In this document: positions 1 through 48,083 of the stretch, piece by piece
Numbering within the stretch: position 1 is the first letter of the stretch
How the letters are laid out: the number at the start of each line of letters is the position of its first letter
Assembly: GCF_014762765.1 (NCBI RefSeq)
Contig: NZ_JABURH010000113.1
Coordinates: 1-48,083 of the forward strand
Source of the DNA: Alcanivorax sp.
GTDB lineage: Bacteria; Pseudomonadota; Gammaproteobacteria; Pseudomonadales; Alcanivoracaceae
DNA: 48,083 bases
Direction of reading: 5' to 3'
The notes under the pieces: generated by a model
What the model was told of the DNA's origin: nothing
Database searches by the model: none
Seen by the model: the letters and a program-made list of their open reading frames with translations, nothing else
Program-made: the position numbers and the translations under genes

Positions 1-1
1 T

Positions 2-898
2 CTCGATTATGCGCTGCTTGATGTATTTGCCGATGCTCCATTTCAGGGCACACAGATTCCTGTGGTGAAGCTGGAGGGTGTGGACACTAGTGATGCCAGC
101 AAGATCGCGATTGCCAGTGAGTTTCAGCAGACGGAAACGGTGTTTATCGAGCCGGGCAAGGATATGCCGGTGAGTGTGTTCAATGGCAAGGGGCAGCAGT
201 TGTTCGGGGCCCATACCATTCTGGCGGCGTCTTTTGTGGCCCATGAGATGGGGCTTGCCAAGGATGAAGGGGCTTTTGCGTCGTTTCTTTTCAGGCAGAA
301 TCAGCAGTTGATCGAAAGCTTTATTGATACCGGAAACAGTACATCAGGCTCGATCCAGTTTGCTCGGGTGCTGACGCCCACGGTTGATCGCTATACCCCG
401 GAAATTCCCCGCCTGGCCGCGGCACTGAATATTGATGAGAAGCATATCTCGTTCAGTAAGTACAAGCCCATGGTGGTCAGTGTGGATACGCCTACGTTGA
501 TCATTCCGGTTACCAAACCCGAGCATGTGTTGGCGGCGAGTTTGAATGCGGAGCGGTGGGCCGATCTGTTTGGTGGTGTCTATACCTCGGAATTGTTCCT
601 GTTTGCACCCGGGACTATTACTGGCAGTTCGGAATTTCATGGGCGCTTGCTGAACCCGAACCTTCCTCGGGATGTATTTCCGCCCATCGGTAATGTGATG
701 CCGGAATTTATTGCTTATCTGGCGGAGCAGCAGGATACCGCTGCGGGGACGCACACTCTGTCTATTGATCGCGGAAGCCCTGATACCAGAAAGAGTATTC
801 TGCATGCGGAGTTCGACAAGAAGCCGGGCAAGGAAGTGAAGTGCCGCATCGGCGGTAACGTGATCAAGATGGGGGTAGGCGAGCTGCTTTACAGCTGA
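2..898 (+). CDS. PhzF-family isomerase-like protein (5' end outside window)
   Basis: The frame is open from base 2, so the start lies upstream of the window; 298 residues are visible. The first visible residues (LDYALLDVFADAPFQGTQIP) match the usual PhzF opening 'DVF...PFxGN.ava'. The following S-E-F-Q-Q-T-E-T-V-F-I segment corresponds to the conserved block around the catalytic glutamate. PhzF proteins are diaminopimelate-epimerase-fold isomerases. Only a few make phenazines, and most are of unknown substrate. Here the usual glycine/cysteine-rich GHPTLA block is altered to FGAHTILAA, so the substrate may differ from characterised members. No phenazine genes are nearby, so phenazine synthesis is not implied. 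The fold-level assignment is fairly secure; the function is open. Confidence 0.75.
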   Translation, partial: LDYALLDVFADAPFQGTQIPVVKLEGVDTSDASKIAIASEFQQTETVFIEPGKDMPVSVFNGKGQQLFGAHTILAASFVAHEMGLAKDEGAFASFLFRQNQQLIESFIDTGNSTSGSIQFARVLTPTVDRYTPEIPRLAAALNIDEKHISFSKYKPMVVSVDTPTLIIPVTKPEHVLAASLNAERWADLFGGVYTSELFLFAPGTITGSSEFHGRLLNPNLPRDVFPPIGNVMPEFIAYLAEQQDTAAGTHTLSIDRGSPDTRKSILHAEFDKKPGKEVKCRIGGNVIKMGVGELLYS

Positions 899-915
899 TT
901 TCAGTGACCTGCTAT

Positions 916-1017
916 TTATCGTTCGTTGGACTGGTTCTTCAGATAAACAATAAATGCCACCACGGCAATGCCGCAGAGAAACAACACGAAAGCGGTAATT
1001 AATTGTTCCAGTGTCAT
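916..1017 (-). CDS. 33-residue single-pass membrane peptide
   Basis: A short frame starts at ATG 1017 and ends with TAA at 916. It is preceded by a very strong Shine-Dalgarno, AGGAGGG, 7 bases before the start. The product begins MTLEQLITAF, continues as one hydrophobic helix of about 20 residues (roughly 6-26), and ends in a short charged tail K-N-Q-S-N-E-R. This layout is typical of small inner-membrane proteins that attach to larger complexes. I do not recognise the family. The gene lies tail to tail with the PhzF-like gene, 17 bases apart. The strong ribosome site and clean helix make it likely to be translated. What it binds cannot be read from sequence. Confidence 0.6.
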   Translation of the reverse strand: MTLEQLITAFVLFLCGIAVVAFIVYLKNQSNER

Positions 1018-1057
1018 GGTGCAGCCCTCCTGTCTGTTATGTCGACATTATCACGGC

Positions 1058-1086
1058 ACCGGCGCCTTTACCGAATAGGCGCCGGT
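1058..1086. terminator. Stem-loop downstream of DAHP synthase
   Basis: Nine-base perfect stem ACCGGCGCC/GGCGCCGGT (1058-1066 with 1078-1086) and an 11-base loop. No good T-run follows on either strand, so it is a weak terminator or mRNA end-stabiliser for the DAHP synthase transcript. It also lies just upstream of the small membrane-peptide gene. Confidence 0.4.
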
Positions 1087-1136
1087 TTCGTGATTTGCAT
1101 CAATCTTTTCCGGTAAATTCGTCCCTCCTGACCTCT

Positions 1137-2180
1137 CTAATCAATGCCACAGAGTAACTGCTCCGTCCTGTCCCAGCCCAGGCAGCCATCGGTGATGGAG
1201 AGGCCGTATTGCAGGGGTTTCTGCAGTGGCTGTTTGCCGTCTTGCAGGTGACTTTCCAGCATCACGCCGGCGATAGGGTTTTCGCCGCTGGCGCGCTGTT
1301 GAAGCAGATCATGGAGTACCTCTGGCTGTCTCAGTGGGTCTTTGCCGCTGTTGGCATGGCTGCAATCCACGATCAGTCGGTGGTTGCGACCTTTGGCTTG
1401 CAGGGCGCCCACGGCTTGGCGAATGCTGTCGGCATCGTAGTTGGGGCCATGGTGGCCACCGCGCAGTACCAGATGGGTGTCCGGGTTGCCGGCGGTTTGT
1501 AGCAGCGCACTGTGCCCATTGTCGTCGATGCCCAGGTGCGTGTGTGGATGCTCGGCGGCGCCCATGGCGTCACTGGCCACGTCGATACTGCCGTCGGTGC
1601 CGTTCTTGAAGCCCACTGGTATGGGCAGGCCGCTGACCATTTCCCGGTGGATCTGGGATTCGGTGGTGCGGGCGCCGATGGCAGCCCAGCTGAGCAGGTC
1701 GCCCAGGTAGTCGGCAGCCATGGGATGCAGTAGCTCGGTGGCAAGCGGCAGGCCCAGCCGGGCCAGGTCCAGCAACAGGTGGCGAGACACGTTCAGGCCG
1801 GTGGCGATATCGTTGCTGCCATCCAGGTGCGGGTCGTAGAGCATGCCTTTCCAGCCCACGGTGGTGCGGGGCTTTTCCACGTAGGCGCGCATTACTAGGA
1901 AGAGCTTGTCGTCCAGCTGACGGGACAGTTCGCTCAGACGATGGCCGTATTCCAGCGCTGCTTTCGGGTCGTGAAGCGAGCAGGGGCCAGTAATAACAAG
2001 CAGGCGGTCATCGGTGCCATTGAGAATATCGCGTACGGTTTGGCGATGTGCCTGAATCTGTGCTGCCAGCCTGGCGTCCACCGGCAGGCGCTCACGCATT
2101 GCGCTGGGGGAGGGCAGTGGTAAGCTGCGGCGCGAATTGATGTCGGAGGGGCTAGCGATGTTGCTCTGTGTCTGTTGCAT
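1137..2180 (-). CDS. 3-deoxy-7-phosphoheptulonate synthase (DAHP synthase, class I AroF/G/H type)
   Basis: Catalyses condensation of phosphoenolpyruvate with erythrose 4-phosphate, the first step of the shikimate pathway. The 347-residue length fits class I enzymes. Visible signatures are GPCSLHDP (residues 65-72, with metal-binding Cys67), RAYVEKPRTTVGWKG (98-112, phosphate/substrate binding), GARTTESQ and GFKNGTDG. The ATG at 2180 is preceded by AAGGAACG. Which isozyme it is (Phe-, Tyr- or Trp-sensitive) cannot be told by eye, so no symbol is given. About 160 bases of untranslated leader separate the start from an intrinsic terminator and an aromatic-rich leader peptide, so expression is probably controlled by attenuation. 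Confidence 0.93.
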   Translation of the reverse strand: MQQTQSNIASPSDINSRRSLPLPSPSAMRERLPVDARLAAQIQAHRQTVRDILNGTDDRLLVITGPCSLHDPKAALEYGHRLSELSRQLDDKLFLVMRAYVEKPRTTVGWKGMLYDPHLDGSNDIATGLNVSRHLLLDLARLGLPLATELLHPMAADYLGDLLSWAAIGARTTESQIHREMVSGLPIPVGFKNGTDGSIDVASDAMGAAEHPHTHLGIDDNGHSALLQTAGNPDTHLVLRGGHHGPNYDADSIRQAVGALQAKGRNHRLIVDCSHANSGKDPLRQPEVLHDLLQQRASGENPIAGVMLESHLQDGKQPLQKPLQYGLSITDGCLGWDRTEQLLCGID

Positions 2181-2339
2181 GGTCGTTCCTTAACGTTCTG
2201 TGCGCAATTATCGTCGCGCGTGATTCGATCGTAGTGTTCGCTGGAGCGGGCGTTGCCACTGGCTAAATCGCGATTCTTTGTGGTGCTGGCTATATCGATA
2301 CATGCTGTTTGTCCTCTGCGGTGCTGTTGTTTGGGCAAT

Positions 2340-2373
2340 AAAAAACCCCGGGCGGGATACCGACCGGGGTTTT
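2340..2373 (-). terminator. Attenuator terminator ahead of DAHP synthase
   Basis: On the minus strand AAAACCCCGG pairs with CCGGGGTTTT and runs into six T, a textbook intrinsic terminator. It lies between the leader peptide (ends 2418) and the DAHP synthase start (2180), so it must be bypassed for expression. A competing pairing is visible: minus-strand CGGGA (2394-2390) with TCCCG (2357-2353), nested around CCGA (2383-2380) with TCGG (2363-2360). It would take up bases inside the terminator and could act as antiterminator. Confidence 0.8.
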
Positions 2374-2400
2374 CATGATTCGGCAGGCGTCCCGTAGCGG

Positions 2401-2427
2401 GCGCGCCTGGGTAACGGTCAGGCGCGC
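2401..2427 (-). promoter_or_regulatory. Leader pause hairpin overlapping leader-peptide stop codon
   Basis: Perfect nine-base stem GCGCGCCTG/CAGGCGCGC with a nine-base loop. On the minus strand its 5' arm (2427-2419) contains the end of the leader-peptide frame and its stop codon (2420-2418), immediately after the aromatic codons (2456-2436). This is where a region 1:2 hairpin is expected in a trp-type attenuator: a ribosome reaching the stop would mask it, while one stalled on the aromatic codons would sit just upstream. Confidence 0.6.
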
Positions 2428-2528
2428 GAGCGGCTAAACCAATACCCATAACAGAAGGCAGCGGGCACAACCGTGCCGACCGGCTTGCGGTCTGCATTGA
2501 TGCTGTGATTGTGCAGGGCTGCTTTCAT
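2418..2528 (-). CDS. Aromatic-rich leader peptide controlling DAHP synthase (36 aa)
   Basis: ATG at 2528, TGA at 2420-2418, 36 residues. Residues 25-31 are F-C-Y-G-Y-W-F: five of seven are aromatic and all three aromatic amino acids are represented. The peptide is followed directly by a perfect hairpin (2401-2427) and then an intrinsic terminator (2340-2373), 238 bases ahead of the DAHP synthase start. A sigma70-like promoter lies 29 bases upstream. The arrangement is that of a ribosome-mediated attenuator, in which scarcity of charged Phe, Tyr or Trp tRNA stalls the ribosome. The ribosome site is weak (AAGAGAT). Function is inferred from the layout and the target enzyme. Confidence 0.75.
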   Translation of the reverse strand: MKAALHNHSINADRKPVGTVVPAAFCYGYWFSRSRA

Positions 2529-2556
2529 GGTGAAATCTCTTTGAATTCAGTTCTCA

Positions 2557-2585
2557 AGCCTAGCGATGGCGCCGGCCAGAAGCAA
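2557..2585 (-). promoter_or_regulatory. Sigma70-type promoter for DAHP synthase leader
   Basis: On the minus strand TTGCTT (2585-2580), a 17-base spacer and TAGGCT (2562-2557). Transcription would start near 2550, about 22 bases before the leader-peptide ATG, leaving a short 5' end as in known attenuated operons. Confidence 0.5.
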
Positions 2586-2658
2586 GAGGGCGGGCCTCTC
2601 TCCTTGATAGGTGGTCAATATGCCGGGTCGGCATGACAGGATCGTGACAGGACAAGGC

Positions 2659-2682
2659 AAAAAAATGCCCACCGAAGTGGGC
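2659..2682 (-). terminator. Intrinsic terminator of lipoprotein gene
   Basis: Minus-strand GCCCAC-TTCG-GTGGGC followed by A and seven T; a stable UUCG tetraloop terminator 35 bases after the lipoprotein stop codon. Confidence 0.85.
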
Positions 2683-2716
2683 AAGGAAGGTGGAGACAAT
2701 CAAGGAGAAAACAGGA

Positions 2717-3337
2717 TCAGAAGATATCGGCCTTGCCGATGGCGTTGGTGATGACCTGGGCAAAGTGGTCTGCCCCTTTTTCCAGGCCCTTGAAACCGCC
2801 GGTGTTGAAGCTGACGGTGTTGCCCTGCCAGATAATCGCTTGCTGGTCCACGTCCCACAGGTCCAGCCGGACCTCGTAGATGTCCTCATTCACGAAGAAG
2901 TCTTCACTGTACACCTGAGGGCGCATGGTCATGGTCCCGGCGACAGGTACCGCGGCGCCGGGATCACCTTTTACTTCCAGGGTTTCGCTGCGCTGTTCTT
3001 CCAGGTGAATGGCTAGGGCGCTGTCGAAGCCGTTTTCCTTCATGCGTTCTGCCAGATAGTCACGGCTTTTGCCCTCGATGCCTTTGTCACCAAAGACCGT
3101 ATGGGCGGCGGTGGCCTTGATGCCCCGTTCGGCAAACTTGGCGACGATGGCATTTTCCAGGTGACCACGCAGTTCATGGGCTGCCAGAACGCCAACCACC
3201 ACTGATTGATAAGGCCCTTTGGGATCTTTCTCCACCCCGGTCTGGGTACTGACCACGCGGGTGTCATGGTAGCCGGTGGCACAGGCGGCGAGCAGCGCAG
3301 CGAACAGGGCCACCATGGCGAATTGCAATTTTCTCAT
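2717..3337 (-). CDS. Putative lipoprotein, unknown function
   Basis: 206 residues with an N-terminal lipoprotein signal: positive start MRK, hydrophobic stretch, then lipobox L-A-A-C with the lipidated Cys at residue 19. The residue after Cys is Ala, which predicts outer-membrane sorting. The mature part has alternating beta/alpha character and ends near A-I-G-K-A-D-I-F. I do not recognise a named family. It starts 64 bases after the DUF1302 gene on the same strand, has its own ribosome site (GAGGA), and is followed by a strong terminator, so the two are probably co-transcribed. It may assist the DUF1302 protein at the outer membrane; that is inference from position only. Confidence 0.75.
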   Translation of the reverse strand: MRKLQFAMVALFAALLAACATGYHDTRVVSTQTGVEKDPKGPYQSVVVGVLAAHELRGHLENAIVAKFAERGIKATAAHTVFGDKGIEGKSRDYLAERMKENGFDSALAIHLEEQRSETLEVKGDPGAAVPVAGTMTMRPQVYSEDFFVNEDIYEVRLDLWDVDQQAIIWQGNTVSFNTGGFKGLEKGADHFAQVITNAIGKADIF

Positions 3338-3401
3338 CGTTCCATCCTCATTCTGTTTGGCAGGCCCCCTTGGCGCGAGGCCTGCAGTGTCCGTTGCGTT
3401 C

Positions 3402-5168
3402 TCAGAAGTTGTAGGTTGTGCTCAAGGACAGGTAATCCCGGTCGTTGACTACGCTATAGCTGGCATCGTTATAGGTGGTGTAGGACAGGTCGGCGCTGAG
3501 CTTCTTGTAGCCCATGCCGATACCCAGGCCCAGGCTGCGCTGGTCTTCCTGAAGGGCGTCATCACTGGAGTAGCCTTCTACACCGTGCTGCAGGGTCAGT
3601 GACGGAGTCAGTGTCACCGGGCCAATGGCATTTGCATAGGTGGATTTCAGCGTCAGTTGGTAGCCCCAGCTGAAGTCAGTCACATAGCCGTCCTCGCCCA
3701 GCTCACCGACACCGAAGTTGGTGTGGCGGCGAAAACGCATGTCTTCCTGGTCCGGCAAATCCTGAATGAATTCCGAGCCGACCTGGGCAGAAACGATGGT
3801 TTTCTGGGCGCCCAGTACTTTGGGGATAACCGTGGTAAAGGTGAATTCGGCACGCTGAATATCGAACTCCTTGAAGCCGGTCACTTCGTTGCCCGAGCCA
3901 TAGACATAATCAATGGTGTCCTGGGGAACGGTAGCGAACCCCTGGGCTACTGCGGCAGGCACGCCGTTGGCTTCCAGTACCCGGGCGGTGGTCATGTCCG
4001 GAGTGTTGATCTGGACCGGCATGTCAGGCAGGTAGCTCAGGTTCATGGCTAGGTTGCCGACCCCTTCAAAGGTCTTGTCGGCGGTCAGGCCGATCACCTG
4101 GATGTCTTCCGGATACTCATAGAAGTAGGCAATGTCGTTGCCGGCTGTAATCCCCTGTGCCAGCGGGCTGTCTTCCTTGGTCACCGAGTAGATTGGCAGA
4201 CGCATGTGGTAGTTAAGGAAGTAGGCACCCACCTTGGCCTTGGATTTTGGGAAGGCATAGTCGAATTTCAGCCCGTACTGACCACCATCATCAGGCTCTT
4301 TTTCGTCCCGGCGTGGAATGTAGACGCCATTTTCGTAGGCGGTCTTGTTGGGAATAATCACCGAGCTGGAGAAGGTGGCATCACAACCGACAGCGGTGTT
4401 GTCGAGAGTGGAAAAGAAGGTGCCGCAGCCATCCAGGTTCGCGGCCCGCCACTCATACTGGTAGAAGGATTTCATGGAGAGCCGGTCGGTAAACTTGTAG
4501 TCAGCGGTCACCATGCCAGAGGGCTTGAGGAACTCGGTGTACTCGGCACCGGGGCGATGCAGGGCCGCCAGGTCGATGGCGTTCAGTGCACTGAGGGAGC
4601 CCCGGGAATACAGGCTGCGTCCCCACAGCAGAGTCTGACGACCCGCCTTCAGCTTCAGAGGCTGCTCATTGACCTGAAAGGTGCCGTGGACAAAGACATC
4701 CTGAAAGGTGGCTCCCTGGAATTTGGAGTTGCGATCAAAGCCGTCGTCGCTGAGCGGCTCGCCGCCGACAAATTCATTGGGGAAGTTGCCGTGGGGAACA
4801 TCCTTCTCTTTCTGCACGTAGTCATACCAGCCTTTGGCTCGCACAAAAAGACCATAGTTCTTGTACTGCAGGTTGACGTCGCCCACTGCCTTGGCAACGG
4901 CAGATACCACTTCACCACCATCATAGTTCAGGTTGCCATCGTCAGAGACGGCGGAACCGGAGGTGCCGCCGGGGGTATCACCAGCAAACAGGTTTTCCTT
5001 GCGGGCAGACTCCATACGGGAAATAGCGCCCACGGAGGCTTTCAGGTTCCATTTGACGCTGAGGTCTTCATTGAACTGTTTTTCGCCAGCCATGGCCGGG
5101 GCTGCGGCTGTCAGCAGGCCCAGAGCCAGGGCACTGCTGCAGCCAACAGCGATCGCTTTACTTCGCAT
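3402..5168 (-). CDS. DUF1302-family outer-membrane protein
   Basis: 588 residues with a signal peptide cleaved near A-P-A-M-A (residue 27). The mature protein is rich in alternating strands and ends in Y-N-F, the terminal aromatic residue used for outer-membrane barrel assembly. Sequence blocks such as LKAGRQTLLWGRSLYSRGSL and the length fit the DUF1302 family, large barrel proteins common in Pseudomonas, Alcanivorax and Marinobacter and often encoded beside genes for uptake and oxidation of hydrophobic acids or sterols. A role as entry channel for such a substrate is inferred. Its leader is long and structured, and it shares an upstream operator with the acyl-CoA ligase gene at 36338. Start at 5168 has GGGAGAG 7 bases upstream. 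Confidence 0.85.
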   Translation of the reverse strand: MRSKAIAVGCSSALALGLLTAAAPAMAGEKQFNEDLSVKWNLKASVGAISRMESARKENLFAGDTPGGTSGSAVSDDGNLNYDGGEVVSAVAKAVGDVNLQYKNYGLFVRAKGWYDYVQKEKDVPHGNFPNEFVGGEPLSDDGFDRNSKFQGATFQDVFVHGTFQVNEQPLKLKAGRQTLLWGRSLYSRGSLSALNAIDLAALHRPGAEYTEFLKPSGMVTADYKFTDRLSMKSFYQYEWRAANLDGCGTFFSTLDNTAVGCDATFSSSVIIPNKTAYENGVYIPRRDEKEPDDGGQYGLKFDYAFPKSKAKVGAYFLNYHMRLPIYSVTKEDSPLAQGITAGNDIAYFYEYPEDIQVIGLTADKTFEGVGNLAMNLSYLPDMPVQINTPDMTTARVLEANGVPAAVAQGFATVPQDTIDYVYGSGNEVTGFKEFDIQRAEFTFTTVIPKVLGAQKTIVSAQVGSEFIQDLPDQEDMRFRRHTNFGVGELGEDGYVTDFSWGYQLTLKSTYANAIGPVTLTPSLTLQHGVEGYSSDDALQEDQRSLGLGIGMGYKKLSADLSYTTYNDASYSVVNDRDYLSLSTTYNF

Positions 5169-5183
5169 TATTTTGCTCTCCCA

Positions 5184-5206
5184 CTACCCGGTGATGAGCC
5201 GGGTAG
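5184..5206 (-). promoter_or_regulatory. Leader stem-loop abutting the DUF1302 ribosome site
   Basis: Perfect eight-base stem CTACCCGG/CCGGGTAG with a seven-base loop. Only one base separates it from the Shine-Dalgarno (minus strand 5182-5176). It may protect the mRNA 5' region or modulate translation. Confidence 0.5.
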
Positions 5207-5252
5207 AAATTCCGTTTGTTGTTGTGAACGTTGTTGTAGCGCACTTGTTGTC

Positions 5253-5273
5253 ACGCCCGGTCCCATCGGGCGT
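5253..5273 (-). promoter_or_regulatory. First leader stem-loop of DUF1302 mRNA
   Basis: Perfect seven-base stem ACGCCCG/CGGGCGT, loop of seven, close to the predicted transcript start (about 5285). No T-run follows, so it is not a terminator. Confidence 0.4.
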
Positions 5274-5291
5274 TAAAATCTTGACCCTCGC

Positions 5292-5319
5292 TTTTTATTT
5301 TTTTGAACCATTATTTCAA
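5292..5319 (-). promoter_or_regulatory. Candidate sigma70 promoter of DUF1302 gene
   Basis: Minus strand TTGAAA (5319-5314), 16-base spacer, TAAAAA (5297-5292). It lies between the bipartite operator and the structured leader. The whole region is AT-rich, so other -10 choices are possible. Confidence 0.35.
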
Positions 5320-5345
5320 AAAGCGATGCGTCGGATTCAATTCAT

Positions 5346-5378
5346 ACATACCGGTGGGTATGTGGTCAAGACAGACCA
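5346..5378 (-). promoter_or_regulatory. Bipartite operator, DUF1302 copy
   Basis: Read on the minus strand: TGGTCTGT, three bases, GACC, then the perfect palindrome ACATACC-N4-GGTATGT. The same 33-base block, with only six differences all in the spacers, occurs at 36072-36104 ahead of the acyl-CoA ligase, in the same orientation relative to its gene. It lies 178 bases upstream of the DUF1302 start and upstream of the predicted -35, which suits an activator. The regulator is not identifiable in the window. Confidence 0.7.
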
Positions 5379-5645
5379 ACGTCGAAGTTGGGGGTAAATA
5401 GGGGGCGAAAAGCCTGTTTCTGGAATAAGAGCGCGAGTTTTTATGGGATTTTCGTGATCCAAGATCAGGGGAGAGAAACGATATCAAAGGTCGTGTTTAC
5501 TATTTTCGGCGATTCGTTACCCAGGGTAACAAATAAAAGAAGATTTCATTTTAGCGTTATTTGTGAGCTTTGACACATTTCCTAAAGAATTCCATCGCAG
5601 AAAACACAGTAAGGTTTAGCCCGGCAGTGGACCCTGATCATGAAG
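5379..5645. other. Non-coding stretch without recognised elements
   Basis: AT-rich DNA between the bipartite operator and the thiolase terminator. No frame with a ribosome site, no strong hairpin and no repeat shared with the rest of the window was seen. It may carry further upstream activator contacts for the DUF1302 promoter. Confidence 0.4.
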
Positions 5646-5671
5646 AAAAAAAGGGCGCCGTGTGGCGCCCT
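5646..5671 (-). terminator. Intrinsic terminator of thiolase operon
   Basis: Minus strand AGGGCGCC-ACAC-GGCGCCCT followed by a run of T; lies 24 bases after the thiolase stop codon. Confidence 0.9.
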
Positions 5672-5694
5672 GAAGGGGAAGTCAGAGACAGAAA

Positions 5695-6897
5695 TCAGAA
5701 CACTTCAAACAAGCCAGCGGCACCCATGCCGCCGCCAATGCACATGGTCACCACCACATACTTCACGCCTCGGCGCTTGCCTTCGATCAGGGCGTGGCCG
5801 GTCATGCGGGCTCCGGACATGCCGTAGGGGTGGCCGATGGAAATGGCGCCGCCGTTCACGTTGTATTTCTCCGGGTCGATGCCCAGGCGGTCGCGGCTGT
5901 ACAGGCACTGGCTCGCGAAAGCTTCGTTAAGCTCCCAGATGCCGATGTCATCCACGGTGAGACCGAAACGCTTGAGCAGCTTGGGTACCGCAAAAACCGG
6001 GCCGATACCCATCTCGTCCGGGTCGCAGCCAGCGACGGCCATGCCGCGGTAGGCCCCCAGTGGTTGCAGGCCCAGGCGCTCGGCTTCCTTTGCTTCCATC
6101 AGCACGCAGGCGCTGGCGCCGTCGGAGAGCTGGGAGGCGTTGCCCGCGGTGATGAAACCGCCTTCCTGGACCTGTTGACCCCCTTTGAAGACGGGCTGCA
6201 GAGATTGCAGGCCTTCCAGGGTGGTTTGCGGTCGATTGCCTTCGTCTTTGCTCAGGGTGACTTCCTGATCGGAAATCTCTTTGGTCTCCTTGTTCATCAC
6301 TTTCATGACGGTGGTCATGGGCACGATTTCGTCGTCGAACTTGCCGGCTTGCTGGGCAGCCGCGGTGCGCATCTGGGACTGGTAGGCGTATTCGTCCTGG
6401 GCATCGCGGGAAACGCTGTAGCGGTCTGCGACGATCTCGGCGGTTTCCAGCATGGACATGTAGATGTCCGGGCGGTGCTGTTTCAGCCAGGGATCGGCGG
6501 CACGGAAGGTGTTCATCTTGTCGTTCTGTACCAGAGAGATGGACTCCAGCCCGCCGGCCACGGCCACATCCATGTTGTCGACGATGATTTCCTTGGCGGC
6601 GGTGGCGATGGCCATCAGGCCGGAGGCGCACTGGCGGTCCATGGACATGCCGGACACGCTGGTGGGCAGTCCGGCGCGCAGGGCGCATTGGCGGGCCACG
6701 TTGCCACTGGTGCTGCCCTGCTGCAGGGCGGCGCCCATGATCACGTCCTGAATAGTCTCCGGGTCGATGCCGGCGCGCTCCACGGCGTGTTTGATGGCAT
6801 GGCCACCCAGCGCCTGGGCCTGGGTGTCGTTGAAGGCGCCCCGGTAGGCTTTGCCAATGGGGGTGCGGGCGGTGGAAACGATGACGGCTTCTCTCAT
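5695..6897 (-). CDS. Acetyl-CoA acyltransferase (thiolase II-fold)
   Basis: 400 residues, full length for the family. The catalytic residues are all visible: Cys90 in D-R-Q-C-A-S-G (acyl acceptor), His356 in G-H-P-Y-G-M-S-G, and Cys386 in C-I-G-G-G-M-G; NEAFA is at 324-328. The enzyme either cleaves 3-ketoacyl-CoA with CoA, or runs the reverse Claisen condensation. Together with the dehydrogenase (6975) and the MaoC hydratase (8194) upstream on the same strand it completes a beta-oxidation half-cycle, so a degradative 3-ketoacyl-CoA thiolase is the likelier role. Spacing to the dehydrogenase gene is 77 bases. Chain-length preference cannot be judged. Confidence 0.92.
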
Positions 6898-6974
6898 GAT
6901 GCCTCTCCAGATTGATATTCGGTCGATGTCTCGCTGCAGGAGTTTGCCTGCAGCCGGTTGATCAGCAGCTGCGT

Positions 6975-7895
6975 TTAACCCAGCTTGATGCCCTTGGCCT
7001 GGGCTGCCTTGGTGAGAATCTTGGTCACATGGTCGCCGCCGGCGAGAATTTCCCGGGCGTTGTCCATATTGCCGATCTGCTCGAAATGGGCGGCGACGCC
7101 ATCCACATTTCGCTCGTCTTCATCAAGGTAGACGCCTTCGCTTTCCATCAGGCGAACCATGGCGTAGCAGCCGGCACCTGCCAGTACGATGCGGTGGGTC
7201 GGTGCTTTGTTACTACACAGGAACAGGACCGCTGGGGTGATTTCCTTTGGCTCCAGCATGGCCAGGACTTCCGGGGGCATCAGGTCTTCGGTCATACGAG
7301 TGGCAGCGGTGGGCGCAATGCAGTTGACCTTGATGTCGTACTTTTCCCCTTCGATACAAAGTGTATTCATCAAGCCGGCCACGGCCATCTTGGCAGCGCC
7401 GTAGTTGGCCTGACCGAAGTTGCCATACAGGCCAGAGGTGGAGGTGGTCATGACGATACGGCCATAACCCTGTTCGCGCATGATCGGCCAGACCGCGCGG
7501 GTACAGATTTCGGAGCCGGTCAAATGCACGGCGATGACCTTGTCCCAGTCGTCCTGGGTCATTTTCACAAAGCTCTTGTCGCGCAAAATACCGGCGTTGT
7601 TGATCAGCACATCAATGCGCCCCCAGGTATCCATGGCCTGTTTCACCATGGCGTCCACCTGTTCCGGACTGGACACATCGGCGCCGTTGGCAATCGCTTC
7701 ACCACCGGCGGACTGGATTTCCGCGACGACCTGCTCGGCCGCCTCGCTGGAGCCGCCGCTGCCATCGCGAGCACCGCCGAAGTCATTGACCACGACCTTG
7801 GCGCCCAGACGCGCCAGCTCTAGCGCATGGCATTTTCCCAGGCCGTTACCGGCGCCGGTGACGATGGCTACCTGGTTATCAAAACGGATTGTCAT
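6975..7895 (-). CDS. SDR-family (3R)-hydroxyacyl-CoA dehydrogenase, MFE2-type
   Basis: 306 residues from ATG 7895, preceded by GGGAGAG; a TTG five codons further up (7910) is open but overlaps that ribosome site, so the ATG is preferred. The Rossmann motif TGAGNGLG is at 13-20, NNAG at 99-102 and the catalytic Tyr165-x3-Lys169 in Y-G-A-A-K, with Ser152/154. The opening, the insertion R-D-G-S-G-G-S-S after the second strand, and the length beyond a minimal SDR match the dehydrogenase domain of peroxisomal multifunctional enzyme 2 (HSD17B4). That enzyme oxidises (3R)-hydroxyacyl-CoA with NAD. A MaoC hydratase, the other half of MFE2, is encoded upstream, so two separate genes replace the eukaryotic fusion. 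Confidence 0.88.
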
Positions 7896-7933
7896 GCTTC
7901 TCTCTCCCAATAATCTTCATAAAATACCCTTTT

Positions 7934-8180
7934 GTAGGAGCGTCGCTCTCGGCGCGAACCGGAACGAAGTGCATAAACCCAAAACCTGAAAGGCGGACTT
8001 ACCACAGAGGGCACAGAGATCACTGAGGAAAAGACAGGTTTTCTCGGTGTGCTCTGTGTGCTCTGTGGTGAAAAGGCTTTTGATTCTGGGTTCGGTTATC
8101 GCGCCGCGAGCGACGTTATGCGCTTCGCTTACCCTACGAGCCGACCTACGGTCGTTACTCCGCTGCGCTACGTTCCTACA
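7934..8180. repeat. Composite intergenic repeat element (about 250 bp)
   Basis: Bounded by inverted ends TGTAGGAGCGTCGC (from 7934) and the complement of TGTAGGAACGTAGCGC (to 8180). The right part (8098-8180) belongs to a family with copies at 22331-22402 and 42995-43074. The middle contains an unrelated palindrome at 8001-8069. No protein is encoded. The element separates the MaoC gene from the SDR gene of the same strand and may uncouple their expression. Confidence 0.7.
8001..8069. repeat. CCACAGAG-type inverted repeat
   Basis: Two arms of about 31 bases (beginning ACCACAGAG; ending CTCTGTGGT) with several short CACAGAG units, about 85% complementary, around a short spacer. It is a common intergenic palindrome in gammaproteobacteria and would form a long RNA stem. 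Confidence 0.75.
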
Positions 8181-8193
8181 GCGGCCTGTTAAA

Positions 8194-8664
8194 TCAAGCG
8201 GGTACAATCGCCAGGCTCAGCCATTCGGCGATCAGGGCGGGTTTGTCCTGGCCTTCGATTTCCACTGTCACACCATGGCGCAGTTGCCATTCGCTCTTTG
8301 AGCGTTGCTTCACTTCCAGCAGGGTAAAGGTGCCGCGCACCTTGCTGCCTTCACGCACCGGATTCATGAAGCGAACCTTGTCGAAGCCGTAATTGATGCC
8401 CATCACTTGGCCCTCGATGGTAGGGAGCACATCCATGGCCATGGCGGACAGCAGTGACAAGGACAGGAACCCGTGGGCGATGGTGGTGCCGAAAGGGCTT
8501 TCCTTTGCGGCGCGTGCCGGGTCCGTGTGGATCCATTGGGGATCTTCGGTCAACTCAGCAAAGCCGTCGATGCGCTGCTGATCCACGGCTCGCCACTGGG
8601 ACACACCCACAGCTTCACCGGTTTTTGCCTGCAGCTCCTCAATCGTAATTTGCGCTCTGCTCAT
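8194..8664 (-). CDS. MaoC-family (R)-specific enoyl-CoA hydratase
   Basis: 156 residues from ATG 8664, which has AGGGAGAG upstream; the frame stays open 11 codons further but without a ribosome site. Single hotdog domain. The hydratase-2 motif is present as E-D-P-Q-W-I-H-T-D, with catalytic Asp41 and His46. The enzyme hydrates trans-2-enoyl-CoA to (3R)-hydroxyacyl-CoA, the substrate expected for the MFE2-type dehydrogenase next downstream. It could feed polyhydroxyalkanoate synthesis instead, but no PHA synthase is in view. The gene is divergent from a TetR regulator at 8879, which may control it. Confidence 0.88.
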   Translation of the reverse strand: MSRAQITIEELQAKTGEAVGVSQWRAVDQQRIDGFAELTEDPQWIHTDPARAAKESPFGTTIAHGFLSLSLLSAMAMDVLPTIEGQVMGINYGFDKVRFMNPVREGSKVRGTFTLLEVKQRSKSEWQLRHGVTVEIEGQDKPALIAEWLSLAIVPA

Positions 8665-8700
8665 GTGGCTCTCCCTGTAGAGGCGCGAGCGCGCCATATT

Positions 8701-8710
8701 TTCAGAATAT
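8701..8710. promoter_or_regulatory. TTCAGAATAT motif upstream of MaoC gene
   Basis: This 10-mer sits within the short inverted repeat ATATT-N5-AATAT (8696-8710) in the MaoC/TetR intergenic region. The identical 10-mer lies at 10530-10539 upstream of the crotonase gene. It could be a site for the TetR regulator encoded at 8879 or part of a promoter; the evidence is only recurrence. Confidence 0.3.
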
Positions 8711-8878
8711 AGTTTTAAAAATAACAGTATGGAGGCGGCGTAATTGGCCGTAAAGGGTGAAAAACGCCATGAAGGGCGAGAATTCCGTCACTGGGGTGCG
8801 GGAGGGTCAATGGTGGGGCGCGTCGGTTATGTCACTATTTTCCTCTTAAACGGGTCTGCACCGTGATTGAGGAGCACC

Positions 8879-9505
8879 ATGCCAGAACAAAGCGACGCCC
8901 TGCTGACCGACCCCCGCGATGCCATTCTTGACGCGGCGGCCCTGTGCTTTATGGAGCGGGGCTTCAATGCCACCAGTATTGACGACATTGCCCGGCGACT
9001 TTCTGCCACCAAGGGCATGGTCTATCACTACTTTGATTCCAAGGCGCAGCTCTTCTTCGAAATTCATCATCGGGCCATGGATGCGCTGTTTGAAGAGCTG
9101 GAGCCGGTTGTCGGTTCCGATCTGCCGGCCGCGGAACGTTTTACCGAAATGGCTCGCTGCTATGTGCGCACGCTGATTCGTACCCAGCCTTATCAGCGAA
9201 CGGTCTCTGAAGCGGTGCAGATGTTGCTGCGCAGCAGCACCACCGAGGCCCAGCGGGCCCAGCTAGAGCGCCTGCAGGAACGACGCAAACGCTGCGAAGG
9301 GCTGTTCCTGACAGTGCTGGAAGAGGGCATTGCCAACGGTTCCATGCGTGCGGCTCGTCCGAAGATGTCCATCAAACCTGTATTCGGCGCCATGAACTCG
9401 GTGATCAATTGGTACCAACCCCGCGACACGGAAACGCCGGCTCAACGGCAAGATGTGGTGGATGAAGTGGTGCTTGTGGCGCTGCGGGGAGTGATGGCGA
9501 GTTAA
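8879..9505 (+). CDS. TetR/AcrR-family transcriptional regulator
   Basis: 208 residues from ATG 8879, preceded by GAGGAG. A TTG in frame at 8867 overlaps that ribosome site and is rejected. The N-terminal helix-turn-helix spans about residues 13-60 (I-L-D-A-A-A..F-N-A-T-S-I-D-D-I-A..G-M-V-Y-H-Y-F-D-S-K), followed by an all-helical ligand domain. It stands between minus-strand MaoC/SDR/thiolase genes and the minus-strand crotonase, so acyl-CoA-responsive repression of these lipid genes is a reasonable guess. A strong hairpin terminator follows. Confidence 0.85.
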   Translation: MPEQSDALLTDPRDAILDAAALCFMERGFNATSIDDIARRLSATKGMVYHYFDSKAQLFFEIHHRAMDALFEELEPVVGSDLPAAERFTEMARCYVRTLIRTQPYQRTVSEAVQMLLRSSTTEAQRAQLERLQERRKRCEGLFLTVLEEGIANGSMRAARPKMSIKPVFGAMNSVINWYQPRDTETPAQRQDVVDEVVLVALRGVMAS

Positions 9506-9507
9506 TA

Positions 9508-9668
9508 ATGGACAATTGAGAATGGATAATGGATAACGGCGCGAACAACGCTGGTCATTGTATCCAGTTTAGAGGCCGCGCCCAGCCTATGGGCGCGGCC
9601 TTTAATATTTGCAAAACACGAGGGGCTTAACCGCGCGTTATCAATTATCAATTCTCCAATATCAATTG
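9508..9668. repeat. Inverted AATTGATAA-type intergenic repeat
   Basis: Left arm around 9508-9543 (ACAATTGAGAATGGATAATG) and right arm around 9631-9668 are imperfect inverted copies of an AATTGATAATTGATAAC-like unit, surrounding the terminator at 9573-9601. The right arm runs into the end of the crotonase gene and supplies its stop codon (9664-9662). Confidence 0.55.
9573..9601 (+). terminator. Terminator between TetR and crotonase genes
   Basis: Perfect twelve-base stem AGGCCGCGCCCA/TGGGCGCGGCCT, five-base loop, then TTAATATTT. It lies between two convergent genes and could serve both. Confidence 0.75.
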
Positions 9669-10435
9669 CCTTTCAAGAACCCCGCAAACCGCTCCCTTGT
9701 GTCCTCGCTGAACATCCGCTCCGCAAACAGCACACTTTCCTTTTCGATCTGTGTCTTGATGGCTTCATGGCTCTGACGCAGTAGTTGCTTGGTCATGGCC
9801 ATGGCGGTCGGCGATTTCTCGGCCAGCCGGTGCGCGAGGGTCAGGGCAGTGGTCTCCAGTTCATCCGCAGTTACCCGGTAGGCGACCAGGCCGCAGCGTT
9901 CCGCTTCCTCTGCTGTCAGGGTATCGCCGGCCAGCAGCAGGCGGTTGGCATTCTGGCGACCGATCAGGGCAGGAAGCAGCAGGCTGGAACCGGCTTCCGG
10001 GACCAGCCCCAGGTTGATAAAGGCAGTCTGGAAGCGGGCATCGTCGGCGGCCACCACCAGGTCCGCATGGAGCAGCAGGGTGGTGCCGATACCGGTGGCA
10101 TTGCCCTGCACGCCAATCACCACAGGTTTGTCCAGGGCCATCAGGGCGTGCACCAGCACCATGGCGGGGCTGAGCTTGCCGCTATCCCGGCTGGCCGGGT
10201 CCGCATTGAGAAAATCGCCGATATCGTTGCCGGCACACCAGGCCCGACCATTGCCGGTGAGCAGTAGCACGTGCAGATCGTCCCGCTTTGCCAGATGTTC
10301 AACGCCTCGGGTCAGGTCCTGGTACATGCTGGCGGTCATGGCGTTGAGCTTGGCAGCCCGGTCCAGCACCAGATGCAGCACGGCACCCTGTTCCCGGGCC
10401 TGGACGCAGCCGCTGGTGAGAGTCAGATCGGTCAT
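9662..10435 (-). CDS. Enoyl-CoA hydratase/isomerase (crotonase) family protein
   Basis: 257 residues from ATG 10435 (GGAG eight bases upstream; an upstream TTG is rejected). The crotonase oxyanion-hole segments are A-W-C-A-G-N-D-I (65-72) and G-N-A-T-G-I-G-T-T (111-119). The position of the first catalytic Glu of hydratases (Glu144 in rat) is Thr119 here, while the second (Glu164) is kept as Glu147 in L-V-P-E-A-G-S-S. A single acid is the pattern of delta3-delta2-enoyl-CoA isomerases, so isomerisation of unsaturated acyl-CoA is more likely than hydration. The substrate is unknown. Confidence 0.85.
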   Translation of the reverse strand: MTDLTLTSGCVQAREQGAVLHLVLDRAAKLNAMTASMYQDLTRGVEHLAKRDDLHVLLLTGNGRAWCAGNDIGDFLNADPASRDSGKLSPAMVLVHALMALDKPVVIGVQGNATGIGTTLLLHADLVVAADDARFQTAFINLGLVPEAGSSLLLPALIGRQNANRLLLAGDTLTAEEAERCGLVAYRVTADELETTALTLAHRLAEKSPTAMAMTKQLLRQSHEAIKTQIEKESVLFAERMFSEDTRERFAGFLKGN

Positions 10436-10529
10436 GGAAGTCTCCGGCAAGTGGGGAAGCTACCGAAGATATCGAAACAGCATTTCGAATAACAGCCAAA
10501 TCGTCATGCATCATATTCATTCTGCCAGA

Positions 10530-10539
10530 TTCAGAATAT
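10530..10539. promoter_or_regulatory. TTCAGAATAT motif upstream of crotonase gene
   Basis: Exact repeat of the 10-mer at 8701-8710. It lies in the crotonase/phosphatase divergent region with an inverted half ATATTC at 10513-10518 and GAATAT at 10534-10539. Candidate operator, weak evidence. Confidence 0.3.
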
Positions 10540-10616
10540 CAATTTCACTAACTCGCGGGCCTGCACTAGGCTGGGGTCATTGCGAATTGCTCTCTTGCCC
10601 GTTGTAAGGATTCCAC

Positions 10617-11294
10617 ATGGCCCAGTTCTATCTTGTCCGCCACGGACAGGCATCGTTCGGCACCGATAACTATGACCGTCTTTCTGAGCTTGGCCATCAG
10701 CAGGCCCGGTGGCTTGGCGAGTATTTTGCCGAACGGGACATGGGCTTCGATGCGCTGGTTTCCGGCGATCTGGTGCGCCATCGGGAAACCGGTGCTGGAA
10801 TCTGTGAAGGGCTGGGCGTGGCGTTGCCGGAAGATATTCACGCCGGGCTTAATGAGTTCGATTTCCAGTCTATCGTCGATGCCTACCTGACCCAGTACCC
10901 GGAACAGGCACCCGGGGAAGGGGCGCCAGTGGCGGCATTCTACAAGGCGCTGAAAACGGCCATGAAGCATTGGCGTCTGGACGAACTCACCGGTGATCTG
11001 CCGGAAAGCTGGCAGTCCTTTTCTGACCGGGTACTGGCGGCTCGCCATCATATTCAGCAGCAGTACAGCGACAGGGATCGCATTCTGATTGTCAGTTCCG
11101 GCGGTGCCATGGCCATGTTTCTCAAACATGCCCTCAACGCCGCCGATGACACGGTGGTGGAATTGAATCTGCAGATTCGCAACAGCAGCGTTACCCACGG
11201 TTTCTTTAATAACAAGGTGGTCCGTATGGCCAGTTTCAACAATGTGCCGCACCTGGACCGTCCGGATCGGTTCGAAGCCATTACCTATTTTTAA
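10617..11294 (+). CDS. Histidine phosphatase family protein (phosphoglycerate-mutase fold)
   Basis: 225 residues. The phosphohistidine motif R-H-G is at 7-9 (L-V-R-H-G-Q-A-S), with D-A-L-V-S-G-D-L-V-R-H-R-E-T holding the second catalytic arginine region and S-S-G-G-A-M-A near 160 at the usual second-histidine region. The family includes mutases and many small-molecule phosphatases; the substrate cannot be read. It stands 51 bases ahead of the ACAD10/11-type dehydrogenase with no terminator, so it is probably in that operon. Human ACAD10 carries a phosphatase-like domain together with kinase and dehydrogenase domains, which makes this neighbour notable. Start supported by AAGGA. Confidence 0.85.
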   Translation: MAQFYLVRHGQASFGTDNYDRLSELGHQQARWLGEYFAERDMGFDALVSGDLVRHRETGAGICEGLGVALPEDIHAGLNEFDFQSIVDAYLTQYPEQAPGEGAPVAAFYKALKTAMKHWRLDELTGDLPESWQSFSDRVLAARHHIQQQYSDRDRILIVSSGGAMAMFLKHALNAADDTVVELNLQIRNSSVTHGFFNNKVVRMASFNNVPHLDRPDRFEAITYF

Positions 11295-11345
11295 TTTTTA
11301 ACGCAGCACCAAGACTGTAACGAACAAGCGATAAGGGAGAGTTTC

Positions 11346-12554
11346 ATGGATTTTCAATACACGGAAAAAGTGCAGGACCTGATCAACCAGGTTCGCCATT
11401 TCATCAATACCGAGATCCGTCCGGTGGAAGGCCTGTACCACGAACAGCTGGAAAAAAGCCCGTGGGAAACGCCGCCGGTGATGGAAGAGCTGAAAGAGAA
11501 AGCCCGCGCCAAGGGCTTGTGGAACCTGTTCCTGCCCAAGGAATACGGGGATTACAGTGCCGGCCTGAGCAATCTGGAATACGCTCCGTTGGCCGAGGAA
11601 ATGGGGCGAAGCCGGATCGCTTCCGAAGCGTTCAATTGCGCCGCCCCGGATACCGGCAACATGGAAGTGCTGGCCAAGTACGGTAACGAGCAACAGAAGA
11701 AAGACTGGCTGCAGCCGCTGCTGGAAGGCCGTATTCGCAGCGCCTTTGCCATGACCGAGCCGGAAGTGGCGTCATCCGATGCCACCAATATCGAAACCCG
11801 CATTGAGCGTGACGGCGACGACTACGTAATCAATGGCCGCAAGTTCTATATCAGCGGTGCCATGCGCAAGACCTGCGAAATCATGATCGTGATGGGCAAG
11901 ACCGACCCGGACAATCCGAATCGCCATGCGCAGCAGTCCCAGATTCTGGTGCCCACCAATACACCCGGGGTCAATATCGTGCGCCCGATGCAGGTATTTG
12001 GTTACAACGACGCGCCGGAAGGCCACGCGGAAGTGGTCTTCGAAAACGTGCGGGTGCCCAAGGAAAACATGATTCTGGGTGAAGGCCGTGGCTTTGAAAT
12101 CGCCCAGGGTCGCCTGGGGCCGGGCCGCATTCACCATTGTATGCGCCTGATCGGTGCTGCCCAGGAGTCCTTCGAGCTGATGGCCAAGCGCGTCAACGAG
12201 CGTGTGGTGTTCGGCCAGCCCATGAGTAAACAGGGCTCGGTGCGTGAAGATCTGGCGCGTTCCTACTGTGAAATCGAGCAGGCACGGCTGATGACCTTGA
12301 AGGCGGCAGACACCATGGATCGCGAAGGTAACAAAGTCGCCAAGGATTTGATCGCTATGATCAAGGTGGTGGCGCCCAATATGGCGTTAAATGTCATTGA
12401 TCGGGCGATTCAGGTCCACGGGGCGGCGGGCCTGAGCCAGGATACGCCGCTGGTCAACTTCTTCAGCTATGCCCGCACCTTGCGGTTGGCGGATGGACCG
12501 GATCAGGTGCACATGATGCAACTGGGCCGCAACCTGGCCAAATACTTCGCCTGA
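11346..12554 (+). CDS. Acyl-CoA dehydrogenase, ACAD10/ACAD11 type
   Basis: 402 residues with the three acyl-CoA dehydrogenase domains: helical N-domain (about 1-130), middle beta domain beginning at [12 protein letters not shown], and C-terminal helical FAD domain. Neither usual catalytic-base position holds Glu. The MCAD position (Y-E-G-T) reads A-D-G-P-D with Asp383, and the isovaleryl-CoA dehydrogenase position reads G-P-G-R-I-H-H. These two segments resemble mammalian ACAD10/11. Those proteins, and LvaC of the Pseudomonas putida levulinate pathway, act on 4-phosphoacyl-CoA made by an APH-type kinase, removing phosphate instead of simply oxidising. The kinase gene follows 77 bases downstream. 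Start has AAGGGAGAG. Confidence 0.9.
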
Positions 12555-12631
12555 GAAGCGGTGTTTGCCCGGGGTGTTTTGCACTCCGGGCTTTGCCTAT
12601 TGCGCAGCAGACAGAATAACAGGAGAGCTCC

Positions 12632-13678
12632 ATGTCCCAGGTGGATACGCTGGATACACAGAAACTGGCCGAATACCTTGAGCAGCACATCGATGGCTTC
12701 AACGGGCCCATCGAGGCTGACAAGTTCGAAGGCGGCCAGTCCAACCCCACCTTCAAGATCACCACACCGTCCGGTGCTTATGTGTTGCGCCGGCAACCGC
12801 CGGGCAAGCTGCTCAAGTCAGCCCATGCGGTGGATCGCGAGTTCCGCGTCATGGCGGCCCTGAAAGACACGGATGTGCCGGTGCCACGGGTACTGCATCT
12901 GTGCGAAGACAGGGACGTAATCGGTTCCATGTTCTACGTGATGGAGTTCTGTGAAGGCCGCATTCTGTGGGGCGCCTCGTTGCCGGAAGTCGGTGAGGGC
13001 GAAGCGGGCAATGCTACCCGCGCTGCCATGTACCAGGAAATGAATCGGGTGTTGGCAGCTCTGCATAGCGTGGATCTGGATGCGGTAGGACTGACGGATT
13101 ACGGCAAGCCCGGCAACTACTTCGAGCGGCAACTGGGTCGCTGGACCCAGCAGTACGAAGCCTCCAAGTTGCAGGACATCCCGGCCATGGACGAGCTGAT
13201 CGCCTGGCTGCAAGCCAACCAGCCGGAAGACGACGGTCAGGTATCCCTGGTACACGGCGACTTTCGTCTCGACAACATGATGTGGCATCCCAGTGAGCCG
13301 AAAGTCATCGCAGTACTGGATTGGGAACTGTCCACCCTGGGACATCCGCTGGCGGACCTTGCCTATCAGTGTATGGGCATGCGCATGCCACAGCGGGGCG
13401 CCAAGATGGCGGGCCTGCAGGGTGTGGATCGCAAGGCACTGGGGATCCCCACGGAAAAAGAGTATGTCGATCAGTACTGTCAGCGTCGCGGCATAGACCG
13501 TATCGACAACTGGGAATTCTATCTGGCCTTCAGTTTCTTCCGCCTTGCTGCCATCTGTCAGGGTGTGGCGAAACGGGCCGTGGATGGAAACGCGTCCAGC
13601 AAGGAGGCGGCTCAGGTTGGCGCGCTGGTCGAGCCACTGGCGTTAATGGCCGTACAGATCATCAAAGAAGGGGCGTAA
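12632..13678 (+). CDS. APH-fold phosphotransferase, ACAD10/11-type acyl-CoA kinase
   Basis: 348 residues. The kinase fold shows F-E-G-G-Q-S-N-P-T (33-40), a lysine/arginine strand V-L-R-R-Q, the catalytic loop H208-G-D-F-R-L-D-N215, and the metal-binding V-L-D-W-E (Asp230). This is the Brenner motif of aminoglycoside-phosphotransferase-like kinases, but its partner is a dehydrogenase, so antibiotic resistance is unlikely. In human ACAD11 the same two folds are fused kinase-first. Known relatives (LvaA, ACAD10/11) phosphorylate the 4-hydroxyl of 4-hydroxyacyl-CoA. That activity is inferred here from family and context. Ribosome site AGGAGAG; a probable terminator follows at 13701. Confidence 0.88.
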   Translation: MSQVDTLDTQKLAEYLEQHIDGFNGPIEADKFEGGQSNPTFKITTPSGAYVLRRQPPGKLLKSAHAVDREFRVMAALKDTDVPVPRVLHLCEDRDVIGSMFYVMEFCEGRILWGASLPEVGEGEAGNATRAAMYQEMNRVLAALHSVDLDAVGLTDYGKPGNYFERQLGRWTQQYEASKLQDIPAMDELIAWLQANQPEDDGQVSLVHGDFRLDNMMWHPSEPKVIAVLDWELSTLGHPLADLAYQCMGMRMPQRGAKMAGLQGVDRKALGIPTEKEYVDQYCQRRGIDRIDNWEFYLAFSFFRLAAICQGVAKRAVDGNASSKEAAQVGALVEPLALMAVQIIKEGA

Positions 13679-13680
13679 AG

Positions 13681-13790
13681 CAGCCTCAAGCTTCAAGGAA
13701 AACCACGTTGCCGCTGCGGCGCGGTTTTTTTCCGTTTTTCGAATGGCTACAGGGTCTGCTCGCGTTGAAGCTTGCGGCTTGTAGCCTGAC
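13681..13790. repeat. AAGCTTCAA-type inverted repeat around the terminator
   Basis: CAGCCTCAAGCTTCAAGG (13681-13698) and GTTGAAGCTTGCGGCTTGTAG (from 13763) are inverted copies flanking the terminator. A third copy, GCTTGAAGCTTGAGGCTTGT, starts at 14698 ahead of the next SDR. They are short, probably non-autonomous intergenic sequences. Confidence 0.45.
13701..13731 (+). terminator. Imperfect terminator after the kinase gene
   Basis: AACC...GCCGC-T-GCGGC..GGTT stem followed by seven T. It suggests that at least some transcripts end before the downstream SDR genes. Confidence 0.5.
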
Positions 13791-13812
13791 GCTTTATATC
13801 GGGAGAGTAGTA

Positions 13813-14577
13813 ATGAGTACCACCCTTTTTAATCTTGAGGGCAAGATTGCCCTGGTCACCGGCGCCAGCCGGGGAATTGGTGAAGAGATTGCCAGACTGC
13901 TGGCGGAGCAGGGCGCCCACGTGATCGTCTCCAGTCGAAAGATCGATGGCTGTCAGGCGGTGGCAGATGCGATCAAGCAAGACGGTGGTAGCGCCGAAGC
14001 GTTTCCCTGCCACATCGGCGAGATGGCGCAGATCCAGGCGATCTTTTCCCATATCCGCGACGTGCACGGCAAACTGGATATTCTGGTCAACAACGCTGCG
14101 GCCAATCCTTTCTTCGGGCATATTCTGGACACGCCGGTGGATGCCTTCGACAAGACCGTGGATGTGAACCTGCGCGGTTACTTCTACATGTCCGTGGAAG
14201 GTGCCAAGCTGATGCGCGAACACGGTGGCGGTGCCATCGTGAACACGGCGTCCGTGAACGGCCTGACCCCGGGTGATATGCAGGGTATCTACTCCATCTC
14301 CAAGGCGGCGGTGATCAGCATGACCAAATCGTTTGCCCAGGAATGTGCCCAGTTCAACGTGCGGGTCAATGCCTTGTTGCCGGGCCTGACCAAAACCAAG
14401 TTTGCCGGTGCCCTGTTTACCAACGAGGACATTTACGATTCCGCCATTAGCCAGATCCCCATGCGCCGCCATGCCGACCCGAAAGAGATGGCGGGCACCG
14501 TGCTGTATCTGGTTTCCGATGCGTCCAGTTATGTGACCGGAGAATGCGTTGTGGTCGATGGTGGGATGACCATCTAA
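13813..14577 (+). CDS. SDR-family oxidoreductase
   Basis: 254 residues from ATG 13813, preceded by GGGAGAG; the frame is open far upstream through the kinase gene, but only this start has a ribosome site. Cofactor motif T-G-A-S-R-G-I-G (16-23), N-N-A-A (93-96), catalytic Ser147, Tyr160 and Lys164. The basic Arg20 in the glycine loop, and S-S-R-K after the second strand, favour NADP(H). In the P. putida levulinate cluster an SDR (LvaD) acts beside the kinase/dehydrogenase pair; this gene may play a comparable role or be a general hydroxyacyl-CoA dehydrogenase. Substrate unknown. Confidence 0.88.
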   Translation: MSTTLFNLEGKIALVTGASRGIGEEIARLLAEQGAHVIVSSRKIDGCQAVADAIKQDGGSAEAFPCHIGEMAQIQAIFSHIRDVHGKLDILVNNAAANPFFGHILDTPVDAFDKTVDVNLRGYFYMSVEGAKLMREHGGGAIVNTASVNGLTPGDMQGIYSISKAAVISMTKSFAQECAQFNVRVNALLPGLTKTKFAGALFTNEDIYDSAISQIPMRRHADPKEMAGTVLYLVSDASSYVTGECVVVDGGMTI

Positions 14578-14741
14578 TAGCTACGAGCTACGAGCTAGAA
14601 TTGGGAAAGCCAAAGAGTTCCTGAATTTGGTGTTTTCTTTTCACCTGGAAGCGCGGGCAATGCGTAATTTGGTTAGCACGGCCATGCCCGTGTTGTGGCT
14701 TGAAGCTTGAGGCTTGTAGCTGTTCGACGAAGGAGAACACA

Positions 14742-15512
14742 ATGGATCCAATCCTCGATTTTACCGGCAAGACGGCACTGATCACCGGTGCTGCCAGCGG
14801 CTTCGGCAAGTTGCTGGCGGAAGAGCTGGGCAAGCGTGGGGCCGCGCTGGTGCTGGGGGACATCAATATGGATGCCCTGAATGCGCAAGCCGAGGGGCTT
14901 GCGGAGCAGGGTGTCAAAGTGGCGGCGTTGCGTTGTGATGTGTCCCGCGAAGCGGACTGCAAGGCCATGGTGGAAACGGCCCTGGCGCAGTTTGGCCACC
15001 TGGATATGGCGGTGAACAATGCCGGCATCGCCCATGGTTTTATCCCTTTTGATCAGCTCACCGAGGAAGTGCTGGACCAGCAGGTGAACGTGAATGTGAA
15101 AGGGGTGATGTTCGGTATGAAGCATCAGATTGCTGCCATGAAAGAAAACGGTGGCAGCATCGTTAACGTAAGCTCCATGGCCGGGCTTGGGGGAGCACCC
15201 AAAATCGGCGCCTATTCCGCTGCCAAGCATGCAGTGATTGGCCTGACCAAAACCGCCGCCGTGGAGATGGCGAAACGCAATATCCGTGTCAATGCGATCT
15301 GCCCGTTCTATACCCATACGCCCATGGTGGATGAAGGGGAGCTATCCCAGGACAAGGCAGCAATGCATGCCATGCTGGCGTCCGGCTGCCCCATGAAGCG
15401 GCTGGGCCAGCCGGAGGAAATCGTCACGGTCATGCTGATGATGTTGTCGCCGGCCAACAGCTACATGAATGGCCAGGCCATTGCCGTGGATGGTGGTGTG
15501 TCTGCGTTCTGA
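14742..15512 (+). CDS. SDR-family oxidoreductase
   Basis: 256 residues from ATG 14742 with AAGGAG upstream. Cofactor motif T-G-A-A-S-G-F-G (15-22), Asp40 after the second strand (NAD preference), N-N-A-G (92-95), catalytic Ser144/145, Tyr158 and Lys162. It is a classical SDR, distinct from its neighbour at 13813 although of the same length. It lies 164 bases downstream, past repeat sequences, and ends with a strong terminator, so it closes the plus-strand cluster. A role in 3-hydroxyacyl-CoA or secondary-alcohol oxidation is inferred from context. Confidence 0.88.
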   Translation: MDPILDFTGKTALITGAASGFGKLLAEELGKRGAALVLGDINMDALNAQAEGLAEQGVKVAALRCDVSREADCKAMVETALAQFGHLDMAVNNAGIAHGFIPFDQLTEEVLDQQVNVNVKGVMFGMKHQIAAMKENGGSIVNVSSMAGLGGAPKIGAYSAAKHAVIGLTKTAAVEMAKRNIRVNAICPFYTHTPMVDEGELSQDKAAMHAMLASGCPMKRLGQPEEIVTVMLMMLSPANSYMNGQAIAVDGGVSAF

Positions 15513-15535
15513 TTGATGTTGGCGGGAAGAAAGGC

Positions 15536-15572
15536 AAAGCCCCTGTCGTGAAAATGTGGCCGGGGCTTTTTT
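15536..15572 (+). terminator. Intrinsic terminator of plus-strand lipid cluster
   Basis: AAAGCCCC paired with GGGGCTTT, followed by a T-run; 23 bases after the SDR stop codon. Confidence 0.8.
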
Positions 15573-15600
15573 ATGTTCGCAAGCACCGTGGTTTTCAGCA

Positions 15601-15683
15601 CGTAGGGTGCACTGAGCCTAGGGCGAACTGCACCGATCCGGCGTTTGATGGTGCAGTTCGCCCTAGGCTCAGTGCACCCTACG
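15601..15683. repeat. Long perfect palindrome (two 34-base arms)
   Basis: Arms 15601-15634 and 15650-15683 are exact reverse complements, starting CGTAGGGTGCACTGAGCC and centred on a 15-base spacer. A degenerate half copy lies at 17888-17919, on the other side of the TonB receptor gene. The perfect stem could also end TonB-receptor transcripts. Confidence 0.85.
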
Positions 15684-15755
15684 TTTTACCCAGACCTTGG
15701 CGGTCGATACACCCCATGATGTGCCATACACGTCTAGCTCCCGCAAGAACGGGAG

Positions 15756-17804
15756 TTACCAATCCAGCGTGATGCCAGAGTAATAGGTTGTGCCCGGGCC
15801 GGGTTCGAAGTAGCCGCGGTTTTCTACTGGCCGGTCGCTGTTGGCGTTGATGCGCAGGTTGCTGTAGTAGTCACGGTCCAGCAAGTTGTTGATGCCGGCA
15901 AACAGGGTCAGCGTTTGTTGGTTCAGTTTCCATGCCTTGCCCCCCCGCAGGTTCACCAGCCACTCGCTGCCGACCCGCGTACGATTGGTGTTTTCCGCAT
16001 AGCGGTGGCTGCCCAGTATCGACTCCACTGATGCAAACAGGCCGCTTTCTGCCTGCCAGTTAACCTGTGCAAACAGCTGATGCTGCGGGATGCCAGGTAA
16101 CCGGTTGCCGCTCACATCCACATTCTGCTGGCTATCGAAAAACTCCTGGAAACGAAAGTCGGACCAGGTCCACGACAGGGCCAGGGTCAACTGGTCGGTG
16201 GTGGCATGTTCCAGCCCCAGCTCCAGGCCATCGCGGCGAGTCTTTCCGGCATTCTGGTAAAAGGTGCGGCCGGCGATCTGGTAGGGGGTGATTTCGTCCT
16301 CCACGTCCACCCGGAACAGGGCGGCTTCGTAAAAGAGACGATCACCAAGCGCGCCACGGGCGCCCACCTCCCGGTTCATTGCGGTTTGCGGTTCCAGGTC
16401 CGGATTGAAACCACCCGTTCCGGAAGGGTTGGCCAGTTCGGTAAAGGTAGGGCTTTCAAAGGCAGAACTGACCGTTGTGTAGAGCGTGTGGGCGGGGCTG
16501 ACTTGCCAGCTTAGCCCAGCACTATAGCTGTTTTCTGCAAATTCACGCCGACCACTGTCGTTGCCATCTGTCAGCAATGCATCGTCGATGGTCATGCGCA
16601 GTCGATCTGCGCGCCCACCGATTGTGAGCATAAAGCGGTCGGACAAGTGACTGTCCAGTTGCAGAAAAATGCCGTCGGCGCTGGCCTGTTGTTCTTCGTC
16701 AGCAGTGATGGCGGTGATGTTGCCAGTGGGGCTGACCGACCGGCGACCACGGTTGTCTTCCTGACGATCCAGATCGACGCCCAGTAACAGCCGGTGTGGT
16801 AGCGTCAATACGGTAAAGGGCAGGGTGTAATCCAGCCGAGCGCCGTAAAACAGCCGGCTGTAATCAATCAGGCTGCTACCGGGGAAGGGCAGTTGCTGGC
16901 GAAAATCCCGCTGGCTGACAAAGGTGCGGGCGTTGAGCAGGCCGTTAACGAAAGCCGTATCTCGGTAATGCAGCCCCAGCCGTTGCTGGTCCACCTGCTG
17001 ACCGGCATCCAGCCGGGAGGCGAAGCGGCTGGCTTGCCGCTGGTCCTGGTGGGCTTGTTGACGGGTCAATCCACCGGGGTCTTGTGCAACAGGGGTATCC
17101 ATGGCGCTGAGGAAGACCGTGATCGACCTGGTGTCCGCCAGATCCCAGCCCGCCTGACCGGTGAACTGATATTTGCGGACTTCGCTCTGTTCGCGAAACC
17201 CCTCGTAATCCAGAGCTGTCAGGCTGAGAGCGTGATGGCCCTGATCATGACGGCCTGTGGTCTGCACATTGGCTTGTTTCAGCCCGTGGCTGCCGCCGAT
17301 CACCGACACGCTGGCGCTATCATTGCGGGTTTTCCCGGAGTGAGTGGTGATGTCCACCACGCCACCGGTGGCGTTGCCGTAGAACAGGGAGCTGGGGCCA
17401 CGCAATACGGTGAGTTGTTCCACTGCAAACAGATCAATGCTGTCCAGTTGCGACTGTCCGTCCGGCAGGGTTTCCGGGAAACCATCCACGTTAATGCGCA
17501 ATCCTCTGACCCCGAAGGGTGAACGGGAACCAAAGCCCCGTGATGAAAGACGTAACCCCTGGGCAAAGTTGTAGCGGTTCTGCAGATACAGGCCGGGCAC
17601 CTGGTTGAGACTTTCATCCAGTTGCAGACGGGGCTGGCCCCGCAGATTGCTGTCGGCATCGACAATGGTCACTGCAGCCGGGGTGTCGGCCAGGGGCCTT
17701 TCCATGCGGGTGCTGGTGACGGTCACCGGCTCGAGTGTGGTTGGTTCGGCAAACAGGCTTAACGGAGCCAGTAGCGGGAAAACGGTTAAATAACAACGCT
17801 TCAT
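15756..17804 (-). CDS. TonB-dependent outer-membrane receptor
   Basis: About 682 residues starting at the ATG giving MKRCYLTVFPLLAPL; another ATG three codons upstream (17813) is possible. A signal peptide ends near L-S-L-F-A. A TonB-box-like P-V-T-V-T-S is followed by the plug domain (V-P-G-L-Y-L-Q-N-R..V-L-R-G-P-S-S-L-F-Y-G-N-A-T-G-G-V) and a 22-strand barrel ending in D-W. The barrel C-terminus has the G-I-N-N-L-L-D-R-D-Y-Y-S-N signature of ferric-siderophore receptors. It takes up an iron chelate or similar ligand with TonB energy; the ligand is unknown. No clear Fur box was found upstream, and no siderophore genes are adjacent. Palindromic repeats lie on both sides. Confidence 0.9.
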   Translation of the reverse strand: MKRCYLTVFPLLAPLSLFAEPTTLEPVTVTSTRMERPLADTPAAVTIVDADSNLRGQPRLQLDESLNQVPGLYLQNRYNFAQGLRLSSRGFGSRSPFGVRGLRINVDGFPETLPDGQSQLDSIDLFAVEQLTVLRGPSSLFYGNATGGVVDITTHSGKTRNDSASVSVIGGSHGLKQANVQTTGRHDQGHHALSLTALDYEGFREQSEVRKYQFTGQAGWDLADTRSITVFLSAMDTPVAQDPGGLTRQQAHQDQRQASRFASRLDAGQQVDQQRLGLHYRDTAFVNGLLNARTFVSQRDFRQQLPFPGSSLIDYSRLFYGARLDYTLPFTVLTLPHRLLLGVDLDRQEDNRGRRSVSPTGNITAITADEEQQASADGIFLQLDSHLSDRFMLTIGGRADRLRMTIDDALLTDGNDSGRREFAENSYSAGLSWQVSPAHTLYTTVSSAFESPTFTELANPSGTGGFNPDLEPQTAMNREVGARGALGDRLFYEAALFRVDVEDEITPYQIAGRTFYQNAGKTRRDGLELGLEHATTDQLTLALSWTWSDFRFQEFFDSQQNVDVSGNRLPGIPQHQLFAQVNWQAESGLFASVESILGSHRYAENTNRTRVGSEWLVNLRGGKAWKLNQQTLTLFAGINNLLDRDYYSNLRINANSDRPVENRGYFEPGPGTTYYSGITLDW

Positions 17805-17887
17805 GAATCTCATCCCAGGGTTGCTACTGTTCTACAGGACGCTGCTGTGGAAGCAAGTGAAGAAACACAGAAATAGCTGGGTGGATA

Positions 17888-17919
17888 GTAGGGGGCACTG
17901 AGCCTAAGGCGAACTGCGC
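17888..17919. repeat. Half copy of the 15601 palindrome
   Basis: TAGGGGGCACTGAGCCTAAG and following bases match the left arm of the palindrome at 15601-15634 with a few changes; the opposite arm is missing. Confidence 0.65.
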
Positions 17920-17952
17920 TCTACATGTTCCGTGGAGCACAAAGCTTGCAAT

Positions 17953-17978
17953 AAAAAAGGGCCGCATAAAGCGGCCCT
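17953..17978 (-). terminator. Intrinsic terminator of PF10118 hydrolase gene
   Basis: Minus strand AGGGCCGC-TTTAT-GCGGCCCT followed by a T-run; 22 bases after the stop codon. Confidence 0.9.
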
Positions 17979-18000
17979 GAAAGGAGAGAAACAGAATGGG

Positions 18001-18939
18001 TCAGTGGGCTTTCTTCTTGCCCTTGCGCTGGCTGGCCTGGGCGTGTTGCTCGGTGAGAAGGCCCTGGTCGCCGAAGAGTTTTTCCCGCCATTCGTCCAGC
18101 AGCGCGTCGGTGTCATGCTGGGACGGATGGAAATCGCGCTTGAAGAAGTCCAGGTACTGAGGGGCCAGCTTGGTGAACAGGCCCTTGCGTCCGAACAGGA
18201 ACTTGATGCCGTTCCAGTTGTTTTTCACGTTCAACAGGCGACCATCGGAGGCCAGCATACGCGCCTGAAAGACACCCAGCACCGCGAAGAAAATCACCGT
18301 GGTGGGGATCATGGCGCCGGCGCGGATAGCGTAGTTGCCGCTGACTTTCTCGTACACGTCATAGGCAACGGTCTTGTGCTCGTTCTCTTCCAGAGCGTGC
18401 CACAACCACAGTTTTGCGGTGGCATCGTCGAGAATGCGGGCCTGGTGTTCCGGCTCACGCAGCAGCTGCTCGGCAATGATGGCGGTGTAATGCTCCAGGC
18501 AGACGGTGGCGGCCAGTTGGAAGATTTTCGGAGTGCGTTTCTGCACCAGGCCGAGCAGCTTGCCCAGCGACTTGTCCAGCTTGTCGGTGGGGTAGCCGAA
18601 TTTCACGCCCATCTCGTTCCAGGCTTCATGCTCTTTACTGTGCATGGCTTCCTGGCCGATAAAGCCCGCTACCTGAGCTTTCAGTTTGGCGTCGGTGACC
18701 TCTTTGCGGTAGTGGCGCACGGAGTCAACGAAGAAGGCTTCGCCTTCCGGAAACAGGGCAGACAGGCTCAACCAGAAAGCGCTCAGAAAGGGGTCATTAT
18801 CGTAGAAATAGCGCGTCGTGGTCTTGTCGTCGAACTGGAAGTCCAGCCGACGAGGAGGGATGTTCACGGTGGCGCCAAGCGGCACCTTCTGTGCGCTCTG
18901 CTGACCGGCTTTGATATTGCTCGATGCTGTTGTTGTCAT
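18001..18939 (-). CDS. Metal-dependent hydrolase family protein (PF10118), diiron-like
   Basis: 312 residues from ATG 18939, which has AGGAGGAC upstream; 14 further upstream codons are open but lack a ribosome site. Histidine/glutamate clusters are arranged as in ferritin-like diiron proteins: E97-x2-H100-x3-H104 (Q-E-A-M-H-S-K-E-H), E149-H150, and E184/E185-x-E-H188. This is the PF10118 'predicted metal-dependent hydrolase' family, abundant in Alcanivorax and Pseudomonas, often next to fatty-acid or aldehyde genes and TetR regulators, with no settled reaction. A hydrophobic stretch near 205-225 could associate with membrane. The promoter region carries a perfect palindrome (18985-19004). Confidence 0.82.
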   Translation of the reverse strand: MTTTASSNIKAGQQSAQKVPLGATVNIPPRRLDFQFDDKTTTRYFYDNDPFLSAFWLSLSALFPEGEAFFVDSVRHYRKEVTDAKLKAQVAGFIGQEAMHSKEHEAWNEMGVKFGYPTDKLDKSLGKLLGLVQKRTPKIFQLAATVCLEHYTAIIAEQLLREPEHQARILDDATAKLWLWHALEENEHKTVAYDVYEKVSGNYAIRAGAMIPTTVIFFAVLGVFQARMLASDGRLLNVKNNWNGIKFLFGRKGLFTKLAPQYLDFFKRDFHPSQHDTDALLDEWREKLFGDQGLLTEQHAQASQRKGKKKAH

Positions 18940-18984
18940 GTGTCCTCCTGGTCCCGACCGGTTATTACCGGTGGATGTCAAACT

Positions 18985-19004
18985 GTGACATTAAAGAATG
19001 TCAC
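18985..19004. promoter_or_regulatory. Perfect palindromic operator upstream of PF10118 gene
   Basis: GTGACATT-AAAG-AATGTCAC, 46 bases before the hydrolase start, with an extra half site ATGTCA at 18975-18980. The geometry suits a TetR- or GntR-type dimer. No regulator gene is adjacent. Confidence 0.6.
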
Positions 19005-19034
19005 GATACTCAGGGTTACAGCAGGACAGGTAAA

Positions 19035-19070
19035 TGGCACTTTCGCGCCCCAGCCGGGGCGCTAGTGCCA
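19035..19070. terminator. Long hairpin downstream of aldehyde dehydrogenase gene
   Basis: TGGCACT..GCGCCCC-AGCC-GGGGCGC.AGTGCCA, a two-part stem of fourteen pairs with a small internal loop. No T-run follows. It lies 58 bases beyond the aldehyde dehydrogenase stop and probably marks its transcript end. Confidence 0.5.
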
Positions 19071-19127
19071 GTACACAAAACAGGCCACTTTGTGTCCGTA
19101 AATGACGGGTGAAGCTTTGGGTCGGGA

Positions 19128-20552
19128 TCAGCCCGGCAGGAACAGCGACTGGGTCTCTAGGAACTCTTCCAGTCCGAAGCGGCCCCATTCGCGCCCGTTA
19201 CCGGATTGCTTATAGCCGCCAAAGGCGCCCTGCAGATCCGGGCCTGCTCCGTTGATATGCACCATACCGGTACGTAATCGGGCCGCCACCGCACGGGCTG
19301 CGCTGTCCTCCCCGAACACATAACCAGAGAGGCCATAGTCCGAGTCGTTGGCAATGGCGACTGCCTCGCCCACATCCTGATAGGGGATCATTACCAATAC
19401 CGGGCCGAAGATTTCCTCGCGGCCAATGGTCATGGTGTTGCTGACCTGGCTGAATATGGTGGGGCGGGCAAAATAGCCGGCTTCCAGTCCCTCAGGCTTG
19501 CCAGTGCCACCCGCCACGAGTTTGGCCCCTTCTTGCTCGCCTTTTTCGATCATTGATTGCACCCGCTGGTACTGGCGGCCGTTGGCAATAGGGCCGATGG
19601 TGGTGTCTTCGTTCTGCGGGTCGCCCACCACAATACTGCTGCACGCAGCGGCCGCAATCGCCTCTGCCTCTTCCAACTGGTCGGCGGGTACCAGCATCCG
19701 CGAAGGCGCGTTACAGCTCTGGCCGGTGTTGTTCATCATCGCCCGTACCCCGTGGGTAACGGCCTTCTCTAGATCACAGCCAGGCAGCAAGATGTTGGCA
19801 GATTTGCCACCCAGCTCCAGGGATACCCGTTTGATGGTGGCGGCGGCCTCGCGACTGACGGATTCTCCGGCCCGGGTGGAGCCGGTCAGGGAGACCACAT
19901 CGATACGCGGGTCACTGGACAGTAGCGGGCCGACCTTGGCGCCATCGCCGTGAACCATATTGAAGACCCCGGCTGGCAGGCCTGCCTCGTGGATGATCTC
20001 AGCCAGCAATTGCGCCGACAGTGGGGCAAATTCACTGGGCTTGAGCACCATGGTGCAGCCGGCGGCGATGGCTGGTGCTACCTTGCACATCACCTGGTTC
20101 ATGGGCCAGTTCCAGGGAGTGATCAGGGCACAGACCCCGGCAGCGGCCCGCCGAATCTGGGCCTGGCCGAGCTGTTCTTCAAAAGGGTAATTGCGGGCTA
20201 CGGCCAGGGTGGTTTTGAGATGGCCGAGGCCCATGGGGGCCTGTACCTTGCGTGCCATGCTGATGGGCGCGCCCATTTCCCGGCTGATGGCCTGGGCGAT
20301 CTCTTCCAGCCGGGCCTGGTAGCCCTCGGCAATCCGCTCCAGATAGCCGAGGCGTACTTCCAGGGGTTCGGCGCTGAACGCCGGAAAGGCCGCCGCCGCG
20401 GCATGGATGGCTGCATCGATATCCGCTGCGCCCCCCATGGCCAACTCGCCCAACGAGCTTTCCGTGGCCGGGTTTATCACGGTATGACTGCTCGCGCCAT
20501 TGACCGGGTTGACCCATTCACCATTGATATAGAACTGTTGCAGCGAGCCCAT
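19128..20552 (-). CDS. Aldehyde dehydrogenase family protein
   Basis: 474 residues from ATG 20552 (AAAGGAC upstream); the 17 codons open further up lack a ribosome site. The NAD(P)-dependent aldehyde dehydrogenase signature is complete: Asn149 in T-P-W-N-W-P, Lys171 in K-P-S-E, Glu246 in L-E-L-G-G-K-S, and catalytic Cys280 in G-Q-S-C. It oxidises an aldehyde to the acid. Divergent from an IclR-type regulator with 286 bases between them, so the regulator probably controls it. In this lipid-rich setting a fatty aldehyde is plausible, but the subfamily is not diagnostic. Confidence 0.9.
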   Translation of the reverse strand: MGSLQQFYINGEWVNPVNGASSHTVINPATESSLGELAMGGAADIDAAIHAAAAAFPAFSAEPLEVRLGYLERIAEGYQARLEEIAQAISREMGAPISMARKVQAPMGLGHLKTTLAVARNYPFEEQLGQAQIRRAAAGVCALITPWNWPMNQVMCKVAPAIAAGCTMVLKPSEFAPLSAQLLAEIIHEAGLPAGVFNMVHGDGAKVGPLLSSDPRIDVVSLTGSTRAGESVSREAAATIKRVSLELGGKSANILLPGCDLEKAVTHGVRAMMNNTGQSCNAPSRMLVPADQLEEAEAIAAAACSSIVVGDPQNEDTTIGPIANGRQYQRVQSMIEKGEQEGAKLVAGGTGKPEGLEAGYFARPTIFSQVSNTMTIGREEIFGPVLVMIPYQDVGEAVAIANDSDYGLSGYVFGEDSAARAVAARLRTGMVHINGAGPDLQGAFGGYKQSGNGREWGRFGLEEFLETQSLFLPG

Positions 20553-20628
20553 GGGGATGTCCTTTTGTCGGTTGCTTATTGAGTCAGAATACCCACAATA
20601 CAATAATGAAACGAAGTTTTAAAATATT

Positions 20629-20640
20629 GACCGCTCGGTC
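20629..20640. promoter_or_regulatory. GACCG-CT-CGGTC inverted repeat in divergent promoter
   Basis: Compact inverted repeat within the aldehyde dehydrogenase/IclR intergenic region, 77 bases upstream of the aldehyde dehydrogenase start. TTGACCGNNCGGTC-like sites are typical of TetR-family operators, whereas IclR sites vary, so the binding protein is uncertain. Confidence 0.4.
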
Positions 20641-20838
20641 CGTGGCATGACATGGTTAAGTTGCCTGCAATGCAGATCCCATTGTGCGTGAGGCCTTGGG
20701 GCATGGCCATGACTGACTTATGCAGGTGAAACCGCTTTTTGCTATATTTGCGCGGTGAATACATAACTATAAGTGGAATCTATGCCCGCTGTGCCGGGGA
20801 ACGGTTCCCGATCCCGAAGCCTGAAAGGAAATACAACA

Positions 20839-21639
20839 ATGCGCAAAGCTGTTGCCGACGTGGGCACCAACGACAAAGACCGGAATTTCGTCACCGCCCT
20901 GGCGCGGGGGCTGGATATCCTCCGCTGTTTCGGCCCGTCCGATGAATACCTTGGCAACGCGGAGCTGGCCAAGCGCACGAATATCCCTCGTCCTACGGTA
21001 TCGCGCATGACAGCCACATTGACCCAGCTCGGTTACCTGCGCTATGTGCCGCAACTGGAGAAATACCGTCTTGGCCCAGGTGTACTGGATCTGGGCTACC
21101 GTTATCTGGCCAGCGAAGGGGTACGGGAACTGGCGCGTCCCTTTATGCAGGAACTGGCCGATGCCACCGATTGCATGGTGGCTATCGGCGCCCCGGATGG
21201 CGCCCAGGTAACCTACATTCAGGTCTGTCAGGGCAATGGCCCGCTGGTGCTGCGCCTGAACATCGGCTCCCGTGTGCCGATGGCCACCTCGGCGCTGGGG
21301 CGGGCTTTTCTGGCGGCGACTCCGGAATCCGAGCGCGAGCAATATTACGAACAGATCCGCCGGCAGGACCCGGCGGCCTGGCCGGAACTGGAGCGCAGCC
21401 TGCAGTCCGCCTATGAGGAGTATCAGCAGTACGGTTTCTGTATTTCTGACGGCGAGTGGAATCGGGATGTGAGCGGTGTTGCCGTGCCGCTGATTCTGGA
21501 TGGCGGTGCCCAGGTGGTGCCTTTCAACTGCGGTGGTTCGTCACTGCGTCTCAGCCGTCGTACCCTGATTGAAAACCTGGGGCCCAGACTCAAGGATGTG
21601 GTAGCCCAGGTAGAACAGATGGTGCAAGGGCGGGCCTGA
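20839..21639 (+). CDS. IclR-family transcriptional regulator
   Basis: 266 residues from ATG 20839 (AAGGAAAT upstream); a GTG at 20773 would add 22 residues and is less well supported. The winged helix-turn-helix is at about 18-80 (L-A-R-G-L-D-I-L-R-C-F ... L-A-K-R-T-N-I-P-R-P-T-V-S-R), followed by the IclR effector domain with A-T-S-A-L-G-R-A-F-L-A-A. The layout and length match PcaR/PobR-type regulators, but the ligand is not evident. The divergent aldehyde dehydrogenase and the downstream thioesterase (25 bases away) are its likely targets. Confidence 0.9.
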   Translation: MRKAVADVGTNDKDRNFVTALARGLDILRCFGPSDEYLGNAELAKRTNIPRPTVSRMTATLTQLGYLRYVPQLEKYRLGPGVLDLGYRYLASEGVRELARPFMQELADATDCMVAIGAPDGAQVTYIQVCQGNGPLVLRLNIGSRVPMATSALGRAFLAATPESEREQYYEQIRRQDPAAWPELERSLQSAYEEYQQYGFCISDGEWNRDVSGVAVPLILDGGAQVVPFNCGGSSLRLSRRTLIENLGPRLKDVVAQVEQMVQGRA

Positions 21640-21663
21640 TCCCGCTTCTGCCGAGGACAATAC

Positions 21664-22119
21664 ATGCCAGCAGTACCGCCGTCCGTGTTTTCCATGGAAG
21701 ACGCCAATGCGCGTTTCAATAACGGGTTTCCTGCCCTGATCGGGCTGCATTTCCTGGAGTGGGAAGAAGGCAGGGCGGTACTGGGTCTTCAGGTACGCCA
21801 GGAGCACTTGAATCTCGGCAACGTGATTCATGGTGGTGTGCTCGCCACGTTGATGGATGTGGCCGGTGCCTGTGCGGGCACCTACTGTCCCTACCCTGAG
21901 AGAGTCCGCAAGGCGGTTACCCTGTCCATGACCACCACCTTTACCGGCCAGGCTGGTGAGGGCTTGATCCGTGCTATCGGCACACGTCGTGCTGGGGGTT
22001 CCAGAATCTATAACAGCACCATGGAAGTGTTTGATGAGCAGGGGCAGCTACTGGCAATCGGGGAGGGCACGTTCCGGTTGCGGTCGAGTAGTGCGGGGCC
22101 GGATGGTGAGCCGGTCTGA
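21664..22119 (+). CDS. PaaI-family hotdog thioesterase
   Basis: 151 residues. The hotdog signature G-N-V-I-H-G-G-V-L-A-T-L-M-D-V-A-G (about 52-68) contains the His-Gly-Gly substrate loop and the catalytic Asp of PaaI/YbgC-like acyl-CoA thioesterases. It hydrolyses an acyl-CoA to free acid and CoA. It follows the IclR gene by 25 bases, suggesting co-transcription. With an aldehyde dehydrogenase opposite, it may belong to a side route releasing acids from CoA. No terminator was seen before the repeat block that follows. Confidence 0.85.
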   Translation: MPAVPPSVFSMEDANARFNNGFPALIGLHFLEWEEGRAVLGLQVRQEHLNLGNVIHGGVLATLMDVAGACAGTYCPYPERVRKAVTLSMTTTFTGQAGEGLIRAIGTRRAGGSRIYNSTMEVFDEQGQLLAIGEGTFRLRSSSAGPDGEPV

Positions 22120-22180
22120 TGCGAGCAACACTCGTTGTATAAGGAACGACAGAGCGCTTCTCTGGATTTCTACGAAGCCG

Positions 22181-22402
22181 CTGTAGGAGCACCTCTTGAG
22201 GTGCGAACCTCGCGGAGCGAGGAAATCGTCCGCAGGGCGATCAGGAGCGCCAGGTGTCGCCAGAGTGATCTGCTGCCACCTGCATAGCCTGCGTCCTCGC
22301 CCAGGCTCGGATTCGTCCCTCAAGAGGAAAATATTCGCTGCGCTCACCCTTCGGGCCGCACTGAACTACGTGCCGTTACTCCGCTACGCTCCGTTCCTGC
22401 AG
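22181..22402. repeat. Composite intergenic repeat element (second copy)
   Basis: Starts with CTGTAGGAGC and ends with the inverted GCTCCGTTCCTGCAG. Near the left end GCACCTC-TT-GAGGTGC (22189-22204) is a perfect palindrome. The right part, 22331-22402, is homologous to 8098-8180 and 42995-43074. It fills most of the 365-base gap between the thioesterase and cheX genes. No protein is evident. Confidence 0.65.
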
Positions 22403-22484
22403 TGGCTTTGTAGATGTCACGGTGCTATGCGTGGTTGCTAGAAGCTCGTAGCTAGCCACTAGTCGCTTATTTTGATTCTTCGCC

Positions 22485-22931
22485 TCAATGCTCCGCCGGC
22501 TGCAGGCTGATTCGCAGCATCCCCTGACGATCATCGAATAACTGTACATCTACATTGTTGCGATGCTCGCTGGGTAGTACCGCCAGTGGCACAGGCAGCG
22601 ATAGCTGGCTGGGGCCGGGCAGGATGGCCTTGATGTTCCCGGCAACGATGTTGGTCAGTTCGGTGAGTGCGTCGATCACATCTTCTCCGGTCACCGCGTC
22701 ATCTTCCTTCCTGAACATCTGGCCGGCGATCCGCTGGCCCAGGCTTTCGCAGGTGCTGACGGTCACACTACCTTTCCACTTTCCCGAAATCGAAATCTCT
22801 GCGCCATTGTGAATCATCGGGGGCGGGCCGCTCTGGGCACGCACCGGAATTTTCAGGAAATCACTGAGCACATTGGCGCCGATACGGGCAATTTTCTGTG
22901 ACAGTATGGCGGGTTGTGACGACATATCCAT
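22485..22931 (-). CDS. cheX: CheX-family chemotaxis phosphatase
   Basis: 148 residues from ATG 22931 (AAGGTG upstream); a longer frame runs back into cheR. The CheC/CheX/FliY phosphatase motif E-x2-N is present as D-A-L-T-E91-L-T-N94-I-V-A-G-N, here in a single copy as in CheX. Such proteins dephosphorylate CheY-P, replacing CheZ, which is absent from this cluster. It is the last gene of the chemosensory operon, with its start 10 bases after the cheR stop. The assignment rests on this motif, its length and its context. Confidence 0.82.
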   Translation of the reverse strand: MDMSSQPAILSQKIARIGANVLSDFLKIPVRAQSGPPPMIHNGAEISISGKWKGSVTVSTCESLGQRIAGQMFRKEDDAVTGEDVIDALTELTNIVAGNIKAILPGPSQLSLPVPLAVLPSEHRNNVDVQLFDDRQGMLRISLQPAEH

Positions 22932-22941
22932 GTGAGCACCT

Positions 22942-23766
22942 TCAAGCGGGTTGGTAAAAAGGGCGATGACTTCCGGGAATGGCCGGGACAAAGCCAGCGG
23001 ATTTTTCCAGGCTTTCGGTGGAGCCAAGCAGCAGGTAACCGTCATTGGCGGTATGTTTGCGCACTCGGCCCAGTACCCGCTGGCGGTCCTCCATGGAAAA
23101 GTACAACAGCACATTGCGCAGCAGTACGATGTCGAACACGGGCAGGTTGTCCGGCCATTCCCGGACCAGGTTGATTTTCTGAAAGCTGATTCGCTCGCGA
23201 ATTGCCGGTTTGACCTGCCAGTCCAGGCCCTGCTGTTCGAAATAGAGCGCCATGTTGCGGGCGGGCAACCCCCGGTTCATCTCGTTCAGGCCGTAACAGC
23301 CCTGTTGCGCTTTGTTCAGTGCGGACTGGGAGAAATCGCTGGCGACCAGGGTGACCTCCCAGTCTTTCAATTGCGGGAAGTGTTGGTCCAGCAGCATGGC
23401 CACGCTATAGGCTTCCTGACCAGTGCTGCAGGCAGCGCTCCAGATGCGCAAGGTTTTGTCGCGCCGTCGCTTTTCAAGCAGGGAAGGGACCATGGTGTCC
23501 AGAAAGCTCTGGCTGAGAATCGGGTCGCGGAAAAAATAGGTTTCGTTGATTGCCATGGCTTCCACCAGCTCCGTCCGCAGTGCATCGTCAGCGACAGTGG
23601 AGGCTTTTTCGATCAGCGCATTGATGTCGCCATGGGTGTGTTGTTTGGCTAGGTTCTGCAACCGGGCCTCGGCCAGATACACTTTATCCGGCGGCAAGCT
23701 GAGCGCGATCTGGTCACAGAGGAGGTTGCACAGGGTTAAGTAGCTGTGTTCGTTGATACAGCTCAT
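22942..23766 (-). CDS. cheR: Chemotaxis protein methyltransferase CheR
   Basis: 274 residues: N-terminal helical CheR domain (about 1-75) and SAM-binding domain with I-W-S-A-A-C-S-T-G-Q-E-A-Y-S-V-A-M and the conserved A-I-N-E-T-Y-F-F-R-D segment. It methylates glutamates of the receptor signalling domain with S-adenosylmethionine. Its ATG overlaps the cheB stop by four bases (ATGA), indicating translational coupling. No C-terminal tethering extension is present. Confidence 0.93.
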   Translation of the reverse strand: MSCINEHSYLTLCNLLCDQIALSLPPDKVYLAEARLQNLAKQHTHGDINALIEKASTVADDALRTELVEAMAINETYFFRDPILSQSFLDTMVPSLLEKRRRDKTLRIWSAACSTGQEAYSVAMLLDQHFPQLKDWEVTLVASDFSQSALNKAQQGCYGLNEMNRGLPARNMALYFEQQGLDWQVKPAIRERISFQKINLVREWPDNLPVFDIVLLRNVLLYFSMEDRQRVLGRVRKHTANDGYLLLGSTESLEKSAGFVPAIPGSHRPFYQPA

Positions 23767-24878
23767 CCGTGTACCTCGGGATTCATGGCGGCTCGCTGTC
23801 GTGCACGAAACGTGGGTCGGCCCCGGTTAACCCGTCGCATAATCTCCGCAGCCATGTCTTGCAACGGAAGCTCCGCGCAGGCGAGGCCGGCTCGTGATAC
23901 GACCCCAGGCATGCCCCATACCGCGCTGGTGGGTTGGTCCTGTACCAGTATTTGTGCGCCGGCCTTGGCCAGTTGGCGACAGCCTTCCAGGCCATCCTGG
24001 CCCATACCGGTCAACACCACGGCCAGCACATTGGGACCATAGGCTTTGGCTGCACTGGCAAACAGAATATCCACGGCGGGTCGGCAGAAGTTCACCGGCT
24101 CGCTGCGCTGGGGAGCGACCAGGGTGTGGTCACCAACCTTATCCACGGTCATGTGATAGTCACCGGCGGCCAGCCAGACCTGACCCGGTTCGGCACGTTG
24201 GCTACTGTCGCATTCAGCCACGCATAACGATGCGTTCTGGTCCAGGCGTGTGGCCAGGGCGCGGGTAAACACCGCCGGCATGTGCTGCACCACCAGAATT
24301 GGAACCGGGAAATCACCGGGCAGGGCCGGGATCAGTTGACCCAAGGCTCGTGGCCCGCCCATGGAGGCGCCAATTACCACCAGATCCACCCGCGATGGAA
24401 TGCGGTGATGCTGGAGCTGTGATGCTACGGGACGGGGGCGAGGTGTCGGTGTTACTGATGGTTTGCTGTCCCGTCGCAACAGGGTTTTGATTTTTCCCAG
24501 CAGGCTGTTCTTGATGTAGTCACGGGCTTCTGCGGCAGTGCCCACCATGGCGGGTTTGGGCACATAGTCGCTGGCGCCCAGCGACAGGGCCTCGATGGTT
24601 ACCATGGCGCCGCGCTCGGTAATGGAGCTGAACACCAGCACCGGCAGTTCCGGGCGGCTTACCTTCAGCTCCTTGAGCATTTCCAGTCCGCCCATACCGG
24701 GCATTTCCACATCCAGGATTAGCAGATCCGCTTCTACCCGCTGCAGACGATCGAGGCCCTGTCGTCCATCGGAAGCTGTGCCCACCACAACGATGTCAGG
24801 ATCTTCTTCCAGAATCTGGGTGAGGATATGCCGCACTGCGGCAGTATCATCCACTAGAAAGACACGAATGTTACTCAT
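23763..24878 (-). CDS. cheB: Chemotaxis response regulator protein-glutamate methylesterase CheB
   Basis: 371 residues: receiver domain with phospho-acceptor Asp56 (L-L-I-L-D-V-E-M-P) and Lys108, a proline-rich linker near 138-150, and the methylesterase domain with the Ser172 (G-A-S-M-G-G-P), His199 (V-Q-H-M-P), Asp295 (T-G-M-G-Q-D-G) triad. It removes receptor methyl groups and gives adaptation together with CheR. Start overlaps the upstream cheY stop by four bases. Confidence 0.95.
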   Translation of the reverse strand: MSNIRVFLVDDTAAVRHILTQILEEDPDIVVVGTASDGRQGLDRLQRVEADLLILDVEMPGMGGLEMLKELKVSRPELPVLVFSSITERGAMVTIEALSLGASDYVPKPAMVGTAAEARDYIKNSLLGKIKTLLRRDSKPSVTPTPRPRPVASQLQHHRIPSRVDLVVIGASMGGPRALGQLIPALPGDFPVPILVVQHMPAVFTRALATRLDQNASLCVAECDSSQRAEPGQVWLAAGDYHMTVDKVGDHTLVAPQRSEPVNFCRPAVDILFASAAKAYGPNVLAVVLTGMGQDGLEGCRQLAKAGAQILVQDQPTSAVWGMPGVVSRAGLACAELPLQDMAAEIMRRVNRGRPTFRARQRAAMNPEVHG

Positions 24879-25267
24879 GCTCTCTCTGCTCTCTGCAGCC
24901 CCATCATTTCCAGCTTGCAGGCAAGGGCCTCAGAGGAAAACGGTTTCATCAGGTATTCATCGGCGCCGGCGGTCAGGGCTTCCACCATCTGGCCCACTTC
25001 CGCTTCACTGGTAACCACCAGTAATTTCATATCGCTATAGCAATGCTTCTGTCGCACCGCGCGGATAAATTCCAGGCCATTCATGACCGGCATGTTCCAG
25101 TCCACCAGGGCCAGAGTGGGGATGGTGTCATCCCCCTCCAAGAGGGTGATGGCCTGCTGGCCATCACCGGCTTCGGTAGTTTCATAACCCAACTGCTGAA
25201 GCAGGTCGCCCAGGATCAGGCGCATGGCCCGGGAGTCATCAATGACCAGTGCTTGTGTGGTAGCCAT
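24875..25267 (-). CDS. cheY: CheY-like response regulator
   Basis: 130-residue stand-alone receiver: acidic pair V-I-D-D-S (9-12), phospho-acceptor Asp56 (A-L-V-D-W-N-M-P), switch Thr86 and Lys108. It takes phosphate from CheA and is likely the output or a phosphate sink. It follows the receptor gene by 15 bases and is coupled to cheB. One of two CheY-like proteins in this operon. Confidence 0.93.
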   Translation of the reverse strand: MATTQALVIDDSRAMRLILGDLLQQLGYETTEAGDGQQAITLLEGDDTIPTLALVDWNMPVMNGLEFIRAVRQKHCYSDMKLLVVTSEAEVGQMVEALTAGADEYLMKPFSSEALACKLEMMGLQRAERA

Positions 25268-25282
25268 GATTTTGGTCCCTCA

Positions 25283-26485
25283 TTATTTCTGGTTGTCCGC
25301 GCGTCCGGTGCGCTCTGCATCCACCACCAGGGTCTGCAGGTCTGCGGCCAGTTTGGCCAGATCGGTGGCTGCCTGACGCATGCTGTCCACACCGGCATTG
25401 GTGCTTTTCGCCGCTTCGGCAACGCCACCGATATTACCGGCTACTTCGTTGGTGCCCTTGGCGGCGTCGGCGACACGACGGCCCATTTCGTTAGTGGTAA
25501 TGGTCTGTTCTTCCACCGCGGAGGCAATGGAGCCCTGAACCTGGCTGATATGGTGAATTACCTCACTGATACGGGCGATGCCTTCGATGGCGCCTTTCAC
25601 ATCCACCTGGATGGCCTCGATCTTCTGGCCGATGTCCTCGGTGGCGCGGCCGGTTTCTTTGGCCAGTTCCTTCACTTCATTGGCGACCACGGCAAAGCCT
25701 CGACCGGCATCCCCGGCGCGGGCAGCTTCAATGGTGGCATTGAGTGCCAGCAGGTTGGTTTGCTGGGCAATGCCGGTAATCACCTTGATCACTTTGCCAA
25801 TCTCCGCGCTGCTGGTGCCCAGGCTGCTGATGGTGGTGTTGGTACCTTCGGCAATGCTCACAGCCTCGTCGGCCACGCGGGCGGCGTCGGTAGCGTTCTT
25901 GGCAATTTCCTTGATGCTGGCACCCATTTCCTCGATACCGCTGGATACTGCCTGCACGTTTTCATTGATGTCTTCGGCGGTGCGGACTGCGGAATTTGCC
26001 TGGCTACTGGTAACGCCGGCGTTGGAGCCCATCTGGTCACTGGTGGCAATCATTTCCTCGGAGGAGGTGGCCAGCACTTCCACGGTGCCGCGAATACGCT
26101 CTTCCAGAAGCACTTTCTCGGTGATGATTTCCCAGGTGAGCATGGGGCCCACATAGTTACCTTCCGCGTCGTAGATCGCGTTTACCAGCAGGTCGGCTTT
26201 CTCGTCACCAATATTGATACGTGCGCGATAAGGCAGGTTGGTGGGATCGGACAGAATGCGGCGCTGGTGTTCTGGCTGTTTGTGGAAAACATCAATGTTG
26301 GCGCCCAGTAGTTCGCTTGCCTTGATGGGCAGGTAGGATTCCAGCTTTTCCATAGTGGCCGTGGCGGCCGGATTCAGATAGATGATTTTCAGATCCCGGT
26401 CACAGAGGAAAACATTGGTGGGCATCTGGTCCACCATGTTCATCACACGCCGGAATTCGTTCTCCTGGCGCAGCTCTGTGGTCAC
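25283..26485 (-). CDS. PAS/methyl-accepting chemotaxis protein, C-terminal part of interrupted globin chemoreceptor
   Basis: The frame is open from 26524, directly after the TAG at 26527-26525, and continues the same reading frame as the globin-PAS gene. If translated separately the first usable codon is GTG 26485, but GGGAAG lies only two bases from it, which is poor spacing. That product would lack the last strands of the first PAS domain ([13 protein letters not shown]). It contains a complete second PAS domain and a methyl-accepting signalling domain whose tip includes [15 protein letters not shown] and [11 protein letters not shown]. There is no transmembrane segment, so the receptor is cytoplasmic. 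It is the only receptor of the operon. Confidence 0.8.
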
Positions 26486-26524
26486 GTCTTCCCAGCAAAC
26501 GGTGTAGCCGATGATTTTTTCTTC

Positions 26525-26527
26525 CTA
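26525..26527 (-). other. In-frame amber codon splitting the globin chemoreceptor
   Basis: A single TAG separates two open stretches of 258 and 413 codons in one frame. The flanking residues (I-N-A-V-I-S * E-E-K-I-I-G-Y) align with the equivalent part of the second PAS domain ([13 protein letters not shown]). One base change, for example CAG to TAG, would account for it. Confidence 0.85.
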
Positions 26528-27301
26528 GCTAATCACCGCATTGATGCGGGTGCGCAGGGTCACGCCACCGAAGTTGAAGTCGGCAGAGTGGGGCATGGCC
26601 TTGGGGTCACGGAGAATGGTTTCCACCCGTTTCGGGTCGCGGTGAAAGCGGTGAATATGGCCGTTGAGGATATCCTCGATCTTGACCCCGAAGGTCTTGA
26701 AGATTGGTTGTGCAATGGTCGACAGGGTTTCTGCAGCACGTGGGTTGATGTAGACGATGTTGAGATTGGTATCAGCGACAAACACGTTGGCTTGCAAGCT
26801 GGCCATGGTGCTTTTTACGCCTTCCAGGCTGTCTGTGACGGACTTGCTGGTGTCCACATCGCGAAGGGCGTTGTCGTTATGGGTCGGCTGGCTGCTGCCG
26901 TTGGTTGTGTCTGTGGCGTTTTCGTTCACGATGTCCCCCTTCAATGGCGCAACGGTATTCATGATGGTATCGACGTGGTCAGACTCCACACCCAGAGACT
27001 CCAATGTCTCTTTCAGGTGAACGGCTACCCGGTCGAAGTTTCTGGCGGTGATATGCAGGTTCTTGTGGGCATCGGCCATGGACGGACCTTGATAAATCTT
27101 CGGCCCGCCCAGGGCCTGGGTGAAGAACTGCACTTGGGATTCTTCCAGGCCTTTGCGTTGTTTGTGGCGGAAGTAAGGGGCCAGAGCCTGGTCTTCCAGC
27201 ACCCGGTTGTAAAACTCGGTTACCACGGCTCGGACAGCGGCTTCGCCACCTACCTGGCTATAGAGAGAGTTGTCGTTTGCGTGATCCAGATTATCTGTCA
27301 T
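26525..27301 (-). CDS. Truncated haemoglobin-PAS N-terminal part of interrupted chemoreceptor
   Basis: 258 residues ending in TAG. Residues about 12-127 are a 2/2 (group I truncated) haemoglobin domain: L-Y-S-Q-V-G-G opening, Tyr31 at the distal B10 position (E-F-Y-N-R-V-L) and proximal His79 in M-A-D-A-H-K-N-L-H-I. After a linker (128-160) a PAS domain starts (A-N-V-F-V-A-D-T-N-L-N-I-V-Y-I-N-P). The stop falls inside the last PAS strand and the reading frame continues to the methyl-accepting domain, so gene and protein are broken by a single codon. A haem-bound O2, NO or CO signal to CheA is the expected role. Ribosome site GGGGAT. A truncated globin fused to a receptor is rare; classic globin sensors such as HemAT use the 3/3 fold. 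Confidence 0.82.
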   Translation of the reverse strand: MTDNLDHANDNSLYSQVGGEAAVRAVVTEFYNRVLEDQALAPYFRHKQRKGLEESQVQFFTQALGGPKIYQGPSMADAHKNLHITARNFDRVAVHLKETLESLGVESDHVDTIMNTVAPLKGDIVNENATDTTNGSSQPTHNDNALRDVDTSKSVTDSLEGVKSTMASLQANVFVADTNLNIVYINPRAAETLSTIAQPIFKTFGVKIEDILNGHIHRFHRDPKRVETILRDPKAMPHSADFNFGGVTLRTRINAVIS

Positions 27302-27327
27302 TGCTGTCTATCCCCGTGTTGTCCTTG

Positions 27328-27801
27328 TTATTGCAATACTGAGTGTGACGCGCGACTGGCTGAGCGGCTGCACAGTTCGTCCGCCAGCAGGGTGTCCAGG
27401 TCCAGTAACAGATAAAGCGTGCCCTGGACCGGGAAAACGCCGCGCATGAATTTTCGTGGTGCCCCCTTGAGTGTTTCCGGTGGTGGTTCGATCTCTTCTG
27501 GCTGCACGCTGACAATGTCACCAATGCGGTCCACCATCAGCCCCACCTGTTCGCCACCGTGATTGATGACGATGTTGATGGTGTCTTCTTCGTCGCTTTC
27601 GCCGGGTAACCGCAGCACCTTGCGCAGGGCGATGGCCGGCACGATACGTCCGCGGATATTCATCAGCCCGAGTACTCCGGGAGGTGCCAGCGGAATATCG
27701 GTAATCTGGTGGTTGGCGAGCACTTCCTGAACATTGTCGACCACCACGCCGTAGTGCTTTCCCGCAACGGAAAACGTGCAGATCAGTTGTTTAGTTTCCA
27801 T
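27328..27801 (-). CDS. cheW: Chemotaxis adaptor CheW
   Basis: 157 residues from ATG 27801 (GAGGACAGC upstream). Single CheW fold with the conserved L-G-L-M-N-I-R-G-R-I-V-P-A-I-A-L-R centre and G-L-M-V-D-R-I-G-D-I-V. It couples the receptor to CheA. The start overlaps the cheA stop by 11 bases. A short tail after the domain is rich in serine and arginine and has no evident function. Confidence 0.92.
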   Translation of the reverse strand: METKQLICTFSVAGKHYGVVVDNVQEVLANHQITDIPLAPPGVLGLMNIRGRIVPAIALRKVLRLPGESDEEDTINIVINHGGEQVGLMVDRIGDIVSVQPEEIEPPPETLKGAPRKFMRGVFPVQGTLYLLLDLDTLLADELCSRSASRASHSVLQ

Positions 27802-30022
27802 TGCTGTCCTCACTTCTTTGCTTGCCATGGAAGCGGCTGAACAAGGCTTCACAATCGATAAAGTCCGTCACATGGCCTTGCAGGATGCCAGCGCCAAGGA
27901 TGCCTTCGGTCTGGGCGCTTTGTTGTATGGCAGCTTCGTCGTCACTGACGATATCGATGATGTCGTTGACCACCAGGCCCACTTCGCCGAAGTCGGTGGG
28001 TTGCACCACAATGCGGATAATCTCTTGGTCAGCCGGAGTGCTACGGTTGGCGTCGCCAAGACGAATCAGCGGCAGAATGCCACCCCGATACTGAATCACT
28101 TCCCGGCCGGCGGAGTATTCGATCAGATCGGTACTGATTTCCTCCAGGCGTGACACTCTCGACAGGGCGATGGCGGAGCGGCCAGTGCTGCCATCCGGGC
28201 GTACCAGCAGGTAGCTCTCGGCGGCGCGAATGGGTTGGGTTTCTGCGTCTAGCGGGTTTTCCAGCTGGCGCAGTTTGCGCTCGTGGCGGGTAACACCCGC
28301 AAAGTCGGCCGTGGACTTAACATCCAGAATCAACGCTACCCGGCCATCGCCCATGATGGTGGCGCCGGCAAAACAGGGGTTGTCCTTGAGGAGTCTACCC
28401 AGGGGTTTGACCACGATTTCTTCCGTATCGCGAACGTCATCCACCAGCAGCCCGAATTCCTGCTGGTCGGCGGTGAGCACCAGAATGAACTGATCTTTAT
28501 GGGTTTCCTTGTCGCCCATCTGCATCAGAGAGCGCATGTCGACCAGTGGCAGCAATCTGCCCCGAAGCCGATAGACCAGGGCATCGTGGACTGTCTCGAT
28601 ATCCTTTTCGAGACGGTCGGCCTCCACGTAGACCACTTCCATCAGGTTGACCTGGGGAATGGCGAAACGCTGATGCAGGCAACGCACGATCAAAGCAGGG
28701 ACAATGGCGAGGGTGAGCGGGATTTTCAGTTTCAGTGTGGTGCCACGGCCGGGGATGCTCTTGATATCAATGGAGCCGCCGATGCGCTCCACATTGGTTC
28801 GCACCACATCCAGGCCCACGCCGCGGCCTGACAGATCGCTGACAGTGTCCGCAGTGGAGAACCCGGGTTCGAATATATAGCGGATCTTTTCCTGTTCGGT
28901 GAGCTGTTCCGCCTGCTCTGGCCGTACCAGCCCGGCTTCCATGGCACGCCGGATAATTTTGTCACTGTCCAGCCCCGCGCCATCGTCGCTGACTTCCACG
29001 GTGACGTTGCCGCTTTCGTGATAGGCACTCATGGTCAGGGTGCCGGTTTCCGGTTTGCCTCTGGCGCGGCGATGTTCCGGCGTCTCGATGCCATGATCGA
29101 CCGCGTTGCGAACCAGGTGAATGAGCGGGTCGCGAATGGCTTCGAGCAGACTGCGATCCAGTTCTGTGTCCCCGCCCCTGAGTACCGGAGTTACCCGTTT
29201 GCCGGTTTTTCTTTCCAGATCCAGAAGCAGGCGAGGGTAGGTGGACCAGGCATTTCGAATGGGCTGCATGCGGGTCTGCATCAGCCCTTCCTGCAGCTCA
29301 CTGGTGACCATGTTGAGACGCTGGGACAAGTTGACCAGTTGAGCGTCGTTCTGGCTGGCGGTGTGCTGCAGTAGCTGGTTGCGGGTGAGCACCAGTTCGC
29401 CTACCACATTCATCAACTTGTCCAGCAGCACCACATCCACGCGTACGGTGGTGTCGCTCTTTCCTGTCTGCTGTGGGGTGGTGTTTTCCTGCTCTGTTTT
29501 TTCCGGTGAGGAGCCGTCGCTCACCGGCATGACATCTTGCTCGCTGGTTGTCGCCGGTTCTGCTGGCTCAGGCTTTGTCGGTTCAGGGGTTTCCTGTGCG
29601 ATTTGAGGTGAGCTGGTGGCAGCGTCATTTTGCGTACGGGAGGGGATCAATGCATGTAACCGGTCAATCAAGGCCTGTGGTGCCGGCTCACCGTCTTTAC
29701 CATCATTGTGGATACGCTTGAGGAAAACACGGATTTCATCCACCCCGTCAAGCAGCGCGGTGGCATGTGGCAGGTCCATGTGCTGATCTCCGTCGCGCAT
29801 GGCGCCGAGGATATCTTCCAGGGCATGGCTCAGGGTTTCCAGCTGTGTGAAGCCGAAAAATCCGCAGGTGCCCTTGATGGTATGGATTGCCCGGAAGGCG
29901 CTGGCAATACGTTCACTGTCCTGCGGTGAGCGTTCCAGCGCCACAATGTCCTGTTCCAGTTGCCCCAGATTTTCATCACTTTCGATCAGAAAACTTTGCA
30001 GTGCCTTGTCGTTTTCCTGCAT
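27791..30022 (-). CDS. cheA: Chemotaxis histidine kinase CheA with two CheW-like domains
   Basis: 743 residues from ATG 30022 (GGGGAG upstream; an ATG nine codons earlier is less well placed). P1 phosphotransfer domain with His47 (R-A-I-H-T-I-K-G-T), a Pro/Glu/Thr linker, P3 dimerisation helices from about 195, P4 ATPase with R-N-A-V-D-H-G, D-D-G-A-G-L-D and G-R-G-V-G-L-D-V-V boxes, then a P5 CheW-like domain. A second CheW-like domain follows (about 610-735: S-Y-L-L-V-R-P..G-L-V-V-N-D-I-I-D-I-V), which ordinary CheA lacks. No P2 domain is obvious. The extra domain may build a different array lattice. Confidence 0.93.
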   Translation of the reverse strand: MQENDKALQSFLIESDENLGQLEQDIVALERSPQDSERIASAFRAIHTIKGTCGFFGFTQLETLSHALEDILGAMRDGDQHMDLPHATALLDGVDEIRVFLKRIHNDGKDGEPAPQALIDRLHALIPSRTQNDAATSSPQIAQETPEPTKPEPAEPATTSEQDVMPVSDGSSPEKTEQENTTPQQTGKSDTTVRVDVVLLDKLMNVVGELVLTRNQLLQHTASQNDAQLVNLSQRLNMVTSELQEGLMQTRMQPIRNAWSTYPRLLLDLERKTGKRVTPVLRGGDTELDRSLLEAIRDPLIHLVRNAVDHGIETPEHRRARGKPETGTLTMSAYHESGNVTVEVSDDGAGLDSDKIIRRAMEAGLVRPEQAEQLTEQEKIRYIFEPGFSTADTVSDLSGRGVGLDVVRTNVERIGGSIDIKSIPGRGTTLKLKIPLTLAIVPALIVRCLHQRFAIPQVNLMEVVYVEADRLEKDIETVHDALVYRLRGRLLPLVDMRSLMQMGDKETHKDQFILVLTADQQEFGLLVDDVRDTEEIVVKPLGRLLKDNPCFAGATIMGDGRVALILDVKSTADFAGVTRHERKLRQLENPLDAETQPIRAAESYLLVRPDGSTGRSAIALSRVSRLEEISTDLIEYSAGREVIQYRGGILPLIRLGDANRSTPADQEIIRIVVQPTDFGEVGLVVNDIIDIVSDDEAAIQQSAQTEGILGAGILQGHVTDFIDCEALFSRFHGKQRSEDSNGN

Positions 30023-30077
30023 TGGGCCTTCTCCCCTTGAACCTGTCATGCATTGTTATTGGTATCGACGTTGCTGT

Positions 30078-30473
30078 TCAGCCGGCGGCGAGTTTGCGCA
30101 ATGAAGCCAGTCGTAAGATGGAACGCAGATCAGCGTCATGCGGGGGTTTGACAAGATAGTTGTCGCACCCGGCCTGACGACCGGCCAGATGAGCTTCTGC
30201 GGAGGTCTTGCTGGAGAGCATTGCAATGCGAGCCGGGCTGCCTTTCTGGCGCAGAGCGCTGCAGGCCTCGAGGCCCCCCATGACTGGCATTTCCACATCA
30301 AGGAAGATCAGATCAAAGGGACGTTTTTCGGCGCATGCCAGTGCCTGGCTGCCATCGGCAGCCTGGACAATGTCCAGTTCATAGCTGCCGGTTGCCAGTT
30401 CGTGCAATTTGGCGGTGATAAGGCTTCGTATGGCGGTGCTGTCGTCCACCACCAGGATGTTGAGTCTGTCCAT
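30078..30473 (-). CDS. CheY-like response regulator, first gene of chemosensory operon
   Basis: 131 residues from ATG 30473 (GGGAAGGG upstream; an ATG at 30503 would add ten residues). Receiver fold with V-V-D-D-S (8-12), Asp59 (L-I-F-L-D-V-E-M-P), Ser-Ser at 87-88 and Lys109. The distal switch residue region and extra length differ from the second CheY, so the two probably have different outputs. It lies 55 bases upstream of cheA. Confidence 0.9.
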   Translation of the reverse strand: MDRLNILVVDDSTAIRSLITAKLHELATGSYELDIVQAADGSQALACAEKRPFDLIFLDVEMPVMGGLEACSALRQKGSPARIAMLSSKTSAEAHLAGRQAGCDNYLVKPPHDADLRSILRLASLRKLAAG

Positions 30474-30816
30474 GACCCTTCCCTGTGTCGCTGCTACTTC
30501 CATTACGTTCCCCGGATCTCGGTTGAGATCTGTGAAGCAGCGTATGCCGCTTCCCCCATTAGAGAAGGCGCAACTATTTTTATATGTGCAGATAAGGAAA
30601 ACGAAAGAGGTTGAGGACGAACGGTGTTGTTTTGTCGATGTTCGCCAATTACCCGATCAGTGTCTTTTTTTCCAAATCTGCTTCACAAAAATTGTCATGC
30701 CTATGTTGGTGCTATAAGTACCATGGTTCGATTCACGCAAGCTTCACGCAGGGGACAGACGAAAATTGAGGAGCGACGAACGGGCGTCGGTAAGGGGATG
30801 TGGAAGGGGGGAGAAA
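30474..30816. other. Non-coding region between chemosensory and RND operons
   Basis: About 340 bases upstream of the chemosensory operon. No sigma28 (TAAA-N15-GCCGATAA) promoter was found, which argues against co-regulation with flagella. A TATAAA at 30577-30582 (minus strand) could be a -10, with a poor -35. No gene or repeat seen. Confidence 0.4.
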
Positions 30817-30847
30817 TGCCAGGCACACGGAAAAGGTGTGCCTGGCA
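30817..30847 (-). terminator. Terminator of RND efflux operon
   Basis: Perfect twelve-base stem TGCCAGGCACAC/GTGTGCCTGGCA with a seven-base loop, 15 bases after the pump stop codon; the following minus-strand TTTCTC is a weak T-tract. Confidence 0.7.
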
Positions 30848-30861
30848 GTTATGAAGAGGGG

Positions 30862-33800
30862 TCAATGGGCCGTTTTTTCTTTTGGCTTGCCATTCAGCGG
30901 AACGCCGGCGAGCTTGCGTACCACCACATAGAATAGCGGAATAAAGAAAATCGCCAGCACCGTCGCGGTGAGCATGCCCCCGAATACCCCCGTACCGATG
31001 GCGTTACGGGCGCCGGCGCCGGCGCCAGTGCTGATCATCAGCGGGGTAACCCCGAGCATGAAGGCCAGTGAGGTCATCAGGATGGGGCGTAGCCTCATGC
31101 GTACCGCTTCCAGGGTGGCCTTGACCAGGTGCTCGCCTTTCTGCTCCAACTCCAGGGCAAATTCTGCAATCAGAATGGCGTTCTTTGCTGAAAGCCCGAT
31201 GGTGGTGAGCAGGCCGACCTGGAAGAACACATCGTTCTCCAACCCGCGGAAGGTGGCAGCCAGTACGGCACCGATCACGCCGAGCGGTACCACCAGCATT
31301 ACCGCGAAGGGAATGGACCAGCTCTCGTAGAGCGCTGCCAGGCAAAGGAATACCACCAGCAGGGAAATCGCATACAGGGCCGGTGCCTGATCTCCGGACT
31401 GGCGTTCCTGATAGGACAGGCCGGTCCATTCGGAGCCGAACCCGGCTGGCAACTTGGCGGTAAGTTCCTCCATGGCATCCATGGCGTCGCCGGTACTGTA
31501 GCCTGGTGCCGCGTTGCCCTGGATGTTCACCGAGGAAACGCCGTTGTAACGCTCCAGTTTGGGTGAGCCGTAGGTCCAGTGGCCGGTGGCAAAGGCGGAG
31601 AATGGCACCATTTCGCCCTGGTTGTTGCGCACATACCAGTCATCAATGTTTTCCGGCAGCATGCGATAGGGGGCGTCAGCCTGTACATACACCCGTTTTA
31701 CCCGGCCCCGGTCGACAAAGTTGTTCACATAGCTCGAGCCCCAGGCAATCTGCAGGGTGCTGTTGATATCGCTGATGCTGAGCCCCAGCGCCTTGGCTTT
31801 CTGTTGGTCAATATCCAGTTGATATTGTGGGCTGTCTTCCAGTCCGTTGGGACGTACCCCGGCCAGGCGAGGGTCCTGGCTGGCCATGCCCAGTAACTGG
31901 TTACGGGCCTGTATCAGTGCCTCGTGACCGCGACCGGCCTGGTCCAGCAGCTGAAAATCGAAGCCACTGGCGTTACCCAGTTCAGGGATCGAAGGCGGGT
32001 TGAGGGCAAAGATCATGGCTTCACGAATGCTGGCAAAGAAGCCCATGGAGCGGCCCACTACCTGGTTGACGCCATCCGTTTCCAGGTTCCGTTCGGACCA
32101 GTCCTTCAGGTTGATGAACGCCAGCCCGGCATTCTGGCCCTGGCCGGTAAAACTGAAACCAGCCACGGTGAACAGGCCATCAACGGCGGAGGTCTCCTCG
32201 TTGAGATAGTAATTCTCCATCTTCTTCAGCACGTCCACGGTCTGCTCCTGGGTGGAGCCGGCCGGCAGTGTGACCAGGGTAAACATCATGCCCTGATCCT
32301 CTTCCGGCAAGAAGCTGGAAGGCAGGCGCATGAAGGAAAAGCCCAGCACACCGACAATCACCACATAGATCAACAGATAGCGGCCACGATGGCCCAGGAT
32401 TTTTTCCACCCGACCCTGGTAGGCCAGGCTGCTGCGATCAAAGGTGCGGTTAAACCAGCCGAAGAAACCCTTGTTGGTCTGGTGCTCTGCATCCTTGGCC
32501 TTGAGCATGGTGGCACACAACGCCGGGGTGAGGATCAGGGCAACCAGCACGGACAGCACCATGGCGGACACAATGGTGATCGAGAACTGCCGGTAAATCG
32601 CCCCGGTGGAGCCGGGGAAGAATGCCATGGGGATAAATACCGCTGACAGTACCAGGGCAATACCCACCAGGGCACCGGTGATCTGGCCCATGGATTTACG
32701 GGTGGCTTCCTTGGGGGGCAGGCCTTCTTCGTGCATAACCCGTTCCACGTTCTCCACCACCACGATGGCATCGTCCACCAGCAGACCAATAGCCAGCACC
32801 ATGCCGAACATGGTCAGGGTGTTAATGGAGAAGCCGAAGGCGGCCAGCACACCGAAGGTGCCGAGCAGGACCACCGGCACCGCGATGGTGGGAATCAGGG
32901 TGGCGCGGAAGTTTTGCAGGAACAGGTACATCACCAGGAACACCAGCACGATGGCTTCGAACAGGGTATGTACCACTTCCTCGATGGAGATCTCCACGAA
33001 CGGAGTGGTGTCGTAGGGATAATCCATTTCCATCTTGTCGGGGAAGAAAGGCTTCAATTCTTCCAGGCGGGCGCGCACCGCATCAGCGGTGTCCAGCGCG
33101 TTGGCGCCGGAGGCCAGGCTGATGGCCAGGCCGGCGGCAGGCTGGCCGTTATAGCGTCCCACCACGTCATAGTTCTGGGCTGCCAGTTCCACCCGCGCCA
33201 CATCCCGCAGGAACACCTGGGAGCCATCCGGATTTACCTTGAGCAGGATGTTCTGAAACTGCTCGGTATCTTCCAATCGAGTCTGGGCGATGATGTTGGC
33301 ATTGAGCTGCTGGCCTTCCACCGCCGGGGCGCCACCGAGCTGACCACTGGCGACCTGGTTGTTCTGTACCTGAATCGTCTGGGTGATGTCCTGAGGCGTC
33401 AGATCGTACTTGTTGAGCTTGTTGGGATCGAGCCAGATGCGCATGGCGTAGGGGGAGCCGAACAGCTGGATCTTGCCGACACCGGGTACCCGGCTGATCG
33501 GATCCTGCACATTGGAGGCCACATAGTCCGCCAGGTCGGCCCGGCTGAGGCTGCCGTCCTCGGAGGAAAATGACACCACCATCAGAAACGAATCCGAGGA
33601 TTTGCTGACCTGCAGACCCTGCTGCTGTACTTCCTGGGGCAGTAGTGGGGTAGCCAGTTGCAACTTGTTCTGCACCTGCACCTGGGCGATATCCGCGTCG
33701 GTACCCGGGGCGAACGTCAGCGTGATCTGGGCGTTGCCAAAGGAGTCGCTGCTGGAGCCGATGTAGAGCAGGTTATCGATGCCCGTCATCTGCTGCTCAA

Positions 33801-33993
33801 TCACCTGGGTGACCGAATCTTCCACGGTCTTTGCCGAGGCGCCGGGATAGTTACCGGCAATGGTCACCGCTGGCGGGGCCACTGCCGGGTACTGTTCCAC
33901 CGGCAGGGTATAAATAGCCAGGGCACCGGCCATCATCATGATGATGGCAATAACCCAGGCAAAAATCGGGCGGTCAATAAAGAATCTGGCCAT
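30862..33993 (-). CDS. HAE-1 family RND efflux pump, inner-membrane transporter (AcrB/MexB/TtgB-like)
   Basis: 1043 residues, the standard length. Begins [14 protein letters not shown], with twelve membrane helices and two large periplasmic loops. The proton-relay aspartates are seen in [13 protein letters not shown], and the second-half motif [14 protein letters not shown] is intact. It exports hydrophobic compounds, detergents, solvents or antibiotics by proton antiport as a trimer. Its adaptor is encoded 27 bases upstream; no outer-membrane channel gene follows, so a TolC/OprM-type channel must come from elsewhere. Which named system it equals cannot be told. Confidence 0.95.
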
Positions 33994-34020
33994 GGTATTC
34001 CCGTTTCTCGTTACGTCGCG

Positions 34021-35217
34021 TTATTGCGCTGAGCGTTGATCCCCGCCTTGAGTGGCGGGGGCCTGGGAGGCTTGAGCCTGCTGTTGGGTATCCACGGGGC
34101 TAACCGGAATGCCGGGCTGGATTTTTTGCAGCCCATCCACGATCAACCGGTCTCCGTGTTCCAGGCCGCTGGCGATCAGCCACTGACTACCCACGGCCCG
34201 TTCGGTGACCACGTTCACCTTCTTCACCATATTGTTCTCGTCGATGAGCATGGCGCTGGCCTGGCCGGTGGGGTCACGGGTAATGCCTTTCTGGGGAACC
34301 AGAATGGCATCTTCGCGCTGGCCCTCGGGCAAGCGACCGCGGACAAACATGCCCGGTAGCAGATCACCATCCGGGTTGGGGAAGAGGGCGCGCAGGGTCA
34401 CCGAGCCGGTGCTTTCGTCCACTGCGTATTCGGAGAATTGCAGGGCGCCGGCCTTGCTGTACTCGCTGCCGTCTTCCAGGATCAGGGTAATGCGTGCTTC
34501 ATCATCGCTGACCTGCTGCAATTCGCCGGCTTCCATGGCCTGGCGCAGACGACGCAGCTCAATGCTGGACTGGGTCAGGTCCACGTAAATGGGGTCCAGC
34601 TGGCGGATGGTGGCCAGGGCGTTGGCCTGGTTGGCGGTGACCAGGGCGCCGGCCGTGACGGTGGAGCGCCCGATGCGGCCGCTGATCGGCGCCTCAATGG
34701 TGGCGTAGTCCAGGTTGATCTGCGCGCTTTTCAGGTTGGCGCGGGCGGCGGCCACCGCGGCCTTGTTCTCGTCCAGGGCCGCTTTGGCTTCGTCATATTC
34801 CTGTTGGCTCACGGAGCGGCGTTCCAGCAGGGTCTTGAAGCGATCCACGCGCAGGGTGTTGGAGTTCAGGGTGGCCTGGGCCCGGGCCAGCTCCGCCCGT
34901 GCAGAGTCCACGGCAGCCTGGTAGGTCCGGGAGTCGATCTTGTAGAGAGGTTGCCCGGCTTCCACCTTCTGGCCTTCTTCGAACAGGCGCTGTTCGATCA
35001 CGCCGCTTACCTGCGGGCGCACTTCGGCAATCTGGTGAGCGGTGGTGCGCCCGGGCAGCTCCCGGCTGAGGGTGGTGGATTGAGCCTTTACCGTAATGAA
35101 GCCAACCTGCGGCGCCTGTTGCTGCTGTTGCTGTCCGGCCTGGTCGCCGTCACTGCAACCGCCGAGCTGCAGGGCAAGGGCGCCTGCCAGGAAGGAGAGA
35201 ATCAAACCGCTGCGCAT
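34021..35217 (-). CDS. RND efflux periplasmic adaptor subunit (AcrA/MexA-like lipoprotein)
   Basis: 398 residues from ATG 35217 (AGAGGTG upstream; the GTG two codons earlier lies within the ribosome site). A lipoprotein signal ends in L-G-G-C. The order is barrel-sandwich, alpha-hairpin with Q-A-A-V-D-S-A-R-A-E-L-A-R-A-Q and D-E-N-K-A-A-V-A-A-A-R-A-N-L heptads, lipoyl half motif D-Y-A-T-I-E-A-P-I-S-G-R-I-G-R-S, and beta-barrel. A run of six glutamines sits just after the acylated N-terminus, and the C-terminal tail is rich in Gln/Ala. It bridges the pump and the outer-membrane channel. Divergent from a TetR repressor. Confidence 0.95.
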   Translation of the reverse strand: MRSGLILSFLAGALALQLGGCSDGDQAGQQQQQQAPQVGFITVKAQSTTLSRELPGRTTAHQIAEVRPQVSGVIEQRLFEEGQKVEAGQPLYKIDSRTYQAAVDSARAELARAQATLNSNTLRVDRFKTLLERRSVSQQEYDEAKAALDENKAAVAAARANLKSAQINLDYATIEAPISGRIGRSTVTAGALVTANQANALATIRQLDPIYVDLTQSSIELRRLRQAMEAGELQQVSDDEARITLILEDGSEYSKAGALQFSEYAVDESTGSVTLRALFPNPDGDLLPGMFVRGRLPEGQREDAILVPQKGITRDPTGQASAMLIDENNMVKKVNVVTERAVGSQWLIASGLEHGDRLIVDGLQKIQPGIPVSPVDTQQQAQASQAPATQGGDQRSAQ

Positions 35218-35300
35218 AATCACCTCTAGTTTTAATACACGCCGTCAGGCACCGGCTCGGTGAGCGGGCGCTGCTTGCAGGAAATATGAATCAGGTTCAG

Positions 35301-35326
35301 TATATACATTCAGTGATGTATGTATA
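35301..35326. promoter_or_regulatory. AcrR/TtgR-like operator between adaptor and repressor genes
   Basis: TATATACAT-N6-ATGTATGTATA, an inverted repeat closely resembling the AcrR consensus TACATACATT..AATGTATGTA. On the minus strand it contains a TATACT -10-like element for the pump operon, so repressor binding would block both divergent promoters. Confidence 0.7.
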
Positions 35327-35376
35327 GACCCGAACGCGGAATCCATTTGATTTTTTCACGCCCATAAGAGTCTCCC

Positions 35377-36021
35377 ATGGTCAGGCGAACGAAGGCAGAA
35401 GCGCTGCAAACCCGGGCTCAGATCCTGGATGCCGCCGAGCAGGTTTTTCACCGTAAAGGGGTACTGTCCGCCTCTTTAAAAGATATTGCCAGCGAGGCCG
35501 GGGTGACGCGAGGGGCGATCTACTGGCACTTCAAAAACAAGCATGATGTGTTCATGGCCATGGTGGATCGCAGTCGCTTGCCATTCGACAGTCTGGCGGA
35601 GCGGGCAGAGGATGTCAGCGAGCCGGATCCACTGGGGCGCCTGCGCGAGTTTATGGTCTTTCTGTTACAGCAAGCGGTCTGTGATCCCGGCCAGCGACGG
35701 CTTTTCGAGATCATGTTCCAGAAATGCGAGTTCAGCGGTGAGAATGCCGATTTGCTGGATCGCCAGCGTGAAGCCTGTCGGGACTCCTCCGCGCGGTTGG
35801 CGCGGACCTTTGCCAACGCCATTGCCCGCGGCCAGCTCCCGGAAAGTCTGGATACGGGAAAGGCCGTTAGCTGGTTACACAGCCAGCTCACCGGCGTGAT
35901 CATGTACTGGCTACTCGATCCAGAGGTGCTGGACCTGGAGCGGGCAGCCACGGATTTTGTCGATACCTGCCTGTTCGCCCTGCAGCATGCTCCCTCCCTG
36001 CGTCAGCGTCCCGGAGATTGA
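35377..36021 (+). CDS. TetR-family repressor of RND pump (AcrR/TtgR-like)
   Basis: 214 residues. N-terminal helix-turn-helix typical of AcrR: R-R-T-K-A-E-A-L-Q-T-R-A-Q-I-L-D-A-A..S-L-K-D-I-A-S-E-A-G-V-T-R-G-A-I-Y-W-H-F-K-N-K (about 3-55), then a helical ligand pocket domain including R-R-L-F-E-I-M-F-Q-K-C-E. It is divergent from the adaptor/pump operon with an AcrR-like palindrome between them, so drug-responsive repression of the pump and of itself is strongly indicated. Confidence 0.92.
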   Translation: MVRRTKAEALQTRAQILDAAEQVFHRKGVLSASLKDIASEAGVTRGAIYWHFKNKHDVFMAMVDRSRLPFDSLAERAEDVSEPDPLGRLREFMVFLLQQAVCDPGQRRLFEIMFQKCEFSGENADLLDRQREACRDSSARLARTFANAIARGQLPESLDTGKAVSWLHSQLTGVIMYWLLDPEVLDLERAATDFVDTCLFALQHAPSLRQRPGD

Positions 36022-36071
36022 TACCGGCGCCTGAACATCCCATTGAAATACCGGTCCGCATTTCCGACAAC

Positions 36072-36104
36072 TGGTCTGTGCAGACCACATACCCGGTGGT
36101 ATGT
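36072..36104 (+). promoter_or_regulatory. Bipartite operator, acyl-CoA ligase copy
   Basis: TGGTCTGT, three bases, GACC, then ACATACC-N4-GGTATGT. The first part forms GGTCTG-TG-CAGACC, a palindrome of its own. It shares 27 of 33 bases with 5346-5378 (minus strand). It lies 233 bases before the ligase start. Confidence 0.7.
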
Positions 36105-36172
36105 TTTTGGTCCCTCCCCGAAAAACCCCTTTTCCAGCCTTTGTCAGATTTCGTTTCAAAAAACGAAACGTC

Positions 36173-36215
36173 ATTCCAAAATAGTATTGACGGCCTTCCC
36201 GAGCCATGTCAGATT
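36173..36215 (+). promoter_or_regulatory. Candidate ligase promoter with ATTCCAAAATA element
   Basis: ATTCCAAAATA (36173-36183) precedes TTGACG (36187-36192), a 17-base spacer and a weak CAGATT (36210-36215). The same 11-mer precedes the -35 of the multifunctional beta-oxidation gene at 42853-42863. CGTTTC-N7-GAAACG lies just upstream (36152-36170). Confidence 0.4.
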
Positions 36216-36241
36216 GACTGGCGAGTCAACATCTTGTTTCC

Positions 36242-36276
36242 GCTGAAGGGCGGTGGGACCGCCGATTCCCTTCAGC
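36242..36276 (+). promoter_or_regulatory. First leader stem-loop of acyl-CoA ligase
   Basis: Outer arms GCTGAAGGG/CCCTTCAGC enclose inner GGCGGT-GGG-ACCGCC; a strong, two-part stem with no T-run, about 60 bases before the start. Confidence 0.5.
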
Positions 36277-36305
36277 ATTCGCTACAGCAGCAACACAAAT
36301 AAAAG

Positions 36306-36323
36306 GCGCTTATAAAAGCGCCG
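36306..36323 (+). promoter_or_regulatory. Second leader stem-loop abutting the ligase ribosome site
   Basis: GGCGCTT-ATAA-AAGCGCC, two bases before the GGGAGAG ribosome site (36326-36332). Its position matches that of the 5184-5206 stem ahead of the DUF1302 gene. Confidence 0.5.
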
Positions 36324-36337
36324 CGGGAGAGCACAAC

Positions 36338-38029
36338 ATGTTTGATCGGCACTATGCGGTCTGGCCGGAGAATATGCCGCGCCACCTCAGCCTGCCGCAG
36401 ACCAGCCTCTATACCAATCTGGAGGTTTCGGCCCTGCGTTATCCCCACCGGGATGCAATCAACTATTACGACAGCCCCATCACGTTCGCGGAGCTCAAGC
36501 AGCAGGTGGATGCCCTGGCGGGTTACCTGCAATCGCTGGGCGTGGAGAAGGGTGACCGGGTGCTGCTGTTCATGCAGAACGCCCCCCAGTTCATCATCAG
36601 TTACTACGCCATCCTCCGTGCCAATGCCATTGTGGTGCCGGTGAACCCCATGAACCGGGCCGCCGAACTGGAGCATTACCTGGAGGATACCGATGCCGCC
36701 GTGGCCATCTGTGGCCAGGAATTGTTGCCGGCGGTGGCCCCGGTGGTGGGCATGGTGAACCTGCGCCATGTGATCGTGGCGGCCTACAGCGATTACCTCA
36801 CCCGTGACACGGACCTGCCGCTGCCCGCCGAGGTGGAAGCGCCGGCGGTGGCGCTGAACCATCCCGCGCACATTGCCTGGAAAGACGCCATTGGTGCCGG
36901 TGAATCCCCCGGCGAACTGTTGGTCGGCCCGGACGATCTGGCGGTGTTTCCCTATAGCTCCGGGACCACCGGAGCGCCAAAGGGGTGCATGCACACCCAT
37001 GGTTCGGTGATGGCCACCTGTGTCCAGGGGGCGATCTGGAGTCATGGCACCACCGAGTCGGTGACCCTGGCCACGCTGCCGTACTTTCATGTAACCGGCA
37101 TGCAGGGCTCCATGAATACGCCGATCTATGGCGGCTCATTGATCGTCTTGATGACCCGCTGGGATCGTCGCGTGGCGGCCACGCTGATTGAGCGTTACAA
37201 AGTCAGCCGCTGGGTGAATATCGTCACCATGGCCATCGACCTGCTCTCCGATCCGGACGTGGAGAAATACGACCTGTCTTCCCTGGAGAATATCGGTGGC
37301 GGCGGGGCGGCCATGCCCGCGGCAGTCTCCGACAAACTCTTCCAGATCACCGGACTGCGTTACATGGAAGGCTATGGCCTGTCCGAAACCATTGCCGGCA
37401 CCCACATCAATCCCACCGATAACCCCAAGTCCCAGTGTCTGGGGATTCCGGTATTCGATATCGATTCACGCATTGTGGCAGTGGAAGACGACGGCCAGAC
37501 CGGCAGGGAACTGGGGCCGGGTGAAGTGGGGGAAATCCTCATCCATGGCCCACAGGTGTTCCAGGGCTACTGGAAGCGTCCCCAGGAAACGCAAAAGGTG
37601 TTTGTCGAGCTGGATGGCAAGCGTTTCTTCCGCACCGGTGATCTGGGTTACCACGACGAAGAGGGCTATTTCTTCATCGTCGATCGGGTCAAACGGATGA
37701 TCAATGCGTCCGGCTTCAAGGTCTGGCCCGCCGAGGTGGAAAGCCTCATGTACCGCCACCCGGCCATCCAGGAAAGCTGCGTGATTTCCACTCCCCACCC
37801 CCGTCGCGGTGAAACCGTGAAAGCCTGTGTGGTTCTGCGCAACGAGATGAAAGGCACGCTCACCGAGCAGGCCATCATCGACTGGTGCAAGGAAGAAATG
37901 GCCGCCTACAAGGTGCCAGAGGTGGTGGAGTTTCGCGATGAGCTGCCCCGTTCGCCCACTGGCAAGGTGATGTGGCGAGCCCTGCAGGAGCAGGAATGGG
38001 CCAGTGAGCAGAAACAGCAGGCTTGCTAG
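36338..38029 (+). CDS. Fatty-acid/long-chain acyl-CoA ligase family (ANL superfamily)
   Basis: 563 residues. ATP-binding motif Y-S-S-G-T-T-G-A-P-K-G (206-216), G-Y-G-L-S-E-T motif, F-R-T-G-D-L-G adenylation hinge region, and the C-terminal catalytic Lys543 in S-P-T-G-K-V-M-W-R. It activates a carboxylic acid to acyl-CoA with ATP. First gene ahead of a Liv-type importer (TTG start of livH 126 bases downstream, no terminator seen), so its substrate is probably what the importer carries. Upstream lie the bipartite operator and two leader stem-loops. A long-chain fatty acid is only one option; aromatic, cyclic or branched acids are equally possible. Start has GGGAGAG. Confidence 0.9.
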   Translation: MFDRHYAVWPENMPRHLSLPQTSLYTNLEVSALRYPHRDAINYYDSPITFAELKQQVDALAGYLQSLGVEKGDRVLLFMQNAPQFIISYYAILRANAIVVPVNPMNRAAELEHYLEDTDAAVAICGQELLPAVAPVVGMVNLRHVIVAAYSDYLTRDTDLPLPAEVEAPAVALNHPAHIAWKDAIGAGESPGELLVGPDDLAVFPYSSGTTGAPKGCMHTHGSVMATCVQGAIWSHGTTESVTLATLPYFHVTGMQGSMNTPIYGGSLIVLMTRWDRRVAATLIERYKVSRWVNIVTMAIDLLSDPDVEKYDLSSLENIGGGGAAMPAAVSDKLFQITGLRYMEGYGLSETIAGTHINPTDNPKSQCLGIPVFDIDSRIVAVEDDGQTGRELGPGEVGEILIHGPQVFQGYWKRPQETQKVFVELDGKRFFRTGDLGYHDEEGYFFIVDRVKRMINASGFKVWPAEVESLMYRHPAIQESCVISTPHPRRGETVKACVVLRNEMKGTLTEQAIIDWCKEEMAAYKVPEVVEFRDELPRSPTGKVMWRALQEQEWASEQKQQAC

Positions 38030-38154
38030 CACCCCGTCAGCACCACAATAAAACCTACGCGGCAGCGCTACGTCGCAGGGGCTGACATAACAAAGGAAAA
38101 ACGGGAAACGCCAATGCCACTGAGCGGCGGTTCCCCCATACAGGAGGCTTTGCC

Positions 38155-39018
38155 TTGGACTTATTCATGCAGCAAGTGCTTAACGGCCTGACGCTGGGCA
38201 GCATCTACGGGCTGGTGGCCCTGGGGCTGACCCTGGTGTACGGCATTTTGCACGTACCGAACTTTGCCCACGGGGCGCTCTATATGGTGGGCGCCTATGT
38301 GTCCTACGTGATCATGGTCGATGTTGGCGCCAACTATTGGCTGGCCATGCTTGGCGCCGCCGGTGCTGTGGCGTTGCTGGCGGTGTTGTGCGAGCGACTG
38401 GTGTTCAACCCCTTGCGTGATGCGCCGCCAATCCACGACAAGATTGCCGCCATCGGCATCATGCTGTTTCTGGAAGCGCTGGTGCAGATGCACTGGGGCG
38501 CGGAATTCCGCCGCATGCCCACGCCTTATACCGGTATCGTCGAATTTGCCGGCCTGACCATGCCGGCCCAGCGGGTGCTGATTATTGTCGGTGCGTTCAC
38601 GCTGATGGCGGTTCTGCACCTGTTCCTGAAGAAGACTATGACCGGCTCCACCATTGTGGCCATGGCCCAGAACCGGGAAGGGGCCTTCCTGGTAGGGATC
38701 GATGCCAACCGGGTGGCGATGATGACCTTTGCCATCTCCGGGGTGCTGGCGGCGGTGGGGGCCACCCTGTTCGCGCCGATTAACCTGGTGTATCCGGCCA
38801 TGGGGCATCTGCTGATCATGAAAGCCTTTGTGATCATCATCCTCGGCGGCATGGGTTCCATTCCCGGTGCCATTGTCGGCGGCTTGATCATCGGTTTTGC
38901 GGAAGCCTTTGGTGGCTTCTACATCTCCACCGACTACAAGGACATCATCGCCTTCGCCTTGCTGGTGGTGATTCTCTCCATCAAGCCCATCGGTCTGTTC
39001 ACCAAGGGGGTGCGCTAA
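38155..39018 (+). CDS. livH: Branched-chain amino acid-type ABC transporter permease LivH
   Basis: 287 residues starting at a TTG (38155), chosen because AGGAGG sits seven bases upstream; the next ATG (38167) would be 19 bases away. Eight or so hydrophobic helices, with the LivH opening N-G-L-T-L-G-S-I-Y-G-L-V-A-L-G-L-T-L-V-Y-G and the EAA-like G-G-M-G-S-I-P-G-A-I-V-G-G loop that docks the ATPase. Inner-membrane half of the importer. Its TAA overlaps the livM ATG by one base. Confidence 0.92.
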   Translation: MDLFMQQVLNGLTLGSIYGLVALGLTLVYGILHVPNFAHGALYMVGAYVSYVIMVDVGANYWLAMLGAAGAVALLAVLCERLVFNPLRDAPPIHDKIAAIGIMLFLEALVQMHWGAEFRRMPTPYTGIVEFAGLTMPAQRVLIIVGAFTLMAVLHLFLKKTMTGSTIVAMAQNREGAFLVGIDANRVAMMTFAISGVLAAVGATLFAPINLVYPAMGHLLIMKAFVIIILGGMGSIPGAIVGGLIIGFAEAFGGFYISTDYKDIIAFALLVVILSIKPIGLFTKGVR

Positions 39019-40082
39019 TGAACGCCCTGCACAAGATTTCCGATTTTTTCATGACGCCGGCGATGAAGATCGTGATGATCGTCGCGGCACTGCTGTTCCC
39101 CTTCGTGGCGAGCAATGAATACCAGATCTACGTGATGGCACTGGCGTTTGTCTGGGCCATTGCGGTCTACGGCATGAATATCATCACCGGGCTTTGTGGC
39201 CAGTTGAATCTGGCCCATGGCGGCTTCTTTGCCATCGGCGCCTATACCCTGGCGATTCTCACCGTGGATCATGGCTGGGCGTTCTGGTGGGCCTTCGTGG
39301 CAGCGGGTATTGCCGGTGCCTTGTTGGGTTTCCTGGCCGGGGTGGTGTCGTTGCGCCTGAAAGAGCACTACTTCGCCATCTTTACCCTCTGTGTGGGCTT
39401 CATCATTTATCTGTTGATCGATAAATGGGAGGAGCTGACCCACGGTGCCCTGGGCATTATCAATATTCCGGCGCCGAGCGGATTCGGCCTGGTGGATTTC
39501 ACCGAAACCACGCCGTTCTATTACCTGGCTCTGGTGTTCATGGTGCTGTCCATCTGGCTGGCGGCGCGGATTGCCAACTCCCTGCTGGGCCGCAGTTTCC
39601 GGGCCATTCGTATCAGTGACGAGCTGGCCGCGTCCCTGGGTATCAACCTGATGCGCAACAAGGTACTGGCATTCGTGCTGTCCACCACCTACGCCAGTGT
39701 GGCCGGTGCGCTGTATGCCGGCATGGTGCGCTTTATCGGCCCGGCAGAAGCCGACGTAGTGCATACCTTCGACATGATTACCTTCCTGCTGGTGGGTGGC
39801 ATCGGCACCCTGATGGGGCCGCTGTTCGGCACCCTGGCGATTACCTGGCTGACCCAGTCCCTGCAGTTCCTGGAAGAGTACCGGATGATCGTGTTCGGCC
39901 CGCTGCTGGTGGTGCTGGTGATCTTTTTCCCACGCGGTGTGGTGGGCACCTTCCTGACCTGGCGTGGTCGCCGTCTGGCCGCAGCTCATGAAACCGCCCA
40001 AAAGGAATCTGCCAGCGAAAAAAAGTCGCAGACGAAAAAGGCGGTAACACCTCGCAATCAGGAGGCCGGTAACCATGCTTAA
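39018..40082 (+). CDS. livM: Branched-chain amino acid-type ABC transporter permease LivM
   Basis: 354 residues, about ten helices. Family blocks seen: G-L-C-G-Q-L-N-L-A-H-G-G-F-F-A-I-G-A-Y and G-G-I-G-T-L-M-G-P-L-F-G-T (docking loop). The C-terminal tail after the last helix is long, charged and rich in Lys/Glu/Ala. It overlaps livH by one base and livG by eight, so the transporter genes are translationally coupled. Confidence 0.92.
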   Translation: MNALHKISDFFMTPAMKIVMIVAALLFPFVASNEYQIYVMALAFVWAIAVYGMNIITGLCGQLNLAHGGFFAIGAYTLAILTVDHGWAFWWAFVAAGIAGALLGFLAGVVSLRLKEHYFAIFTLCVGFIIYLLIDKWEELTHGALGIINIPAPSGFGLVDFTETTPFYYLALVFMVLSIWLAARIANSLLGRSFRAIRISDELAASLGINLMRNKVLAFVLSTTYASVAGALYAGMVRFIGPAEADVVHTFDMITFLLVGGIGTLMGPLFGTLAITWLTQSLQFLEEYRMIVFGPLLVVLVIFFPRGVVGTFLTWRGRRLAAAHETAQKESASEKKSQTKKAVTPRNQEAGNHA

Positions 40083-40842
40083 GATCAATAACCTGACCAA
40101 ACGGTTCGGTGGTCTGGCGGCGGTGAACAACGTCAGCATCGAATTCGACGCCAACAAGATCAACGCCATCATCGGCCCCAACGGTGCGGGGAAAAGTACT
40201 TTCTTCAATCTGGTGGCCGGCGCCATGGCGCCCACGGAAGGCTCCATCGAATACCAGGGTATGGATATCACCGGTATGGCTTGTGACCGCATTGCCCGGC
40301 TGGGTATCGCGCGGACCTTCCAGACCACCTCACTGTTCGATGAATCTACTGTGCTGGACAACCTGATCGTGGGCCACCGTCTTCGCACCCAGTCGCGCCT
40401 GTGGGACGTGATCATCAACTCAAAGCGTCTGCGTGATGAAGAGAAAAAATGTCGTTCCCGGGCCCAGGAAGTGCTGGATTTCGTCGGCCTGTCCCATATC
40501 GGTCATCGCATTACCGCGGACATCAGCCAGGAAGAAAAAAAGCGTGTGGCCTTTGCGCTGGCCCTGGCTACCGATCCGGAGCTGGTGCTGCTGGATGAGC
40601 CCGCCGGCGGCATCAACCCGGAGGAGACCGAGAACCTGGCAGCACTGATCCGCAAGATGGTGGAGCACGGCGTCACCGTCTGCCTGATTGAGCACAAGAT
40701 GGACATGATCATGAGCCTGGCGGACAAGATCATGGTGCTGGACCACGGTGAAAAAATTGCCGAAGGCACCCCGGAACAGATCCGCAACAATCCGGTGGTA
40801 ATCGAAGCCTATCTGGGGAGTGATGACGATGCTGCAGCTTAA
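40075..40842 (+). CDS. livG: ABC transporter ATP-binding protein LivG, degenerate signature motif
   Basis: 255 residues. Walker A G-P-N-G-A-G-K-S (34-41), Walker B L-V-L-L-D-E-P (170-176) and the LivG-type N-P-E-E-T after it are intact, and His of the switch is in L-I-E-H-K. The signature, normally L-S-(Y/G)-G-(Q/D), reads D-I-S-Q-E-E-K-K (149-156): the key glycine is replaced by Glu. In a LivG/LivF pair this would leave one composite ATP site without a normal signature, giving an asymmetric motor. The base sequence there shows no sign of frameshift. Confidence 0.9.
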
Positions 40843-41536
40843 CGATGTGGAAGCCCGCTACGGCAGCTTCAAGGCCCTGGAAAAAGTCTCCATGACCGTG
40901 GGCGAGGGTGAACTGGTGGTATTGCTGGGCGCCAATGGCGCCGGCAAGAGCACCCTGTTCAATACCATCAGCGGCTTGCTCAAACCTACTGCCGGCAGGA
41001 TCTCCCTGAATGGCAAGGATGTCACCGGCCTGAAGCCCTCTGGCCTGGTACAGAGTGGCGTGGTGCAGTGTCCGGAGGGACGCAAGCTGTTCCCGGAAAT
41101 GTCGGTGCTGAAAAACCTGATGCTGGGTGCCTATGTGCATCGCCGGGACAAGGTCGCCATGAAGAAGACGCTGGACCAGGTGCTGGCGTTGTTCCCGATC
41201 CTGGATGAGAAGAAGGATCATCCCGCCGGATCCCTCAGTGGCGGCCAGCAACAGATGGTGGCCATTGGTCGCGCCATGATGGGGCGGCCGAAACTGCTGC
41301 TGCTGGACGAGCCTTCTCTGGGGCTGGCCCCGCTGGTCGTGAAGCAGATGTTTGAAACCATCAAGGGCATCAACGAACAGGGCACCACCGTGTTGCTGGC
41401 GGAGCAGAATGCCTTCGCCGCACTGAAAATTGCTCACCGCGCCTACGTGATCGAAAACGGTCGCCTGGTGATGGAGGGTGATAAAGACGCGATGCTGGGT
41501 AATGAAGAAATTCGCAAGGCCTACATCGGGGCCTGA
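40829..41536 (+). CDS. livF: ABC transporter ATP-binding protein LivF
   Basis: 235 residues from ATG 40829, chosen because GGGGAG lies eight bases upstream; GTG and ATG codons at 40820 and 40823 are too close to it. Walker A G-A-N-G-A-G-K-S, normal signature L-S-G-G-Q-Q-Q, Walker B L-L-L-L-D-E-P and the LivF-type Q-C-P-E-G-R. Energises the importer with LivG. Overlaps livG by 14 bases. Confidence 0.93.
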
Positions 41537-41596
41537 GGCGATCACCCGCAACGTGTGCGCTACACAACAAGATTGAAATAATAACGGGAGAGTTTC

Positions 41597-42784
41597 ATGA
41601 GCAACGGAAAAAATACACTGGTTAAGCGCTTCTGCCGTCTGGCCTGCGCCAGTGCCATCGCACTGGCTGCCAGCGGCGCACAGGCGGCCGAAACCGTGAC
41701 CATCGGTTTCACCGGGCCACTGAGTGGCGGTGCCGCCTTGTACGGGCAGAACACCCTGGAAGGCCTGCAAATGGCTGCCCGGGAAATCAACGACAAGGGT
41801 GGTTTCAAGGTGGGTGATGACACCTACGAGATCAACCTGGTATCCCTGGATGACAAGTACGCCCCCAGTCAGGCGGCGGTGAACGGCAAGCGCCTGGTGC
41901 AGCAGTACAATGCACCGGTGATCTTTACGCCGCACTCCGGTGGCACCTTTGCGTTGCAGGCGTTCAATGAACGGGATGATTTCCTGGTGATGTCCTATAC
42001 CTCGGTGCCCACCGTGACCGAGAAGGGCAATGAACTGACCGTGCGTATCCCGCCCACCTTTACCGGCTACATGAAGCCGTTCACCAAGATCGCCATGGAA
42101 CAGAATGGCAAGAAAGTGGCCATCGCCAATGCCACCCATGACTACGCCAAGTACTGGACCAAGGCATTCGTACCCACCTGGGAAGCCATGGGCGGTACCG
42201 TGGTGGCGGATAACCCCATGGACTACAACAAGTCGGCGGACTTCTATACCGGCGTCAGCAAGGTGCTGGCAGAGAAGCCGGACGTGCTGTTCATTGGCGG
42301 GGCCTCCGAGCCCACGGCGTTGGTGGCCAAGCAGGCCCGCCAGCTGGGCTTCAAAGGGGGCTTCGTGATCATGGACCAGGCCAAGATGGGCGAAATGTCC
42401 AAGATCATTGGCGGTTACAAGATGCTGGAAGGCTCCGTGGGTGTGGTCCCGCTGACCATGTACGAAGAGCAGGGCGCCAAGGATTTTGTCGCCAAGTACC
42501 ACACGCAGAATGACGGCAAGGATCCCACCACCGAAGTGGCCTACAACTATTTCGCCATGCATACCGTGGTTCAGGCCATGAAGGAAGCCGGTACCGTGGA
42601 GGACGCCAAGGCAATCCGGGCGGCCATGGGCGATGCGCTGAAAAGCCTGGCGGAGGAGCATAACCCCTACGGCGTGACCGAAATCGATGCCAAGGGTGGC
42701 ATGATGGCCGATCCCAACATCGCTACCGTCAAGAAAGGTGGCACCGTTGAGCTGCAGCGTATTTCCGAGGTGCTGGGCGAGTAA
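41597..42784 (+). CDS. ABC transporter periplasmic substrate-binding protein (LivK-type)
   Basis: 395 residues with a signal peptide cleaved after A-Q-A (residue 30). Type I binding-protein fold: T-I-G-F-T-G-P-L-S-G-G-A-A-L-Y-G-Q..G-L-Q-M-A-A-R-E-I-N-D-K-G-G, then two alpha/beta lobes. Placing it last, 60 bases after livF, is common in Liv clusters. The subfamily with the P-L-S-G-G-A-A opening often binds aromatic or aliphatic acids instead of leucine. Given the adjacent ligase and beta-oxidation genes, a carboxylic acid ligand is inferred. A strong terminator follows. Confidence 0.88.
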   Translation: MSNGKNTLVKRFCRLACASAIALAASGAQAAETVTIGFTGPLSGGAALYGQNTLEGLQMAAREINDKGGFKVGDDTYEINLVSLDDKYAPSQAAVNGKRLVQQYNAPVIFTPHSGGTFALQAFNERDDFLVMSYTSVPTVTEKGNELTVRIPPTFTGYMKPFTKIAMEQNGKKVAIANATHDYAKYWTKAFVPTWEAMGGTVVADNPMDYNKSADFYTGVSKVLAEKPDVLFIGGASEPTALVAKQARQLGFKGGFVIMDQAKMGEMSKIIGGYKMLEGSVGVVPLTMYEEQGAKDFVAKYHTQNDGKDPTTEVAYNYFAMHTVVQAMKEAGTVEDAKAIRAAMGDALKSLAEEHNPYGVTEIDAKGGMMADPNIATVKKGGTVELQRISEVLGE

Positions 42785-42802
42785 CCTGGCGAGGAGGGGA
42801 AG

Positions 42803-42827
42803 CAGGGCGCCTGGCGCCCTGTTTTTT
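42803..42827 (+). terminator. Intrinsic terminator of ligase/Liv operon
   Basis: CAGGGCG-CCTGG-CGCCCTG followed by six T, 18 bases after the binding-protein stop codon. Confidence 0.9.
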
Positions 42828-42849
42828 CGTCTTCTTCAGATAATGAAAT

Positions 42850-42892
42850 ATTATTCCAAAATAATTGAAAGCGGTCCGCCTTTGCTTATACT
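42850..42892 (+). promoter_or_regulatory. Promoter of multifunctional beta-oxidation operon, with ATTATT-CCAA-AATAAT palindrome
   Basis: TTGAAA (42865-42870), 16-base spacer, TATACT (42887-42892): a good sigma70 promoter. The perfect inverted repeat ATTATT-CCAA-AATAAT (42850-42865) touches the -35 and contains the 11-mer ATTCCAAAATA also found at 36173. A repressor at this position would block RNA polymerase. Confidence 0.6.
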
Positions 42893-42950
42893 GGGGGCAG
42901 TTAACAGTTATGTGCGTCGCCATTAGGCATCGCAGATCAGTGTTATCAAG

Positions 42951-43089
42951 CGGCAATGAAATACCTGTGCAATAGCAGTGCGCCCTCTGCCGTCGGAGCG
43001 TAGCGCAGTGGAGCATCGACCGCAGGTCGGCCCGAAGGGTGAGCGGAGCGAATAACGTCGCTGGCGGCGCGATAACAGTTTCATTGCCG
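42951..43089. repeat. Intergenic repeat element, third copy, bounded by 11-base inverted repeats
   Basis: CGGCAATGAAA (42951-42961) and TTTCATTGCCG (43079-43089) are perfect inverted ends. Inside, 42995-43074 is homologous to the right part of the repeats at 8098-8180 and 22331-22402, in opposite orientation. It lies in the leader between the promoter at 42865 and the start at 43191. Confidence 0.7.
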
Positions 43090-43190
43090 GGTAAATAATA
43101 CGTCGAGATTTCATCTTCCTGACCCGGCGTCAGACCGGGCAGGTGCTGCCTGGCTCTACCGGAGCATGGCAGTTCAACGAGGAGAGTACT

Positions 43191-45278
<2,088 letters not shown>

Positions 45279-45300
45279 GAAACGAATGTTGTAACCCGTC

Positions 45301-45364
45301 GTTGGAGCCTTGCTTGCAAGGCGAAGATTGCAGAAAAAATTCGCCTTGCGAGCAAGGCTCCAAC
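45301..45364. repeat. Palindromic repeat GTTGGAGCCTTGC
   Basis: Two 25-base arms (45301-45325 and 45340-45364), one mismatch, 14-base spacer rich in A. It lies between the multifunctional protein and the first acyl-CoA dehydrogenase of the pair, where it may shield mRNA or partly terminate. No second copy was seen in the window. Confidence 0.8.
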
Positions 45365-45406
45365 AGTGGTTGCGAAGCAAAGAACAACCTTTCAAGAGGT
45401 TCAAAG

Positions 45407-46603
45407 ATGGATATCAACTACACCCCGGAAGAACTGGCGTTTCGCGATGAAGTGCGCGCCTTTCTGGATGAAAAGCTGCCCAAGGACATTGCCAGCAAGG
45501 TCAAGAACAACCAGCACCTGGGCAAGGAAGACACCATCCGCTGGCAGAAAATCCTTAACGAAAAGGGCTGGATGGCCATGCATTGGCCCACAGAGCACGG
45601 CGGCACTGGCTGGTCTCCCATCCAGAAGCACATCTTCGAGGAAGAGTGCGCCGAGTATGGCGCCCCTACCGTGCTGCCTTTCGGCGTGAACATGGTGGCG
45701 CCGGTGCTCATCAAGTTCGGCACCGACGAGCAGAAACAGAAATACCTGCCGCCCATCCTCAGCAGTGATGTGTGGTGGTGTCAGGGCTACTCGGAGCCGG
45801 GTGCCGGTTCTGATCTGGCCGGCCTGAAAACCAAGGCGGTTCGCGAAGGCGACCACTATGTGGTTAATGGCCAGAAAACCTGGACTACCCTGGGGCAGCA
45901 CGCCGACTGGATCTTCTGTCTGGTACGTACCGATCCGAATGCCAAGAAACAGGAAGGGATTTCCTTCCTGCTGATCGATATGGAGACCCCGGGCATCACC
46001 GTACGTCCGCTGATTACCCTGGACGGCGAGCACGAAGTGAACGAAGTGTTCTTCGACGACGTAAAAGTGCCGGTGGAAAACCTGGTCGGTGAAGAGAACA
46101 AGGGCTGGACCTGCGCCAAGTACCTGCTGACTTTTGAGCGTACCGGTATTGCCGGTGTGGGCCAGTCCAAGGCGGCGCTCAAGCACTTGAAAGAGGTGGC
46201 TCGCAAGGTACAGCAGAACGGCAAACCGTTGATTGAAGACCCGCTGTTCCGCAACCGTCTGGCGGATGTGGAAATGGAGCTGATGGCACTGGAAATGACC
46301 AACCTGCGTACCGTGGCCGCAGCCCAGGCGGGCGGTGTCCCCGGCGCAGAAAGTTCTTTCCTGAAAATCATGGGCACCGAACTGCGTCAGGAAATTACCG
46401 ACCTGTTCCGTCGTGCGGCGGGTCCCTACGCCCAGCCGTTCCTGCCGGAAACCTTTGACGCAGATTACGACGGTGAAATGGTGGGCCCCGACTTTGCCAA
46501 CAGTGTTTCCACCAAGTACTTCAACATGCGCAAGCTGTCGATCTTCGGCGGCTCCAATGAAATTCAGAAGAACATCATCGCCAAGATGATTCTGGGACTG
46601 TAA
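45407..46603 (+). CDS. Acyl-CoA dehydrogenase, catalytic partner of a tandem pair
   Basis: 398 residues from ATG 45407 (AAGAGG upstream; the longer frame passes through the repeat). Middle-domain motif W-C-Q-G-Y-S-E-P-G-A-G-S-D (124-136). At the MCAD catalytic position the sequence is F-G-G-S-N-E-I-Q (Gly in place of Glu), but Glu244 in L-T-F-E-R-T-G-I-A-G lies at the isovaleryl-CoA dehydrogenase base position. A second, shorter dehydrogenase gene starts 10 bases after its stop. Such pairs in actinobacterial steroid catabolism form mixed tetramers with one active site per pair. The same design is inferred here. Confidence 0.9.
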   Translation: MDINYTPEELAFRDEVRAFLDEKLPKDIASKVKNNQHLGKEDTIRWQKILNEKGWMAMHWPTEHGGTGWSPIQKHIFEEECAEYGAPTVLPFGVNMVAPVLIKFGTDEQKQKYLPPILSSDVWWCQGYSEPGAGSDLAGLKTKAVREGDHYVVNGQKTWTTLGQHADWIFCLVRTDPNAKKQEGISFLLIDMETPGITVRPLITLDGEHEVNEVFFDDVKVPVENLVGEENKGWTCAKYLLTFERTGIAGVGQSKAALKHLKEVARKVQQNGKPLIEDPLFRNRLADVEMELMALEMTNLRTVAAAQAGGVPGAESSFLKIMGTELRQEITDLFRRAAGPYAQPFLPETFDADYDGEMVGPDFANSVSTKYFNMRKLSIFGGSNEIQKNIIAKMILGL

Positions 46604-46613
46604 GGAGACGACC

Positions 46614-47756
<1,143 letters not shown>

Positions 47757-47767
47757 CGCAACACACC

Positions 47768-47791
47768 AAGGCGGCTTCGGCCGCCTTTTTT
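47768..47791 (+). terminator. Intrinsic terminator of beta-oxidation operon
   Basis: AAGGCGGC-TTCG-GCCGCCTT with a T-run to 47791; UUCG tetraloop, 11 bases after the stop codon. Confidence 0.92.
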
Positions 47792-47814
47792 GATGATAAA
47801 AAATATTTCTTAGC

Positions 47815-48034
47815 CGTAGGAGCGTCGCTTGCGGCGCGATAAAGGCCAGTTGCAAGTATCAAGTTTCAAGCTGCAACGCGAATAAAGCTCAATGGCAATT
47901 CGAGGCATCAGTCCCGCGCTCAACCTGCCATCGCGGGCAAGGCCTTTGAGATTGGTGGTACATTGATCGCGCCTTGCAACTTGTCACTTGAAACTTGCTC
48001 CTGCTTTCCATCGCGCCGCAAGCGACGTTCCTAC
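47815..48034. repeat. Intergenic element with 25-base inverted ends
   Basis: CGTAGGAGCGTCGCTTGCGG starts the left end (47815-47840), and its inverse (48010-48034) ends the element; the ends are related to those of the 7934-8180 element. A second, inner inverted pair of TTGCAAGTTTCAAG-like sequence lies inside each end. Nothing in the middle looks coding. It fills the 306-base gap before the last gene. Confidence 0.7.
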
Positions 48035-48062
48035 AGGTAGGTTTGAAATCCGGGAGAGCACC

Positions 48063-48083
48063 ATGACGATCAATCGCCAGATT
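48063..48083 (+). CDS. Start of a further gene (seven codons visible)
   Basis: ATG 48063 with GGGAGAG four bases upstream begins M-T-I-N-R-Q-I and runs off the window. This opening is often seen in zinc-independent NADP-dependent oxidoreductases of the medium-chain (CurA-like) family, but seven residues are too few for an assignment. Confidence 0.5.

Follow-up and report, generated by a model that had tools for sequence, protein, structure and literature searches.

Receptors that join a globin to a PAS domain and a signalling domain are already on record. In an in silico study of 8,075 genomes, Sharma, Parales and Singer reported in 2018 the combination Bac_globin+PAS+MCPsignal in seven proteins, and the accessible text of that paper proposes oxygen sensing for the globin–PAS receptor of Corallococcus coralloides (PMC6194562). 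The report is cited in a 2026 review, whose accessible sections also describe the Aer2 receptors (PMC13401364). These have one haem-binding PAS domain in Pseudomonas aeruginosa, two in Vibrio cholerae and three in Vibrio vulnificus. The haem of P. aeruginosa Aer2 is held by H234; in V. vulnificus all three PAS domains bind haem and the last of them relays the signal (PMC13401364). There is no occurrence of Alcanivorax in the main text of the 2018 paper (PMC6194562). A literature search over the text available to it found no paper on the Alcanivorax receptor considered here and no experimental test of any globin–PAS–MCP receptor. Judged by its domains, the Alcanivorax protein appears to belong to this known, earlier predicted kind of receptor. 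A preliminary description had thought it unusual for its type of globin, a claim that falls with the 2018 report, as far as its accessible text goes, and with further cases in the Planctomycetota.

The window, that is the whole stretch of DNA analysed here (48,083 nucleotides), is the complete contig C63 of a draft Alcanivorax assembly of 3.52 Mb in 211 contigs, 93.7% complete and with an estimated contamination of 1.9%. The sequences closest to it are those of Alcanivorax. Translation of 27301–25283 on the minus strand runs through 673 steps, made up of 671 residues, an internal TAG at codon 259 and a terminal TAA (Table 1). The frame is whole in eight congeners, which with the translation confirms the earlier reading of a single 673-codon frame broken only by TAG. 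A frame complete and unbroken in eight congeners at 83–99% identity is beyond chance. The interruption is, as had been proposed, a single nonsense codon with no indel in the window gene, and comparison with the relatives rejects a frameshift or deletion there.

Table 1. Features of the receptor locus and its surroundings, in window coordinates
Feature	Position	Strand	Basis
Receptor reading frame trHb–PAS1–PAS2–MCP, 673 codons, one interruption	25283..27301	-	
In-frame TAG, codon 259, in the predicted turn joining the last two strands of PAS1	26525..26527	-	
ORF 1, 258 aa: globin and PAS1 minus its predicted last strand	26525..27301	-	
ORF 2, 400 aa, GTG start: PAS2 and MCP, possible restart product	25283..26485	-	
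Further possible starts for a PAS2–MCP piece	26446, 26443, 26437, 26434, 26425	-	
Predicted group I truncated globin domain, residues 12–130	26912..27268	-	PF01152 5.3e-26; 1idr HbN 1.5e-22; model of relative
PAS1, predicted Aer2-type haem PAS; putative haem His220; Trp270 after the TAG	26462..26821	-	Intact relative aligned to 3vol, 4hi4; model
PAS2, predicted Aer2-type haem PAS; His340, Trp390	26102..26455	-	6ceq 3e-20, 4hi4 9e-16
MCP signalling domain	25406..25897	-	PF00015
Response regulator cheY1	30078..30503	-	PF00072
cheA	27791..30049	-	Hpt, H-kinase_dim, HATPase_c, CheW
cheW	27328..27852	-	PF01584
Response regulator cheY2	24875..25267	-	PF00072
cheB	23763..24878	-	PF01339, PF00072
cheR	22942..23766	-	PF01739
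cheX; start probably closer to 22931	22485..23114	-	PF13690; frame of G006 starts at position matching 22931
RND pump and membrane-fusion protein, upstream of che cluster	30862..35223	-	

The receptor had been described as a truncated-haemoglobin chemoreceptor with an MCP domain, and an HMM search for the globin had been proposed. That search, now run, returns PF01152 for residues 12–125 (5.3e-26) with nearest solved structures of group I, and PF00015 accounts for the signalling domain. PF01152 is the only Pfam match of the globin, with none to the 3/3 sensor (protoglobin) domain. The best match among solved structures is HbN of M. tuberculosis (1idr, 1.5e-22), accompanied by other group I entries. 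In the alignment Tyr31 falls on TyrB10 of HbN and His79 on its proximal His, and both residues are kept in 7/7 rows of the genus and in 11 of the 12 aligned rows overall. The model of an intact relative matches 1idr with a TM (target) of 0.81, HbN being found from Foldseek rank 29 on. By these likenesses the globin is classed as a group I truncated haemoglobin (HbN-like; trHbN).

Two PAS domains had also been proposed, and NCBIfam, solved structures and the model bear them out, refining both to the Aer2 haem type. Both lie under the Pfam cut-off, PAS2 reaching 20.3 of 21.8 bits as PAS_8, and none is listed for the truncated ORF 1. PAS2 matches the solved Aer2 haem PAS domains of V. cholerae (6ceq, 3e-20) and P. 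aeruginosa (4hi4, 9e-16), and PAS1 of the intact relative matches 3vol (9.5e-11) and is also aligned to 4hi4. The first seven Foldseek matches are proteins with two PAS domains or larger ones (DosP, NifL–NifA); 3vol, 6ceq and 4hi4 come at ranks 8, 9 and 12, with whole domains covered and TM by target of 0.80–0.84 (0.84 for 6ceq). His220 and His340, found in 12/12 aligned rows, coincide with the fhk motif of Aer2. Trp270 and Trp390 are each present in 11 of the 12 rows, and in the window Trp270 lies beyond the TAG. We take this tryptophan of the last PAS strand to be the functional Trp of the Aer2-type haem PAS, W283 of Aer2. By these alignments both PAS domains are of the Aer2 haem type with the haem histidine kept, and the intact receptor, which joins a group I globin to them, could carry up to three haems. 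The best NCBIfam match is the Aer2 family NF041847, at 231.3 bits under a cut-off of 1200, and no HAMP domain is matched in either receptor piece at E 0.001 (Pfam). The NCBIfam score rejects the receptor as an Aer2 orthologue (equivalog), and the missing HAMP match sets it apart as well.

Relatives were sought in 17 genomes of the genus (G000–G016, where G000 is the source assembly), and the receptor is present in 11 of them, G000 included. It is complete and unbroken in eight congeners (G001, G002, G003, G004, G008, G009, G010 and G011), and an intact receptor is carried by a named strain, A. jadensis T9. The receptor of G012 consists of two contig-end pieces, with no stop in either, and that of G006 has lost one base, so that its frame shifts near codon 224. 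The comparison of orthologous loci suggested earlier confines TAG at codon 259 to G000 among the 11 carriers. A conserved UAG is not found, the position being a sense codon in 10/10 other genomes read and encoding Ser, Thr, Ala, Gly or Glu, five different amino acids. The codons of the relatives also reject Gln, a mere placeholder for read-through, as the ancestral residue. In the nearest relative, G001, the codon is one for serine, one base away from TAG. The structure predicted for the intact globin–PAS–PAS part of G001 has a mean pLDDT of 76 and a pTM of 0.39, so the individual domains are usable and their mutual arrangement is not. It places residue 259 in the turn between PAS1 strands 247–257 and 263–272 (the Hbeta–Ibeta turn), and on this model the TAG deletes the last strand of PAS1 together with Trp270. 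Because eight congeners are unbroken and five amino acids occur at codon 259, the TAG is private to this assembly and derived, and the PAS1 turn in which it stands is a variable one.

The age of the stop can be bounded from substitutions. With G001, G006 and A. jadensis for comparison, the receptor shows on the window branch 25 synonymous changes, two amino-acid changes (G108D and I110V) and the one stop; a codon-position count with one extra outgroup gives 22 private changes, 19 of them at third positions. Between the window and G001, residues 260–672 show a dN of 0 and a dS of 0.18. About three nonsynonymous changes per synonymous change are assumed for neutral evolution. With two observed, for which the 95% upper bound is 6.3, a neutral phase would cover at most about 9% of the window branch under this 3:1 ratio. 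The stop is consequently very recent, or a consensus error, or still tolerated, and the 25 to 2 count accommodates all three alike. The seven other che genes have 16 nonsynonymous and 79 synonymous changes on the window branch against 35 and 81 on the branch of G001 (overlapping ends counted twice in both), so the che system is without visible relaxation. The earlier statement that both halves look under selection is thus supported by the substitution counts for the period up to and along the window branch, and they show past purifying selection on the receptor.

A comparison of 44 frames of G001 with the window, 39 of them with a match, turned up no second broken gene on the 48-kb contig. Six frames show a stop in the window. 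Five of these, at 76–88% identity, are taken for shadow frames of other genes, and the sixth begins upstream of the window's gene. The receptor frame of G001 is absent from this set of 44, having been displaced by a longer antisense frame. When the 36 listed window genes were checked in G001, a stop was met solely in the start region of one, and in G006 the receptor is the sole frameshift of an otherwise whole gene. G006 also has a stop in DAHP synthase, a fadB that is mostly missing and a binding-protein gene cut at its end; its cheX contains three stops, all upstream of the likely cheX start.

Pfam places cheY1, cheA and cheW upstream of the receptor and cheY2, cheB, cheR and cheX downstream. 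The receptor is the sole MCP of this complete che operon, as had been stated. One other MCPsignal match in the assembly lies at the end of contig C159, which also has a kinase match in a 2385-aa frame, presumably of PilL/ChpA type to judge from its length. The 11 receptor carriers among the 17 genus genomes, and none of the other six, have a CheA of the window type, with scores of at least 1174 bits; the best other match listed among 57 relatives has 346 bits. The remaining six genomes of the genus lack both receptor and CheA, so the system is dispensable. The order of the cluster was established from the window and from loci in seven genomes of the genus (L033–L039 with L070; G004 and G008 stand outside this set), and an RND gene lies upstream of cheY1 in 7/7 genus loci that extend to this side, at a distance of about 0.4 kb and of 1.6 kb in L039. 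A search of 11 genus genomes (G000–G010, of which nine carry the receptor; G011 and G012 lie outside the search) gave no FliM, which is present in three of four other genomes of the order. Its absence from these 11 genomes makes flagellar taxis an unlikely output, and the signal may leave by way of pili or by another route.

We therefore favour, at a probability of about 0.8, an account in which the locus encodes a gas receptor of truncated globin, two haem PAS domains and an MCP domain serving its own CheA, interrupted here by one recent nonsense codon or by a consensus error. The intact protein is a soluble receptor with all four domains in one chain, group I globin, two Aer2-type haem PAS and MCP. 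It most likely uses up to three haems to sense O2 or some other diatomic gas, and an in-line conformational change would control the CheA of the cluster, with an output that is probably not flagellar. Here one very recent nonsense codon, or an error of the consensus, stands in the Hbeta–Ibeta turn of PAS1. Normal reading would then give a globin with a broken PAS1. As such a product has no signalling domain, the che system would be uncoupled from globin and PAS1, and probably from all input, unless a restart yields a PAS2–MCP receptor. The earlier view that losing the receptor would idle the system is thus plausible. The binding of haem, the ligand, the output and the loss of function are what we infer.

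The options listed in the preliminary description, a nonsense mutation, a sequencing error, readthrough and two proteins, were the right set, of which recoding is left without support. We put the odds of a recent null allele at about half and those of a consensus error at about a third, which makes these the likeliest readings of the stop; a novel mode of protein production is most likely not involved. Possible, and entertained tentatively as a form of the main account with the same receptor biology, is an artefact of sequencing, assembly or strain mixture, with a sense codon in the population consensus and the receptor intact. The assembly is a draft in 211 contigs with 1.9% contamination, the change is a single substitution one base off the sense codon of the nearest relative, and the gene shows no decay elsewhere. 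That no second broken gene turned up on the contig counts against frequent errors, while leaving room for an isolated one. A null allele has points against it, too: the gene is otherwise pristine and the cluster unrelaxed, which also fits a tolerated split, and three restart sites have pairing near that of the native start. That start pairs at -5.7 kcal with a spacing of 9 nt. The restart candidates are GTG 273 (26485; Shine–Dalgarno pairing of -4.2 kcal, spacing 3 nt), GTG 286 (26446; -6.9 kcal, 14 nt) and ATG 293 (26425; -4.9 kcal, 4 nt). None joins good pairing to the usual spacing, and none is well placed. This poor spacing weighs against a receptor of two proteins, in which a globin–PAS1 chain would be accompanied by a restarted PAS2–MCP chain and the che system would run on PAS2 alone or on reassembled halves, an arrangement we consider unlikely. 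It would draw on the restart sites at codons 273, 286 and 293, on a PAS2–MCP frame that is open from GTG 26485, has dN 0 against G001 and contains a complete PAS2, and on G006 and the planctomycete G606, where globin and PAS2–MCP are likewise parted. In V. vulnificus Aer2 it is the last PAS domain that relays the signal, according to the accessible sections of the review (PMC13401364). The constancy of the protein is equally explained by a recent lesion, however, eight congeners are unsplit, and the cut falls inside PAS1 rather than in a linker, removing the last strand and Trp270.

Reading of the UAG as an amino acid, whether by suppression, readthrough or recoding, is extremely improbable. 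The frame does stay open for 413 codons beyond the TAG. Against this, none of the other ten genus genomes has a stop there, TAG terminates three of the 36 listed window genes, an Rfam scan gave no match in the window, and no tRNA with a CTA anticodon is among the 33 tRNA genes read by ARAGORN. Of the 35 RF00005 matches in the assembly, two lie at contig ends and yielded no gene, and tRNA-Asp is missing from those read; the tRNA set is thus incomplete and the missing suppressor is weak evidence. Recoding is rejected on the sense codons of the relatives, the three genes ending in TAG and the lack of a CTA tRNA among those read. A long-dead pseudogene is hardly credible either. It would suit the stop and the six genus genomes without receptor and CheA, but 25 synonymous to two nonsynonymous changes, the lack of indels and an otherwise open cluster speak against it, and the substitution pattern on the window branch rejects it.

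Breaks between globin and PAS2 occur in three of 16 receptors (11 of the genus and five of the Planctomycetota), namely the TAG of the window, the frameshift of G006 and a frame change in G606, and the PAS2–MCP part is open in all three. They do not share a position, since G606 spares PAS1 as well. Receptors may thus be uncoupled from the globin repeatedly, with a restarted PAS2–MCP protein keeping the che system running under selection. Evolution would in that case be reducing a sensor of three haems to a less elaborate one, or running it as two chains. The interruption may be commoner here than by chance. The idea is quite improbable; three of 16, partly from draft genomes, are too few cases and form a pattern, not a finding.

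Under the favoured account an ordinary null allele, or an error, probably explains the stop, and the intact gene is the useful part. It belongs to a dedicated che system in a genus that lacks FliM as far as checked, and the sole receptor of that system appears to unite three haems in two classes of fold, one in a truncated globin and the others in two haem PAS domains. With its intact copy, A. jadensis T9 is a strain in which the 2018 prediction of oxygen sensing by a globin–PAS receptor could be examined, and it suits equally the question of what a chemosensory system does without flagella.

How widely the arrangement occurs was surveyed in samples of 369, 392 and 398 genomes, with results that hold among the matches listed, so that absence from them is weak evidence. 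The Planctomycetota sample (392 genomes) contains five globin-receptor clusters. Two of these, L173 and L175, encode trHb–PAS–MCP; L178 encodes trHb–GAF–PAS–MCP without the proximal haem His and TyrB10; L176 is trHb–PAS, cut by the contig end before any MCP; and L174 has globin and PAS1–PAS2–MCP in different frames. Distant PAS–MCP relatives come mainly from Planctomycetota, Acidobacteria and Verrucomicrobia. Their genes are frequently part of che clusters arranged in much the same way, and many distant loci, those of Nitrospina included, have no che genes nearby. No globin was found in the proteins of the 49 distant relatives checked among 50 loci (L085 stands apart). Eight long globin frames read in Gammaproteobacteria show no receptor fusion, only single or tandem globins; one globin of this group sits behind a coiled-coil-like part. 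Low-identity gammaproteobacterial matches (21–25%) across globin and PAS were without a globin at 1e-8 in those fetched, which excludes G193, G216, G253, G256 and G356. The longest globin frames among 297 genomes of Acidobacteria have 383 and 611 aa, the latter without a PAS or MCP match, and none of six long globin frames examined among 398 genomes of Pseudomonadota has PAS or MCP. One of these six is a globin-bearing CheA. In a tree of 99 globin domains the receptor globins cluster and are not resolved as a single clade; the window globin (L195) is unlabelled there, which raises the count of changes.

The Alcanivorax receptor can thus be set beside several known or predicted systems. With the globin-coupled sensors of HemAT type it shares an N-terminal globin on a soluble MCP; the globin of HemAT has the 3/3 sensor fold, whereas that of Alcanivorax is of the truncated group I kind (PF01152). 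The Planctomycetota receptors likewise combine a globin, Aer2-type PAS and MCP (not reached in L176) with a similar che cluster, but they have one or two PAS domains and a globin only 33–44% identical. No cheY is seen between receptor and cheB in L175, and the cheA of L173 is not on the same contig. The accessible text on Cc_4972 of Corallococcus coralloides (Cc-5 system) and on six other proteins describes truncated globin, PAS and MCP in one soluble receptor (PMC6194562). The same three domains stand in one protein in the eight unbroken congeners, the copy in the window being split by the TAG. The Cc_4972 locus also has the order CheA–CheW–MCP–…–CheB–CheR (PMC6194562), which is present in the window. 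The likeness is one of domains and gene order. Alcanivorax has cheY rather than the ABC1 and ABM genes between receptor and cheB, and cheX follows. From the Aer2 receptors the Alcanivorax protein differs by its added truncated globin, by the lack of a HAMP match and by its score of 231 of 1200 bits, and it resembles them in the same haem-type PAS domains feeding an MCP domain.

The receptor gene of a second Alcanivorax genome, G006, is also interrupted, and its frameshift lies ~35 codons ahead of the position matching the TAG of the window. In a partial relative from another genus (L097), cheY, cheB, cheR and cheX, at ~45% identity, follow the MCP end of the receptor; the contig begins within the receptor gene, so that the MCP end is covered and the sensor part falls off the contig. 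Within the Alcanivorax genus, an RND gene lies upstream of the che cluster in all seven of the loci that span that side.

Two long open frames run antisense to the receptor gene in the window. In the nearest relative, G001, a single antisense frame of 720 codons spans the gene and is less conserved (88%). These antisense frames look like shadow frames.

Features of the window and of related loci
Feature	Location	Strand	Remarks
MCP end of receptor	L097 = G022:C258		76% identity; different genus, same family
Antisense open frame, 422 aa	window 25043-26311	+	overlies receptor gene
Antisense open frame, 275 aa	window 26588-27415	+	overlies receptor gene
Orthologous receptor, second Alcanivorax	L013 = G006:C1:1163332-1165346		one-base frameshift in PAS1
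RND pump and fusion protein	window 30862-35223	same direction as che cluster	directly upstream of che cluster
Globin / PAS1-PAS2-MCP, different frames	L174:5811-7851		G606, Planctomycetota; within che cluster
trHb-GAF-PAS-MCP receptor	L178:5444-7705		G431
Truncated globin in membrane-anchored coiled-coil-like protein	L123:811-1953		G361
CheA with internal globin, 983 aa	L220:399-3347	-	G1121:C13, Pseudomonadota

L174 and L178 are related receptors from Planctomycetota. The globin frame of L174 stays open far past the end of the globin domain, and its separation from PAS1-PAS2-MCP is either a frameshift or an assembly error. In the globin of L178 neither the proximal His nor TyrB10 is present, and that region contains an odd stretch.

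Truncated globins also occur in other architectures. In the L123 protein, whose architecture was judged by eye, the globin is on the C-terminal side. The CheA of L220 has the domain order Hpt, truncated globin (PF01152 match, 7.7e-10), H-kinase_dim, HATPase, CheW and receiver domain, making it a chemotaxis kinase with a predicted globin located between the Hpt and dimerisation domains.
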